Source of the DNA: Cyclobacteriaceae bacterium
GTDB lineage: Bacteria > Bacteroidota > Bacteroidia > Cytophagales > Cyclobacteriaceae
NCBI GenBank assembly: GCA_020436085.1
Contig: JAGQYM010000031.1
Span: forward strand, 1 to 52,765
Direction: 5' to 3'
Length of the DNA stretch: 52,765 nucleotides
Each line of letters begins with the position of its first letter. Positions within the stretch are counted from its first letter, which is position 1. A model generated the notes under the pieces. That model worked only from the letters and a program-made list of their open reading frames with translations, did not search any database and was not told the origin of the DNA. A program made the translations under genes and the position numbers. Positions 1 to 52,765 of the stretch are shown here, piece by piece.

Positions 1-84
1 TCTGTTATCAAAATCATAATTGATTAATGTAAGATTCACGGTTGAATGCACATGGATGTAAAAATTACTTCCCAGTATTTGCGC

Positions 85-1212
85 TTACAGCGCATTTATG
101 ATTTTATCCGCCAAGCCAAAAGACAATGTCATACCTGCTCCGCCAAGGCCATTGACGATGTGGACTCCATCATCCACTTCGGTTGCCCAATAATTTTCAT
201 TAGGTAATTTCGCATAGATGCCATGCCAACGCTCTACAATCTCAATTTTAGGGATTGAGATGAAGGAGCTGAGATAGCTGATTATCTCTGCATCGATTTC
301 TGTTTTATCAAACGGTTCCAATGTGTCACCATACTCATGCGAATCGCCTATGATTAGTTCACCTTCGTTATTTTGAGAGAGTAAGACGTGTATTCCATAT
401 TGTTTAAAGAATGGATTCTCACTGTCGTATCGGACATCCATCAATGACAGCGAAGGGCAATTCTTAAAAGCTTTGTAGTGTCGTAATGTAAGTCCTGCAC
501 AAAGCGAGGGCCCCAGGTCCAAAACATTTCCTGGTATTTCTGCTTTCATCATTTGAAGCTTACACTTCACAATGTCTTTTGCTTTGAAAGCGCCTGGATA
601 CAGTGTCTGGAAATCTGCACCGCTACAAATGATGACTTTGTCGACCTTCCATTTTTCCATTGATGTCTCAATCACCGGCAATGCGATTGTCTGAACCTGT
701 TGTCCGAATCGGAGTATCAAGCCGTATTCTTGTTCCAGCCAGGCTGGGATCTTTTTTAACGCCACTCTCGAGTTGACGGTACATTCAGTCTCGCTCCAAA
801 GCCCGCCAACCAACTTATTTGGATTAACTACTGATGATTTGAGTTCGACTGATGTTTTATCGAGCAATTGAATATCATACCCTTGCTTATTATATAAGTC
901 GACAAACTCGTTGAGCACGGCCCACTCGTCTTCATGATATGCAAGATGGAGTGAACCATTTCTATTGATCCAGAACCCGGTTTGATCCGCTACGTCAAGC
1001 CAATGTTTACGGCTGTTGAGCGCCATCTCCAGATCGTGACCAGCCGGCTGTCCAATTGGCCATATCATACCAAAATTTCGAACAGATGCACCGATGGCAA
1101 ATTGCTCTCTTTCGAATAACACTACTTTGTATCCTTTGCGAAGTGCATGATAAGCATGGGCAAGTCCAATGATACCGGCACCGACTATTGCGATATCTGC
1201 TGATCTATCCAT
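85..1212 (-). CDS. TIGR03364-type FAD-dependent oxidoreductase, phosphonate-associated
   Basis: A 375-residue flavoprotein of the glycine oxidase/DAAO fold. The dinucleotide-binding GxGxxG lies at residues 11-16 (GAGIIG) right at the N-terminus, with an acidic residue ending the second strand (VVLFERE). A C-terminal GLGGAGMTLSFG segment is typical of the flavin-contacting end of the family. Its length and motifs fit the TIGR03364 group, whose members recur beside phosphonate genes. Characterised relatives oxidise aminoethylphosphonate or its N-methyl forms to phosphonoacetaldehyde. That substrate is inferred here from the neighbours: a phosphonatase-like HAD and a PhnZ-like oxygenase within 4 kb. 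The start is an ATG at 1212. The gene is divergent from the DUF5690 gene across 155 nt, where I see no convincing promoter. Glycine or sarcosine oxidase activity is the main alternative. Confidence 0.8.
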   Translation of the reverse strand: MDRSADIAIVGAGIIGLAHAYHALRKGYKVVLFEREQFAIGASVRNFGMIWPIGQPAGHDLEMALNSRKHWLDVADQTGFWINRNGSLHLAYHEDEWAVLNEFVDLYNKQGYDIQLLDKTSVELKSSVVNPNKLVGGLWSETECTVNSRVALKKIPAWLEQEYGLILRFGQQVQTIALPVIETSMEKWKVDKVIICSGADFQTLYPGAFKAKDIVKCKLQMMKAEIPGNVLDLGPSLCAGLTLRHYKAFKNCPSLSLMDVRYDSENPFFKQYGIHVLLSQNNEGELIIGDSHEYGDTLEPFDKTEIDAEIISYLSSFISIPKIEIVERWHGIYAKLPNENYWATEVDDGVHIVNGLGGAGMTLSFGLADKIINAL

Positions 1213-1367
1213 TTGATAATTCTTGTTTTCGGCAAGTAATTGACATTACACTGCTTGCACCACATGCGATGCGTGAACCTTCTGTTAAATCCGGTGATGA
1301 TACTTAACTCATCCGTTACCTTCAATCGGTACAGTTGCGCTTAAATTGCCTGCTTTAACAATGTGCA

Positions 1368-2714
1368 ATGGAGGTTCAAGCTATTGGTGTAACCCAGACG
1401 AAGTTTAAAGACTGGCTGTCAAAACAAAACAGCGTAATTTTTACAGTAGTCGTGGCTCTCTCTTCGTTTCTGCTTTATTCATGTGTGTACACTTTTAGAA
1501 AGACGTTCTCAGTTGCCACATTCGAGGGAATGGCATACCTGAACATCAGCTATAAAGTGTGGCTGGTAACTTTTCAAGTCTTGGGCTATGCCCTTTCCAA
1601 ATTCATCGGCATCAAGGTAATATCAGAGTTAACCGCAAGCGGGCGAGCGAAAGGAATTTTGTTGATGGTGTGTATAGCAGGGTTGTCGTGGCTGGCTTTT
1701 GCAATTGTCCCTCCTCCGTTCAACATTATATTTTTATTTACCAATGGTTTACCTCTTGGCCTGATCTGGGGAATGATCTTTGGCTATCTTGAAGGAAGGC
1801 AATCGACAGAAGCGCTTGGCGCAGGACTCTCGACAAGTTTCATTTTTGCTTCAGGCTTTTCGCGATCTACAGGGGCTTACATTATGCAGGAGTGGCACAT
1901 CACTGAATTCTGGATGCCATTTGTTACTTGTTGTATCTTCATTCTTCCTCTCATTTTGTTTTTGTGGGTTCTTGATCAGGTGCCTGCTCCTTCCAGCCTG
2001 GACGAGCAAATGCGCACCAAGCGAACTCCGATGAATAAAGAGGCTAGAATAAATTTTATAAAATCGTTTTTACCCGGGATCGTGTTGTTTGTAGTCGCTT
2101 ATATGTTGCTTACTGCTTACCGCGACTTTAGAGATAACTTCTCGGCTGAAATTTGGACATCTCTACACTACACAAACTCACCACAGATATTCACTATAAC
2201 CGAGGTTCCTGTCGCCATCGCTGTTCTCATCATCATGGGGAGTATCATGTTTATTAAAAGCAATAGAGTGGCACTGGTGGTCAACCACCTGATAATTCTT
2301 TCCGGAATGATTGTTATTGGATGGAGTACTTATCTATTTGAAGAGGGTTCTCTTCAGGCTCCTATCTGGATGGTTCTCATTGGTCTTGGTCTGTATATGG
2401 GATATGTGCCGTTTAACAGCATCTTTTTTGAAAGGCTACTTGCTGCTTTCCGCTACACTGGCACGGTTGGGTTTGTCATGTATGTGGCCGATGCATTCGG
2501 TTATCTCGGAAGTGTAGGTGTAATGTTTTTTAAAGAGTTTGGGTTTGCAAATCTGAGTTGGCTATCATTTTTTATAAAAGCGGGCTACGCCACTTCCATC
2601 GTTGGAAGTCTGTTGACATTTGGATCACTTGTCTATTTTATTGAGAAAAGAAAGAGATGGCGTTATTACAGTGGGCCGGCCGCTACCCGAGGTGCGATCG
2701 ACACTTCGTTATAA
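1368..2714 (+). CDS. DUF5690 family polytopic membrane protein (copy 1), probable transporter
   Basis: A 448-residue protein with about twelve hydrophobic helices, resembling the major facilitator fold, assigned to DUF5690 by overall pattern. It is a clear paralog of the protein at 4831-6135. The two share SKFIGIKV in the third helix region, the NGLPLG and FGYLEGR loop motifs, a charged central loop (MRTKR.PM versus LRTKRLPM), and the RDNFxAxIW segment after the mid-loop. No substrate is established for the family as far as I know. Placement among phosphonate enzymes suggests uptake of a phosphonate or export of a product, which is inference. Its 3' end overlaps the convergent gene 2666-3262 by 49 nt. 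Its C-terminal tail is about a dozen residues longer than that of copy 2, and that tail accounts for the overlap. Confidence 0.75.
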   Translation: MEVQAIGVTQTKFKDWLSKQNSVIFTVVVALSSFLLYSCVYTFRKTFSVATFEGMAYLNISYKVWLVTFQVLGYALSKFIGIKVISELTASGRAKGILLMVCIAGLSWLAFAIVPPPFNIIFLFTNGLPLGLIWGMIFGYLEGRQSTEALGAGLSTSFIFASGFSRSTGAYIMQEWHITEFWMPFVTCCIFILPLILFLWVLDQVPAPSSLDEQMRTKRTPMNKEARINFIKSFLPGIVLFVVAYMLLTAYRDFRDNFSAEIWTSLHYTNSPQIFTITEVPVAIAVLIIMGSIMFIKSNRVALVVNHLIILSGMIVIGWSTYLFEEGSLQAPIWMVLIGLGLYMGYVPFNSIFFERLLAAFRYTGTVGFVMYVADAFGYLGSVGVMFFKEFGFANLSWLSFFIKAGYATSIVGSLLTFGSLVYFIEKRKRWRYYSGPAATRGAIDTSL

Positions 2715-3262
2715 AATTTGACAATCATGATAATGTCGGCCATCTGAGTTGGTCGCAGATGATTTTCACGGATGTAATCTGTAATTACATCTCCGACTTC
2801 GATCTTCATTTGATTAAGTCCATCGCCATAGAAGTTTCGGAACTCCTTAATTGGTTGGGACTTGGTAAGGAAATAATAGTTGTAATCAAGGTGATCAATC
2901 TCAGATATCTCCCGATACAGGTTTGTTGGCCTTCGCAGCACCGACACTGTACCTTTTACCACAACTTCAAAAAGCTTGCGAGTTTGATGATACCCTTCGT
3001 CAACGGGAAATGAATCAAACCTTCTATTAGCATTCAGAAGTGGATCATAACATCTGATTAGTTTGATCTTGTCAACCGGTAGTGCAACTCGCTCACCCTG
3101 TTCGGTGACCGCAAATACTAATTCAAATGAGGGGAAGGAAAGATTGCCTTTGATCAACTCGCCAGACTCCAACACTACCACACCTTCATACCACACGGGG
3201 TCCTTACATTGCGCAGCATGCAAAACACTGATCGTCAAACCTAAAGCCAAAAGGTATCGCAC
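2666..3262 (-). CDS. secreted hypothetical protein
   Basis: A 198-residue protein with a short hydrophobic N-terminus (MRYLLALGLTISVLHA) that looks like a signal peptide, followed by a soluble mixed alpha/beta body. A GxVVLESGExIxGxL pattern at about residues 27-42 suggests small beta-rich modules. I do not recognise a family with confidence; similar secreted proteins of unknown function are common in this phylum. The start is a GTG (3260-3262) and no upstream ATG is in frame. The C-terminal codons overlap the end of the DUF5690 gene on the other strand. A 22-nt inverted repeat lies just upstream of its start (3265-3286). It sits between phosphonate genes, but nothing in its sequence points to a role there. 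Confidence 0.6.
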   Translation of the reverse strand: MRYLLALGLTISVLHAAQCKDPVWYEGVVVLESGELIKGNLSFPSFELVFAVTEQGERVALPVDKIKLIRCYDPLLNANRRFDSFPVDEGYHQTRKLFEVVVKGTVSVLRRPTNLYREISEIDHLDYNYYFLTKSQPIKEFRNFYGDGLNQMKIEVGDVITDYIRENHLRPTQMADIIMIVKFYNEVSIAPRVAAGPL

Positions 3263-3264
3263 GT

Positions 3265-3286
3265 CATGTTAAGTTTAGTTAACATG
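3265..3286. promoter_or_regulatory. inverted repeat upstream of 2666-3262, possible operator or hairpin
   Basis: CATGTTAA, a 6-nt spacer and TTAACATG form a perfect 8-bp inverted repeat ending 2 nt before the GTG start of the minus-strand gene. It could be a regulator site or a 5' UTR hairpin. There is no T-run on either side, so a terminator is unlikely. Confidence 0.35.
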
Positions 3287-3316
3287 AATGTAACGATTCC
3301 TTAACTTAATAGCAAC

Positions 3317-4003
3317 CTAGGCTAATCCAAGAATTGGCACCAACTCCGGAATCTGGCTGATGAGATGAGAGTGTTTCTCCTGCTGTAGTACTTCTTTTGA
3401 GAATGCTCCAGTCGTAACGCCAATTACCATTCCACATCCTGCACTTGTTCCTTCAATCAAATCGGATCGAGTATCACCAACTTTAACTACTGTCTCTGCT
3501 TTCTCTACTCCAGTCAACTTCATCGCTTTAAATATCAGATCAGGATAAGGTCTTCCCTGTGCCACCTCATCGCTGGACACACTCGCATCTATTAAGCCAT
3601 TGCCAAGCCAGCCTGTTCTCCTCAATATGGCGTTTGTGATTTTTCTGTCAAACCCTGTATCAACGACCACCTTTATTCCGTTTTGCTTCAGTTTCTTAAA
3701 GGTATCACTCACTCCCTCCTTCTCAGAAAATTCCTTGTCCGTCTCGTAAAACCAGATCATTTCACACATAAATTCTTCATGCACGCGTGCAATGAAGCTA
3801 TCGGTTGCCTTACGGGCTTTGCCTTTCATTTCCAGCAACTGCCGGATAGCAACAGGCTTCGGTAGTCCCATTACTTCGTTTGCTTCGTCCAGCGTGATTG
3901 AAATACCAAAACCTGCAAAGGCTCTTTGCAAGGCCTTATGAACATCACGATTATCTTTTATAGTCGTTCCTGCCAAATCACAAACTACCAGTTCAATTTT
4001 CAT
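3317..4003 (-). CDS. phosphonatase-like HAD hydrolase (TIGR03351/PhnX-like)
   Basis: A 228-residue HAD-superfamily hydrolase. The nucleophile motif is DLAGTT (D9), the DxAGT form that marks phosphonoacetaldehyde hydrolases and close relatives instead of the usual DxDxT. The cap region has MGLPK with K49, which by my recollection aligns with the Schiff-base lysine of PhnX (MGLLK). The motif III basic residue is arginine (GRPYP), also phosphonatase-like, and KVGDTRSD supplies the metal-binding acidic residues near residue 175. The expected reaction is phosphonoacetaldehyde to acetaldehyde plus phosphate. It would consume the aldehyde made by the flavoprotein at 85-1212. It is shorter than PhnX (about 265 residues), which fits the PhnX-like subfamily. 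The exact substrate remains inferred. Confidence 0.82.
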   Translation of the reverse strand: MKIELVVCDLAGTTIKDNRDVHKALQRAFAGFGISITLDEANEVMGLPKPVAIRQLLEMKGKARKATDSFIARVHEEFMCEMIWFYETDKEFSEKEGVSDTFKKLKQNGIKVVVDTGFDRKITNAILRRTGWLGNGLIDASVSSDEVAQGRPYPDLIFKAMKLTGVEKAETVVKVGDTRSDLIEGTSAGCGMVIGVTTGAFSKEVLQQEKHSHLISQIPELVPILGLA

Positions 4004-4161
4004 TAGTTATCAGTTTAATGAAATATAGTCTGCCTACACTAACCCGCAGTTACACCTATGTAAAGTCAATTTGAAATAATGACTTGTAACCTTAATACAT
4101 TATTAAAAAAGGAAATCATAAGTCTTCACCGATCGCGATTTACTTTCGAAGAAAAGTAGCA

Positions 4162-4722
4162 ATGAACAATATCGATAGCATCGTTGATGAAATTTTCGGG
4201 CTGTATGAAAAGCACGGTGATGAAGATTACATTGGTGAACCTGTGTCGCAACTTGAGCACATGTCACAAGCAGCTCAGCTTGCTATGGATTCTGGTGCGG
4301 ATGATGAAGTGATACTCGCTGCCTTCTTTCACGACATTGGTCACATCTGCATTCCAAAGAACGAATCGAATGATATGGCCGGATTTGGAATCATAAAACA
4401 TGAAAAGGTTGGCGCGGATTTTTTAAGAGAGAAGGGGTTTCCTGAAAGGGTTGCGGCTCTTGTGGAGAGTCATGTGGTTGCAAAGAGATACCTCACTTTC
4501 AAATACCCGGAGTATTATTCCAGCCTTAGCGAAGCCAGTAAAAAGACTCTTGAACTCCAAGGCGGTAAAATGACAGAAACCGAAGCGCTGGCTTTCGAAA
4601 GTAATCCCCTATTTCACATGATGATCTTACTTCGAAAATGGGACGAGCAAGCCAAGGCCATTAATACCCCAGTTATAGATCTTGCCATCTTGAAAGAAAA
4701 AGCAAAAGCTGTTCTTTCGTAA
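4162..4722 (+). CDS. phnZ: PhnZ-like HD-domain mixed-valent diiron oxygenase
   Basis: A 186-residue HD-domain protein that closely follows PhnZ in length and sequence as I recall it. The substrate-gating DYIGE segment gives Y23 and E26. Metal ligands are H33, H57-D58 in FFHDIGH, H61, H80 in KHEKVG, H104 in ESHVVAKRYL, and D161 in RKWDEQAK. PhnZ cleaves the C-P bond of (R)-1-hydroxy-2-aminoethylphosphonate using O2 and a diiron cofactor, giving glycine and phosphate. TmpB, which acts on the trimethylated analogue, is the main alternative. The usual partner that makes the hydroxylated substrate, a 2-oxoglutarate-dependent PhnY, is not in this window and may lie left of it. Copy 2 of DUF5690 follows 108 nt downstream on the same strand. 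Confidence 0.87.
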   Translation: MNNIDSIVDEIFGLYEKHGDEDYIGEPVSQLEHMSQAAQLAMDSGADDEVILAAFFHDIGHICIPKNESNDMAGFGIIKHEKVGADFLREKGFPERVAALVESHVVAKRYLTFKYPEYYSSLSEASKKTLELQGGKMTETEALAFESNPLFHMMILLRKWDEQAKAINTPVIDLAILKEKAKAVLS

Positions 4723-4830
4723 TAACATCCTGCCAACCTTCTCTGTAATTTCTCCACCTCGTCAGAAGGATTATTACCATTAGGTTAAAAAATTAGTCAT
4801 ATTGTTGGGCGATATAGACTCTGCTCAACG

Positions 4831-6135
4831 ATGACGACAATCAAGGAAGGAGAACACGGCATCACACGATGGCTAAAAAGTTCTAGCGGATTTACTTTTG
4901 CTTTCTATACTTCTGCGCTCGCGTTCCTGACTTATGCCTGTATTTTTTCAGTACGAAAGACTTTTGGCGCGGGCATCTATTCTGATTTTACTTTCCTGGG
5001 AGGTGACTACAAGATATGGATGGTCATTTCGCAGGCGGTAGGTTATATGATTTCCAAGTTTATCGGCATCAAGGTTGTTTCAGAATCGGGTAGCGATAAT
5101 AGAGGTAGAGGAATATTCATGGCGCTAACATTTTCGATGTTCGCATGGTTAGGCTTTGGATTGGTGCCTCCACCTTACAATCTCGTGTTTATGTTTCTCA
5201 ATGGACTGCCACTGGGAATGGTGTGGGGGTTGATGTTTGGATACCTGGAGGGAAGGAAATTTACCGAAGTACTTGGAGCTAGTTTATCGGTGAGTTTCAT
5301 TTTTGCTTCCGGCTTTGCAAAAACGGTCGCCACATTTGTGATGGTGGATTGGGGAATTACAGAAATGTGGATGCCATTTGTATCGTCTCTAATATTTTAT
5401 GTTCCGATGCTTCTGTTCCTGTGGCTTCTTGACAAGATTCCGCCACCAAGCGAGGAGGATGAAAGGTTGAGAACAAAGAGATTGCCTATGATGGGAAAGG
5501 ACAGGGTGAAGTTTGCGCTCACGTTCGCACCAGGTCTTGTATTATTGGTTCTCACCTACATGATGCTCACAATTTTCCGTGATCTACGCGATAACTTTGC
5601 CGCGGACATTTGGGTGGAACTGGGATATGGCGGACAACCTTCAATATTTACTGCCACTGAATTACCTGTCACCATTGTCGTTCTGGTTGTAATCGGCAGT
5701 CTGATGGTGATCAAAAACAACTACACGGCAATGATGATCAATCATCTCATCGTTTTGTTTGGGATGATTCTGGTAGGTGTTGGAACGTTTGCCTTCGAAC
5801 GAGAATGGATTGGCGCTCCAGCCTGGATGATCCTGGTAGGAATGGGTTTGTATTTTGGATACATACAGTTCAACAGCATTTTCTTCGATCGAATCATTGC
5901 AGCTTTCAAGTATGTGAGTACGGTAGGATTCCTCATTTATCTTGCAGACTCCGTTGGATATGTGGGAAGCTTGAGTGTGTTGCTATACAAATCGTTTGGG
6001 AAAAGTGGGATGAGCTGGTTGAACTTCTTCATGTCAACCGGCTATGTGATTTCGACACTTGGAAGTGGTTTGATTATTCTTTCTCTGTTCTATTTCAGGA
6101 AGAAGTTTAGACTTTGGGAAGCAATCTTCAGATAA
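4831..6135 (+). CDS. DUF5690 family polytopic membrane protein (copy 2), probable transporter
   Basis: A 434-residue paralog of the protein at 1368-2714, with the same predicted twelve-helix layout. It shares the SKFIGIKVVSE, NGLPLGMVWG and FGYLEGRKFTE segments and the LRTKRLPM cytoplasmic loop. It lies 108 nt after the PhnZ-like gene on the same strand and is probably co-transcribed. Two copies of one putative carrier flanking phosphonate enzymes suggests related but different substrates, for example aminoethylphosphonate and a methylated or hydroxylated derivative. This is inference from context only. The next features downstream are the tRNA-Arg terminator and the tRNA on the opposite strand, and I see no terminator oriented for this gene. 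Confidence 0.75.
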   Translation: MTTIKEGEHGITRWLKSSSGFTFAFYTSALAFLTYACIFSVRKTFGAGIYSDFTFLGGDYKIWMVISQAVGYMISKFIGIKVVSESGSDNRGRGIFMALTFSMFAWLGFGLVPPPYNLVFMFLNGLPLGMVWGLMFGYLEGRKFTEVLGASLSVSFIFASGFAKTVATFVMVDWGITEMWMPFVSSLIFYVPMLLFLWLLDKIPPPSEEDERLRTKRLPMMGKDRVKFALTFAPGLVLLVLTYMMLTIFRDLRDNFAADIWVELGYGGQPSIFTATELPVTIVVLVVIGSLMVIKNNYTAMMINHLIVLFGMILVGVGTFAFEREWIGAPAWMILVGMGLYFGYIQFNSIFFDRIIAAFKYVSTVGFLIYLADSVGYVGSLSVLLYKSFGKSGMSWLNFFMSTGYVISTLGSGLIILSLFYFRKKFRLWEAIFR

Positions 6136-6192
6136 GACTCATGCGTTCTGTGCCTCCGATCAAATCGAACTTTAGTTGAGCGGTCCATAAAC

Positions 6193-6221
6193 AAAAAATC
6201 CCGACCGCGAGGGTCGGGATT
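6193..6221 (-). terminator. Rho-independent terminator of the tRNA-Arg unit
   Basis: Read on the minus strand, a 10-bp perfect stem (AATCCCGACC pairing with GGTCGGGATT) with a 5-nt loop is followed by six T residues. It starts 8 nt after the tRNA 3' end. On the plus strand there is no T-run, so it does not serve the DUF5690 gene. Confidence 0.85.
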
Positions 6222-6229
6222 AATCTTCG

Positions 6230-6303
6230 TGAGCCTGCAGGGATTCAAACCCCGAGTCTTCTGATCCGTAGTCAGATGCTTTATTCAGTTAAGCTACAGG
6301 CCC
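6230..6303 (-). tRNA. tRNA-Arg (ACG)
   Basis: A 74-nt cloverleaf read on the minus strand. The acceptor stem is GGGCCTG with CAGGCTC plus discriminator A; the D stem is GCTT/AAGC; the anticodon stem is TCTGA/TCAGA around CTACGGA, giving anticodon ACG; the variable loop is 5 nt; the T stem is CGGGG/CCCTG with loop TTTGAAT. CCA is not encoded. Two normally invariant tertiary bases differ: the D-loop has GA where G18-G19 is expected, and the T-loop has T where C56 is expected. Together they give an A19-U56 pair in place of G19-C56, so the elbow contact is conserved by covariation. ACG normally becomes ICG and reads CGU, CGC and CGA. A 61-nt identical but truncated copy lies upstream (6654-6733). 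Confidence 0.93.
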
Positions 6304-6388
6304 TCAACAAAATACGGACCACTTGAGTGGATGCGTGCGCAAATTTAAATCAAAAAGTCTACTAACCAAAGAGCTCAAAAAATCACCT

Positions 6389-6628
6389 CTATAAGCCAAG
6401 CGATTTAATAAAATCCCTTCCTTGACCTGTTTTCAAAAATTTCTCCCGTGCAATTGCCTCTTCTCTTGTTGGAAATTTTTCTGTGTATACAATTTTCCAA
6501 GGCCCGAATCCCTTTGTCGATTTTACCTTTCCTCCATTATGCTCAAGCAGTCTTCTTTCCGGACTTTCACTCATTCCCTTATAGAGTCGATTCGTCCTTT
6601 GACTTTTTATTATATAGATGAAGTACAG
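6389..6628 (-). CDS. small GIY-YIG nuclease, no ATG start, lying between two tRNA-Arg copies
   Basis: The frame encodes a 79-residue single-domain GIY-YIG nuclease of the UvrC N-terminal/YhbQ-like type. The first ATG (6572-6574) would give only 61 residues and would remove the two family-defining strands. Upstream in the same frame the sequence reads LYFIYIIKS and then RLYKGMS, which are the GIY and YIG elements. Further on come ERRLLEHNGG and FGPWKIVYTE. There is no ATG or GTG between the in-frame stop at 6656-6658, which lies inside the tRNA remnant's T-loop, and this region. A CTG at 6626-6628 sits where relatives have their start, so I place the start there; ATT at 6653-6655 is another possibility. 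Either it uses a non-standard start or the start was lost when the cassette formed. It is probably transcribed from the tRNA promoter. Confidence 0.7.
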   Translation of the reverse strand: MYFIYIIKSQRTNRLYKGMSESPERRLLEHNGGKVKSTKGFGPWKIVYTEKFPTREEAIAREKFLKTGQGRDFIKSLGL

Positions 6629-6653
6629 AAAGGTTAAGGTCAGTTTTGAGTGA

Positions 6654-6733
6654 ATTCAAACCCCGAGTCTTCCCTGCCTGCGGCAGGCAGGTGATCCGTA
6701 GTCAGATGCTTTATTCAGTTAAGCTACAGGCCC
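6654..6733 (-). pseudogene. truncated tRNA-Arg copy with 19-bp palindromic insertion
   Basis: It is identical over 61 nt to the 5' part of the intact tRNA-Arg (nt 1-61 of the tRNA), interrupted after nt 42 by 19 extra bases in the 3' strand of the anticodon stem. Identity stops exactly at the 3' end of the T-loop. The last T-stem strand, the acceptor 3' strand and the discriminator base are absent and replaced by the start of the GIY-YIG reading frame. It cannot fold into a tRNA. It shares the unusual D-loop and T-loop bases of the intact copy, so those changes preceded the duplication. The probable original tRNA promoter lies upstream of this remnant. Confidence 0.9.
6673..6691. repeat. 19-bp perfect palindrome inserted in the tRNA remnant
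   Basis: CCTGCCTGCGGCAGGCAGG has 9-bp arms around a single central G. Comparison with the intact tRNA copy shows a clean insertion with no loss of flanking bases. GC-rich palindromes of this look recur in Bacteroidota intergenic DNA by my recollection. No second copy was noticed in this window. Confidence 0.85.
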
Positions 6734-6773
6734 TTACTCACCCCAGGTGTGTGACCCCGAGGCTATGGGATCG

Positions 6774-6804
6774 CAAATGTAAAAGAATAAAATCTTTCAG
6801 CCAA
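6774..6804 (-). promoter_or_regulatory. Bacteroidota-type promoter for the tRNA-Arg/GIY-YIG unit
   Basis: On the minus strand, TTG (6802-6804), a 20-nt spacer and TACATTTG (6774-6781) match the TTG/TAnnTTTG consensus of the Bacteroidota primary sigma factor exactly. It points toward the tRNA remnant 40 nt downstream. Transcription would pass through the remnant and the nuclease gene before reaching the intact tRNA and its terminator. Confidence 0.65.
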
Positions 6805-6812
6805 AGAACGTT

Positions 6813-6843
6813 TTGGCGGGTGTACCCAAATCCCCTATTTTTG
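6813..6843 (+). promoter_or_regulatory. promoter of the outer-membrane protein gene 6868-7590
   Basis: TTG (6813-6815), 20 nt, then TATTTTTG (6836-6843) is an exact consensus match 24 nt before the ATG. Its -33 element lies 8 nt from that of the divergent tRNA promoter, so the two promoters are back to back. Confidence 0.65.
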
Positions 6844-6867
6844 AGGCTTTTATAATTTGACAGGACT

Positions 6868-7590
6868 ATGATTCGAAGCGTTGCAGCTGTGTTTTTATCG
6901 ATTGGAGTTTGTCTTTCAGTTTTCGGACAAGAGACCACCACAAAGAAAGTAACCCGCATCAACTTACCTGGCTCTTTTTTAGTTGACATCGGAGTAAATC
7001 GCGGCCTAAGCGCACCCAGAGATTTTGATACTGGCTTTTGGGGATCTCGCACGCTCAATCTCTACTATCAATACCCCATACGTATCGCTCACTCTAATTT
7101 CAGCCTTGTACCTGGAATGGGTCTTGGTTTTGAGCGTTTTAAAATGACCAATAATTACACGCTGACCTCAAAGCCCGGAGCAGATGGTACTTACGGACTA
7201 GTACTCGCGGATACCTCTATACTATATCCTGGCACCAAGAAGTCGATGATCGTGGCCAATTATTTTGACATTCCGGTCGAGTTGCGATTTGACTCACGAC
7301 CTGATGACATTTCAAGAAGTTTCAATCTCGCTGTAGGCGGGAGGTTCGGTGTGTTGCTTGATTCCTTTACGAAAATAAAATATAAGCAAGACGGAGAAAC
7401 CAAGATTGTAAAAGACAAACAAGACCACGGACTGAACGATATCCGTTATGGATTCTACACGCGTATCGGCATCGGTGGCTTCAATTGGTTTTTCATGTAT
7501 AATTCCTCCAGTCTCTTCAAAACCGATGAAGGACCCAACAAGACTGTAATGAATACCTTTACTGCGGGTATTTCAATCAACGGCTTCTAG
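6868..7590 (+). CDS. outer-membrane beta-barrel (PorT-like) protein
   Basis: A 240-residue exported protein. A cleavable signal peptide (residues 1-21, ending VFGQ) is followed by alternating aromatic and polar strands typical of an eight-stranded barrel: LNLYYQYPI, FSLVPGMGLGFERF, FDIPVELRFDSR, FNLAVGGRFGVLLD, YGFYTRIGIGGFNWFF, and a final strand ending in a phenylalanine (TFTAGISINGF). The C-terminal aromatic residue fits recognition by the BAM machinery. Proteins of this size with paired VP.GMGLGFE and IPVELRF patterns are usually annotated as PorT or outer-membrane beta-barrel proteins. A specific function cannot be assigned, and it should not be equated with the T9SS component PorT itself. 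A consensus promoter lies upstream. It ends 5 nt from the convergent hydratase gene. Confidence 0.7.
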   Translation: MIRSVAAVFLSIGVCLSVFGQETTTKKVTRINLPGSFLVDIGVNRGLSAPRDFDTGFWGSRTLNLYYQYPIRIAHSNFSLVPGMGLGFERFKMTNNYTLTSKPGADGTYGLVLADTSILYPGTKKSMIVANYFDIPVELRFDSRPDDISRSFNLAVGGRFGVLLDSFTKIKYKQDGETKIVKDKQDHGLNDIRYGFYTRIGIGGFNWFFMYNSSSLFKTDEGPNKTVMNTFTAGISINGF

Positions 7591-7595
7591 AAAAT

Positions 7596-8378
7596 TTACT
7601 TCCCCTGAAAAGCTGGTTTGCGTTTTTCAAGAAACGCTGCAACGCCTTCTTTGTAGTCAGCTGAGCTTCCGGCTATCTCCTGGCAGTAGGCTTCGTAGTC
7701 AAGCATTTCCTCCAGTGAAGAAGAAGTGGAGCGATTCAACATTTTTTTGATAAGACCGATTGCCTTGGTTGGCGCGCCTGCATAATAGTTTGCGTACTCC
7801 GCCACAGCAGCGTCAAGTTGGTCTGCAGGTACCGCCTTGTTTACCAACCCCAAGGCTTCAGCCTCCTTTCCTTTAATGCGACTACCCATAGTACACATTT
7901 CAAAAGCTTTAGCTCTTCCGACTATTCTTGGCAAAAAATAAGATGAGCCAGAATCGGGAACGAGGCCGATGTTGATAAAGACTTCAATCAGAGTTGCTTC
8001 CTCTGCAGCAATGATAAGGTCACAGGCAAGTGCAATGGAACAACCAGCGCCCGCAGCCACTCCGTTAAGTCGGCAAATGATTGGCTTTGGCAGCGCCTGC
8101 ATTTGGGTGATCAATGGATTATATCTCTTATGCAGTGACTGTAGAAATGATCTCTTCTCAGATCCAGACACGGCCTTTAAATCTTGCCCAGAGCAAAACG
8201 CTTTTCCCTCCCCTGTCAGCACAACTACTCTCGCCTCCGAGTCACGAGCTACCTGCTTAAATGCATCTTGCAATTCGTAGGTGATCGCATCATTCAATGC
8301 ATTGTAAACTTCAGGTCTGTTGAGCGTGATGGTCACAATGCCATTGCCGAGCTCGTACTTGATAAACTTAAAATCCAT
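7596..8378 (-). CDS. enoyl-CoA hydratase/isomerase family protein, PaaG-like
   Basis: A 260-residue crotonase-fold enzyme, the usual length. Landmarks are the N-terminal ITLNRPEVYNALN, FCSGQDLKA which forms the first oxyanion-hole strand, and GVAAGAGCSIALACDLIIA for the second. VPDSGSSYFLPR carries the aspartate typical of PaaG-type 1,2-epoxyphenylacetyl-CoA isomerases instead of the two glutamates of classical hydratases. This favours an isomerase role in phenylacetate degradation or a related acyl-CoA conversion, but no other paa genes are present. It is last in a minus-strand run after rpoN and the PAP2-like gene, with an 11-nt gap upstream. Confidence 0.83.
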   Translation of the reverse strand: MDFKFIKYELGNGIVTITLNRPEVYNALNDAITYELQDAFKQVARDSEARVVVLTGEGKAFCSGQDLKAVSGSEKRSFLQSLHKRYNPLITQMQALPKPIICRLNGVAAGAGCSIALACDLIIAAEEATLIEVFINIGLVPDSGSSYFLPRIVGRAKAFEMCTMGSRIKGKEAEALGLVNKAVPADQLDAAVAEYANYYAGAPTKAIGLIKKMLNRSTSSSLEEMLDYEAYCQEIAGSSADYKEGVAAFLEKRKPAFQGK

Positions 8379-8389
8379 AGGTCGGGTTT

Positions 8390-8998
8390 TTAGAATAGTA
8401 TGATCATACCAAAGAATCCAATAACAAATCCGCTGATGCTTCCCACAAGAATTTCTCTGGGTGTATGTGCATTAAGCGACAGCCTTGCCGACATCACCAG
8501 TCCAGCACAAAGGATAACCAAAACAGTTGGGATAAGCAGGGTGTTCTCTTCAGAGACTTTATTCATGGGTAGCATCATGCCGATGGCTCCCCACATTGCC
8601 ACGCTGTGAACACTTACCTTGAAAAAAAAGGTAACAATCGTTGAAAACACCACAAGAGCTGTCACGATCATCATCAATCGTAACAGGTTTGGAATGGGAA
8701 ACTTCCAGTAGAACATCAACGTGACGAAGATGTAAATGATTGAAATAAAAATGAAAGGAAGAATTCTCTGTTCCCTTTGAGGCATCGTTAGGTCACGCAC
8801 AGAACCTGTGAGTCTGAGCATTAGAAAATTGACTGCAGGTAATGCAAACGTGGTTACAAAAATCAACAGGATGATCCAGAGTGAAGGCCTTGCGGGCTGA
8901 AGCACCACCGGTAAAAAGTAGGTAAGCATTAAAAACAGATAGGTGGTCATCAACAATGGATGAAACACAAAAGATATTGCCCTGGCTAGTCCCTTCAC
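8390..8998 (-). CDS. PAP2-like membrane protein with altered active site
   Basis: A 202-residue protein with about six membrane helices. Its last third keeps the layout of the PAP2 phosphatase core: an SVHSVAMWG segment where PSGH is expected, then ARLSLNAHTPREILVG resembling the SRxxxxxHxxxDvxxG motif, with the histidine kept and the aspartate replaced. The proline and glycine of PSGH are lost, so classical lipid phosphatase activity is doubtful. The start is GTG at 8996-8998, 4 nt after the rpoN stop, suggesting translational coupling. Function is unknown; the fold assignment rests on motif spacing only. Confidence 0.6.
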   Translation of the reverse strand: MKGLARAISFVFHPLLMTTYLFLMLTYFLPVVLQPARPSLWIILLIFVTTFALPAVNFLMLRLTGSVRDLTMPQREQRILPFIFISIIYIFVTLMFYWKFPIPNLLRLMMIVTALVVFSTIVTFFFKVSVHSVAMWGAIGMMLPMNKVSEENTLLIPTVLVILCAGLVMSARLSLNAHTPREILVGSISGFVIGFFGMIILF

Positions 8999-9002
8999 GC
9001 GA

Positions 9003-10457
9003 TTAAAGTTCTTTTCGCAAACGTGCCACCGGGATATTTAGTTGCTCCCTGTACTTGGCCACTGTACGCCTGGCAATATTGTAACCTTTGGCTTTTAGTA
9101 AGTCTTCCAGTTTATCATCGGAATAAGGCTTGGCTTTATCCTCCTGATCGATCAGGTCTTTGATAATTTGTTTTACCTCTCTCGAACTTACTTCCTCGCC
9201 TGTGTTAGTAGAGATGCCCTCGCTAAAGAAATATTTCAAGGGATATACTCCGAAATCTGTTTGCACCGTCTTGCTACTCGCCACCCGACTGACTGTAGAG
9301 ATATCCATGTTGATGATCTGTGCGATATCTTTCAGGATCATGGGTTTCAACTTGGTTTCATCTCCTTCCTGAAAATAATCATACTGAAAGTCAACGATAG
9401 CCCGCATCGTTTTTAGCAGCGTGATCTGTCGTTGTCTAATCGCATCAATGAACCACTTTGCTGCATCGAGTTTCTGCTTCACAAATGTGACTGCCTCTTT
9501 TAGTTTCTTGTCTTTCTTGTCACTCTTATCGTATGCTTTAAACATTTCGGAGTACGATCTGCTGATTCTCAACTCCGGAGCATTTCTTGAGTTCAATGCA
9601 AGTTCCAGTTTGCCGTTGTTGTTGGTAAGAATGAAATCAGGAATGACATATTGGTTTTTCACCATGCCAGAAGTTGTCTCTCCTCCTGGCTTTGGATTAA
9701 GCCGAACGATCAGCTCTATGGCATCTTTAATGAAGTCTTCATCATCAAGATCAAGCTTCTTAAGAATTTTTGAATAGTGCTTCTTTGTAAATTCTTCGTA
9801 GCATTCGTTGAGGATTCTTTTGGCCACGATCACATCTACATCCTGCCCGTCATCCATGCGCTCCAACTGAAGCAGCAAACATTCCTGAAGGTTTCTGGCT
9901 GCGATGCCTGCAGGATCAAAAGCCTGAATTCGCGAAAGCAATTCTTCAACTTCTTCTAATGTAGTCTCGATCCCTTGCGAAAAAGCCAGGTCATTCACGA
10001 TTGCTTCGAGATCTCTACGGATATATCCATCGCCTTCGATACTGCCGATCAGTTGTCTTCCGATGGTCAGGCGCCTGTCGTCCAGACCGAGGAAACCCAA
10101 TTGTGTAAGAAGTGTTTCTTGCAATGAAGATGAGGTAGGCATGGGCATTTCACGATCATCATCGTCATCCATGTCGTTGTGGGTTTTATACCCACTGTAG
10201 TCATCATCCTGGAGGTAATCTTTGATGTCGATGTCGTCCTCTTTGGACTCCGGGGTTTCTACCTCGTCCTCGCCACTTTCCTGAAAATCGTCTTCACCAT
10301 CCTCTGACTCCCCCTCCTCTAACACTGGGTTCAGCTCCAACTCCTCCTCAATGCGGTTTTCCAGTTCGGCCGTAGGCACCTGCAGCAGCTTTATGAATTG
10401 TATCTGCTGAGGAGACAATTTCTGCTGAAGTGACTGGGTAAGGCCTAATTTTTGCAT
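9003..10457 (-). CDS. rpoN: RNA polymerase sigma-54 factor
   Basis: A 484-residue sigma-54. Region I is the glutamine- and leucine-rich N-terminus (LTQSLQQKLSPQQ then IQFIKLLQ) that contacts enhancer-binding activators. Region II is a long acidic linker (about residues 50-110, rich in Asp and Glu). The core-binding domain and helix-turn-helix follow (MDISTVSRVASSKTVQT), and the RpoN box reads ARRTVAKYRE at residues 462-471, matching the consensus that recognises the -24 element. The length is normal. It heads the minus-strand run with the PAP2-like and hydratase genes. No sigma-54 activator gene is present in this window. A likely housekeeping promoter lies at 10475-10503. Confidence 0.96.
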   Translation of the reverse strand: MQKLGLTQSLQQKLSPQQIQFIKLLQVPTAELENRIEEELELNPVLEEGESEDGEDDFQESGEDEVETPESKEDDIDIKDYLQDDDYSGYKTHNDMDDDDDREMPMPTSSSLQETLLTQLGFLGLDDRRLTIGRQLIGSIEGDGYIRRDLEAIVNDLAFSQGIETTLEEVEELLSRIQAFDPAGIAARNLQECLLLQLERMDDGQDVDVIVAKRILNECYEEFTKKHYSKILKKLDLDDEDFIKDAIELIVRLNPKPGGETTSGMVKNQYVIPDFILTNNNGKLELALNSRNAPELRISRSYSEMFKAYDKSDKKDKKLKEAVTFVKQKLDAAKWFIDAIRQRQITLLKTMRAIVDFQYDYFQEGDETKLKPMILKDIAQIINMDISTVSRVASSKTVQTDFGVYPLKYFFSEGISTNTGEEVSSREVKQIIKDLIDQEDKAKPYSDDKLEDLLKAKGYNIARRTVAKYREQLNIPVARLRKEL

Positions 10458-10474
10458 GAAAACCGATTAGGGCC

Positions 10475-10503
10475 TAAAGTTACCAATTCACCCAGTCAGT
10501 CAA
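10475..10503 (-). promoter_or_regulatory. likely rpoN promoter
   Basis: On the minus strand, TTG (10501-10503), 18 nt, then TAACTTTA (10475-10482), one base off TAnnTTTG, lies 17 nt before the rpoN ATG. Confidence 0.4.
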
Positions 10504-10662
10504 AAACCGTTTCCCTGCTCCATACTGAGGTAAATTGGGATCTTACATTCTCAACATGTTTTGCTGCTGTACCCGCGCTCAAGCTTTGATAAAAAACACA
10601 AATTCACGTTTTTTGCCTCCCGTTCAGAACCGAGCGGACGGATCAAACTGATTAAATAACAA

Positions 10663-12096
10663 ATGAAACGTACGAAGATTAAGGATGTGCTGGCCAGCAA
10701 GCCAGAAGGTCAAGAAGTTGTTGTAAAAGGATGGGTGCGCACGTTCAGAAATAATCAGTTTATCTCGATCAACGATGGATCAACCATTCAAAACCTACAG
10801 GCAGTAGTTGAGATTGATCAACTGGAGGAATCAACGCTGCGGAGAATTACCACGGGATCTTGTATATCGGTACAGGGAACGCTCATTCCATCTCCCGCAA
10901 AGGGGCAAACGGTGGAGGTAAAAGTTTCTCAGCTGGAAATTTTGGGGGACAGCGACCCTGAGAAATATCCGCTCCAGCCGAAGAAACACTCGATGGAGTT
11001 CTTGCGAGAGATTGCGCATTTCAGATCACGCACCAGCACTTTTGGCGCTGTGATGAGGATACGACACGCAATGGCTTTTGCTGTCCATAAATTTTTTAAT
11101 GACCGCGGATTCTACTACATCCATACTCCGATAGTAACAGGTTCAGATGCTGAGGGGGCGGGTGCAATGTTCCGCGTGACAACTTTAGATCCACAAAATC
11201 CTCCGAAGAACGAGGCAGGTGAAGTGGACTTTAAAGAAGATTTTTTCGGAAGGGAAACCAATCTAACGGTGTCAGGACAACTGGAGGTGGAGACTTATGC
11301 TCTCGCGCTAAGTGAAACTTACACCTTCGGCCCGACTTTCAGAGCTGAGAATTCAAACACTACCCGGCACCTGGCGGAGTTTTGGATGATTGAGCCTGAG
11401 ATGGCTTTTTATGACATCAACGACAACATGCAGCTTGCTCAAGACTTTCTTCAGTATCTGATGAAGTATGCGCTCGACAACTGTCGTGAAGATTTGGAGT
11501 TTCTCGACAAGAGAGCCGCTGATGAGGAAATGACGAAACCTCAGGCGCAGCGCAACGAACTTAGCCTGATTGATCGCATCAAATTTGTTGTAGAAAATGA
11601 TTTTCAACGGTTGACTTATACGGAGGCCATTGACATCCTTCGCAACTCTAATCCAAACAAGAAAAAGAAATTTCAATACCTGGTTGATCAATGGGGTGTT
11701 GACCTTCAATCCGAACACGAGAGATTTCTTGTAGAGAAGCATTTCAAAAAACCTGTTATCCTCTATAACTATCCAAAGGACATCAAGGCATTCTACATGC
11801 GTCAGAATGAAGATGATAAGACCGTTGCAGCGATGGACGTTCTTTTCCCTGGTATCGGTGAAATCATTGGTGGTTCTCAACGGGAAGAAAGACTCGACAG
11901 GCTGGTGAGCAGGATTAATGAAATGGGTCTGCCTGAAAAAGACTTATGGTGGTATATCGACCTGAGGAGATTTGGAAGCGCGCCACACAGTGGTTTCGGA
12001 TTAGGCTTTGAGCGCCTTATTCTTTTCGTTACTGGTATGACCAACATCAGGGATGTAATTCCTTTTCCACGTTTCCCTGGCAACGCGGAGTTTTGA
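10663..12096 (+). CDS. asnS: asparaginyl-tRNA synthetase
   Basis: A 477-residue class IIb aminoacyl-tRNA synthetase charging tRNA-Asn. The N-terminal OB-fold anticodon-binding domain covers about residues 1-110 ([22 protein letters not shown]). The catalytic domain shows class II motif 2 ([22 protein letters not shown]) and motif 3 near the C-terminus ([16 protein letters not shown]). Length and motif order are those of bacterial AsnRS; the SVSGQLEVE segment and the ENSNTTRHL context favour Asn over Asp. The start is an ATG preceded by an A-rich stretch with no clear Shine-Dalgarno, which is usual in this phylum. The 205-nt gap from divergent rpoN contains no other gene. Confidence 0.97.
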
Positions 12097-12160
12097 TTAC
12101 CACGCGACACCACAATATTCCTGTTATCAAAACACAACAGGCGAGACATATGTTGACTAA

Positions 12161-12168
12161 TACCTTTG
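12161..12168 (+). promoter_or_regulatory. -7 element upstream of the ferric-reductase-like gene
   Basis: TACCTTTG matches the TAnnTTTG consensus 18 nt before the ATG at 12187. No TTG is found at the right distance, so only half of the promoter is supported. Confidence 0.35.
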
Positions 12169-12186
12169 TGTCCGATTAACTCTTAA

Positions 12187-12741
12187 TTGATGGAAACTAT
12201 CGAACTATCAGGTATTCTCGGGTTGACGGCTCTTGCGTGTCTCACAGGTAATTTCATTGTTGGACTTTGCATTAAGTTTAATGCGCCCGTGAAACTGCCT
12301 TATGGATTGACATTTCTTGGTCTTCACAAGCTTACAGGATACTCGGCCGCCATTGCGATCATACTGCACGTTGCCATTATCCCTTTGGATCCAAAATCCG
12401 AGTTTACCTGGGGCGACCTGCTCTTACCAATTTGGACGGTCCATCAACCCGTGGCCAATACCTTTGGCGCCATTTCTCTTTATGCAATTGCTCTGGTAGT
12501 TATCACTTCTTACTTCAAAGAGAAAATGAAATACGCTACCTGGAGAATCATTCACTTTACTTCGTATTTCGCAGCGGTTCCGCTTTTTGCCCACAGCATC
12601 ATCACTGATCCTTTGCTAAAGGACCGCCCGATTGATTGGATTGATGCAGAAAAGGTTTTTGTCGAGCTATGCGCCCTGGTTGTGCTTGGCTTGATTGTTT
12701 ATCGCTTCGGATTAAGGAAGGCGAAAATGGCTACAGACTGA
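12187..12741 (+). CDS. ferric-reductase-like transmembrane protein, probable b-type heme protein
   Basis: A 184-residue protein with five or six membrane helices. Two histidine pairs lie on facing helices: HKLTGYSAAIAIILH (13 residues between) and HFTSYFAAVPLFAH (12 residues between). This spacing is the bis-heme signature of the ferric reductase/NOX/MsrQ superfamily, in which the helices carry electrons across the membrane. There is no FAD- or NAD-binding domain, so an electron-transfer partner would be needed. It is isolated between asnS and a convergent universal stress protein, so the partner cannot be read from context. The family assignment is by histidine pattern. Confidence 0.65.
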   Translation: MMETIELSGILGLTALACLTGNFIVGLCIKFNAPVKLPYGLTFLGLHKLTGYSAAIAIILHVAIIPLDPKSEFTWGDLLLPIWTVHQPVANTFGAISLYAIALVVITSYFKEKMKYATWRIIHFTSYFAAVPLFAHSIITDPLLKDRPIDWIDAEKVFVELCALVVLGLIVYRFGLRKAKMATD

Positions 12742-12744
12742 TTC

Positions 12745-13584
12745 CTATTTTACTGGTCTTCTCTTAAACGCCAACAGCGGAATCGTTCCCTGATAAGCAA
12801 GCTTTCGAGTAACGCTTCGCGCGAATATTTTTTCAAACAGGTTAAGCTCATGAGTGAATGTGGTGAGTAACTCCGCCTTCTTGTCTTTGATGTAGTTATC
12901 AATAGCCACAGGCACGTCTTCATCAATCACGATCTCAAGTTTGATTTTATTGTAGTTGGCCTTGTCCACCAGTCGTTGTACTTCCTCACGCTTGGTATCT
13001 ACTGTTTTATTAATGGCTTCTACCACGTGAACCATGTGAATAGTGGAATCGAACACGCGAGCAAACGGAATGATCGTATCTAATTCCTTCTGAACATTCT
13101 TCAAATCAGAAGCATACACTACATTCTTAAAATTGGTAAACTCTGCTTTTTCAGGAATTGCCAGGACAGGGGCATTGCAGATATCTATTACTGACACAGT
13201 GGTTCCACCGAGCACTGCCTTTTTCAACTTGCTGGCGCCTCTGCTACCCATAATAACAAGATTGATTTTATTCGCCTCTGCGAATCTCCTCACAGTATCT
13301 GCCACCGTGTGAGACTTTACAGCCTTGAAGGAAACCTTTGCTTTTCCCTTCAATGTGGAATTTGCTTCCGCAACTAACTTGGCTCCTTCTTCTTCAGCAA
13401 TTGCGAACAGTGATCGTTCAATTTGCTTGAGTTTCAAATGCGACTTAGGCACACCATCCAATCGCACCACATTCAAAATAGTATATTCAGCTTCCAGCTT
13501 GCCAGCCATTTTAAGGCCGTAGTTAATCGCAATTCTGGATAAGTCTGAGAAGTCTGTGAGGATCAGGATTTTTAGAGCTGCCAT
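12745..13584 (-). CDS. universal stress protein, tandem UspA domains
   Basis: A 279-residue cytosolic protein made of two Usp domains (about residues 1-140 and 141-279). The first carries the ATP-binding pattern VIMGSRGASKLKKAVLGGTT close to its end, together with the N-terminal LILTDFS strand. The second keeps the fold (VVYASDL, then IHMVHVVEA) but lacks the GxxGx9G(S/T) loop, so only one nucleotide site is expected. Tandem Usp proteins are common in Bacteroidota and are induced by stress or stationary phase; a molecular role is not established. It is convergent with the preceding membrane-protein gene, with a 3-nt gap. Confidence 0.88.
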   Translation of the reverse strand: MAALKILILTDFSDLSRIAINYGLKMAGKLEAEYTILNVVRLDGVPKSHLKLKQIERSLFAIAEEEGAKLVAEANSTLKGKAKVSFKAVKSHTVADTVRRFAEANKINLVIMGSRGASKLKKAVLGGTTVSVIDICNAPVLAIPEKAEFTNFKNVVYASDLKNVQKELDTIIPFARVFDSTIHMVHVVEAINKTVDTKREEVQRLVDKANYNKIKLEIVIDEDVPVAIDNYIKDKKAELLTTFTHELNLFEKIFARSVTRKLAYQGTIPLLAFKRRPVK

Positions 13585-13669
13585 AGGTTGATTTTGAGCA
13601 AGCTAAAATAGATCATTCACACCCATCATAAAAATAAAATTACGGGTGCGGAAGATGACTAAAGATGAG

Positions 13670-14029
13670 CTATCGCTTGAGAAATTTGTAAGTGGCCTTC
13701 AATCCGGACTCCTCGTCTTTGATGGAGAGGAAGTAGTAACCAGAAGGGAGGTCTTTCACCCTGATTCGCACTTCGTAGTCGTCCACGAATTCGCGATCGA
13801 GATTGAGAACATTACCGATAACGCTGTGCATTGCCAGTTTGGCTGACGCAGCATGAGGAGTTGGCAGTTTCACTGACAGGTATTCCGTTGCAGGATTGGG
13901 GTATAATTGCACCAGTCGATCCAATTGGCCCGATTCGGTATATAATGATCCATCAGCTGTCTGGCTGACCGCAGGTGCCGAGAGGCCCAAAACAAGCCCA
14001 AAAACCAATATATAACTGCTAATTTTCAC
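13670..14029 (-). CDS. minimal type IX secretion sorting-domain protein
   Basis: A 119-residue protein made almost only of a signal peptide (residues 1-22, ending AVSQ) and a T9SS type A C-terminal sorting domain. The sorting domain begins at VQLYPNPATEYLSVKLP, about twenty residues after the predicted cleavage site. It continues through the paired beta strands (KLAMHSVIGNVL, VRIRVKDLPSGYYFLSI) to the basic tail KATYKFLKR. Cargo domains normally precede this module; here there is room for only about 20 residues. The start is a GTG at 14027-14029. It could be a genuine short surface peptide or the remnant of a larger secreted protein whose body was lost. Confidence 0.8.
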   Translation of the reverse strand: MKISSYILVFGLVLGLSAPAVSQTADGSLYTESGQLDRLVQLYPNPATEYLSVKLPTPHAASAKLAMHSVIGNVLNLDREFVDDYEVRIRVKDLPSGYYFLSIKDEESGLKATYKFLKR

Positions 14030-14144
14030 TACTGCTATTTACGTAATACACCCAGTGAAGGGTTTACTTAAACATTAAGTTTTCACTATTTATGGCTCTT
14101 TGATGCAAATTGTAAGCCAAAGGTTTAAATAAGCGGGAGGTGAT

Positions 14145-15647
14145 TTATGCCTGAAATTGCCGAAAGACGGATGGGATATTATCTATAATATCTGACGCAA
14201 TAAGACCATGTAAGCCTTTTTCAAAGGCTGCAAGATCTCCTGCAGCCCCATGAATATAGACTCCCACCACTGCGGCATCAAAAGCGGTGTACCCTTGCGC
14301 GAGAAGTGCTGTTAATATACCGGTCAAAACATCTCCGCTGCCACCAGTTGCCATGCCAGGATTACCCGTTGGGTTGAAATAAACGCGACCATTGTAGTTA
14401 AAAATTGCTGAGTACGCTCCCTTCAGGACAACAACTCCTTCGATCTGTTTGGCAAGTTGTTTACCCTTTTCCAATTTTTCGAAATCATTCACCCAGTCGC
14501 CCGCCAGTCTTCGAAATTCGCCCGGATGCGGAGTGAGTATACTCCCTTTCGGAATAAGATGTAATAGTTCTCTGTTTGCAGAAATAATATTCAGTCCGTC
14601 AGCATCAATTACCATCGGTTTGTTGTCAGCTTTTTCCAGCAATTCTCTTACACCTTCGATGGTTGGTTTTTCAGTTCCAAGTCCGGGGCCTAATCCAATT
14701 GCTGAAAATTCACTCACGCTCTCAGTACCTGTGAAAAATTCATCCGCGTTATCAACCTGTGCCATAGCCTCCGGCACTGATGTTTGAATTATCTCATATC
14801 CTTTTCTGGGAACGTGTATTGTGAGCAATCCGATTCCTGATCGCATGGCAGCACGGCCTGCGAGTACACTCGCTCCCACCTTGCCGTAGCTTCCGGCAAC
14901 CAGCAAGCCTTTTCCAAAATCACCCTTGTGTTGAAATTTTGTTCTGCTCTTTATTCTCTTCCTGATTGACTTCCTGTCGATCATGTAGTAATCGCAGTCG
15001 ACCTCTTTAAGAAACTTAGAACTCAGTCCAATATTTACCACAACTAATTCTCCAACACGATCCGCATTTTCAGGCAATAAAAATCCAAGCTTAGGCCTCT
15101 GAAAGGTTACTGTAAAATCAGCTTTTACACATGATGTATTTGTTACTTGATCCGCAAACATTCCTGACGGAATATCAATACACACGCGGGTAGCAGGAGA
15201 ATCATTGATCGCCTTAACGACCTGTGCGTAAAATCCCTCGACAGGTCGGCTCAATCCTGATCCGAAAACTCCGTCTATTAATAAGTCGCAAGCGCCAAAC
15301 TGATTACCTGCAATCGTTCCACTCAACTCAACTGTTTTCAACTTACCGATCAGCCTCTCTTTGTTGACTTTAAAGTCGGCAGACTCAAGTACGGCACCTT
15401 TGGCAATCCAAACTTGCACGCTAAATCCCAAGTGATGGAGCATGCGTGCGATAGCGAGCCCATCGCCACCATTATTGCCGGTACCGCAAACTATTCCAAT
15501 TTTCTTCGTGGCATCGAACTGCTCAGTAAACCATTGTGTGAAAGCCTGGCAGGCTCGTTCCATCAAGTCGATGGAGGCTATGGGCTCATTCTTAATGGTG
15601 AATGCATCCCATTCTTTGATTTGTGCACTATTTAGTATTTTGAGCAT
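14145..15647 (-). CDS. nnr: bifunctional NAD(P)H-hydrate repair enzyme
   Basis: About 500 residues from an ATG at 15645-15647 (MLKILNSAQIKEWD), the usual family start. The open frame continues 35 codons upstream, but that part overlaps the divergent gene and lacks family similarity. The N-terminal YjeF_N epimerase domain shows VCGTGNNGGDGLAIAR and the FGSGLSRPV strand. The C-terminal ADP/ATP-dependent dehydratase domain has LGPGLGTEK, LTPHPGEFRRLAGD and MATGGSGDVLTG. Together they convert damaged R- and S-NADHX or NADPHX back to NADH or NADPH. It is followed downstream by the T9SS mini-protein across 115 nt. Confidence 0.95.
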   Translation of the reverse strand: MLKILNSAQIKEWDAFTIKNEPIASIDLMERACQAFTQWFTEQFDATKKIGIVCGTGNNGGDGLAIARMLHHLGFSVQVWIAKGAVLESADFKVNKERLIGKLKTVELSGTIAGNQFGACDLLIDGVFGSGLSRPVEGFYAQVVKAINDSPATRVCIDIPSGMFADQVTNTSCVKADFTVTFQRPKLGFLLPENADRVGELVVVNIGLSSKFLKEVDCDYYMIDRKSIRKRIKSRTKFQHKGDFGKGLLVAGSYGKVGASVLAGRAAMRSGIGLLTIHVPRKGYEIIQTSVPEAMAQVDNADEFFTGTESVSEFSAIGLGPGLGTEKPTIEGVRELLEKADNKPMVIDADGLNIISANRELLHLIPKGSILTPHPGEFRRLAGDWVNDFEKLEKGKQLAKQIEGVVVLKGAYSAIFNYNGRVYFNPTGNPGMATGGSGDVLTGILTALLAQGYTAFDAAVVGVYIHGAAGDLAAFEKGLHGLIASDIIDNIPSVFRQFQA

Positions 15648-15703
15648 GCCAAAAACGAAGATAAATAATCCTGACCTGAGTTTTTGGAAACGCAATTTTT
15701 CGA

Positions 15704-16666
15704 ATGGATATAAATACGCTTGAGGAGTTAAGAGATAAGCAACTCGTATCACAGGATCAGTTCGACAAGTTTGAGCCTGTGATTTCCGGGAAAGTTGTTT
15801 CGCTGTTTTATGAGCTACGAACGCTCCTATACCTTGGTGTCCTGCTATTTACAAGTGGAGTGGGTATTCTTATTTACGAAAACATTGGTGAGCTGGGTCA
15901 CATCATCAGTATCGGCTTGTTGTCGCTGGTTACCCTTGCCTGTTTTTGGTTTGTCGTTTCCAAAGGCGTTCCTTTCAGCAAGGATCGTGTTAAACCACCA
16001 ACGCCCTACTATGACTATATCGTACTACTCGGAAGCCTGCTTTTTATTTCTGTACAGGGCTATCTTCAGTTTCAATATCAGATACTCGATGAAAATCTTG
16101 GCTGGAGCACCTTAATATCGGCTGTAATCTTTCTAACAGTGGCCTACCGATATGATCACATCGGAGTTCTTTCTCTAGGTATCACAGCGCTTGGCTCTTT
16201 CTTTAGTCTTAGCTTGTCTCCACAAAAATGGTATAGTGGTGAGTTCTTCGAGACCGCCAATTTGCACGTTACTGCAATTTACTTTGGCGCTGCCCTCTGC
16301 GCTATTGCAATGGCGCTCGACTGGAAGTCAATTAAGAAACATTTCACTTTTACCTACATCAATTTCGGGTTGCTGGTATTTTTTGTTGGAGCGGCTGCTG
16401 GCCTCTTCGAAGGATTTATCTATGGGATATATATTTTGCTGATCTACGGTGGATGTGCGTTCGCTGTATTTTATGCTAATCGTGAAAGATCGTTTTTGTT
16501 TTTACTGTACGCATTTGTATTCGCATACATTGCCACCACTTACTTCCTTGCGGATTTGGTCTTTAGTGACGCTCCCGAACTCATCTTCTATTACTCTATC
16601 ATTTCTTGCGGAGGATTCGTTTATTTCATTATCTCCTACAAAAAGTTTTTTAAGCGGAAAGAATGA
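15704..16666 (+). CDS. DUF2157 membrane protein
   Basis: A 320-residue protein with a short soluble N-terminus (about 35 residues, ELRDKQLVSQDQFDKFEP) that matches the start of DUF2157 proteins, then about ten membrane helices beginning LLYLGVLLFTSGVGILIYENI. Function is unknown for the family. It overlaps the next gene by 4 nt (ATGA), so the two are translationally coupled. It is divergent from nnr across 56 nt. Confidence 0.72.
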   Translation: MDINTLEELRDKQLVSQDQFDKFEPVISGKVVSLFYELRTLLYLGVLLFTSGVGILIYENIGELGHIISIGLLSLVTLACFWFVVSKGVPFSKDRVKPPTPYYDYIVLLGSLLFISVQGYLQFQYQILDENLGWSTLISAVIFLTVAYRYDHIGVLSLGITALGSFFSLSLSPQKWYSGEFFETANLHVTAIYFGAALCAIAMALDWKSIKKHFTFTYINFGLLVFFVGAAAGLFEGFIYGIYILLIYGGCAFAVFYANRERSFLFLLYAFVFAYIATTYFLADLVFSDAPELIFYYSIISCGGFVYFIISYKKFFKRKE

Positions 16667-17829
16667 AAAGCGCGTACGTAGAAAATTGGATTCACAGTCT
16701 AAGTCTGATTAAGGACGCCAAGTCTTTTCTCAAAGCTGAATGGATTTCTAAGGAGCAGTACGAAACGATTGCCGAGGCCTACGCCAATCCGCTTTACCAT
16801 CCTAATTTTTTAGTTCGTATTCTTCTCTTTGTTGCCACGCTTCTGGGGATTTCAGGTATCACCGGTCTTTTTACGCTATTCGTTGCCCAAGGTGGCGAGA
16901 CGTTTATTTCAATTGCCTGCATGGTATATGGCATTGCTTCTTTCTTTGTCGTTGATAAGCTTTTCATCAATGACAAAAAGCATTATAAAAGTGGTGTGAA
17001 TGAGGCCATCATCTATCACAGCTGTGGATTCACCATTGGCGGATTTGCCGGGCTTACTGATTTTTCAACAACACCGTTCCTTCTTGTTGGCCTGATCGTG
17101 TTAACTTTTGCTGCCATCCGGTATCTTGATCTCATTTGTACGGTCACTGCCTTTGGCTTCCTTGGTTATACATTGTTTTATCACCTGTATGAATTGGGAG
17201 GCATACTACAGCAAGTGATTCCCTTCGCATTTCTCATCTGTTTTTCAATCGGCTACCTGTTATCGAAAAAATACAGAAGAAGGACTTCACTTGGTTTGTG
17301 GAACGACAATTTGCTCATTGTTGAAGCTTTAAGTCTAGCCATGGTGTACCTGGCAGGCAATTATCTGGTAGTGCGGGAACTAAGCGTGAACCTGATGGGT
17401 TTGGCGCTAGAGGGTAATGAGGACATTCCCTTTGCATTTGTATTTTATCTACTCACCGTGGCGATACCCGTATTGTATTTGTGGTTTGGAATAAAAAATA
17501 AAGATCTCGTTCTGCTTAGAGTGAGTCTGATCGTTCTTGCTTTCTCTGTTTTCACATTCAAATACTATTACGGTTTCAATCGTCCGGAGATTACACTGAC
17601 GATTGCTGGTCTGGTTTTACTGGGTATCTCATTGGCGTTGTTCAATTATCTCAAGGTGATTCGTTCCGGCTACACCCGCGAAAAGCTTTTGTCGGAAAAG
17701 TGGAGCAGCATGAACGCGGAAGCGTTTATTATTTCACAAACACTGGGAGGAAATCAGGTGAAGGTCAGTGAGGGTTTTGAAGGAAAAGGTGGTGAGTTTG
17801 GTGGTGGAGGTTCAAGTGGAAGTTTTTAA
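16663..17829 (+). CDS. DUF2157-like multi-span membrane protein with Gly-rich tail
   Basis: A 388-residue protein built like its upstream neighbour: a soluble N-terminal helix region (about 50 residues, ending NPLYHPNFLVR) and about ten membrane helices. The C-terminus is a glycine/serine-rich tail (GGEFGGGGSSGSF), a type of tail I associate with membrane-anchored TPM and related proteins. The 4-nt overlap with 15704-16666 and the shared layout suggest that the pair works as a complex. Function is unknown. Confidence 0.65.
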   Translation: MKSAYVENWIHSLSLIKDAKSFLKAEWISKEQYETIAEAYANPLYHPNFLVRILLFVATLLGISGITGLFTLFVAQGGETFISIACMVYGIASFFVVDKLFINDKKHYKSGVNEAIIYHSCGFTIGGFAGLTDFSTTPFLLVGLIVLTFAAIRYLDLICTVTAFGFLGYTLFYHLYELGGILQQVIPFAFLICFSIGYLLSKKYRRRTSLGLWNDNLLIVEALSLAMVYLAGNYLVVRELSVNLMGLALEGNEDIPFAFVFYLLTVAIPVLYLWFGIKNKDLVLLRVSLIVLAFSVFTFKYYYGFNRPEITLTIAGLVLLGISLALFNYLKVIRSGYTREKLLSEKWSSMNAEAFIISQTLGGNQVKVSEGFEGKGGEFGGGGSSGSF

Positions 17830-17841
17830 TTAGAGCATTGT

Positions 17842-18792
17842 ATGACATTAGATAAAATACTCGGGATCAAATACCCCGTAATCATGGCGCCCATGTTCCT
17901 GATTTCGAATACAAAAATGATCAAGGCTGCGCTTGACAATGGAATCACCGGAGCATTCCCTGCCTTAAACTATAGAACAGACGAGGAACTGCGAGCTGCT
18001 ATTAAAGAGATTAAGGCTCACTCTGACAAACCTTTTGGTGTCAACCTTATAGTGAACAAGTCAAATCCGAAGTATAAATCTCAACTCGATACTCTTCTGG
18101 AGCTGAGGGTAGGTTTCATCATCACTTCACTTGGCAATCCAAAAGAGGTGATCGACAGGGCACACGAGCAGGGCATTAAAGTTTTTTGTGATGTCGTTGA
18201 CCTTAAGTATGCACAAAAAGTGGAGGCGCTTGGCGCGGATGCATTGATTGCTGTAAACTCAAAGGCCGGAGGACACGCGGGAAACATTGAACCCAAAGAC
18301 CTGATTACGTTATTAAAGGAAAATTGCAAAATCCCCGTGATCACTGCCGGTGGAATTGCGAGAGGTGTTGACTTAAAAGATGCTATGCAGTGGGGAGCAG
18401 CCGGTGCATCGGTTGGCACAATATTCATTGCCTGCGATGAAGCTGACATTTCGCATGAGTATAAGCAGGCAATAGTCGACTACGGAGCGAAAGATATTGT
18501 AAGAACTACGAAAATGTCCGGCTCTGCACTCACTGTTATTAATACTCCGTATGTACAGAGCATTGGCACTAAGGCGACTTTTTGGGAATGGCTTCTTAAT
18601 AACAACAAGTGGCTGAAGAAATATGTAAAGATGATCATTGCGTTTCGTGGCATGAAGCAAGTGGAGAACGCAGCAAAAAAAGCTACCTACAAATCTGTTT
18701 GGTGTGCGGGCCCTGCCATCGAATACGTAACGAGTATACGACCGATTGCTCAGATCATTAATACATTTACGCGTGAATATGAAGCCGCATAG
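17842..18792 (+). CDS. nitronate monooxygenase / FabK-like FMN protein
   Basis: A 316-residue TIM-barrel FMN enzyme of the 2-nitropropane dioxygenase superfamily. It starts DKILGIKYPVIMAPM, the typical first strand. It has KPFGVNLIVNKSN, GADALIAVNSKAGGHAG (the GGHxG flavin/substrate loop), IPVITAGGIARGVDLKDAMQWGAAGASVGT for the phosphate-binding end, and FIACDEA. Members oxidise nitronates or reduce enoyl-ACP (FabK). The GGHAG context and the length fit either; nitronate monooxygenase is the default annotation. It is 12 nt downstream of the DUF2157-like gene, possibly in one transcript. Confidence 0.82.
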   Translation: MTLDKILGIKYPVIMAPMFLISNTKMIKAALDNGITGAFPALNYRTDEELRAAIKEIKAHSDKPFGVNLIVNKSNPKYKSQLDTLLELRVGFIITSLGNPKEVIDRAHEQGIKVFCDVVDLKYAQKVEALGADALIAVNSKAGGHAGNIEPKDLITLLKENCKIPVITAGGIARGVDLKDAMQWGAAGASVGTIFIACDEADISHEYKQAIVDYGAKDIVRTTKMSGSALTVINTPYVQSIGTKATFWEWLLNNNKWLKKYVKMIIAFRGMKQVENAAKKATYKSVWCAGPAIEYVTSIRPIAQIINTFTREYEAA

Positions 18793-18843
18793 GCAACCGT
18801 GTTCGTTTCCGTGTCGTTGGTTTATTTAAAACAAAACTGAGTA

Positions 18844-19962
18844 ATGAAAATTTCCCCTTTCAAACTTGAACGGTATTTTGATAAATATGAGTTCTCAGCT
18901 CCTTATCTGCTGAGTAGTTCGGATTGCGAACCTCTTACCCTTGAGGAATTGTTGAGTCTGGATACTTCTGGCATTAGTGCCGGGTTTGGAAAGACAAAAC
19001 TGGGATATACCGAATCGAAAGGAAACCCGGAGCTAAGAGAAGAGATTTGCAAGCTCTATACAAACTTAACTCCAGACGATATCCTCACGCTTGTCCCAGA
19101 AGAAGGAATTTTTATTAGCATGAATATACTTCTGGAGAAGGGCGATCATGTGGTGACAACCTTTCCAGGATATCAGTCTTTATATCAGGTGGCAGTCGAT
19201 ATAGGTTGCGAGGTATCAAAATGGGAGCCTGATGAAAACCTCAATTTTCAAGTTGGTGATCTTCAGCAATTGATCAGGCCCAATACCAAGTTATTGGTGA
19301 TCAACTTCCCACATAACCCAACAGGATCAATGTTGACCGAAAAAGAGTTGACGCAAGTAGTCGAATTAGCACGTAAAAATAACATCACCATTTTTTCTGA
19401 TGAGATGTATCGCTTTATGGAATATGATGAGGGTAATCGTCTTTCATCAGTTTCGGATTTGTATGAGAATTCTATTTCTCTATTCGGGCTAAGCAAAACT
19501 TTTGGTTTACCTGGTCTTAGGCTAGGCTGGCTTACAACAAGGAATCAGGAGTTCATGCAGCGGCTGATCACATTTAAAGATTACACCACTATTTGCAATA
19601 ATGCTCTCTCAGAAAAACTTGGGATAATTGCTCTACAGCAAAAGGAAGCTGTCATTGCAAGGAGTCTTTCGATCATTCAGACTAATCTTGCCGAGATTGA
19701 GTCATTTGCGAAACAGAATAGTAGTTGGTTTAAATGGAGAACACCAAAAGCGGGATCAATTGCTTTTCCAAAGCTGGATATCCAAGGATCTGTGATGGAT
19801 TTTTGTCAGGATTTGGTAAATAAAAAAGGGGTGATGCTCTTACCCCATAATGTCTATGACTTTAGCAGACCACACGTGAGAATTGGTTTTGGAAGAAAGA
19901 ACCTTCCCGAAGTGCTTGATGTGTTCAACAGTTACGTAAAAGATTCAGCCGTAGTGGCCTAA
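18844..19962 (+). CDS. class I/II PLP-dependent aminotransferase
   Basis: A 372-residue fold-type I aminotransferase. The PLP lysine is K218 in LSKTFGLPGLRLGW. N158 in NFPHNPTG, D186 and Y189 in SDEMYR, and R226 complete the cofactor and substrate pocket, with a C-terminal RPHVRIGFGR arginine for the substrate carboxylate. The closest pattern I recall is the branch near capreomycidine synthase and aspartate/aromatic aminotransferases; the donor and acceptor cannot be set from sequence. It ends 35 nt from the convergent ferredoxin gene. Confidence 0.85.
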   Translation: MKISPFKLERYFDKYEFSAPYLLSSSDCEPLTLEELLSLDTSGISAGFGKTKLGYTESKGNPELREEICKLYTNLTPDDILTLVPEEGIFISMNILLEKGDHVVTTFPGYQSLYQVAVDIGCEVSKWEPDENLNFQVGDLQQLIRPNTKLLVINFPHNPTGSMLTEKELTQVVELARKNNITIFSDEMYRFMEYDEGNRLSSVSDLYENSISLFGLSKTFGLPGLRLGWLTTRNQEFMQRLITFKDYTTICNNALSEKLGIIALQQKEAVIARSLSIIQTNLAEIESFAKQNSSWFKWRTPKAGSIAFPKLDIQGSVMDFCQDLVNKKGVMLLPHNVYDFSRPHVRIGFGRKNLPEVLDVFNSYVKDSAVVA

Positions 19963-19997
19963 ATCCGCACGGTAGCTTAGAAATACCCAATTTTTGT

Positions 19998-20297
19998 CTA
20001 CGGTGCTTCTTGCCCGAAAAACTGATAGTTGAGCGGAATGTACTTTTTCCACTCGTCAGGTACCTGGCTTTCTTCAAATATTGCATCTACAGGACAAGCA
20101 GGCACACATGCATCACAATCAATGCACGTGCTGGGATCGATGTATAATTGCTTTCCTGCAGGATCGAAGCCGGCTTCTTTCACCTCTTGTCCACTCCCGG
20201 TTGTGCTAACCGGTCCATGAATACAATCAACGGGGCAAACATCTACACAGGCGGTATCACAAGTCCCCACACAAGGTTCACAAATAGTATAAGGCAT
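19998..20297 (-). CDS. dicluster ferredoxin
   Basis: A 99-residue ferredoxin with ten cysteines (residues 6, 9, 13, 17, 21, 25, 58, 61, 64, 68). The second cluster motif is canonical (CIDCDACVPACP). The first is irregular (CEPCVGTCDTACVDVCP) and resembles the 7Fe/8Fe FdxA type, with an insertion between the two motifs. It is divergent from korA, which needs a low-potential ferredoxin as electron acceptor, so this protein is the natural shuttle between 2-oxoglutarate oxidation and the complex I operon downstream. That pairing is inferred from position. Confidence 0.9.
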   Translation of the reverse strand: MPYTICEPCVGTCDTACVDVCPVDCIHGPVSTTGSGQEVKEAGFDPAGKQLYIDPSTCIDCDACVPACPVDAIFEESQVPDEWKKYIPLNYQFFGQEAP

Positions 20298-20402
20298 AAT
20301 GATTAATGGTATTAGTGATCAATGTAAGTTGGCGCCATGAGCAGCGTCATTTGAAAAATATGAAATAAAATCGAAATCGAAAAAATAATAGAGGAATTCA
20401 AA

Positions 20403-20433
20403 TTGTTATTGTGATAGACGCAGGGTAAATTTA
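20403..20433 (+). promoter_or_regulatory. likely promoter of the kor-nuo operon
   Basis: TTG (20403-20405), 20 nt, then TAAATTTA (20426-20433), one base off TAnnTTTG, 16 nt before the korA ATG. It would give a leader of about 10 nt and could drive the whole block to 33455. Confidence 0.45.
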
Positions 20434-20449
20434 AATAATCAGAAATCTT

Positions 20450-22309
20450 ATGAGTGACACCATAACAAACGGTAAAAAAGCTACCGTTGAGAAGGACAAA
20501 GTCGTAATACGCTTTGCTGGTGATTCAGGAGATGGAATGCAGCTCACGGGCTCGCAATTCAGTTTTACATCAGCATTATTCGGCAATGACTTAGCTACTT
20601 TCCCGGATTTTCCAGCAGAGATACGTGCTCCTTTGGGTACAGTAGAAGGAGTCTCGGGTTTTCAAGTTCAAATTGGAGGTGTAAACATCTACACCCCCGG
20701 AGATCAGGCAGATGTACTGGTAGCCATGAACCCGGCTGCCTTGCAATCTAATTTGCGCTACGCAAGACAAGGCGGAACGATCATTGTCGACATGGACGCA
20801 TTCGACAAGCGAAACATTGAAAAAGCAGGATTCAAAAACAATCCAATTGAAGACGGAACACTGGATGGCTATAATGTTGTCGAGGCTCCAATCTCTTCAC
20901 TGACTAAAACTGCACTTGAAGGCATTCAGTTGGACAACAAAAGTGTCATGCGATGCAAAAATATGTTTGCATTGGGCATGATGTACTGGTTGTTTGATCG
21001 GCCACTCAGCGATACGGAAAAATACCTCGATGGCAAATTCAAAAAAATGCCAGCCATCGCTGAAGCAAATAAGAAGGCGCTTCATACCGGATATCATTTT
21101 GCGGAAACTATCGAAGCGTTGCCTTCGATGTACAAAGTGCCGGCTGCCAAGATTGAACCCGGAAAGTATCGCCACATCTCAGGAAACATTGCAACAGCAT
21201 GGGGCTTGATGGCTGCATCTGAGAAACTTGGCATTAAATTATTTTATGGGTCCTACCCCATCACACCTGCCAGCGACATTCTGCACGAACTTTCAAAACA
21301 CAAACATCTCGGTATAGTTACACTACAAGCCGAAGATGAAATAGCAGCAGTTTGCTCAGCTATTGGAGCAAGCTATGCTGGTCAACTAGGTGTAACAGCA
21401 TCATCGGGACCTGGTATTGCATTAAAGGGTGAAGCTATCGGCCTTGCGATCATGGCAGAGATTCCTTTGGTCATCGTGGACGTACAACGTGGAGGTCCAT
21501 CAACAGGTTTGCCAACAAAAACAGAACAGGCTGATATTAACTTGGCGCTATACGGCCGCAATAGTGAAAGCCCTTGCATTGTGCTGGCAGCAAGTACCCC
21601 TTCTAACTGTTTCGAATTCGCGTATACTGCAGCCAAGCTCGCGCTCGAGCATATGACTCCGGTAATTTTATTAACTGACGGATACCTTGCAAATGGATCT
21701 GAGCCCTGGAAGTTTCCCAGGATGTCTGAACTACCAGCAATCAAGATTCCGTATGCCAAACCAAATGGAGAAGCATACCTTCCATACTTACGCGACAATG
21801 AAACACTTGCGAGGTACTGGGCCATTCCCGGGATGGCGGGCCTGGAGCATCGTATCGGTGGACTAGAGAAACAGGAGAACACTGGAAACGTTTCTTACGA
21901 TCCTGCTAACCACGAAAAAATGGTGCACACGCGCGCTGAAAAAGTGGATCGTGTTGCCAATTATATTCCCGATGTTGAGGTAATGGGTGAAGGTAAAGGC
22001 AAGCTATTGGTTGTAGGATGGGGTGGTACTTACGGAAGCCTTCATACTTCGGTATCAGAGTTGTGGAAGGCAGGAAGAGATGTCGATCACGCTCATTTCA
22101 ATTTTATCAACCCGCTTCCAAAGAATACACGACAACTTCTGTCCAGCTATGAAAAGGTGGTAGTATGTGAACTAAATATGGGGCAGTTTGCTTCACATTT
22201 GAGAAGCAAGTTTCCTGACATCAAAATAGAGTCCTACACTAAGATTCAAGGACTTCCTTTTACAGTGACAGAACTAAAAGAAAAATTTATCAGCCTACTT
22301 AAAGATTAA
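20450..22309 (+). CDS. korA: 2-oxoglutarate:ferredoxin oxidoreductase subunit alpha (gamma-alpha fusion)
   Basis: A 619-residue subunit. The N-terminal third is the gamma (POR catalytic) domain, with GDSGDG at residues 24-29, DFPAEIRAP, and the VSGFQVQIGG strand. The remainder is the alpha pyrimidine-binding domain (YGSYPITPASDILHELS), ending in a transketolase C-terminal-like domain (KLLVVGWGGTYGS). With KorB it converts 2-oxoglutarate, CoA and oxidised ferredoxin to succinyl-CoA, CO2 and reduced ferredoxin. This two-gene form is typical of Bacteroidota. There is a 4-nt gap to korB. A 2-oxoacid of another size is possible. Confidence 0.93.
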   Translation: MSDTITNGKKATVEKDKVVIRFAGDSGDGMQLTGSQFSFTSALFGNDLATFPDFPAEIRAPLGTVEGVSGFQVQIGGVNIYTPGDQADVLVAMNPAALQSNLRYARQGGTIIVDMDAFDKRNIEKAGFKNNPIEDGTLDGYNVVEAPISSLTKTALEGIQLDNKSVMRCKNMFALGMMYWLFDRPLSDTEKYLDGKFKKMPAIAEANKKALHTGYHFAETIEALPSMYKVPAAKIEPGKYRHISGNIATAWGLMAASEKLGIKLFYGSYPITPASDILHELSKHKHLGIVTLQAEDEIAAVCSAIGASYAGQLGVTASSGPGIALKGEAIGLAIMAEIPLVIVDVQRGGPSTGLPTKTEQADINLALYGRNSESPCIVLAASTPSNCFEFAYTAAKLALEHMTPVILLTDGYLANGSEPWKFPRMSELPAIKIPYAKPNGEAYLPYLRDNETLARYWAIPGMAGLEHRIGGLEKQENTGNVSYDPANHEKMVHTRAEKVDRVANYIPDVEVMGEGKGKLLVVGWGGTYGSLHTSVSELWKAGRDVDHAHFNFINPLPKNTRQLLSSYEKVVVCELNMGQFASHLRSKFPDIKIESYTKIQGLPFTVTELKEKFISLLKD

Positions 22310-22313
22310 CATT

Positions 22314-23348
22314 ATGGCCGATACTATAGATATTCAGAATAAACCCGCGCTGACGAAAAAAGATTTCGCCAGCGACCAACTGGTTCGGTGGTGCCCGGGT
22401 TGCGGAGATTATTCAATACTCTCCGCTATGACCAATGCACTACCGCAGCTAGGCATCCCAAAAGAAAACTTCGTATTCGTGTCGGGGATTGGCTGCGCAG
22501 CTAGATTTCCCTATTACATGAACACGTACGGATTTCACACCATTCACGGCCGTGGACCGGCTGTTGCCACTGGCGTGAAACTCGCAAATCCGAAACTAAG
22601 CGTGTGGGAGATACAAGGTGATGGCGATGCACTTGCCATCGGTGGAAATCATTTCATTCACGCGCTCAGAAGAAATATTGATATCAATATTCTTCTTTTT
22701 AATAATGAGATTTATGGTTTGACCAAAGGTCAATACTCTCCTACTTCACCTACTGGCCTGGTCACCAAGTCGACACCGTTTGGGGCGGTAGAAAGACCTT
22801 TTCATGCTGGCGAACTGGTCATAGGCGCACAAGGAACTTATTACGCGCGCACTATTGACACCAATCCGAAGTTGATGGCCGAGATTTTTGTGAAGGCTGC
22901 GCAGCATGTGGGAACTTCAATGGTTGAGATCCTTCAAAACTGCGTAATCTTTAATGATGATGCTCATGCCCAGGTGACAGGAAGAGACAACCGCGATGAC
23001 TTTCAGCTTCATATTGAGCACGGTCAGCCGATGCTTTTTGGCAAAGACAAGAAAAAAGGGCTTCGACTGAACGGTCTAAAACTTGAGGTTGTAACAAAAG
23101 GAAAAAATGGTGTAACTGAAAACGATATTTTGGTACACGATGCGCACGAAGGCGATTCTACTCTGCACATGATGCTGGTTAGATTGAAGCCCCCACATTT
23201 TCCTGTCGTACTCGGAGTCATCCGCGAGGTAAAGGCCCCTGCCTATTCTGAGAGACTAGCGGCAGAAATTGAATTAAGTGGCCAGAAGTCGAGATATAAA
23301 AACATGGACGACCTGCTGAATAGCGGAGAGACTTGGGAAATTAAATAA
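22314..23348 (+). CDS. korB: 2-oxoglutarate:ferredoxin oxidoreductase subunit beta
   Basis: A 344-residue TPP-binding subunit. CPGCG at residues 27-31 supplies cluster cysteines. The thiamine diphosphate motif runs from GDGD at 102-105 to N130 (LLFNNEIYGLTKGQYSPTS). An HGRGPAVATG segment precedes it. It carries the catalytic thiamine centre and the 4Fe-4S cluster that passes electrons to ferredoxin. Its TAA stop overlaps the nuoA ATG by 1 nt, an unusually tight link between a citric-acid-cycle enzyme and a respiratory complex. Confidence 0.94.
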   Translation: MADTIDIQNKPALTKKDFASDQLVRWCPGCGDYSILSAMTNALPQLGIPKENFVFVSGIGCAARFPYYMNTYGFHTIHGRGPAVATGVKLANPKLSVWEIQGDGDALAIGGNHFIHALRRNIDINILLFNNEIYGLTKGQYSPTSPTGLVTKSTPFGAVERPFHAGELVIGAQGTYYARTIDTNPKLMAEIFVKAAQHVGTSMVEILQNCVIFNDDAHAQVTGRDNRDDFQLHIEHGQPMLFGKDKKKGLRLNGLKLEVVTKGKNGVTENDILVHDAHEGDSTLHMMLVRLKPPHFPVVLGVIREVKAPAYSERLAAEIELSGQKSRYKNMDDLLNSGETWEIK

Positions 23349-23698
23349 TGGAAGCTGGAGCACTGATTATATTTTTTGCTTGTGGCGTCATCATGGTGGG
23401 AGCCGGAGTTTTGGTTTCCAACCTGCTCGCGCCCAAATCCAAAAATGATCAGAAAGAGGAAGCCTATGAGTGCGGTATTCCTACACAAGGCCCTTCCATG
23501 ATTCAATTCAAAGTTGGTTATTATCTGTTTGCCATTCTCTTTCTCATATTCGATGTAGAAACAGTTTTTATTTTTCCCTGGGCCGTGGTGATGAAGAAAA
23601 TCGGAATGGCTGCCTTTATTGAAATTCTAATCTTCCTGTTTATTCTTGGGGTTGGTTTGATTTACGCGTGGAAAAAGAAAGCATTGAAATGGGAGTAA
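23348..23698 (+). CDS. nuoA: NADH-quinone oxidoreductase-type subunit A
   Basis: A 116-residue three-helix membrane subunit. It has the conserved [12 protein letters not shown] loop and the [12 protein letters not shown] segment that contact subunits H and D near the quinone entrance. The length is normal. It is the first gene of the complex I cluster, overlapping korB by 1 nt and nuoB's start region. Confidence 0.95.
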
Positions 23699-24258
23699 AT
23701 CAAAACACGATAAGTCCTGCCGATCACGAGCAACTGTTGAAAGACTTTCCTGGAGAGGTAAAGCGCGGGCCGGGAAGCAACATTGTAATCACTTCGCTTG
23801 ACGGTGTTGTGAATTGGGCCAGGTCAAACTCGCTATGGCCACTTGTGTTTGGTACGAGTTGCTGCGCAATCGAAATGATGGCAACAGGTGCAAGTCGTCA
23901 CGACTGGTCTAGATTTGGAACTGAGGTGGCAAGGGCTACGCCTCGTCAATCAGATCTGATTGTAATTGCGGGCACGATCGTAAACAAGATGGCGCCCGTG
24001 TTAAAAAGATTGTATGATCAAATGGCTGATCCTAAGTACGTGATTGCAATGGGTGCGTGCGCTACTTCAGGTGGTCCATTTTATTATAATACGTATTCCG
24101 TAGTCAAAGGAGCTGATCACGTCATCCCGGTGGATGTGTATGTGCCAGGTTGCCCACCTCGTCCGGAGGCTTTGCTCTACGGGATCATGCAACTGCAGAA
24201 AAAAATCAAAGGAGAGTCTTTGGGAAATCCTCGAGATCCCATGAAAGACTTCGTTTGA
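23689..24258 (+). CDS. nuoB: complex I subunit B (N2 cluster)
   Basis: 189 residues from ATG 23689; a GTG at 23668 would add seven residues but lies deeper inside nuo[19 protein letters not shown] gives the adjacent cysteine pair, and MGACATSG and [11 protein letters not shown] supply the other two ligands of cluster N2, the last cluster before quinone. The start overlaps the end of nuoA by 10 nt. A 75-nt gap to nuoC, the longest within the operon, holds a 7-bp inverted repeat (24293-24299 with 24315-24321) and no clear promoter. Confidence 0.95.
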
Positions 24259-24333
24259 GTCGAAAAATAGTTTTCTAATATAAACCTTAGCCATTGGTGT
24301 GGTAACTATTATTGCACCAATTAATACCGGACT

Positions 24334-24792
24334 ATGGACAACGAAGGAATAAAGAAATTCATTTTAGATCGTGTGCCGGAGGCGGAGTGTGTGGAGGGCT
24401 CCCAATTCCTTCAAGTAACAATTCCTTCAGAAAAAATTTTTCCGCTTGCCGGAGAATTAAAGTCAAACGAATCTACCTCGTTTGATTTTTTATTTTGCCT
24501 GACTGCCGTTGACTGGCCAGATCACATGCAGGTAGTTTATCACCTGAAATCAACGGCACACAATCACCAATTAGCATTAAAATGTAAAATTGCCTCACGG
24601 GAAAATCCTGAAATCGAGACTGTGTGCCACATTTGGCGAACAGCGGAATTACATGAGAGAGAAGCCTACGATTTATTTGGAATAAAATTTTTGAATCATC
24701 CCGATTTGCGAAGATTGTTACTGACAGATGATTGGGAAGGGTATCCCATGCGAAAAGACTATGATGATCCAATCAACATGATTGAATATTAA
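24334..24792 (+). CDS. nuoC: complex I subunit C
   Basis: A 152-residue 30-kDa-type subunit. The signature region near the C-terminus is HEREAYDLFGIKFLNHPDLRR, ending in GYPMRKDY. It is separate from NuoD, not fused as in enterobacteria. Its stop overlaps the nuoD ATG by 1 nt. It forms part of the connecting arm that carries electrons to N2. Confidence 0.94.
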   Translation: MDNEGIKKFILDRVPEAECVEGSQFLQVTIPSEKIFPLAGELKSNESTSFDFLFCLTAVDWPDHMQVVYHLKSTAHNHQLALKCKIASRENPEIETVCHIWRTAELHEREAYDLFGIKFLNHPDLRRLLLTDDWEGYPMRKDYDDPINMIEY

Positions 24793-25913
24793 TGGAGGAA
24801 GTCATTCAAGATAAGGACCTGGAATCGAAAGAGTATTTCATCAACATGGGCCCACAGCACCCAAGCACCCATGGTGTGCTTCGCCTGGTGCTGTCTCTGG
24901 ATGGTGAAATCATTCGAAAAGTAGAACCTCATCTTGGTTTTATTCATCGGTCAATCGAAAAGATGTGTGAGCACGATGTGTACAATCAGATTGTACATCT
25001 CACCGACCGGATGGATTACCTCTCCTGTCATATTAATAATGAGGCAGTATGCCTTTGTGTGGAGCAGGCGTTGCAACTAGAGATCCCTGACCGGATTAAA
25101 GTCATACGCACTATAATCGGAGAACTTACTCGCCTATCATCTCATCAATTGTGGTGGGGCGTAATGGGGATGGACCTCGGTGCGATTACCTCATTCCTCT
25201 ATGGGTTTAGAGATCGCGAGATGATCACTGACATCTTTGAGGAGACATGTGGTGCCAGACTGACCATGAACTACAACCTCCCCGGTGGATTGATGTTTGA
25301 CATTCATCCGAACTTTCAGAAGCGGACGAAAGACTTCATTGCTCATTTCAAAAAGAAACTACCGGAGTACGACACCTTGCTTTCCAACAATGTGATCTTC
25401 CGCCAAAGGACTAAGGGGATTGGATATTTATCCAAAGAGGATGCCATCAGTTATGGTGTAACCGGCCCAACAGCCCGGGCATCTGGCTTCTCGTGCGATG
25501 TGAGAAAACATCATCCCTATAGTGGGTATGACAAAGTTCAGTTCAAAGAAATACTCGATACAGAGGGTGACTGCTATGCACGATACAAATGTCGTATTGC
25601 CGAGATGTGGGAGTCGATGTCAATCATTGAGCAATTGATCGACAACATTCCCGAAGGTCCGCACAAAGTGCCAACGAAAGCTGTAATTAAATTACCGAAG
25701 GGTGAGTGGTACCAAAAAGTAGAGACCGCGAGGGGCGAGTTTGGTGTTTATATTATTAGCGAGGGACAAAAGAGTCCTTATCGTCTCAAGTTTAGGTCGC
25801 CCGGATTCAGCAATCTCTCAGCTCTTGACCATATGGCACGGGGCTGTAAAATCGCTGACCTGGTTGCCATCATGTCAACATTGGATTTAGTCATACCTGA
25901 TATCGACCGGTGA
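24792..25913 (+). CDS. nuoD: complex I subunit D (49-kDa, quinone site)
   Basis: A 373-residue hydrogenase-large-subunit homologue. MGPQHPSTHGVLRL at the N-terminus holds the histidine that lines the quinone site. Other landmarks are LGFIHRSIEK, TDRMDYLSCH, and the C-terminal RSPGFSNLSALDHMARG and STLDLVIPDIDR. It is slightly shorter than the 400-residue norm, mainly at the N-terminus before the HPSTHG motif, which is common in Bacteroidota. There is a 1-nt gap to nuoH. Confidence 0.95.
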   Translation: MEEVIQDKDLESKEYFINMGPQHPSTHGVLRLVLSLDGEIIRKVEPHLGFIHRSIEKMCEHDVYNQIVHLTDRMDYLSCHINNEAVCLCVEQALQLEIPDRIKVIRTIIGELTRLSSHQLWWGVMGMDLGAITSFLYGFRDREMITDIFEETCGARLTMNYNLPGGLMFDIHPNFQKRTKDFIAHFKKKLPEYDTLLSNNVIFRQRTKGIGYLSKEDAISYGVTGPTARASGFSCDVRKHHPYSGYDKVQFKEILDTEGDCYARYKCRIAEMWESMSIIEQLIDNIPEGPHKVPTKAVIKLPKGEWYQKVETARGEFGVYIISEGQKSPYRLKFRSPGFSNLSALDHMARGCKIADLVAIMSTLDLVIPDIDR

Positions 25914-25914
25914 T

Positions 25915-27000
25915 ATGAATTGGCTCTACGATTTTAATTATCTCACACGCAGTATCCACGAAAGTTTAGCTGAGACTTTTGAACCGGCCACCGTGACAAT
26001 AGTCGAGATGGCGCTGGCTGGACTTTGCTTTATGATCCTGTTCGCTTTATTGGGGCTCGTGTTAGTGTATGCCGAACGAAAAGTGAGTGCGTTCTTTCAG
26101 CAACGGCTGGGCCCTATGCGAGTGGGCAAGTGGGGAACTGCACAAACATTGGCGGACGTCATCAAACTTCTGATGAAGGAGCCTTTGATCAACAAAAATG
26201 CAGATCGGTTTCTTTTTAACCTCGCCCCCTACATAATTATGATCGCATCATTTATGGCAATGGCGTCTCTCCCATTTGCCAAAGGACTACAGGCATTGGA
26301 CTTTGACATCGGTTTGTTATACATCTCTGCTGTTTCTTCGCTAGGTGTGATCGGGATTTTGTTAGCTGGCTGGTCGTCAGATAACAAATATTCTCTGATT
26401 GGCGCCATGCGATCCGGAGCGCAAATTATCAGCTACGAACTTTCTGTCGGACTTTCTCTGCTTACCATTGTTGTGCTGACGGGAAGTCTGCAACTGAGTA
26501 CAATTGTCGAATCACAAGCCAACGGCTGGTGGATATTCAAAGGTCACATACCGGCAGTAGTAGCATTTATAATATTTCTCATCGCCAGTACTGCTGAAAC
26601 CAACAGAGGCCCATTCGATCTGGCAGAAGCCGAGTCAGAACTTACGGCAGGATTTCACACTGAATATTCCGGTTTGAAGTTTGCATTTTTCTTTTTGGCG
26701 GAATTTGCCAACATGTTCATCGTGGCTGCCATTGGCGCAACTGTATTTCTCGGAGGTTGGATGCCTTTTCACATTGGCGGCTGGGAAGGATTCAATAACA
26801 TCATGGATTATGTGCCACCATTATTTTGGTTTTTTGGAAAAGTGAGTTTTCTCATCTTCATGATGATGTGGTTTCGCTGGACATTTCCTCGATTAAGGAT
26901 TGATCAGCTGCTGACACTGGAATGGAAGTATCTGTTGCCGGTGAACCTCATGAATATTGTATTGATGGCGTTTTTAAGTTTAATGGGATGGCATTTTTAA
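25915..27000 (+). CDS. nuoH: complex I subunit H
   Basis: A 361-residue membrane subunit with eight or nine helices. The conserved YAERKVSAFFQQRLGPMRVG loop and AETNRGPFDLAEAESELTAGFHTEYS lie at the quinone-channel interface. It links the peripheral arm to the proton-pumping subunits. A GGAGGAG-like Shine-Dalgarno (AAAGGAGGAGC) precedes the next gene, nuoI, which is uncommonly strong for this phylum. Confidence 0.95.
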   Translation: MNWLYDFNYLTRSIHESLAETFEPATVTIVEMALAGLCFMILFALLGLVLVYAERKVSAFFQQRLGPMRVGKWGTAQTLADVIKLLMKEPLINKNADRFLFNLAPYIIMIASFMAMASLPFAKGLQALDFDIGLLYISAVSSLGVIGILLAGWSSDNKYSLIGAMRSGAQIISYELSVGLSLLTIVVLTGSLQLSTIVESQANGWWIFKGHIPAVVAFIIFLIASTAETNRGPFDLAEAESELTAGFHTEYSGLKFAFFFLAEFANMFIVAAIGATVFLGGWMPFHIGGWEGFNNIMDYVPPLFWFFGKVSFLIFMMMWFRWTFPRLRIDQLLTLEWKYLLPVNLMNIVLMAFLSLMGWHF

Positions 27001-27009
27001 AGGAGGAGC

Positions 27010-27486
27010 ATGAAGAGCATCATTAACTATTTCAAAGAGATTTTTTCGGGACTAAAATCCCTGATGCAGGGGATGAAAGTAACCGGTCACTATTTCACGC
27101 ATCCAAAGGAGATCATCACTCAACAATATCCGGAAAACAGGGAGACGTTGAAGATGTTCGAAAGATTTCGTGGTGAGGTGGTTCTTCTTCATGATGAAAA
27201 CAATGAACACAAATGCACTGGCTGCTCAGCATGCGAGGTAGCGTGCCCGAATGGAACGATCGAAATCATACCAAAACGAATTGAGGTTGAAGGCCGAAAA
27301 GTAAAAGCGATAGATCAGTTCGTTTACCATCTGCAAATGTGTACGATGTGTGGCTTGTGCATTCCAGCCTGCCCTACGGATGCTATTGTGATGGCCAACA
27401 CCTTTGAGCATGCCGTTTTCGATCGGTCGAAGCTTACAAAGATTTTGAATAAGCCTGGCTCAAAAATCATGGATGGAATAAAGTAA
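27010..27486 (+). CDS. nuoI: complex I subunit I (2 x 4Fe-4S)
   Basis: A 158-residue ferredoxin-like subunit. CTGCSACEVACP and CTMCGLCIPACP bind clusters N6a and N6b. In complexes lacking the NADH module this subunit is the expected docking and entry point for ferredoxin. A strong Shine-Dalgarno (AGGAGGA) lies 3-9 nt upstream. The stop overlaps nuoJ by 1 nt. Confidence 0.95.
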   Translation: MKSIINYFKEIFSGLKSLMQGMKVTGHYFTHPKEIITQQYPENRETLKMFERFRGEVVLLHDENNEHKCTGCSACEVACPNGTIEIIPKRIEVEGRKVKAIDQFVYHLQMCTMCGLCIPACPTDAIVMANTFEHAVFDRSKLTKILNKPGSKIMDGIK

Positions 27487-28007
27487 TGGCAACGAGTGCA
27501 ATCATATTTTATGTAGTCGCCACAATCATGATTGTGTTTTCATTGCTTGCTGTGACGTCCAGAAAGATTTTGAGAGCAGCAGTCTACCTTCTCTTCGCAC
27601 TTGCTGGCACGGCCGGTATTTACTTTATGGTGGACTATTATTTCCTGGCAGCAGTACAACTTATAGTTTATGCTGGTGGAATTGTTGTGTTAATCATTTT
27701 CTCAATTCTCCTCACGTCTCACATCGAAGAGAAAATGGAAAAGCCGGATTCGTTGAAGATTATTCTCACGGCTATTCTGGGACTTGGTGGCACCGCGGTC
27801 AGTTTATATGTAATCACAAATCACCTGTTTACCCCGCAGCCCACTACAGGTGTTGAAGCAACAATGTCAACCATCGGAGAAAAACTGTTAGGTTACGGTG
27901 CTGGTGGGTATGTCCTTCCCTTTGAGGTAATAAGTATTCTTCTGCTGGCAGCTATGGTGGGTGCCATCGTGGTGGCAAAACGCAACAAACCCGAAAACCA
28001 TGATTGA
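27486..28007 (+). CDS. nuoJ: complex I subunit J
   Basis: A 173-residue membrane subunit with five helices (ILRAAVYLLFALAGTAGIYF, then LIVYAGGIVVLIIFSILL with the pi-bulge helix). The 3' end overlaps nuoK by 8 nt around CATGATTGA. Confidence 0.93.
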   Translation: MATSAIIFYVVATIMIVFSLLAVTSRKILRAAVYLLFALAGTAGIYFMVDYYFLAAVQLIVYAGGIVVLIIFSILLTSHIEEKMEKPDSLKIILTAILGLGGTAVSLYVITNHLFTPQPTTGVEATMSTIGEKLLGYGAGGYVLPFEVISILLLAAMVGAIVVAKRNKPENHD

Positions 28008-28317
28008 AAGCGTTCCATTAAATCAGGTATTGATTGTAACCACGCTTATGTTTTTCATTGGTGTTTACGGGTTCTTAACACGTAAAAACTTGATTACGAT
28101 GTTAATCAGTGTCGAGCTGATGCTCAATGCAGTTAACCTCAATTTTGTATTCTTCGACAGGTATTTGTTTCCAGGCAAACTTGAGGGACACTTCTTTTCA
28201 TTGTTTATCATCGCCATTGCAGCAGCTGAAGCCGCGGTAGCTATAGCAATATTTATTAATCTATATCGCAATATCCGTTCGATTAATGTAGAAGACGTAA
28301 ATGAGATGAAGAACTGA
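28000..28317 (+). CDS. nuoK: complex I subunit K
   Basis: 105 residues from ATG 28000. The open frame extends 13 codons upstream from a GTG, but the ATG gives the standard length and N-terminus (VPLNQVLIVTT). Three helices carry the two membrane glutamates: one in LLISVELMLNAVNL-type context (here ISVELMLNAVNLNF) and one in AAAEAAVAIAIFI. The stop overlaps the nuoL ATG by 1 nt. Confidence 0.94.
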   Translation: MIESVPLNQVLIVTTLMFFIGVYGFLTRKNLITMLISVELMLNAVNLNFVFFDRYLFPGKLEGHFFSLFIIAIAAAEAAVAIAIFINLYRNIRSINVEDVNEMKN

Positions 28318-30212
28318 TGGGATATCAATACACGATATGGATTCTTATTCTGCCCATCGTGGCATTTGTCATCAATGGATTGGGTAGCGGTAAACTACCA
28401 GGCAAAATATCGGGTTGGATTGCAACTGTCGCGATTGGCATTTCAGCATTCCTCTCCTACAAGACCGCGTTTCAATTTTTTGGTAGCGGTTCACACGAAA
28501 AAATAATTGCCGTCAAGACCACGTGGCTGAGGTTCAATGAGGGTCTCCAGATCGATATGGGGATACTACTTGACCCTATTTCGATCATGATGCTCGTGGT
28601 TATCACCACAGTGTCTTTGATGGTATTTGTCTACAGCCAGGGATACATGAAGGGCGAAAAGGGTTACGATCGATATTTCGCTTTCCTTTCACTATTTAGT
28701 TTTTCAATGCTTGGGTTGGTGGTTGCTACCAATTTATTCCAGACGTACATGTTCTGGGAATTGGTTGGAGTATCATCTTATTTGCTTATCGGATTTTATT
28801 ACGACAAGCCCGCTGCTGTTGCCGCGTCCAAGAAAGCATTTATCGTAACACGCTTTGCCGATTTGGGATTTCTGATCGGCATTCTGATTATATCATTCTA
28901 CACCGGCACGTTTGATTTTGATATTCTGACTCGTCCGGAAGCGATGACGCTACCTGTAACTGCTACATTTTTGGGTTTGTCAACAATGACATGGGCTCTT
29001 TTACTAGTATTCATGGGAGGCGCGGGCAAATCAGCGATGTTTCCACTACACATTTGGCTTCCGGATGCAATGGAAGGCCCGACTCCAGTGTCGGCACTTA
29101 TTCATGCGGCTACGATGGTAGTTGCTGGTGTTTATTTGGTGGCCAGGCTCTTTCCAACTTACTCCGTGCTTGCGCCTGATGCGCTTGAGGTTGTTGCATT
29201 CATTGGGGCGTTCACGACTTTGTTCGCAGCCGTAATTGCTTGCACCCAATTTGATATCAAGAGAATACTTGCGTTCTCTACGATGTCACAAATCGGTTAT
29301 ATGATGCTGGCCCTTGGTGTATCAGGTTACGGTGGCGAAGAAGGACTTGGCTACACGGCATCACTTTTTCACTTGTTCACGCATGCATTTTTTAAGGCAT
29401 TACTTTTCCTTGGTGCTGGTTCCATCATTCATGCTGTGCATACGAATGACATCCGGGAGATGGGAGGTCTGAGAAAATATCAACCCATTACACACATTTT
29501 ATTCCTTATTGCATGCCTTGCTATTGCAGGCATTCCGCCCTTCGCTGGCTTCTTTAGCAAAGATGAAATTTTAGCCGCTGCATTTGCCACGCATCCTATC
29601 TATTATATCATCGGCACTCTGGTTGCAGGCTTGACTGCATTCTACATGTTTCGTTTGTACTTTATCGTTTTCTGGGGCAAGTCAACCAGCTATACTCACA
29701 CTCCACACGAGTCACCGGTCATCATGACTTTGCCGATGATGATTCTGGGGATAGGATCCGTTGTTGCAGGCTTGATTCCTTTTGGTTCTTACATAAGTAG
29801 TGATGGTGTTCCATTAAAAGGTCATATCGACTGGGTTGTGGCAACTATCTCCGTGGTACTGGCTCTTGTAGGAATACTTATCGCGTTCAAGTTTTATAAA
29901 ACCGAGTCAGCCAAACCTGAAGCCATCTCGAAATCATTTGGAGCATTCTACAGAAGTGCCTTATCGAAATTCTATTTCGATGAGTTGTACATCGCAATCA
30001 CAAAAGGTGTCATCTTCAGATTCGTTTCGAAACCACTCGCCTGGTTTGACCGGAATGTGATTGATGCCTTTATGAATCTAATTGCGGCAATTACCAACTG
30101 GGTGTCTTCGCAAATCAAAGAGTTTCAATCTGGCCAGCTTCAGAAATATGCATTCATATTTATTTCGGGGGTCATCATTATTCTACTAAGCTTCCTTTAC
30201 GCCAATCAATGA
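28317..30212 (+). CDS. nuoL: complex I subunit L (antiporter-like)
   Basis: A 631-residue antiporter-like subunit with about 16 helices. FWELVGVSSYLLIGFYY carries the conserved helix-5 glutamate. KSAMFPLHIWLPDAMEGPTPVSALIHAATMV carries the lysine and histidine of the proton channel. The long C-terminal lateral helix region is present (residues about 520-600). It ends with a 4-nt ATGA overlap into nuoM. Confidence 0.95.
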   Translation: MGYQYTIWILILPIVAFVINGLGSGKLPGKISGWIATVAIGISAFLSYKTAFQFFGSGSHEKIIAVKTTWLRFNEGLQIDMGILLDPISIMMLVVITTVSLMVFVYSQGYMKGEKGYDRYFAFLSLFSFSMLGLVVATNLFQTYMFWELVGVSSYLLIGFYYDKPAAVAASKKAFIVTRFADLGFLIGILIISFYTGTFDFDILTRPEAMTLPVTATFLGLSTMTWALLLVFMGGAGKSAMFPLHIWLPDAMEGPTPVSALIHAATMVVAGVYLVARLFPTYSVLAPDALEVVAFIGAFTTLFAAVIACTQFDIKRILAFSTMSQIGYMMLALGVSGYGGEEGLGYTASLFHLFTHAFFKALLFLGAGSIIHAVHTNDIREMGGLRKYQPITHILFLIACLAIAGIPPFAGFFSKDEILAAAFATHPIYYIIGTLVAGLTAFYMFRLYFIVFWGKSTSYTHTPHESPVIMTLPMMILGIGSVVAGLIPFGSYISSDGVPLKGHIDWVVATISVVLALVGILIAFKFYKTESAKPEAISKSFGAFYRSALSKFYFDELYIAITKGVIFRFVSKPLAWFDRNVIDAFMNLIAAITNWVSSQIKEFQSGQLQKYAFIFISGVIIILLSFLYANQ

Positions 30213-31693
30213 ATCTGTTGATACTCCATATTGCCGTTCCTTCCCTCACAGCACTGGCGATCATGTTTGTCAGTAGTCAAAGGCAGGTGAGGACGATTGC
30301 GGCAACCGGAATGAGCATTCAATTGATCCAATCGCTTGTGTTGCTGTATCAATTTTTGCAAGAGCGAATGAGTGGCAATAATGCAGAGGTGCTCTTCACT
30401 CAAAGTTTTGTTTGGTACCCAAGTTTGGGAATCAACTTCGATATCGGTGTGGATGGGATTGCTGTTGCGATGATTATGCTTACCTCGATTGTCATCTTTA
30501 CAGGTGTCTTTGCAAGTTGGGAAGTCAATAATCTTTACAAAGAGTTCTTCATATCACTTATCGTGCTGGCAACTGGCGTGTACGGATTCTTCGTATCACT
30601 AGACTTATTCGTAATGTTTCTGTTTTTCGAATTGGCGGTAATTCCAATGTACTTACTGATCGGAATCTGGGGAAGCGGCCCGAAGGAATACGCAGCTATG
30701 AAACTCACGCTGATGCTGATGGGTGGTTCTGCTTTACTAGTAGTGGGCATTCTCGGTGTTTACTTTACCGCAAACATCGAAACGTTCAATATCATTGAAC
30801 TCAGCAAGCAAGCATTCCCCATTGAAATGCAGCGGATATTTTTCCCGTTGCTATTTATTGGCTTTGGTGTAATTGGTGCTTTGTTTCCATTTCACACTTG
30901 GTCACCCGATGGTCATAGCTCTGCGCCCACAGCAGTATCAATGTTGCACGCAGGTGTACTCATGAAATTGGGCGGTTATGGATGCCTTAAAGTTGCCATC
31001 TTTCTTCTACCCGAGGCGGCAAATGAAATGTCATGGATATTTCTCATCCTGACTTCAATCTCGGTATTGTATGGCGCGCTAGCCACCATCGTTCAAACTG
31101 ACCTGAAATACATCAACGCTTACTCATCGGTGAGTCATTGCGGCCTTGTGCTTTTCGGACTGCTGATGCTCAACAAAACGGCTAGCAATGGCGCGGTCCT
31201 TCAAATGATTTCACACGGACTGATGACAGCTCTGTTTTTCGCTTTAATCGGAATGCTTTATTCAAGAACACATACACGCATCATCACACAGATGGGTGGG
31301 CTGATGAAGGTACTTCCTTTCCTTTCCGTTTGTTATGTTATTGGTGGACTCGCTTCCTTAGGTCTTCCCGGACTGAGTGGCTTCGTGGCTGAGATGACGA
31401 TTTTTGTTGGTGCTTTTCAGCATAATGATATTTTCCACAGAGTGGCAACGATTATCGCTGTGTCATCCATTGTGGTCACGGCTGTATATATATTAAGAGT
31501 TGTGGGTATGCTGCTAATGGGGCCGGTACGGTCAGAGGAATATAACAACTTCCCAAAAGCAAAGTGGTTTGAAAAAGTAGCAACCGTATCATTGATTATC
31601 GGGATACTGGTAATTGGGCTCGCGCCTTTGTGGTTATCAACCATGATTTGGGATAGCCTTGGGCCTATTGTCGATAAATTGGTATTAAAATAA
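30209..31693 (+). CDS. nuoM: complex I subunit M (antiporter-like)
   Basis: A 494-residue antiporter-like subunit. FFELAVIPMYLLIGIWG has the helix-5 glutamate, LFPFHTWSPDGHSSAPTAVSMLHAGVLMKLGGYG the channel residues, and SVSHCGLVLFGL the helix-10 region. Its TAA abuts the nuoN ATG with no spacer. Confidence 0.95.
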   Translation: MNLLILHIAVPSLTALAIMFVSSQRQVRTIAATGMSIQLIQSLVLLYQFLQERMSGNNAEVLFTQSFVWYPSLGINFDIGVDGIAVAMIMLTSIVIFTGVFASWEVNNLYKEFFISLIVLATGVYGFFVSLDLFVMFLFFELAVIPMYLLIGIWGSGPKEYAAMKLTLMLMGGSALLVVGILGVYFTANIETFNIIELSKQAFPIEMQRIFFPLLFIGFGVIGALFPFHTWSPDGHSSAPTAVSMLHAGVLMKLGGYGCLKVAIFLLPEAANEMSWIFLILTSISVLYGALATIVQTDLKYINAYSSVSHCGLVLFGLLMLNKTASNGAVLQMISHGLMTALFFALIGMLYSRTHTRIITQMGGLMKVLPFLSVCYVIGGLASLGLPGLSGFVAEMTIFVGAFQHNDIFHRVATIIAVSSIVVTAVYILRVVGMLLMGPVRSEEYNNFPKAKWFEKVATVSLIIGILVIGLAPLWLSTMIWDSLGPIVDKLVLK

Positions 31694-33112
31694 ATGAGTT
31701 TACAGGAATTACTTTTGATGCGACACGAATGGCTGCTCATTGCAGCGGTAGTCGCTCTGCTACTTCTGGAACTTAATTTTTCAGAAGCAAAGAAGACAAA
31801 TGTCATTCCGGCAGCCGCAATTATTTTTACCATAGTCACACTAATTGGATTCCTCCCGTCAGAAAACGGACGTGCTTTCGGTGGAATGTTCATCACTGAT
31901 CCGATAAGAACCTTAATGAAAAACATTCTTAACCTTGGAGTTCTAATCGTCTTTCTTCAGTCTGGTTCATGGCTTCGCACACAAAACAATTTCAACAGAG
32001 TTACCGAATTCTACCTACTGATCATCTCCAGCGTGATCGGTGTGAGTTATATGATTTCTGCAGGACACCTGTTGATGTTTTACCTGGGTCTTGAGCTACT
32101 GACGATTCCGATTGCCGCAGCAGCATCTTATGAACAATACAAAAGCAAGTCAGCGGAGGCAGGAATCAAGTTGATACTTTCATCTGCTTTCTCTTCTGCC
32201 ATTTTACTATTCGGCATTTCGATGCTCTATGGCACAACAGGAACACTCTATTTTAGCGACATTAAGTTGGCGGGTGAATTATTAACGGTATTGAGCTTTG
32301 TGTTTTTGTTCTCAGGCCTTGCATTCAAAATCAGCATTGTTCCGTTTCACCTTTGGACGGCTGATGTGTATGAGGGCAGTCCAACTAGTATTACATCATA
32401 CCTTTCTGTCGTTTCAAAAGGCGCAGCCATTTTTGTACTCCTTATTTTCTTTGCGTCTGTCTTCGGGCCGTTACAAGAAGTGTGGCAACAAGTAGTGTAT
32501 GGTACTGCTATTTTCACGATGACAATTGGAAATTTATTTGCCATCAGGCAGCAAAATCTCAAGCGTTTCCTTGCCTTCTCATCCATCGCCCAAGCTGGGT
32601 TCATCCTGTTGGGTATGGTGGGTGGCACACCGTTGGGTATGGCCACGGTGATTTACTTTATTTTGATTTATGTTTTTTCGAACCTTGCCGCGTTCGGAGT
32701 GGTAGTGGCGGTGGAGCAGGTATCAGGCAAGATTAACATCACTGACTACAATGGATTGTATAATACTAATCCGAGGTTAAGTCTTACCATGATGCTTGCT
32801 TTGTTTTCACTTGCTGGCATTCCACCCTTGGCTGGTTTCTTTGGAAAGTTCTTTCTTTTCACGGCAGCAGCAGAGAGTGGATTTTACACATTGCTATTTA
32901 TCGCGGTACTCAATGCTGTGATCTCACTTTACTATTATTTGCTTGTTGTTAAGGCGATGTTCATCAACAAGTCGGATGCACCAATCGGCTACTTTCAAAG
33001 TGATTATTCCTCAAGGATTGCCATGAGTGCGTGCGTGTTGGGTATTTTGACTACAGGTTTTTATAGTCCCATTTTTGAATTCATTAAAAAACTTTGCCTC
33101 GAGAGCTTCTGA
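31694..33112 (+). CDS. nuoN: complex I subunit N (antiporter-like)
   Basis: A 472-residue antiporter-like subunit. YLGLELLTIPIAAAASYEQY has the conserved glutamate. FKISIVPFHLWTADVYEGSPTSITSYLSVVSKGAA is the diagnostic NuoN channel segment. FSLAGIPPLAGFFGKFFLF follows. It is the last complex I gene; none of nuoE, nuoF or nuoG is found on either strand in the window. A short unknown gene follows after 1 nt. Confidence 0.95.
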   Translation: MSLQELLLMRHEWLLIAAVVALLLLELNFSEAKKTNVIPAAAIIFTIVTLIGFLPSENGRAFGGMFITDPIRTLMKNILNLGVLIVFLQSGSWLRTQNNFNRVTEFYLLIISSVIGVSYMISAGHLLMFYLGLELLTIPIAAAASYEQYKSKSAEAGIKLILSSAFSSAILLFGISMLYGTTGTLYFSDIKLAGELLTVLSFVFLFSGLAFKISIVPFHLWTADVYEGSPTSITSYLSVVSKGAAIFVLLIFFASVFGPLQEVWQQVVYGTAIFTMTIGNLFAIRQQNLKRFLAFSSIAQAGFILLGMVGGTPLGMATVIYFILIYVFSNLAAFGVVVAVEQVSGKINITDYNGLYNTNPRLSLTMMLALFSLAGIPPLAGFFGKFFLFTAAAESGFYTLLFIAVLNAVISLYYYLLVVKAMFINKSDAPIGYFQSDYSSRIAMSACVLGILTTGFYSPIFEFIKKLCLESF

Positions 33113-33113
33113 T

Positions 33114-33455
33114 ATGTCGTTGTTGAAATTTGAACATAAAATCATAGAAATAGAGGAGAAAGCTCATCGCATCATCGAGGAGGGTGTAACGCGAGAACGC
33201 GCAGAGTTTTTAAAAAATCTGCTGGCTATCAATCATCATGCTTCCGTTATTCAGGAGGTTCCAGCTAAAGTCGAAGGTCAGCCCTCCACCTTCACCATTG
33301 CCACTCCCGACATTACCCTAAACCCGATTGTGAAGGTGTACAATCGAGAACTGAAAACTGCGGAAGGAAAAAAGGTCACACCTGACTATTGGAATCAAAA
33401 GACCACTAAGCTTGAGCCCAACTACTGGGACAAGAGCAAAAAGGATTTTCTTTAA
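33114..33455 (+). CDS. small hypothetical protein coupled to nuoN
   Basis: 113 residues from an ATG 1 nt after the nuoN TGA. The frame extends further upstream inside nuoN, but this start fits the operon spacing. Residues 1-35 form a charged amphipathic helix that could coil (FEHKIIEIEEKAHRIIEEG). The middle is beta-like (STFTIATPDITLNPIVKVYN). The end holds a near-repeated motif, TPDYWNQK and EPNYWDKSKK. There is no signal peptide or membrane segment. I do not recognise a family. Position suggests a cytoplasmic accessory or assembly factor of the EFG-less complex I, or simply a hitchhiker at the operon end. Confidence 0.65.
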   Translation: MSLLKFEHKIIEIEEKAHRIIEEGVTRERAEFLKNLLAINHHASVIQEVPAKVEGQPSTFTIATPDITLNPIVKVYNRELKTAEGKKVTPDYWNQKTTKLEPNYWDKSKKDFL

Positions 33456-33624
33456 GGAAGACCTCAAGATCTGTAGCTATTTCCATACCACTTAGTGCGG
33501 TATTGCGCCCTGGTGATCTTGTCACGACCTACCACCCATTTATCAAATAAACCTTCTATTAATATCCAACACCTTCCGCCCGAAACCGCACGTAGTTACT
33601 TCTATCACCAACATTAACCTTCCA

Positions 33625-34710
33625 ATGAAATCTTTTTCTATCAAAACTTTCATAGTCGTATTGCTCTCGGCAGGAACGCTGGTAAGTAATGCGCAAATCA
33701 CAACACCTCGAACTCCGAGTCCTGCAGCTTCTGCATCTCAAACGATCGGGATATCAAATGTGTCGGTAAACTACTCGCGTCCGTCCGTGCGTGGCAGAGA
33801 GGTATGGGGAAAAATGGTACCCTATGGCTGGAACAAACAAACCTTCGGACTTGGAAATGATGCTCCCTGGCGAGCGGGCGCAAATGAAAACACAACTATA
33901 GAATTTTCTCATGATGCAAAGTTCGCAGGCAAGAATGTACCTGCTGGAAAGTATGGATTGTTCTTCGTTGTCAACGCTGACAACAGTGGCGAAGTCATTC
34001 TATCAAAAGACAACCAGTCATGGGGAAGCTTCTTTTACATCGCCAGCAATGATCAGATGCGCGCACCTATTCAGCTGCGCGACATCCCTCACGCTGAGCG
34101 CTTAACCTATGACTTTATTAATATCGATCAAAACTCGGCAGAGCTGGTTTTGAATTGGGAGAAAAAGCAATTCCCTGTTAAGGTAGAATTTGCTGTGAAT
34201 GACATTGTCATGGCGAATGCCGCGGAAGAATTAAAAGGCGTGAAAGGTTTCAACTGGATTGGGCCAAACAGCGCTGCTAACTATGCACTCCAAAATAATA
34301 CTCACCTTGAAGAAGGTCTGAAGTATGCCAACCAGGCTGTTGCAGCAAACAACAGCTTTACAACTAACAGGGTTAAAGCAGGGCTACTCACTGCTACAGG
34401 AAAGGGTGCAGAGGCTGAGCAACTAATGAAAGGATCTATTGATCTCGCGACAGAAGCTGAGCTCAATGTATATGCTTACCAACTGATGGGCCAGAATAAT
34501 GATGACAAAGCCCTCGAACTGCTTTTGCTGAACGCAAAAAAGCATCCTGAAAGCGCTAATGTTTGGGATAGTTTAGGCGATGGCTACTTAAAAAAAGGAG
34601 ATAATAAGAATGCGATTAAGTCTTATAAGAAATGTTTGACATTAAATCCTAATCCTGCCCTTAAGGCTGTGTCTGAACAACACCTTAAAGATTTAGGGGT
34701 TTCGATTTAA
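33625..34710 (+). CDS. secreted DUF2911/TPR protein
   Basis: A 361-residue protein with a signal peptide (about residues 1-24, ending VSNAQ). The DUF2911 domain spans about residues 25-175 (SQTIGISNVSVNYSRPSVRGREVWG, then PAGKYGLFFV). A C-terminal helical part contains tetratricopeptide-like repeats (KYANQAVAANN, then NVWDSLGDGYLKKGDNKNAIKSYKKCLTLNP). DUF2911 has no settled function. A bidirectional-looking hairpin with a T-run follows at 34730-34756. The 169 nt upstream hold no gene and no convincing promoter. Confidence 0.85.
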   Translation: MKSFSIKTFIVVLLSAGTLVSNAQITTPRTPSPAASASQTIGISNVSVNYSRPSVRGREVWGKMVPYGWNKQTFGLGNDAPWRAGANENTTIEFSHDAKFAGKNVPAGKYGLFFVVNADNSGEVILSKDNQSWGSFFYIASNDQMRAPIQLRDIPHAERLTYDFINIDQNSAELVLNWEKKQFPVKVEFAVNDIVMANAAEELKGVKGFNWIGPNSAANYALQNNTHLEEGLKYANQAVAANNSFTTNRVKAGLLTATGKGAEAEQLMKGSIDLATEAELNVYAYQLMGQNNDDKALELLLLNAKKHPESANVWDSLGDGYLKKGDNKNAIKSYKKCLTLNPNPALKAVSEQHLKDLGVSI

Positions 34711-34729
34711 AACAAAATAACGCCAAGTG

Positions 34730-34756
34730 AAAGGCAGCTACGATAGCTGCCTTTTT
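34730..34756 (+). terminator. Rho-independent terminator after the DUF2911 gene
   Basis: An 11-bp perfect stem (AAAGGCAGCTA pairing with TAGCTGCCTTT), a CGA loop and continuing T residues. The T-run overlaps the stop codon of the convergent lactonase gene (34755-34757). Confidence 0.88.
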
Positions 34757-35768
34757 ATTTAATCAGTTCTATTTTCAGAATCATGGCATCGGAGGTCATG
34801 AAAAGAACGGACTCATCTTCATTGAGTGCGCAATTCGAAATGGGTGCACCACTTATTATTGTACCGAGATGCTCACCTTTAGGAGTGAATACAAAGACGC
34901 CTCCCGGTCCAGTCGCGAAAAGAATTCCTTTCTTATTTACTTTCATTCCATCGGGTAATCCATTGTTTTCCTCAACCATAGATGTGGCATCAAAGAAAAC
35001 TGATTCATTGGTTAGGTTTCCATCCTCATCGACATCAAATACCATCCACACCGCGCGCTCCGGATCAGAATTAGACACATAGCATTTTTTGTAATCCTTA
35101 CTGAACGCGATGCCATTCGGGCGGGTCAGATTCTTTGTCATTAAAAAAACTTCTCCTTCAGGCGAAATACGATATACTCCCTGAAACTCTGTTTCCTTCA
35201 ATGAATCAGCCGCTTGTTGTTCCAACCCATAAGGAGGGTCTGTAAAATATAAATTGCCATTGGGGCCAAATGCTGCATCATTAGGGCTGTCAAATTTCAT
35301 ACCTTCAAAATTGTCGGCAAGCGTAGCGAATGACGCTGTTGGAGAAGACAAGCTCGCATCCATTCTAGCTATCCTTCTGTCACCATGCTGACATAGCACC
35401 AAACGGTTCTCTGCGTCAAGCAATAATCCATTGGATCCCATCTCTCCTCCTCTCGGCTTAGATCCAGTATAACCTGACGGCTCGAGATAAACCGAAACGC
35501 TGTCTCCATCCCATTTATAAATTTTGTTGGTCGGAACATCAGACCAGATCAGTAATTTTTGTTCGCTCAACCAAAGTGGTCCCTCACTCCAATCAAAACC
35601 ATCCGCAATTAATTCGGGTCTTGCTCCAGAAGAAATTATAGTGTTGAGTCGATCATCTACCACTTTCACATCCCCTACATATGTCTTCTCTTGCTCAGGT
35701 TCCTTCTTTGTCGAACATGATGCTACAAGTAGCGTAACAAAAGACGTTAGAATTATATACTGCTTCAT
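34755..35768 (-). CDS. SMP-30/gluconolactonase family lipoprotein
   Basis: 337 residues with a lipoprotein signal (LLVASC, lipidated C18), then a six-bladed propeller of the SMP-30/LRE type. Landmarks are DWSEGPLW (the metal-binding glutamate), FDSPNDAAFGPNGNLYFTDPPYG, TRPNGIAFSKDYKKCYVSNS and GLPDGMKVNKKG. Family members hydrolyse gluconolactone or similar sugar lactones using a divalent metal. It lies 6 nt after the gluconokinase/6-phosphogluconate dehydrogenase gene, which supports gluconolactone as substrate. Being a lipoprotein, it would act outside the cytoplasm, so gluconate would then need uptake. Confidence 0.87.
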   Translation of the reverse strand: MKQYIILTSFVTLLVASCSTKKEPEQEKTYVGDVKVVDDRLNTIISSGARPELIADGFDWSEGPLWLSEQKLLIWSDVPTNKIYKWDGDSVSVYLEPSGYTGSKPRGGEMGSNGLLLDAENRLVLCQHGDRRIARMDASLSSPTASFATLADNFEGMKFDSPNDAAFGPNGNLYFTDPPYGLEQQAADSLKETEFQGVYRISPEGEVFLMTKNLTRPNGIAFSKDYKKCYVSNSDPERAVWMVFDVDEDGNLTNESVFFDATSMVEENNGLPDGMKVNKKGILFATGPGGVFVFTPKGEHLGTIISGAPISNCALNEDESVLFMTSDAMILKIELIK

Positions 35769-35774
35769 TATTTC

Positions 35775-37676
35775 TTATTTCCAATTTGTGTGATGAGATG
35801 AACCGCTCGGGTCATCGGTTCTTTGATAACCATGTGCTCCAAAATAATCTCTTTGCCCTTGAATAAAATTTGCATTTGAATTGCCGAGGGTGATTGACTG
35901 CAAATAAATTAATGAACTGGTCATCGCAGGAACCGGAATATTTGATGATACTGCTGCTGATATCAGCTGACTTGCATTTTGGATCTTGTTGTTGATCTTC
36001 TTTTGCCAGAGTGAATCATTCAAAATCAACTCATGCTGCCTAAAGGTTGTTACCAATTCTTCCATCAAATTGGAGCGAATAATACATCCATTGGTCCATA
36101 TTCTTGCCAACGCAGAAAGATTCACATTCCATGAATATTTTTTGGAGGCTGCCTCGATTAAATGAAACCCCTGATGATGATTGCTGATTCTGCAGACTTG
36201 ATATACTTCTTTCAATTCGTCAGCGGACAAATTTAATTTTGCCTGGCCTACTGATACTTGCTTAGCCAGTGATTCTCTCACATCCTTGAAGGCTGATAAA
36301 TATCGGGCGAACAACGATTCTGCGATAGTCGGGATTGGAACACCCAATTCAGCCGCAGTTATAGTTGTCCAACTACCGGTGCCTTTGTTTTCGGCTTTAT
36401 CCAAAATCTTATCAATCAACCACCCATTGTTCTCCTTCTTGCGAAGAACATCACAACTAACTGCGAGTAAATAACTATCTACTTCAGTTTCTGACCAGCT
36501 CTCAAAAATATCTGCGATCTGATCCGGATTTAAGTTTTGTCCGAAACGTAGAATGCTGTAGACCTCGGCAAGCAACTGCATTTCTGCATACTCAATTCCG
36601 TTGTGAACCATCTTCACAAAATGTCCCGCTCCTGAATTACCTATCCAGTCTACGCATGGCTCATTGTTCTTGTCTTTTGCGGCAATCTGTTCCAATAAAG
36701 GCGCGATCGTACCGTAAGACGCCTTGTTACCACCAACCATAATGGAAGGGCCATTCAATGCACCTTCCTCCCCACCGGAAATTCCAGCGCCAATAAAGTT
36801 AACACCTTGTTTTTCAGCTAACGCCTGTCTTCGTTCGGTTTCCTTGTAGTGCGAATTGCCACCATCCACAATGATGTCTCCTTTGTTCAATAATGGAAGA
36901 AGTTGTTGAAGCATCATATCCATCGGCTCTCCGGAAGGGATCATGCAAAGGATGATACGAGGCATTGAAAGCGAAGCAACAAATTGAGAAGCATCTTCAA
37001 ACCCCGATGCATTTTTCAACTCACTGTAGGATGAAATTGACTTCAACGCAACGCCCTCCTCCTTGCCTTCTACTCTCTGGTTAAATAAAGAAAGTTTAAA
37101 CCCATTTCTTCCGAAATTTCTCGCAAGGCTTCGACCCATCACGCCCATGCCAACTATTCCTACCGAAGTTTCCATATTTTGAAAATGCAATAGCATTAAA
37201 TCTAATATTTTCTCTGGAGACAAACTGACATCAAACGAAATTGCATATGAGGGAATTTCAAGAATATCAAATTGGGATTTCAGTAATGAGGCTGGCATAT
37301 AATGTCCTTTGCGCCCCTCCATTCTACTGATAATACAGTCAGAAGAACCGTTAAGTAGAAACCAGACGCAATGACTTTCAATTCCCGTCATTAGTTGTAT
37401 CCGATAACTCTCTTTTAGTGCTGAACATGCGATTACAGCCGAGCCCCTAATCAATTGTTCTTTAGCCAGCTCGTGAAGTCGCTGCAACCAACCTTGTCTA
37501 TCCTCATCATTAAGTGGAGTTCCCGCGCGCATTTTTGCAACATTTTCTTCGGGGTGGTAATCATCTGCATCAAAAAATGGAATAGCCATTTTGTTGGCAA
37601 GCATCTGTCCAAGGGTTGTTTTGCCGGACCCGGAAACGCCAAAGATGAAAATGATCTTATTTAGAGAGGGAGTCAA
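35775..37676 (-). CDS. gluconokinase / 6-phosphogluconate dehydrogenase fusion
   Basis: A 633-residue two-domain protein. Residues 1-165 are a complete gluconokinase of the GntK type: P-loop GVSGSGKTT at 13-21, FFDADDYHPEENVAKM, and VIACSALKESYR. From residue 168 it is a full 6-phosphogluconate dehydrogenase: dinucleotide motif GIVGMGVMG, DGGNSHYKETERR, GISGGEEGA, the catalytic lysine in GHFVKMVHNGIEYAEMQ, GSWTTITAAELGVPIPTIAESLFAR, and a normal C-terminus with FGAHGYQRTD. The protein would turn gluconate and ATP into 6-phosphogluconate and then ribulose-5-phosphate, CO2 and NAD(P)H. No frameshift separates the parts. The start is TTG (37674-37676), and no ATG lies between the upstream in-frame stop and the P-loop. 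Confidence 0.94.
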   Translation of the reverse strand: MTPSLNKIIFIFGVSGSGKTTLGQMLANKMAIPFFDADDYHPEENVAKMRAGTPLNDEDRQGWLQRLHELAKEQLIRGSAVIACSALKESYRIQLMTGIESHCVWFLLNGSSDCIISRMEGRKGHYMPASLLKSQFDILEIPSYAISFDVSLSPEKILDLMLLHFQNMETSVGIVGMGVMGRSLARNFGRNGFKLSLFNQRVEGKEEGVALKSISSYSELKNASGFEDASQFVASLSMPRIILCMIPSGEPMDMMLQQLLPLLNKGDIIVDGGNSHYKETERRQALAEKQGVNFIGAGISGGEEGALNGPSIMVGGNKASYGTIAPLLEQIAAKDKNNEPCVDWIGNSGAGHFVKMVHNGIEYAEMQLLAEVYSILRFGQNLNPDQIADIFESWSETEVDSYLLAVSCDVLRKKENNGWLIDKILDKAENKGTGSWTTITAAELGVPIPTIAESLFARYLSAFKDVRESLAKQVSVGQAKLNLSADELKEVYQVCRISNHHQGFHLIEAASKKYSWNVNLSALARIWTNGCIIRSNLMEELVTTFRQHELILNDSLWQKKINNKIQNASQLISAAVSSNIPVPAMTSSLIYLQSITLGNSNANFIQGQRDYFGAHGYQRTDDPSGSSHHTNWK

Positions 37677-37760
37677 GGAAAGGTTGAGTTCGCTAAAACG
37701 TGTTTACTAAAAATAGACAAAATTGATTATATTGATAGACACCGCCTCCTCCACCTGAAA

Positions 37761-37770
37761 CAAACGTTTG
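37761..37770. promoter_or_regulatory. palindrome CAAACGTTTG, possible LacI-type operator
   Basis: A 10-bp palindrome centred on CG, 4 nt before the ATG of 37775-38200 and 84 nt upstream of the gluconate gene start. LacI/GalR-family operators often have a central CG in an A/T-flanked palindrome, but the site is short. Confidence 0.25.
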
Positions 37771-37774
37771 CACC

Positions 37775-38200
37775 ATGGTTCAACTGATATTTGAAAACGA
37801 ATATGTTGTCTGCGAACTGGACGATTCGCTACCCGTGTTGCGACATCGATGGAAAAAGGAAACCCCTGGAGAAGTTTTCAGGGATAATCTGGTGGCTATT
37901 CAAAAGCAATATCTGAAACTCAGTAAGGTTTATGATTACCTCGCGTGGCTGGCAGATACGCAAGCACTGGGCGAGGTGGACGAAGAAACAGAGAAGTGGT
38001 TTAAAGAAGCTTGGGAGGACTTGCTCTTCAACGAAGCGCAGGTTAAAATTCATGCAGTTGTATTAAGTGAAGACTTCTACGCTGAATATCCAATGGAGAA
38101 ATTCAAACTTGACGCGGAGGACAAATTCAAAAGTCAAGGTGTGCAGCTCGGGGTATTCGAGGAAGAGGAAGAAGCCTACGACTGGATCAGAACAAGATAG
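37775..38200 (+). CDS. conserved small acidic protein, function unknown
   Basis: 141 residues, acidic, without signal peptide or membrane segment. The pattern resembles the small STAS/SpoIIAA-like proteins frequent in Bacteroidota: an N-terminal pair of strands (LIFENEYVVCELDDSLPVLRHRW), a helix, then YDYLAWLADTQALGEV and a C-terminal strand-helix. I cannot assign a function. Its TAG stop touches the stop of convergent lepB with no spacer. Confidence 0.65.
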   Translation: MVQLIFENEYVVCELDDSLPVLRHRWKKETPGEVFRDNLVAIQKQYLKLSKVYDYLAWLADTQALGEVDEETEKWFKEAWEDLLFNEAQVKIHAVVLSEDFYAEYPMEKFKLDAEDKFKSQGVQLGVFEEEEEAYDWIRTR

Positions 38201-39325
38201 CTAGTCGATCAAACTAAACAACCTACGCCATCTGATCTTGTGTAACAAGTCAGCCTCACTGTCAATTGACATCCAGATAAAAAGAGGCTTACCCAAAATA
38301 TGATCTGCGGGCACAAAACCCCAGAATCTTGAATCGAGGGAGTTGTGGCGATTGTCACCCATCATAAAATAGTAGTCTTGTTTGAAAGTGTACTCTGATA
38401 CCAGCTCGCCATCGATAGATAGCTGGCCGTTGCTCACAGTAACATTTTCATTGCCTTCATATTCTTCAATTAGCTCTCCGTATCGGTCGAGCGTGGATGC
38501 ATCAACTTTGATTGTCCAACCTTTCGCTGGAACTTTGAGCGGTCCATAGTTTTCAGCATCCCACTGTCCGTTCATCAGTGATGGAAACAGTGGCGCGCCT
38601 CCTGCCTCGTTCAGTTTACTTCCATCTTCAATCGAGATGATATATGGTGCCTGCTTTAGGTCGGACAATTGATCAGAAGTAAGCAGCATTCGGTACACTG
38701 CCTTTGCGTCAGATGTTCTGCCCAAAAATGAGTAATCATCGCTGTTCATATCAAGGGACGAAAAATTTCGTTGGTGTATTTCATCTTTTGCTGTTACTAC
38801 ATAGCTCAACTTCATTTCCGGTGGATTTTTCGAAATTGTACCGTTGATAAACAACTGGTTATTCTTTATTTCTAATTCATCTCCGCCAACCGCTACACAA
38901 CGCTTGACGAGGTAAGTTTTCAAATCAACGGGCCGTTCAGTTGGGTCTAATAGATCTTTTGGCACATTGAAGACTACGGACTCTCCCCTTTCGACAAAAC
39001 GGAAACCTGGAAATCGATATGACGGCAATTGAATCCAATCGAGATATGACGGAATTTCAGTGCCCCAAATTTTTTGATGTGTTAAAGGAATTTGAAGCGG
39101 GGTGCGAGGTGTTCTACTTCCGTAGTGAATTTTACTAACAAAAAGGTAATCACCTACAAGCAGTGAGTTTTCCATCGATGGAGTTGGTATCACGAATGCT
39201 TCCACTAATGACCACCTGAAAAGTGTGGCTACAACTACTGCGAATACGATCGCTTCCCTCCACTCACGGAGCTTTGATTTTGGCTTTTGTTCTACCTTTT
39301 TCTTCTTGAAGATGTTGAATTTCAT
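38201..39325 (-). CDS. lepB: signal peptidase I
   Basis: A 374-residue membrane-anchored serine protease that removes signal peptides. One N-terminal membrane helix (REWREAIVFAVVVATLFRW) is followed by the Ser motif PTPSMENSL with nucleophile S50 and the Lys motif YLVKRCVAVGGDE with general base K141. The C-terminal box is MGDNRHNSLDSRFWGFVP. A roughly 150-residue insertion between the K box and the C-terminal box makes it longer than E. coli-type enzymes in this part, as usual in Bacteroidota. Its ATG lies inside a 14-bp perfect hairpin (39319-39355), which suggests control of translation. It lies 54 nt downstream of fabF on the same strand. Confidence 0.95.
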   Translation of the reverse strand: MKFNIFKKKKVEQKPKSKLREWREAIVFAVVVATLFRWSLVEAFVIPTPSMENSLLVGDYLFVSKIHYGSRTPRTPLQIPLTHQKIWGTEIPSYLDWIQLPSYRFPGFRFVERGESVVFNVPKDLLDPTERPVDLKTYLVKRCVAVGGDELEIKNNQLFINGTISKNPPEMKLSYVVTAKDEIHQRNFSSLDMNSDDYSFLGRTSDAKAVYRMLLTSDQLSDLKQAPYIISIEDGSKLNEAGGAPLFPSLMNGQWDAENYGPLKVPAKGWTIKVDASTLDRYGELIEEYEGNENVTVSNGQLSIDGELVSEYTFKQDYYFMMGDNRHNSLDSRFWGFVPADHILGKPLFIWMSIDSEADLLHKIRWRRLFSLID

Positions 39326-39355
39326 AGTGGAGTTAGACAGCCTCCACTATGAAAT
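39319..39355 (-). promoter_or_regulatory. 14-bp hairpin enclosing the lepB start codon
   Basis: Arms at 39319-39332 and 39342-39355 are perfectly complementary over 14 bp with a 9-nt loop. In the lepB transcript the 3' arm contains the ATG (39323-39325), so a folded leader would hide the start. No T-run follows, which argues against a terminator. A protein-binding palindrome is the alternative. Confidence 0.7.
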
Positions 39356-39379
39356 ATTACAGGTGAAATCTCAAAAATT

Positions 39380-40627
39380 TCAGACCTTTTTCATCACCAC
39401 AGTAGCATTGTGGCCTCCAAAACCAAACGTGTTGCTCATGGCTACTTTGATCTCTTTTTTCATCTTTTGGCCTAGAACCAAGTTCAGCCCCTGGGGCATT
39501 TCGGGGTCAACTTCTTGCGTGTTGATAGTTGGAGGAATGGTACCCGTTTCAATTGCTTTTAAACAAATTATCGCCTCCGCAGCGCCTGCTGCTCCGAGTA
39601 GATGGCCAATAGCCGACTTCGTTGCGCTTAGATGCAAATGATCAGGTCGCTCACCAAATACTTTTACCACAGCCTTCATTTCGCTCACGTCACCCAATGG
39701 TGTTGATGTAGCATGAGGATTCAAATAATCGACATCTGTGGGTTTTAGGTTTGCGTCTTGAAGCGCCCATTGCATTCCTAACATAGCTCCAAGCCCTTCC
39801 GGATGAGTTGCGGTGAGATGGTATGCATCGGCAGACATTCCTCCACCTGCTACTTCAGCATAGATTTTCGCGCCTCTTTTTTTCGCATGCTCATATTCTT
39901 CTAGCACCAGCGCTCCGGCACCTTCACCCATTACAAACCCATCGCGGCCGACATCAAATGGACGTGAAGCTGTTGCTGGGTCATCGTTTCGTGTTGACAG
40001 GGCCTTCATCGCGCTGAATCCACCAATACCTGCTTCGTTTACCGCGGCCTCTGATCCACCTGTAATTATTATATCCGCTTTGTTCCAACGGATATAATTC
40101 ATTGCATCAATGATTGCCGTATTGGAGGTAGCACAAGCTGACACGGTAGTGAAGTTGGGCCCCATAAATCCGTATTTGATGGAAATCCAACCAGAGGCGA
40201 TGTCAACGATTACTTTTGGAATAAAGTAAGGGTTAATCCTTGGCGTTCCGTCACCGCGCGCAAAGTCTACCACTTCGTTTTGAAAGGTTGTGAATCCACC
40301 CTGACCGGAACCCCAAATCACACCTACTCGCGTTTTGTCAATTGACTCGAGATTGAGTTGTGAGTCGGTTATTGCTTCGCCTGAAGCCACCAGTGCATAT
40401 TGTGTGAAGGGGTCAATCTTTCTTACCTCGCCTTTTTCAAAATAATTGAGCGGATCGAAACCTTTTACTTCGCAAGCAAACTTCACCTTGAACTTTGATG
40501 TATCGAACTTCTTGATATTGGCCGCGCCACTTTTTGCATCAATCAAGTTATTCCAAAACTCGTTGACCGTGTTCCCGAGAGGCGTGACAGCTCCCAATCC
40601 AGTAACTACTACTCGTCTTTGTTCCAT
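39380..40627 (-). CDS. fabF: beta-ketoacyl-ACP synthase II
   Basis: A 415-residue condensing enzyme of fatty acid elongation, joining malonyl-ACP to acyl-ACP. The catalytic C165 is in TVSACATSNTA, and the two histidines are in NPHATSTPLGD and SAIGHLLGAAGA. The C-terminal FGFGGHNATVV loop gates the site. Length and motif order are standard. It is 7 nt downstream of the TetR-type regulator gene and upstream of lepB. No acpP or fabG is adjacent, unlike many fabF loci, so this may be a second, regulated synthase. Confidence 0.95.
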   Translation of the reverse strand: MEQRRVVVTGLGAVTPLGNTVNEFWNNLIDAKSGAANIKKFDTSKFKVKFACEVKGFDPLNYFEKGEVRKIDPFTQYALVASGEAITDSQLNLESIDKTRVGVIWGSGQGGFTTFQNEVVDFARGDGTPRINPYFIPKVIVDIASGWISIKYGFMGPNFTTVSACATSNTAIIDAMNYIRWNKADIIITGGSEAAVNEAGIGGFSAMKALSTRNDDPATASRPFDVGRDGFVMGEGAGALVLEEYEHAKKRGAKIYAEVAGGGMSADAYHLTATHPEGLGAMLGMQWALQDANLKPTDVDYLNPHATSTPLGDVSEMKAVVKVFGERPDHLHLSATKSAIGHLLGAAGAAEAIICLKAIETGTIPPTINTQEVDPEMPQGLNLVLGQKMKKEIKVAMSNTFGFGGHNATVVMKKV

Positions 40628-40634
40628 GTTGGTT

Positions 40635-41225
40635 TTATTTACTTATCTGATTTAAAATTTTTTCGCAGTGGTTGACCACTGCATCCATTGATTTACTTGA
40701 ACGCTCCGCACGAGAAAACATAAGTGCGCCTTCCACGCTACAGAAGAAAAGATAGGCCAGTGACTTTGAATCAATATCTGATTTAAACTCACCAGCCATA
40801 ACACCCTTATCGAGAAGTGATTTGATAAAGTTCACAGTTGAGTTCAACTCAAGTGCTACTCTTTTCCTCATGCCTATGTCATGATCATCCGCTTCGATGG
40901 CCGTGTTGAGTAAAGGACATCCACCTGGGATTGGTGGAGTCAAAACATATGAAGCATAAAAATTAACAACTGCAATTAGTTGCTCTTTATAGGTGCTTGC
41001 ACCCATCATATGCTCACTTACCAATCCCCTGACCTTTTCCATCGCATAATTAAAGGCCTCTTTACGGATCTCTTCCTTGTCAGAAAAATTGCCATAGATC
41101 GCCCCTTTGGTAAGTCCGGTGGCCTTGGTCAAGTCGGACAAGGAAGTTGCCTCAAACCCCTTTTTATTAAAGATTGGCGCTGTTTTCTCGACTATGAACT
41201 GCCGTGTACGATCTGCTTTGCCCAT
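40635..41225 (-). CDS. TetR/AcrR family transcriptional regulator
   Basis: A 196-residue regulator. The N-terminal helix-turn-helix reads ATSLSDLTKATGLTKGAIYGNFSDKEEI (residues about 25-52), the typical TetR signature. The C-terminal ligand domain resembles the YxaF/LmrA-type (PGGCPLLNTAIEADD). A 20-bp perfect palindrome lies 23 nt before its ATG and is the likely autoregulatory operator. It sits 7 nt before fabF, so the operator probably also controls fabF. The ligand could be an acyl-CoA or a xenobiotic; this is not visible in the sequence. Confidence 0.88.
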   Translation of the reverse strand: MGKADRTRQFIVEKTAPIFNKKGFEATSLSDLTKATGLTKGAIYGNFSDKEEIRKEAFNYAMEKVRGLVSEHMMGASTYKEQLIAVVNFYASYVLTPPIPGGCPLLNTAIEADDHDIGMRKRVALELNSTVNFIKSLLDKGVMAGEFKSDIDSKSLAYLFFCSVEGALMFSRAERSSKSMDAVVNHCEKILNQISK

Positions 41226-41247
41226 TTGCAGGGCAAAGATAATAAAT

Positions 41248-41267
41248 AATATACCGATCGGTATATT
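41248..41267. promoter_or_regulatory. TetR-type operator palindrome
   Basis: A perfect 20-bp palindrome, AATATACCGATCGGTATATT, fills half of the 42-nt gap between the sortilin-like gene stop and the tetR start. ATACCGATCGGTAT-type centres are common among TetR-family operators. Confidence 0.65.
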
Positions 41268-44200
41268 TTATTTTAACCCCTCCCTCTTCCTTTCCATCTC
41301 AGTCTTTATTGCCAGGAGTCGTTTCACCCCATCCATCGCCTGGGAAGTTGGCTTTACATCTGCATTTTGAAGCACCAGTTGCATGTGTAGAAATTTATCT
41401 TGCAGCCCCACAATGGTTTCCTTATCCGCAGGCACTTCAGTAATGCTGCCATACATAATATCTGGATTTTCAGGAGCGCCTTCTCCAACCATATCACGCA
41501 GGGATGTGTACTGCGTTTTTTTCAATTTCTTTTTTCCATTTAGTTGCGCCTCAATAGACTCTCTCATCTTCTGCAGGTCGTGATAGGCATTATAACTCTG
41601 CATAGAATAATCAAACTGTGATTGAAGATCTGCCGCGGAAATATTCACTCGTGGGTCCATCTTCACTTCAAGTGGCTGCTCCATTGACTTGCCATCTACA
41701 ACAAGACGCACTGTATAATTTCCTGGTGTTACCAATGGGCCTTGAGGGCCGGTTGGTGTATTTTGATAGACAGCTGAAATCGAATGCTGACGAGGAGCAC
41801 CAACTGGTGGAGCATACTTTAAATCCCAGATAAAACGATGGTGGCCGGCAGCTGTCGAGATTTTCTGTGCAGGTCGGAACCAGTACGTTGGATACTGCAT
41901 TGATGTCGTATCAAGCACTTCAGGTTTGTCTTTGCTGGAATAAGTTCTGATGACTTGTCCGTCTGCTCCAACTATTTGTAAAACAACTTCACTGGCGGGT
42001 TGCGCCAATGTATAATCCAGGATCGCACCATCTGGAGGATTTTTTCCTGTGGGCTCTTCGGGAAGTATTGGTGTATCCAAAAACATATTGTCGCGCACAC
42101 GAATGGCTACCGGAGGTTTGACAAGATGAGTCTGGCCGGACTTCGCCAACTCACGCAGCGGGTTGATGTTGTCCATGATCCAGATTGATCTGCCATGTGT
42201 ACCTATCACGAGGTCATCTCCATGAATTACCAAATCACGAATCGAGGTGGCTGGCATATTCATGCGCAGCGATTGCCAGTTGGCGCCATCGTCAATAGAG
42301 AAGTATACTTCACGTTCTGTCCCTGCAAACAACAAACCTTTTTGCTTGATGTCTTCTCTTACCACATTTACCGGCCCCATTGGGTTCATGCCATTGGTGA
42401 TCTCAGTCCATGAGGCACCACCGTCATGCGTACGATAGATGTGTGGTTTCATATCATCCTTGCGGATAGCATTGATGGCCATGTAAGCAGTGTTCGCATC
42501 AAAGTGACCCGCATCCATAATTGATACTTTGTCCCACGACTTCAACGCTGAAGGTGTAACCTCTTTCCAGTTCTTGCCTCCATCTTTGGTAATGTGCACC
42601 AGTCCGTCATCTGTACCTGCCCAAATTGTATTTACATCCAGCGGTGAGGCACTCACGGCATAGATCACCGCGCGTTGCCGCATGGTCTCCATCTCGGGAG
42701 TTTTGAAATCACCAACACTTGCCGGCACTTCAGGTTGTTTGCGTGTAAGGTCCGGACTGATGATTTCCCACTTGTCGCCTCCGTTCATTGTTTTCCACAA
42801 TACATTGGTACCGAACAGCAACATGTTTGGATCTTTTGGGTGAAAGAGCAAAGGCAACGTGCGCAACATTCTGTACTGACCTGACCTGAGTGCTTCGGGT
42901 GACACACTTTGTGACTGCCCGGTTTTCTTGTTGAATTTCATCACACGACCACCGTAAATGATGTCAGGGTTTTTTGGATCGGGAACAATGGTTGCGTATT
43001 CATCGTTGCCTACACCAATCCAGTCTCGCATGGAAATCTGTCCCCCGTTTCCGCGGCTGGCTACTCCGATTGCACCACTTTCCTGCTGCCCACCGTACAC
43101 CCAGTACGGAAACTGATTGTCTGTCGCCACGTGATACATTTGAGAGGTGGGTTGATTCAACCATGTGCTCCAGGTTTTTCCACCGTTCACACTAATGGTT
43201 GCACCCTGATCAACTGCGAAAAACATGATATCCGGATGTTCAGGATTAATCCACAGCCGATGATAATCATCTCCACCGGGAGCGCCCTTAAAAGACCACC
43301 ACGTTTTACCACCGTCAATTGATTTGTATGCTGCCACATTGGCTGCAAAAACAACATCCGGATTTTCCGGATGAACTCTTATCTCAGCGAAGTCTCCTCC
43401 TCTTCCCCAAATTCTTCTATCGGTTGTGATCAGTGACCAACTTTCGCCCGCATCATCGCTGCGATAAATTCCTCCGTTTTGTCTGGCATCTACTGTGGCG
43501 TATAATCTTTTTGGATTGCTATTCGAGATCCCAAAACCAATTCTTCCTAAGCCTTGTGCTGCACCTGGCAATCCAGAAGTCAACTGCCTCCATGTAGTGC
43601 CACCATCGGTTGATTTGTACAGACCACTGTTAGGTCCAGAGAAGGCTGCATTCTCCCATGGTCCTTCCTGATGTTCCCACATGTCAGCATAAAGAATTTG
43701 CGGATTGGTTGGATCAAATTCAATTTGGATTGCCCCGGTGTTGTGGTTGATGTAGAAAACTTTCTCCCATGATTTCCCTCCATTGGTCGTGCGAAAGATG
43801 CCACGCATTTCATTAGCACCGTACGGGTGACCAAGTCCGGCAGCAAAAACGATATCGGGGTTAGTTGGATGTATGATTAGTCTGCCGATTTGTTGCACAT
43901 CATTGAGACCTACATGCGTCCACGATTTCCCACCGTCTGTTGATTTAAAAATGCCATCGCCCACGCTGAGGTCTGGACGATGAAGGCCTTCTCCACTTCC
44001 TACATATATAATGTCAGGTTGTGTGGGAGACACAGCAATATCACCTACCGACCCGGTCGGTTGATCATCAAAAATTGGGTTCCAGGTTCGCCCGTAGTCA
44101 TCGGATTTCCAGACACCACCATTATTCACACCCATGAAAAAAACGTTGGGTTGAGATGGGATTCCCACGGCACCCACTGTCCGGCTGGCTCTGAAGGGGC

Positions 44201-44303
44201 CAATACATCGGTACTCAAGATCCTGGTAAGAGGTTTTAGACACAGACTGTGCAGCACACACAAAAGAGGCGACTGCAAATAGCGCAACAACAAAAATTCG
44301 CAT
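41268..44303 (-). CDS. secreted sortilin/VPS10-like beta-propeller protein
   Basis: A 1011-residue exported protein with a signal peptide (1-18, ending FVCA). Most of the chain is BNR/Asp-box propeller repeats: SDDYGRTW, STDGGKSW, TTNGGKSW, STDGGTTW, SDDAGESW, SIDGGKTW, SVNGGKTW, TKDGGKNW, THDGGASW and SIDDGANW. These build one or two large propellers of the VPS10/photosystem-stability type. A C-terminal beta and helical region follows (residues about 760-1011). Such proteins are usually annotated as glycosyl hydrolase or sortilin-like without tested activity. No T9SS C-terminal domain is seen at the end. The stop abuts the TetR operator. Confidence 0.85.
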   Translation of the reverse strand: MRIFVVALFAVASFVCAAQSVSKTSYQDLEYRCIGPFRASRTVGAVGIPSQPNVFFMGVNNGGVWKSDDYGRTWNPIFDDQPTGSVGDIAVSPTQPDIIYVGSGEGLHRPDLSVGDGIFKSTDGGKSWTHVGLNDVQQIGRLIIHPTNPDIVFAAGLGHPYGANEMRGIFRTTNGGKSWEKVFYINHNTGAIQIEFDPTNPQILYADMWEHQEGPWENAAFSGPNSGLYKSTDGGTTWRQLTSGLPGAAQGLGRIGFGISNSNPKRLYATVDARQNGGIYRSDDAGESWSLITTDRRIWGRGGDFAEIRVHPENPDVVFAANVAAYKSIDGGKTWWSFKGAPGGDDYHRLWINPEHPDIMFFAVDQGATISVNGGKTWSTWLNQPTSQMYHVATDNQFPYWVYGGQQESGAIGVASRGNGGQISMRDWIGVGNDEYATIVPDPKNPDIIYGGRVMKFNKKTGQSQSVSPEALRSGQYRMLRTLPLLFHPKDPNMLLFGTNVLWKTMNGGDKWEIISPDLTRKQPEVPASVGDFKTPEMETMRQRAVIYAVSASPLDVNTIWAGTDDGLVHITKDGGKNWKEVTPSALKSWDKVSIMDAGHFDANTAYMAINAIRKDDMKPHIYRTHDGGASWTEITNGMNPMGPVNVVREDIKQKGLLFAGTEREVYFSIDDGANWQSLRMNMPATSIRDLVIHGDDLVIGTHGRSIWIMDNINPLRELAKSGQTHLVKPPVAIRVRDNMFLDTPILPEEPTGKNPPDGAILDYTLAQPASEVVLQIVGADGQVIRTYSSKDKPEVLDTTSMQYPTYWFRPAQKISTAAGHHRFIWDLKYAPPVGAPRQHSISAVYQNTPTGPQGPLVTPGNYTVRLVVDGKSMEQPLEVKMDPRVNISAADLQSQFDYSMQSYNAYHDLQKMRESIEAQLNGKKKLKKTQYTSLRDMVGEGAPENPDIMYGSITEVPADKETIVGLQDKFLHMQLVLQNADVKPTSQAMDGVKRLLAIKTEMERKREGLK

Positions 44304-44480
44304 GGAGTTAGGATTGATTTGTTTCCGATTTTAGGGAAATAATCAGCGTAAAGCAACCTGAGATTAGACAAGACCGCCAATGGTGTGGGGAACTTAGCCG
44401 TTTAGCCAACAGTCTCTTCTCATTGGTATTACCGATTCGTATTTTGGGTCATTACATAATCCTGATAAACTCCCTGTAAT

Positions 44481-46511
44481 ATGATATCTAAGCGCGTTCT
44501 CTTGCTATCAATCGCGGTACTGAGTATCCTGACTTCCATCGCCCAAGACAAACAACCGTTTTCCAGAATGGATGTGTTTGAACTCGAATGGGTTACTGAT
44601 CCCCAAATATCGCCAGACGGTAACCAAGTAGTGTATGTGCGAAGAGGTATGAACATCATGACGGATAGAAGAGAGGGAAATCTATGGATCGTAAACGCCA
44701 ATGGGACAGGGAACGAGAAATTGACGCCACATGATCGTGGCGAATCAAGCCCTTCGTGGTCACCGGATGGAAGCAGAATTGCCTATGTAAGTAGTACTGA
44801 CGAAGGTGCGGAGATTTTTGTGTTCTGGTTAAGAACTGGTCGGTTGGCTAAGCTAACACAGTTGAATCGTTCGCCACGGGGATTGGTATGGTCGCCTGAT
44901 GGAAAACAAATCGCTTTTTCTATGCACGTGCCGGGCAACGAACTCTCATTGGTGAAGCCTCCTGCCAAACCTGACGGAGCAAAATGGGCAGATGCACCAC
45001 GTATCACCACAAGATTAAAACACGAAGCGGATGGCTCGGGATACATGGAACCTGGATATGCACATTTGTTTGTAGTGCCTGCTGAAGGCGGAACTGCAAG
45101 ACAAGTAACAAATGGAAACTTTCAACATCGAAGTTCGCCTGTGTGGTCGCAAGATGGCAAGCAATTGATTTTTTCAAGCAACAGAAATGAGGATTGGGAA
45201 TATGATTTTGATAACTCTGAATTGTATTCTGTAAATGTGAATGATGGAAAGGTAAATACTCTTACAACACGTAAAGGTCCGGATCACAGTCCGGCAGTTT
45301 CACCTGACGGAAAGTCCATCGCGTATTTAGGATTTGATGATCGTACTCAAACGTATCAAATCACCAGACTCTACACGATGAATCTTGATGGATCGGGCAA
45401 AAAAGAAATTGATACTAAACTAGATAGGGACGTCTTTTCACCTACGTGGGACACTGACGGAAAGGGACTTTACTTTCAATATGATGACAAAGGCAACACG
45501 AAAATTGGTTATGTAAGTCTCGCTGGCAAGGTCACTACACTTACAAACAACCTTGGTGGTGATGATCCAAGTCGGCCGTATGGTGGAGGTTCATTCTCCA
45601 TGTCCTCGAATGGGAAGTTTGCATTTACACACACTACACCTGAGCACCCAAGTGAGCTTGCCGTTGCAGACAAAACTGGAAAAGTAAATCTTGTCACTAA
45701 TCTCAACAGCGATCTGTTGGATTACCGTCAACTTGGTAAGGTGGAAGAAATATGGTACAAGTCGACAGTTGACAATCTAGACGTACAGGGCTGGATTGTG
45801 AAGCCACCTTTTTTTGAGCAAGGAAAAAAATATCCGTTGATAGTTGAGAATCACGGTGGACCAACTGCAAATTATGGTGATCGTTTCTCACCAGAGATGC
45901 AATTGTTGGCTGCTGGTGGTTATGTGGTTTTCTATCCTAATCCGAGAGGCAGCACCAGTTATGGTGAAAAATTTGGAAATGAGTTGTATCACAATTATCC
46001 TGGCAACGACTACAATGATGTAATGGATGGTGTGGATGCTGTAATCAAAAAAGGATATGTTGACGATCAGAATCTTTTTGTAACCGGTGGAAGTGCCGGA
46101 GGTATAATGACTGCATGGATGATTGGAAAGAACAATCGCTTCCGTGCTGCCGCTGTGGTAAAGCCGGTAATGAACTGGATCAGTAAAACGCTGACGGCTG
46201 ATAATTACTATGGCTATGCCAATTCAAGACTACCTGGACAACCGTGGGAGAATATGGATGTGTATATGAAGTTTTCACCAGTGTCGTTGGTGGGAAATAT
46301 TCAAACGCCAACACTTGTGATGGTGGGTACTTCCGATATGCGAACTCCGCTTTCTGAGGCCAAGCAATTGTATCACGCACTCAAGATTAGAAAAATCGAG
46401 ACTGCACTGGTGGAAGTTCCAGGTTCGTACCACTATATAGCGAATAGACCGAGTCAGTTGATTACCAAGATTGATCATATTTTAGCCTGGTTTGATAAGT
46501 ACAAGAAGTAA
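44481..46511 (+). CDS. S9 family (prolyl oligopeptidase-type) serine peptidase
   Basis: A 676-residue secreted peptidase with a signal peptide (1-21, ending SIAQ). A TolB/WD40-like propeller follows (repeats such as SPSWSPDGSRIAYVSS, GLVWSPDGKQIAFS, SPVWSQDGKQLIFSSN). The C-terminal alpha/beta-hydrolase domain has nucleophile S538 in GGSAGG, D619 in GTSDMRTP and H651 in GSYHYI. The propeller limits substrates to peptides; family members act as dipeptidyl or acylaminoacyl peptidases. The next gene starts 8 nt downstream. Confidence 0.92.
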   Translation: MISKRVLLLSIAVLSILTSIAQDKQPFSRMDVFELEWVTDPQISPDGNQVVYVRRGMNIMTDRREGNLWIVNANGTGNEKLTPHDRGESSPSWSPDGSRIAYVSSTDEGAEIFVFWLRTGRLAKLTQLNRSPRGLVWSPDGKQIAFSMHVPGNELSLVKPPAKPDGAKWADAPRITTRLKHEADGSGYMEPGYAHLFVVPAEGGTARQVTNGNFQHRSSPVWSQDGKQLIFSSNRNEDWEYDFDNSELYSVNVNDGKVNTLTTRKGPDHSPAVSPDGKSIAYLGFDDRTQTYQITRLYTMNLDGSGKKEIDTKLDRDVFSPTWDTDGKGLYFQYDDKGNTKIGYVSLAGKVTTLTNNLGGDDPSRPYGGGSFSMSSNGKFAFTHTTPEHPSELAVADKTGKVNLVTNLNSDLLDYRQLGKVEEIWYKSTVDNLDVQGWIVKPPFFEQGKKYPLIVENHGGPTANYGDRFSPEMQLLAAGGYVVFYPNPRGSTSYGEKFGNELYHNYPGNDYNDVMDGVDAVIKKGYVDDQNLFVTGGSAGGIMTAWMIGKNNRFRAAAVVKPVMNWISKTLTADNYYGYANSRLPGQPWENMDVYMKFSPVSLVGNIQTPTLVMVGTSDMRTPLSEAKQLYHALKIRKIETALVEVPGSYHYIANRPSQLITKIDHILAWFDKYKK

Positions 46512-46519
46512 CATCTCAT

Positions 46520-46981
46520 ATGACAGTTGCTATTCGCTCCGTCAATGCTGGCGACTTTGAGAAGATTTATGAGTTCGTGTGCGCCTTGCAGGACAAGCTT
46601 TTTGATAAAGCTATCATGCAGCGGGTGTTTAATGAGAACATTAACTCTGAGAACAACATTTATCTCATAGCGGAGGTAGGCGCTATAGCTGTGGGCTATG
46701 CGAGTTGCCATATACAATCGCTTCTTCACCACGCAGCGCGGGTTGCAGAAATTCAAGAGATGTATGTGATGCCTGAATATCGAAGTTCGGGTGTGGGAAA
46801 AGAACTAATGAAAACCGTCAAGGCAAAAGCAAAAGAGAAAGGTGCAGTTCAGCTAGAGGTGACAACTCGAGTGATCCGGAAGGAGGCCATAAAATTTTAT
46901 GTGAGAGAAGAATTTGAAGATACGCACAAGAAGCTTGTTCATTACTTCAAAAACCAGGAAGCAACTTCACTCACGACTTAG
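46520..46981 (+). CDS. GNAT family N-acetyltransferase
   Basis: A 153-residue single GNAT domain. The acetyl-CoA-binding motif A is EIQEMYVMPEYRSSGVGKELMKTVKAKAKEKG (residues about 76-107), with the R/Q-x-x-G-x-G/A loop as RSSGVG. The end reads KFYVREEFEDTHKKLVHYF, typical of the last strand. The substrate is unknown. It is probably co-transcribed with the upstream peptidase (8-nt gap). Its stop overlaps the stop of the convergent response regulator. Confidence 0.88.
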   Translation: MTVAIRSVNAGDFEKIYEFVCALQDKLFDKAIMQRVFNENINSENNIYLIAEVGAIAVGYASCHIQSLLHHAARVAEIQEMYVMPEYRSSGVGKELMKTVKAKAKEKGAVQLEVTTRVIRKEAIKFYVREEFEDTHKKLVHYFKNQEATSLTT

Positions 46982-47745
46982 TTTCCCAGCCACTGCTTAA
47001 ACTCTGCTGCTTTCTCGCTGCTAATGGTAATAGGCTCATCGGCTGGTCGCTCCATCTCTACTAAAAGTTTTCCTTTGTGGTATCGATGTGTCTTTTTAAT
47101 CGCATCGTATGCAATTAGAAACTGCCTATTGGCCCTGTAGAATTTCACTGGGTCAAGTTGTTGCGCAAGCTCATCCAAGTTAAAGTCGACCAAATACGTA
47201 TTTCCCTTTGTGCCGAACAAATGAACCACGCCATTGCGGCTTTGAAAATAGGCGATGGAATCTGTTTCTATGCTGATTAGCTCCTCTCCTTTCCTTACCA
47301 GAAAACGGGATTTATATTTTTTGTCGTCAAGTCGAATTTTGCTTATCAACGCGTTTATGTCCGGCAATGCAGTTCCCTCACCAAACGACTTCTTCATCTC
47401 TTCATATTTCTGAAGGCTTTTGGCAAGATCATCTTTCTTGATGGGCTTCAACAGATAATCTATACTACTCACCTTAAATGCTCGTAACATGTACTCATCA
47501 AAAGCCGTGGTGAAAATTATGGGCTTGGAAATTTTCACTGACTCGAATATCTCAAAGCTCAACCCATCACTAAGCTGGATATCCATAAATAAAAGGTCGG
47601 GGTGGCTATTTGAATTTAACCATTTGACGGTATCTTCAACTGTGTCGATAACCTCAACGATTTTTATTTCTGAGTTTATCTCCTCAAGAACCTTTTGTAG
47701 TCTACGAAAGGCTGGGGCCTCGTCTTCAATGATCAAAACTGTCAT
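46978..47745 (-). CDS. LytTR-type response regulator
   Basis: A 255-residue regulator. The receiver domain has acidic E7/D8 (IIEDE), phosphoacceptor D55 in LLFMDIQLSDG, T79-type threonine (IIFTTAFDEY) and the lysine in LLKPIKKDDL. The LytTR DNA-binding domain occupies about residues 150-250 (FLVRKGEELISIETDSIAYFQS, then FYRANRQFLI). LytTR domains bind pairs of direct repeats about 21 bp apart. The gene overlaps the kinase gene by 4 nt (ATGA). The likely targets are its own operon and the divergent receptor gene, given the repeats at 48846-48897. Confidence 0.95.
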   Translation of the reverse strand: MTVLIIEDEAPAFRRLQKVLEEINSEIKIVEVIDTVEDTVKWLNSNSHPDLLFMDIQLSDGLSFEIFESVKISKPIIFTTAFDEYMLRAFKVSSIDYLLKPIKKDDLAKSLQKYEEMKKSFGEGTALPDINALISKIRLDDKKYKSRFLVRKGEELISIETDSIAYFQSRNGVVHLFGTKGNTYLVDFNLDELAQQLDPVKFYRANRQFLIAYDAIKKTHRYHKGKLLVEMERPADEPITISSEKAAEFKQWLGN

Positions 47746-48785
47746 ACTATCGAGGCTGAAACAGAGGTTTCTCCTTTAATATGAAGAAGTGGTATTGAAA
47801 CGACAAAGGAGTCGTCAGTTGAGTCGACTTTTATAACTTCCTTTCCGAAGTAAGCATAACGGTTCCTTATATTCATCAAACCTGTCTTTGTTGACTTCTC
47901 AATAACATTCTTCCGTTGGAGATTGTTTTTCACAACCACCGAGTTGCCTTCGATATAAACTGAGACATGCAGCGGATGAGTTTTGGAGATGACATTGTGT
48001 TTAATCGCATTTTCCAATAAAATCTGAATAGTCAAAGGAGCGATGCTCATATTCATATAATCATCACTCACTTCAAAATCTACAGACAAATTTTGTGGAT
48101 ATCGAATCTTCAGCAGGAACATGTAGTTCCGTGCAAACTCAAGTTCTTCTTTCAGTTTTACTACTTCCCTGTCCCTGTTCTGTAAAATATAGCGGTATAC
48201 TTCTGATAACTTCTCCGTGAATTCAATCGCTGTTTTGCTATCCTCAGCAATCAGTGTAGATAATGCATTGAGGCTATTGAACAAAAAGTGTGGACTCATC
48301 TGGTTCTGCAATACTTCAAATTGAGTTCTTATCTGCTGATTCTTGAGTGCCTCATTCAATTGAATGGATTTTTTCCACTGTTCGAAAAAGTAAACGTTTT
48401 CGTAGATAGACCCGATAACTAATGCAACTACCAAATTGATAGTCGTTTTGGTAACCACATTATCAATGGCCAGAATTTGATCAAGTGTTTGATTATTGAG
48501 CACGTAGCACAGAATCGGGTCGACAACCACCATTAATGTAACAAGGGACAAGACGGTTAGTAACAGTCTGCGTGGAGTCTGCTTGATTTCCGGAAATCGT
48601 TTCCTGTAATACATGAAGAGCATGAATGCTCCATTCCAGTACAATGTCGTGAAGACAAGGGCCACAAAATACCGATGTACAATCGTTTCCCCGGGATCCA
48701 GCGGATGAAAGAACGTCATCACATAGGCGAGAATTGGTATTCCAAACCATCGGACATAAACCTCTCTGATATTGAACAACCACAT
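47742..48785 (-). CDS. LytS-type sensor histidine kinase
   Basis: About 347 residues from the ATG at 48783-48785. A TTG seven codons further upstream (48804-48806) is in frame, but it forms the last three bases of the -7 promoter element, so translation from it is unlikely. Four membrane helices (residues about 10-150) have no large extracellular loop, and a coiled linker follows. The HisKA_7TM/LytS-type phosphoacceptor segment is NQMSPHFLFNSLNALSTL, the N box ILLENAIKHN and the G box TGLMNIRNRY. It pairs with the downstream LytTR regulator. The sensing region is within the membrane, so the signal is unknown. Confidence 0.93.
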   Translation of the reverse strand: MWLFNIREVYVRWFGIPILAYVMTFFHPLDPGETIVHRYFVALVFTTLYWNGAFMLFMYYRKRFPEIKQTPRRLLLTVLSLVTLMVVVDPILCYVLNNQTLDQILAIDNVVTKTTINLVVALVIGSIYENVYFFEQWKKSIQLNEALKNQQIRTQFEVLQNQMSPHFLFNSLNALSTLIAEDSKTAIEFTEKLSEVYRYILQNRDREVVKLKEELEFARNYMFLLKIRYPQNLSVDFEVSDDYMNMSIAPLTIQILLENAIKHNVISKTHPLHVSVYIEGNSVVVKNNLQRKNVIEKSTKTGLMNIRNRYAYFGKEVIKVDSTDDSFVVSIPLLHIKGETSVSASIV

Positions 48786-48803
48786 CGGAAATAAATTGAA
48801 TTT

Positions 48804-48832
48804 CAAATTTAACTATTGTCTGGCTTCATGAA
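48804..48832 (-). promoter_or_regulatory. promoter of the lytS/lytTR operon
   Basis: On the minus strand, TTC (48830-48832), 18 nt, then TAAATTTG (48804-48811), an exact TAnnTTTG. The predicted transcript start near 48797 leaves a leader of about 12 nt before ATG 48785. Confidence 0.5.
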
Positions 48833-48845
48833 CAGTTACGAACGC

Positions 48846-48897
48846 TGAAGCCGGAATTGACATGGGTGAAACCGGAAAAAGAACAACTGAAACTGAA
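48846..48897. repeat. three direct repeats at 21-bp period, probable regulator-binding sites
   Basis: TGAAGCCGGA (48846), TGAAACCGGA (48867) and TGAAACTGAA (48888) start exactly 21 nt apart, two helical turns. The spacing is that expected for LytTR-domain dimers. The array begins 14 nt upstream of the kinase promoter's -33 element and lies 86 nt from the receptor promoter. Confidence 0.55.
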
Positions 48898-48982
48898 GCA
48901 GGTTCAAAAACAGCTCGTATTCGGCTCAAATCACCTATTTGAGGGTTGAGCGCAGTAAGATCAGGTCTCGCAATGGTTCTGG

Positions 48983-49013
48983 TTCATAGGTCTTTGAGCT
49001 ACCAATAGTTTTG
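48983..49013 (+). promoter_or_regulatory. promoter of the TonB-dependent receptor gene
   Basis: TTC (48983-48985), 20 nt, then TAGTTTTG (49006-49013), an exact TAnnTTTG, 24 nt before the ATG. A 7-bp hairpin (CTCAAAT/ATTTGAG, 48925-48943) lies further upstream. Confidence 0.5.
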
Positions 49014-49037
49014 GTGAGATAACAAAAAAATCAGCCC

Positions 49038-51437
49038 ATGAAAAAAATGATTATCCTCTGTTTGAGCATTCTGTTGGCAGCGACTGCATTTGCCCAAACA
49101 CAAACCATCAAAGGAAATGTTTTGGACGCACAGGCGGCTTACCCTTTGATTGGCGCTTCTGTCATCTTAGTTGGATCGGATCCGATTGTCGGAACCGTAA
49201 CCGATGTGGAAGGCAACTTTGTATTGCTAAACGTACCAGTGGGTCGCCAAACTTTGGCAGTTCAATATATTGGCTACAAGAGCATCACGCTTCCAAACGT
49301 TCTAGTGACTTCAGGCAAACAAGTTGTACTGAATATTCAACTTGAAGAGTCGATCGAAAAACTGGAAGAGATTGTAGTAACAGCCAAAGCTGACAAAGAT
49401 CTTCCAATCAACGATATGGCCAAGGTGAGTGCACGCACGTTTAGTCTGGAGGAAACGACCCGCTTTTCCGGAGGAAGAAATGACGTAGCTCGTCTGGCAA
49501 CGACTTTTGCAGGAGTAAGTGCACCGAACGATTCACGTAATGATATCGTGGTGCGAGGAAATTCTCCTGTAGGTCTTCTATGGAGAATTGAAGGAATACC
49601 GGTCGCAACAACTAATCACTTTGCTACACTGGGCACAACCGGAGGTCCCGTGAATGCGCTCAATACTAACTTACTTCGTACATCAGATTTTCTTACCGGT
49701 GCATTTCCTGCTGAATACGGTAATGCGAATGCAGCAGTCTTTGATGTCAATTTTAGAAATGGCAACACTGATACTTATGAGTTTACCGGACAACTAAGTG
49801 CCTACAGCGGACTTGAGTTTATGGCAGAGGGTCCAATCAGTCGCAAGAACAATTCATCTTTTGTTGCCTCTTATCGATATGGAGTAGCAAGCCTGGCGGC
49901 TACGGGCACAAGTGCCATACCTTACTATCAGGATTTCTCCTTCAAAGCCAATCTCGGTGAAGGCAAAATTGGAAAGTTTGAGTTATTCGGAATGGGCGGA
50001 TTGAGCAGTATTGACTTTAAAGGCGCGGAGGTGGATGAAACGGATCTGTTTGCTAACCCTGATCAGGATGCTTACATCGATAATCAACTCGGACTCCTGG
50101 GTTTAAATCACACATTGAGAATTAATCAAACAACTTATTTAAAGTCTTCGTTAGGCGCATCTACCAACTACAATGAGTATCTGCAGGACAACATCATAGC
50201 GGATAACAGCGGAAATCCGACAGGCTTATTCCGAGCCACCAATGTAAAGAACCGTGAAAACAGATATACCTTCTCCACAACACTGAACAAGAAATTCAAT
50301 GCACGTTGGAGCATGAGAGCAGGGCTTATCAATGAATATTACGATGCAAATCTATTCACCAACGATAGAGACAATCGTGTAAATATTCCAGATTCTGACA
50401 ATGACGGAGTTCCGGATTATTTTATAACGATCAGAGATTTAAATGAAGGCTACAATGTTTCGCAGTTGTATGCTCAGGCTGAGCACAAAATCACCGACAA
50501 TGTAAGTGTGACAGCAGGACTTCATTCATTGCATCACGATTACACTAAAAAATCTATGGTCGAACCTCGCGCTGCAATAAGCTGGCAGGCAAGACCTAAC
50601 CAAAGATGGAGCGTGGCCTATGGCTTACACGGACAGGCAATACCATCACCTATTCTATTCTTTGAAGAAGAGACCTCACCAGGAGTATTTACCAAAACGA
50701 ACAAAGACCTGGACTTCATGAAGAGTCACCATTTCGTGTTGGCATATGATAGAAACCTGGCACAAGACTGGAGATTGAAGGCGGAAACCTACTATCAAAT
50801 GTTGTTCGACATTCCCGTTGAGCAGACACCCAGCAGCTACTCGATTGTCAACGAAGGTGCAGACTTTGTCTTCGATGAGGCAGGCTCATTGGTGAATGAA
50901 GGAACAGGCACGAATGTCGGGATTGAACTGACGCTGGAAAAATTCTTCAGCAAAGGATACTACATGATGATGACCACATCGCTTTATGATTCAAAGTACA
51001 AGGGTAGTGATGGCATCGAAAGAAACACTGCCTACAACAATCACTTTGTGTACAATGTGCTATTTGGAAAAGAATGGAAGTTTGGTGAGGGTGGCCGCAA
51101 CGCTTTTACGTTTGATACCAAGATGACAACGTCTGGTGGGAAACCATTCACACCTGTTGACCTTCAGGCAACAAGGCTGAACGGAGGACGCGAAGTAACC
51201 ATGGATAACATTGCTTACAGCTCACGCTATGACGATTATTTCAGATGGGATGTGAAGTTTGGCGTACGGGTAAACAGTCAAAAGAAAAAGATATCGCATC
51301 AATTCTTCGTAGATCTGCAAAATGTAACAAACAGAAAGAACGAATTCGTGAGACGCTACAATGAAGTTACGGATCAAATCAATCGCGTTGATCAAATCGG
51401 ATTTTTTCCAGATGTGATGTACAGAATCCAATTCTAA
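49038..51437 (+). CDS. TonB-dependent outer-membrane receptor
   Basis: 799 residues. A signal peptide (1-20, ending AFAQ) is followed by a carboxypeptidase-regulatory-like domain (residues about 23-105: IKGNVLDAQAAYPLIGASVIL, then VTDVEGNFVLLNVPVGRQTL). The plug domain comes next (EEIVVTAKAD, then NDIVVRGNSPVGLLWRIEGIPV), and a 22-strand barrel ends in a phenylalanine (DVMYRIQF). It is not followed by a SusD homologue, so it is not a standard polysaccharide-utilisation pair. The ligand could be a siderophore, peptide or other nutrient. Divergent LytS/LytTR genes suggest regulated expression. The SDR gene starts 4 nt downstream. Confidence 0.93.
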   Translation: MKKMIILCLSILLAATAFAQTQTIKGNVLDAQAAYPLIGASVILVGSDPIVGTVTDVEGNFVLLNVPVGRQTLAVQYIGYKSITLPNVLVTSGKQVVLNIQLEESIEKLEEIVVTAKADKDLPINDMAKVSARTFSLEETTRFSGGRNDVARLATTFAGVSAPNDSRNDIVVRGNSPVGLLWRIEGIPVATTNHFATLGTTGGPVNALNTNLLRTSDFLTGAFPAEYGNANAAVFDVNFRNGNTDTYEFTGQLSAYSGLEFMAEGPISRKNNSSFVASYRYGVASLAATGTSAIPYYQDFSFKANLGEGKIGKFELFGMGGLSSIDFKGAEVDETDLFANPDQDAYIDNQLGLLGLNHTLRINQTTYLKSSLGASTNYNEYLQDNIIADNSGNPTGLFRATNVKNRENRYTFSTTLNKKFNARWSMRAGLINEYYDANLFTNDRDNRVNIPDSDNDGVPDYFITIRDLNEGYNVSQLYAQAEHKITDNVSVTAGLHSLHHDYTKKSMVEPRAAISWQARPNQRWSVAYGLHGQAIPSPILFFEEETSPGVFTKTNKDLDFMKSHHFVLAYDRNLAQDWRLKAETYYQMLFDIPVEQTPSSYSIVNEGADFVFDEAGSLVNEGTGTNVGIELTLEKFFSKGYYMMMTTSLYDSKYKGSDGIERNTAYNNHFVYNVLFGKEWKFGEGGRNAFTFDTKMTTSGGKPFTPVDLQATRLNGGREVTMDNIAYSSRYDDYFRWDVKFGVRVNSQKKKISHQFFVDLQNVTNRKNEFVRRYNEVTDQINRVDQIGFFPDVMYRIQF

Positions 51438-51441
51438 GAAA

Positions 51442-52170
51442 ATGGATATCATAAATAATAAAATATTGATCACCGGGGGCAGCTCAGGCATTGGGCTTGC
51501 CCTCGCGATCAAGCTGGCAAATCTGGGCAATCAGGTAATCATCACCGGAAGAGATAGAAAAAAACTTCAATCCATATCCGCAGAACACAATCTGTCAACC
51601 TTCTGCTGTGATCTTACAAAAGAAGATGACATCAGAGCGCTTGTGGCAGAGGTTAATGCAGAACACCCTGATCTCAATATCCTTATCAACAATGCGGGAA
51701 TACAGTACAACTATTCTTTTATCAACGAAGCGACCAGTCAACGAATCGATGAAGAGACCTCGACCAACCTGACCGCTGTAATGAAACTTTGCGCGGCTCT
51801 GATTCCTTCATTTTTGGGTGGTAAAGAATCTGCAATTGTCAATATTTCTTCGAGCCTGTCATTTGTTCCCAAAAGATCAGCGCCTGTTTACAGTGCAACA
51901 AAGGCCGGAATTCACATTTTTACTAAGGCCCTGCGTTATCAACTTCAGGGGAGCAACATTAAAGTTTTCGAGGTGATCCCACCATTAGTAGATACACCAA
52001 TGACGGAAGGGCGAGGTCGAAACAAAATGAGTCCTGCGGAGTTGGTAGAAGAATTTATCCAGGGATTAGAAGACGATAAGTTTATCATGAACATTGGAAG
52101 AGTTAAAATCTTAAAAATGATTCATCGTATCTCACCTTATTTAGCCGATAGCCTAGTCAAAAATAATTGA
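51442..52170 (+). CDS. short-chain dehydrogenase/reductase, DltE-like
   Basis: A 242-residue classical SDR. The cofactor motif is TGGSSGIG (residues 11-18), NNAGIQ follows strand 4, the catalytic serine is in VNISSSLSF, and the YxxxK pair is Y150 and K154 (VYSATKAG). Length and the NNAGIQYNYSF segment resemble DltE-type oxidoreductases of Bacteroidota. The substrate is unknown. It is 4 nt after the receptor gene and probably in one operon with it and the hydrolase that follows. Confidence 0.88.
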   Translation: MDIINNKILITGGSSGIGLALAIKLANLGNQVIITGRDRKKLQSISAEHNLSTFCCDLTKEDDIRALVAEVNAEHPDLNILINNAGIQYNYSFINEATSQRIDEETSTNLTAVMKLCAALIPSFLGGKESAIVNISSSLSFVPKRSAPVYSATKAGIHIFTKALRYQLQGSNIKVFEVIPPLVDTPMTEGRGRNKMSPAELVEEFIQGLEDDKFIMNIGRVKILKMIHRISPYLADSLVKNN

Positions 52171-52223
52171 TACCTTAAGCGTCCAGTTTATGCATGGCTG
52201 GCGTCTAACCTCGAAATACTCAA

Positions 52224-52765
52224 ATGAAAACAATTGTCCTAATCGTGGCCCTTCTCAGTTTGATCAGCTGCTCAAATCAGGGTGAGAAAAAGCAGGAAAT
52301 AAAAAACAATGGTGTTGACATTAACTACACTATCAGTGGAACGGGTGAAAAAACACTTTTTTTCGTGCATGGGTGGTGCATAGATCAAAACTATTGGAAT
52401 AGTCAGGTTTCTTTCTTTAATAAGAACTATAAAGTAGTCACGGTCGATCTGCCAGGTCATGGTGAGTCCGGCAAAAACAGAGATTCGTGGAAGGTGAGCG
52501 ACTATGCTTCTGATGTGGTTAAGGTCATCGATGATTTGCAGCTCAAACATGTGATACTAGTTGGACATTCCATGGGAGGTGATATTGTTTTGGAGGCAGC
52601 ACTAGCCCGACCTGATGTCGTTGATGCTATTATTGGAGTGGACAACTTTAAAGATGTTGGTGTACAGCCTGATGAACAAACTCGTCAGGCAATTGGTCAG
52701 TTTTTTGACATGCTCGAGGCTGATTATTCAAATACGGCAGCGAGTTATGCCAACGAATACCTTTT
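52224..52765 (+). CDS. alpha/beta hydrolase lipoprotein, truncated by window end
   Basis: The first 180 codons of a gene that runs past the window edge. A lipoprotein signal (LLSLISC, lipidated C16) is followed by an alpha/beta-hydrolase fold: LFFVHGWCIDQNYW with the oxyanion-hole HG, VDLPGHGES, and the nucleophile elbow GHSMGG with S116. Serine esterase or related hydrolase activity at the cell envelope is expected. It lies 53 nt after the SDR gene. The acid and histidine of the triad are beyond the edge, so integrity cannot be judged. Confidence 0.88.
   Translation, partial: MKTIVLIVALLSLISCSNQGEKKQEIKNNGVDINYTISGTGEKTLFFVHGWCIDQNYWNSQVSFFNKNYKVVTVDLPGHGESGKNRDSWKVSDYASDVVKVIDDLQLKHVILVGHSMGGDIVLEAALARPDVVDAIIGVDNFKDVGVQPDEQTRQAIGQFFDMLEADYSNTAASYANEYL

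Follow-up and report, generated by a model that had tools for sequence, protein, structure and literature searches.

A gene for a small GIY-YIG nuclease is lodged between a broken and an intact copy of the same tRNA-Arg(ACG) gene in a 52,765-nt stretch of Cyclobacteriaceae DNA, which was analysed whole and is called the window below. We consider it probable that this is a selfish, intron-less homing cassette, one that would cut and home into an RNA gene and regenerate the gene it interrupts. The proposal draws on the architecture of the locus, its recurrence beside other tRNA genes, nuclease clades that follow the host tRNA, purifying selection, tandem copies, and the empty, occupied and scarred alleles of one tRNA gene.

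On the minus strand, positions 6805-6193 hold the GIY-YIG gene between the broken and the intact tRNA-Arg(ACG), with a promoter-like site ahead of each tRNA copy and a terminator at the end:

6774-6805, minus strand: promoter-like site (TTTG at 6805-6802, 20 nt, TACATTTG at 6781-6774), read from sequence; it aligns to the promoter region of L122, an empty site.
6692-6733, minus strand: tRNA-Arg(ACG) remnant, tRNA positions 1-42, 100% identical to the intact tRNA.
6673-6691, minus strand: 19-nt palindrome CCTGCCTGCCGCAGGCAGG between remnant tRNA positions 42 and 43, with similar palindromes in the remnants of other loci.
6654-6672, minus strand: tRNA-Arg(ACG) remnant, tRNA positions 43-61, ending in the T-loop, 100% identical to the intact tRNA.
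6389-6628, minus strand: small GIY-YIG nuclease of 79 aa with a likely CTG start (PF01541, AlphaFold2, Foldseek).
6340-6370, minus strand: second promoter-like site (TTTG at 6370-6367, 19 nt, TAAATTTG at 6347-6340), read from sequence, directly upstream of the intact tRNA.
6229-6303, minus strand: intact tRNA-Arg(ACG) as called by ARAGORN (6303-6230 by Rfam RF00005, 61.8 bits).
6193-6220, minus strand: intrinsic terminator read from sequence (hairpin about 6220-6198, T-run to 6193).

The combination of TTTG and TACATTTG matches what we take to be the Bacteroidota promoter consensus. The original prediction had described a promoter, a 61-nt tRNA remnant, a GIY-YIG frame, an identical intact tRNA and a terminator; this locus is real, and the length given for the remnant holds, whereas its continuity does not, the palindrome at 42|43 having been overlooked. 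The old promoter was also thought to drive both the nuclease and the intact tRNA. That view loses its footing, because the intact tRNA has a promoter-like site of its own, likewise overlooked, and hitchhiking of the nuclease on tRNA transcription is not forced. An alignment of the two leaders scored 57.5, narrowly above the best of 500 shuffles (55.5), and the second site is perhaps a duplicated copy of the old promoter, made as part of the duplication. A genome search of the window's assembly found no second full-length match to tRNA-Arg(ACG). The arrangement is evidently not a product of chance, because the 42-nt and 19-nt copies are exact and the same arrangement recurs across many genomes. 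A group I intron was ruled out in the window: Rfam over its whole length returned the tRNA alone, with no catalytic intron core around the ORF. Elsewhere in the window, positions 85-6135 carry a phosphonate-degradation-like cluster with a TIGR03364 FAD oxidoreductase (432.6 bits), a PhnX-like hydrolase and a PhnZ-like HD oxygenase, both slightly below the curated cut-off, and two similar membrane-transporter-like proteins that matched no NCBIfam model.

The window protein belongs to the GIY-YIG nuclease superfamily. Its domain lies within 6625-6416 and matches PF01541 at 58.5 bits (curated cut-off 22.6), and all 29 members of profile A1 match the same family. Residues Y5, Y16, R26 and E62 are invariant in 28 sequences; conserved Tyr, Arg and Glu are the catalytic residues of GIY-YIG nucleases. 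The frame opens 3′ of a TGA in the T-loop of the remnant and stops at TAG 6391-6389. No in-frame ATG, GTG or TTG lies ahead of the domain, the likely start being CTG 6628-6626. Four of the 168 copies examined lack a common start codon, the window copy among them, and this copy, without a normal start codon, may be decaying. An AlphaFold2 model (pLDDT 96.5) finds its nearest solved structures in UPF0213 (1zg2, Foldseek E 2.3e-4) and then Slx1, and profile A1 matches 1zg2 at E 5.3e-18; by sequence and by predicted fold the protein is UPF0213-like. The match to the I-TevI catalytic domain is weak (E 0.19), and the short protein has no separate DNA-binding domain. None of the NCBIfam models fits the window copy, and the NCBIfam model for group I intron endonucleases matches 10 of the 29 relatives weakly (best 7.1e-6). 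Matches to PHROG homing endonucleases are likewise weak, occurring in 6 of the 29 members (phrog_314, best E 1.3e-4), with none for the window copy.

Nine GIY-YIG matches occur in the window's assembly, and at five of its seven tRNA-scanned loci the nuclease adjoins a tRNA (His, Arg-ACG, Leu, Arg-CCG and a truncated Phe). All 58 genomes searched, the window's own and 57 relatives, contain matches, and many of the 29 further loci from this search show a far-side partial copy of the neighbouring tRNA. Across the phylum, a profile of 29 proteins matches 255 of 392 sampled genomes and 128 of 178 genera (E 1e-8 or better), with the tRNA neighbourhood checked for part of these matches. A protein-pattern search of named genomes, its query built from seven tRNA-linked, Arg-rich proteins, gave a same-strand tRNA within 300 bp at 75 of 80 loci (the best 80 of 557); Arg is over-represented in this set because the query is Arg-rich and the set is the best 80 of 557. 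Of the five exceptions, L252 and L262 run into contig ends, L258 and L279 have a tRNA that Rfam scores weakly, and L286 has a tRNA-Thr with a group I intron. Among the same best 80 of 557 are six non-Bacteroidota records (Patescibacteria, Uhrbacteria, Saccharibacteria, Yanofskybacteria and two Scalindua), assigned by record name and open to binning errors, and all six lie beside tRNAs. On present records the arrangement is neither rare nor limited to Bacteroidota.

The pooled set comprised 310 copies after removal of eight loci that duplicated another place, with near-copies remaining; 205 have a same-strand tRNA within 300 bp and none has an opposite-strand tRNA within that distance. For the 281 short-type copies, the tRNA lies within 150 bp in 197, at 151-300 in 6 and at 301-1200 in 3, and the rest are tandem neighbours (52), near a contig or locus end (10) or without a called tRNA (13). 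Rfam identified an RNA at several of these last 13, namely tmRNA (L055, L210), tRNA (L258), RNase P RNA (L214) and a tRNA intron (L286), and L162, L209 and L218 have tRNA-like fragments at their ends by eye. A sister long-type GIY-YIG lineage shows a tRNA link in 0 of 29 copies (three at locus ends) and an Rfam RNA in 0 of 20 scanned loci, the short and long labels resting on a text pattern written after the sequences were seen (L047 and L051, filed as short, look long-type by eye). Altogether 31 anticodons are used, as judged from the nearest called tRNA, a label that may be wrong in tRNA clusters (e.g. L064). The two tmRNA hosts (L210:336-1023 and L055:558-1340) have the order intact tmRNA, nuclease, 3′ tmRNA fragment, and in L210 a hairpin splits the T-loop of the fragment.

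A metagenome assembly artefact is unlikely: tRNA-adjoining cassettes occur in the single-contig genomes G312, G370 and G302, and they are also present in records named as isolates (Algoriphagus kandeliae and Maribacter caenipelagi). Phage or plasmid cargo was rejected, as tblastn with L013 returned 13 phage records, all below 60% identity, and 2 plasmids; of 45 viral-contig relatives 40 were checked, and two adjoin a tRNA. A related GIY-YIG group (L068:951-1260, L186:710-1025, L214:703-1006) is flanked by inverted repeats of 24-34 nt containing CCCCG and resembles a one-gene insertion sequence. No tRNA was called at these loci, and in L214 one repeat arm lies inside the RNase P RNA gene.

The cassettes come in two mirror-image orders. 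Type A runs intact tRNA, terminator, nuclease, 3′ tRNA fragment, terminator, and type B runs 5′ tRNA fragment, nuclease, intact tRNA. A far-side fragment of the cognate tRNA accompanies 176 of 197 copies, compared with 57 of 591 non-cognate trials (type A, 84/94 vs. 34/282; type B, 92/103 vs. 23/309), so that the far-side partial copies foreseen for small GIY-YIG genes near tRNAs are indeed widespread. The type B stop codon begins at position 8 (27 copies) or 21 (27 copies) of the intact tRNA (n = 103), and the type A start codon often directly follows the terminator T-run by eye. Many remnants are just ~20 nt long. In the remnants of L015, L020 and L027 the anticodon arm is, by eye, swapped for an unrelated hairpin of similar length and not just interrupted. 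At L286:1101-1880 a group I intron (66.8 bits in Rfam; ARAGORN also calls an intron) interrupts the anticodon loop of a tRNA-Thr(TGT), and a type B GIY cassette with a palindrome-bearing remnant lies directly upstream.

A same-genus search with the window tRNA found a match in 49 of 58 genomes, and the best 30 loci, all tRNA-Arg(ACG), were read. Twenty-six are empty, three are occupied (the window, G011 and G065) and one is scarred (G027), holding a remnant and a similar palindrome without the nuclease. An outer-membrane-protein gene flanks 27 of the 30 loci and 24 of the 26 empty ones. The empty site L122 (G025) is collinear with the window locus on either side, at 71-72%; where the two flank alignments meet, they share exactly the 42 tRNA bases that are duplicated. 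Occupied and empty alleles are thus found at the same conserved site, a pattern expected of a free-standing homing gene. The palindrome lies at 42|43 in the window but at 22|23 in both G011 and G065, and the nuclease of G011 falls in a different clade from that of the window; because of these two differences, the G011/G065 insertion was very probably an event separate from the window's at the same tRNA. The original prediction of insertion into a tRNA gene with regeneration of that gene is supported by the empty same-genus sites and the recurring cognate partial copies, and the empty alleles and repeated insertions that it named as support for mobility are both represented here, the latter very probably by two events.

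At tRNA-Leu(CAA) a GIY-YIG match is present at 6 of 14 loci tested and absent at 8, including L365, which is cut right after the tRNA. Closely similar nucleases occur in G023, G002, G001 and G007, and in G006 the match lies some 300 bp off. The tRNA-Leu(CAA) locus of G008 (L363:1584-2090) has a divergent GIY-YIG frame (E 2e-8) at the same place and a remnant with two hairpins. In G002, G001 and G007 both copies carry the species' own terminator by eye, and in G023 the final terminator is different. Because a species-specific terminator is present twice in those three genomes, the repeated part looks local, which speaks against the earlier idea that a full replacement tRNA had entered with the nuclease.

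In the cycle that we propose, the nuclease would cut its cognate gene in a cassette-free chromosome, be it for a tRNA or for some other folded RNA (tmRNA, for example), and repair of the break would copy the nuclease gene into the cut site. A local stretch would be duplicated, either the 5′ part of the tRNA with its leader or the 3′ part with its terminator, and the outcomes retaining one complete tRNA would alone survive. The truncated copy often has the palindrome in one of its loops, and its most likely role is to destroy the cut site in that copy.

The nuclease has a median dN/dS of 0.16, with all 45 usable pairs below 0.5, and is on this measure under purifying selection. On a tree of 190 proteins (70 columns, 190 rows; weakly supported, with 97 of 187 inner branches open), the tRNA amino acid changes 43 times against a shuffled mean of 107 and minimum of 101, and the host family changes 58 times against a shuffled mean of 94 (162 rows). 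In this comparison nuclease clades track the host tRNA, and the window protein groups with the tRNA-Arg(ACG) nucleases L238 and L298 (support 82). For 13 of 16 close pairs the alignment covers not just the element but also a long piece of flank, so that much of the presence appears to be inherited and not freshly transferred; vertical inheritance is, by this comparison, common. Recent horizontal transfer is only partly supported by the flanks. The element of L039 is 96% identical to those of L020 and L044, with 113-128 bp shared downstream and nothing upstream, and L170 and L193 have no flank in common at 82-84%.

Perfect hairpins with arms of at least 7 occur in 102 of 176 remnant zones (~58%), compared with 60 of 795 equal-length windows elsewhere in the loci; the other 74 zones have no hairpin of this strength. 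Among 29 junctions counted in Arg type B inserts, 22|23 was used twelve times and 21|22 eight times, and in Leu(CAA) cassettes the palindrome splits the T-loop, the loop of the SegB motif as read below. Bacteroidota share an identical 20-nt palindrome with records named Uhrbacteria and Yanofskybacteria. With at most one mismatch, CCTGCCTGCCGGCAGGCAGG occurs 0-3 times per genome, at 15 places in 9 of 35 genomes, and its reversed control pattern occurs at 0 places in the 35. Nine of the 15 places adjoin a tRNA that has a cassette or a remnant; the other six lie away from tRNA cassettes (one each in G011, G014 and G017, three in G022). No tRNA was called within the 2-3 kb read around the six places at L301, L302, L304, L307 and L311. 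A genome-wide REP-like repeat was rejected for CCTGCCTGCCGGCAGGCAGG, which is rare and tRNA-enriched, though not tRNA-confined. A search of the window allowing 3 mismatches gave 0 matches to CCTGCCTGCCGGCAGGCAGG, because the window version is one base shorter. Palindrome-bearing remnants near intact tRNAs were also seen at L300:1212 (Asn), L308:1501 (Leu), L310:1046 (Gly) and L313:1010 (Ala), with no nuclease match at these four loci. They are scars, and the tRNA-Gly one lies in the window's own genome.

Junctions at such repeatable loop places (22|23 or 21|22 at 20 of the 29 Arg type B junctions) would also suit an Slx1-like, structure-directed element that acts on cruciform or cloverleaf DNA of tRNA genes and of the palindrome, the palindrome being its working end or cut site. 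UPF0213 and Slx1 are the top matches in both fold and sequence, the hosts are folded RNA genes with tmRNA among them, and the related group L068, L186 and L214 has its flanking inverted repeats (24-34 nt), all in keeping with this idea. We nevertheless hold it to be unlikely: the clades follow the tRNA amino acid, so that sequence recognition would be needed too, and a strong hairpin is present in just ~58% of remnant zones.

Tandem arrays reach five copies with a 450-bp period in the single-contig genome G312, and repeats of nuclease and tRNA fragment are common (52 of the 310 copies are tandem neighbours). Plain tandem duplication could account for these repeats if the nuclease were an ordinary tRNA neighbour that unequal crossing-over had copied along with the tRNA ends, homing playing no part; the locally duplicated species-specific terminators (by eye) and the decay of some second copies fit this view. 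It is quite unlikely in our estimate, given that empty sites have one tRNA, no nuclease and both flanks kept, that the type B remnant of L005 begins directly after the promoter with no nuclease fragment ahead, and that the link extends to 31 anticodons and tmRNA and never to the opposite strand within 300 bp. Very unlikely indeed is a toxin-antidote or other host function, in which the nuclease would act on its cognate tRNA as RNA with the loop-replaced remnant as a decoy, or in which the unit would serve tRNA gene dosage in the way that SegB amplification does in phage: the remnant, the nuclease and the tRNA are lined up and could share one transcript, the anticodon arms of L015, L020 and L027 are exchanged for other hairpins (by eye) and selection is purifying, but most alleles of the same tRNA lack the cassette (26/30), nuclease-free scars survive (G027, L300, L308, L310 and L313), many remnants are ~20 nt, and we know of no RNase activity in the GIY-YIG domain family.

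The homing cycle has difficulties of its own. The nearest solved structures, UPF0213 and Slx1, are not homing enzymes, and the shared flanks of 13 of 16 close pairs, the 74 remnant zones with no strong hairpin and the missing start codon of the window copy also weigh against it. Seven other same-genus genomes have the very same tRNA as the intact one in the window and no cassette there, so the window's intact tRNA should remain a target, and the cycle does not explain how it escapes cutting. It is the remnant that is broken and often hairpin-bearing, while the intact tRNA equals that of the empty alleles. The intact tRNA could be spared if recognition also takes in leader or flanking sequence, which is different there, if nuclease expression is low or if cuts are repaired, and in L286 the anticodon-loop group I intron could protect it.

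Transfer RNA genes are docking sites for integrase-carrying phages and islands and for self-splicing introns. Here a single nuclease of ~80 residues, without integrase, transposase or intron, appears to inhabit tRNA genes phylum-wide, often several per genome. Among the titles and abstracts listed by a literature search, with subscription papers and preprints mostly outside it, none dealt with small GIY-YIG genes that lodge in the tRNA genes of bacterial chromosomes. Homing without an intron and mobile ORFs that regenerate their host gene both have precedents; what appeared in none of the listed results is the combination of a minimal nuclease, hosts among tRNA and tmRNA genes, lineages that follow the tRNA, a palindrome-marked pseudo-copy and phylum-wide spread. 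We put it at about even that the cassettes form an undescribed mobile class, made up of one-gene GIY-YIG lineages each dedicated to one folded RNA gene, which would be rebuilt by local duplication while a palindrome-broken pseudo-copy is kept. If the proposal is true, nature would supply GIY-YIG nucleases by the dozen, specific to tRNA genes and predictable in their targets; it would also account for the broken tRNA copies and the tandem repeats seen at tRNA loci, and provide a system for asking how introns and homing enzymes join.

Group I introns in bacterial tRNA genes are mobile and tolerated as the tRNA is restored. They restore it by splicing, whereas the cassettes would do so by duplication, with no intron in the window; one locus, L286, has both a cassette and a group I intron. 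It is a possible intermediate of collaborative homing, and within the reading as an undescribed class it would be a natural one, with cassette and intron in one tRNA-Thr. The arrangement resembles collaborative homing as discussed in PMC2988022. In sequence and fold the nearest relatives of the cassette nucleases are UPF0213/Slx1-like proteins (1zg2, 1ywl, Slx1); the long-type GIY-YIG copies of the same genomes differ from the cassettes in having no tRNA link.

SegB of phages T4 and T6 offers the best outside support for the proposed cycle. SegB has a C-terminal DNA-binding part. It is described as a free-standing GIY-YIG homing endonuclease among tRNA genes that cuts inside them at the motif RAWTSGAAC (PMC13096335; PMC2988022), drives tandem amplification of the tRNA region and favours no tRNA isotype (PMC13096335). 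On our own reading, RAWTSGAAC would be the complement of the tRNA T-loop. As portrayed there, SegB shares with the cassettes the GIY-YIG domain, the free-standing state and a place among tRNA genes, but it is phage-borne, whereas the cassettes lie mostly in bacterial genomes, encode ~79 aa in the window and track isoacceptors. The cassettes are also directly joined to a broken tRNA copy, while the available descriptions of SegB mention neither a truncated tRNA nor a palindrome (PMC13096335; PMC2988022).

A second parallel is found in the mobile ORFs of fungal mitochondria (Glomus atp6, atp9, cox2 and nad3; Allomyces atp6), where an intron-less endonuclease ORF sits in an essential gene whose end is duplicated (PMC3630166). 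One of the four Glomus ORFs (atp9) is GIY-YIG, mobile ORFs being mostly LAGLIDADG, and in the authors' view the carboxy-terminal part that was inserted may be foreign (PMC3630166). As reported there, the fungal elements occupy protein genes in mitochondria, whereas the cassettes occupy RNA genes in bacteria and have either end duplicated. If our reading is correct, the cassettes would be the bacterial counterpart of both the fungal mobile ORFs and phage SegB.
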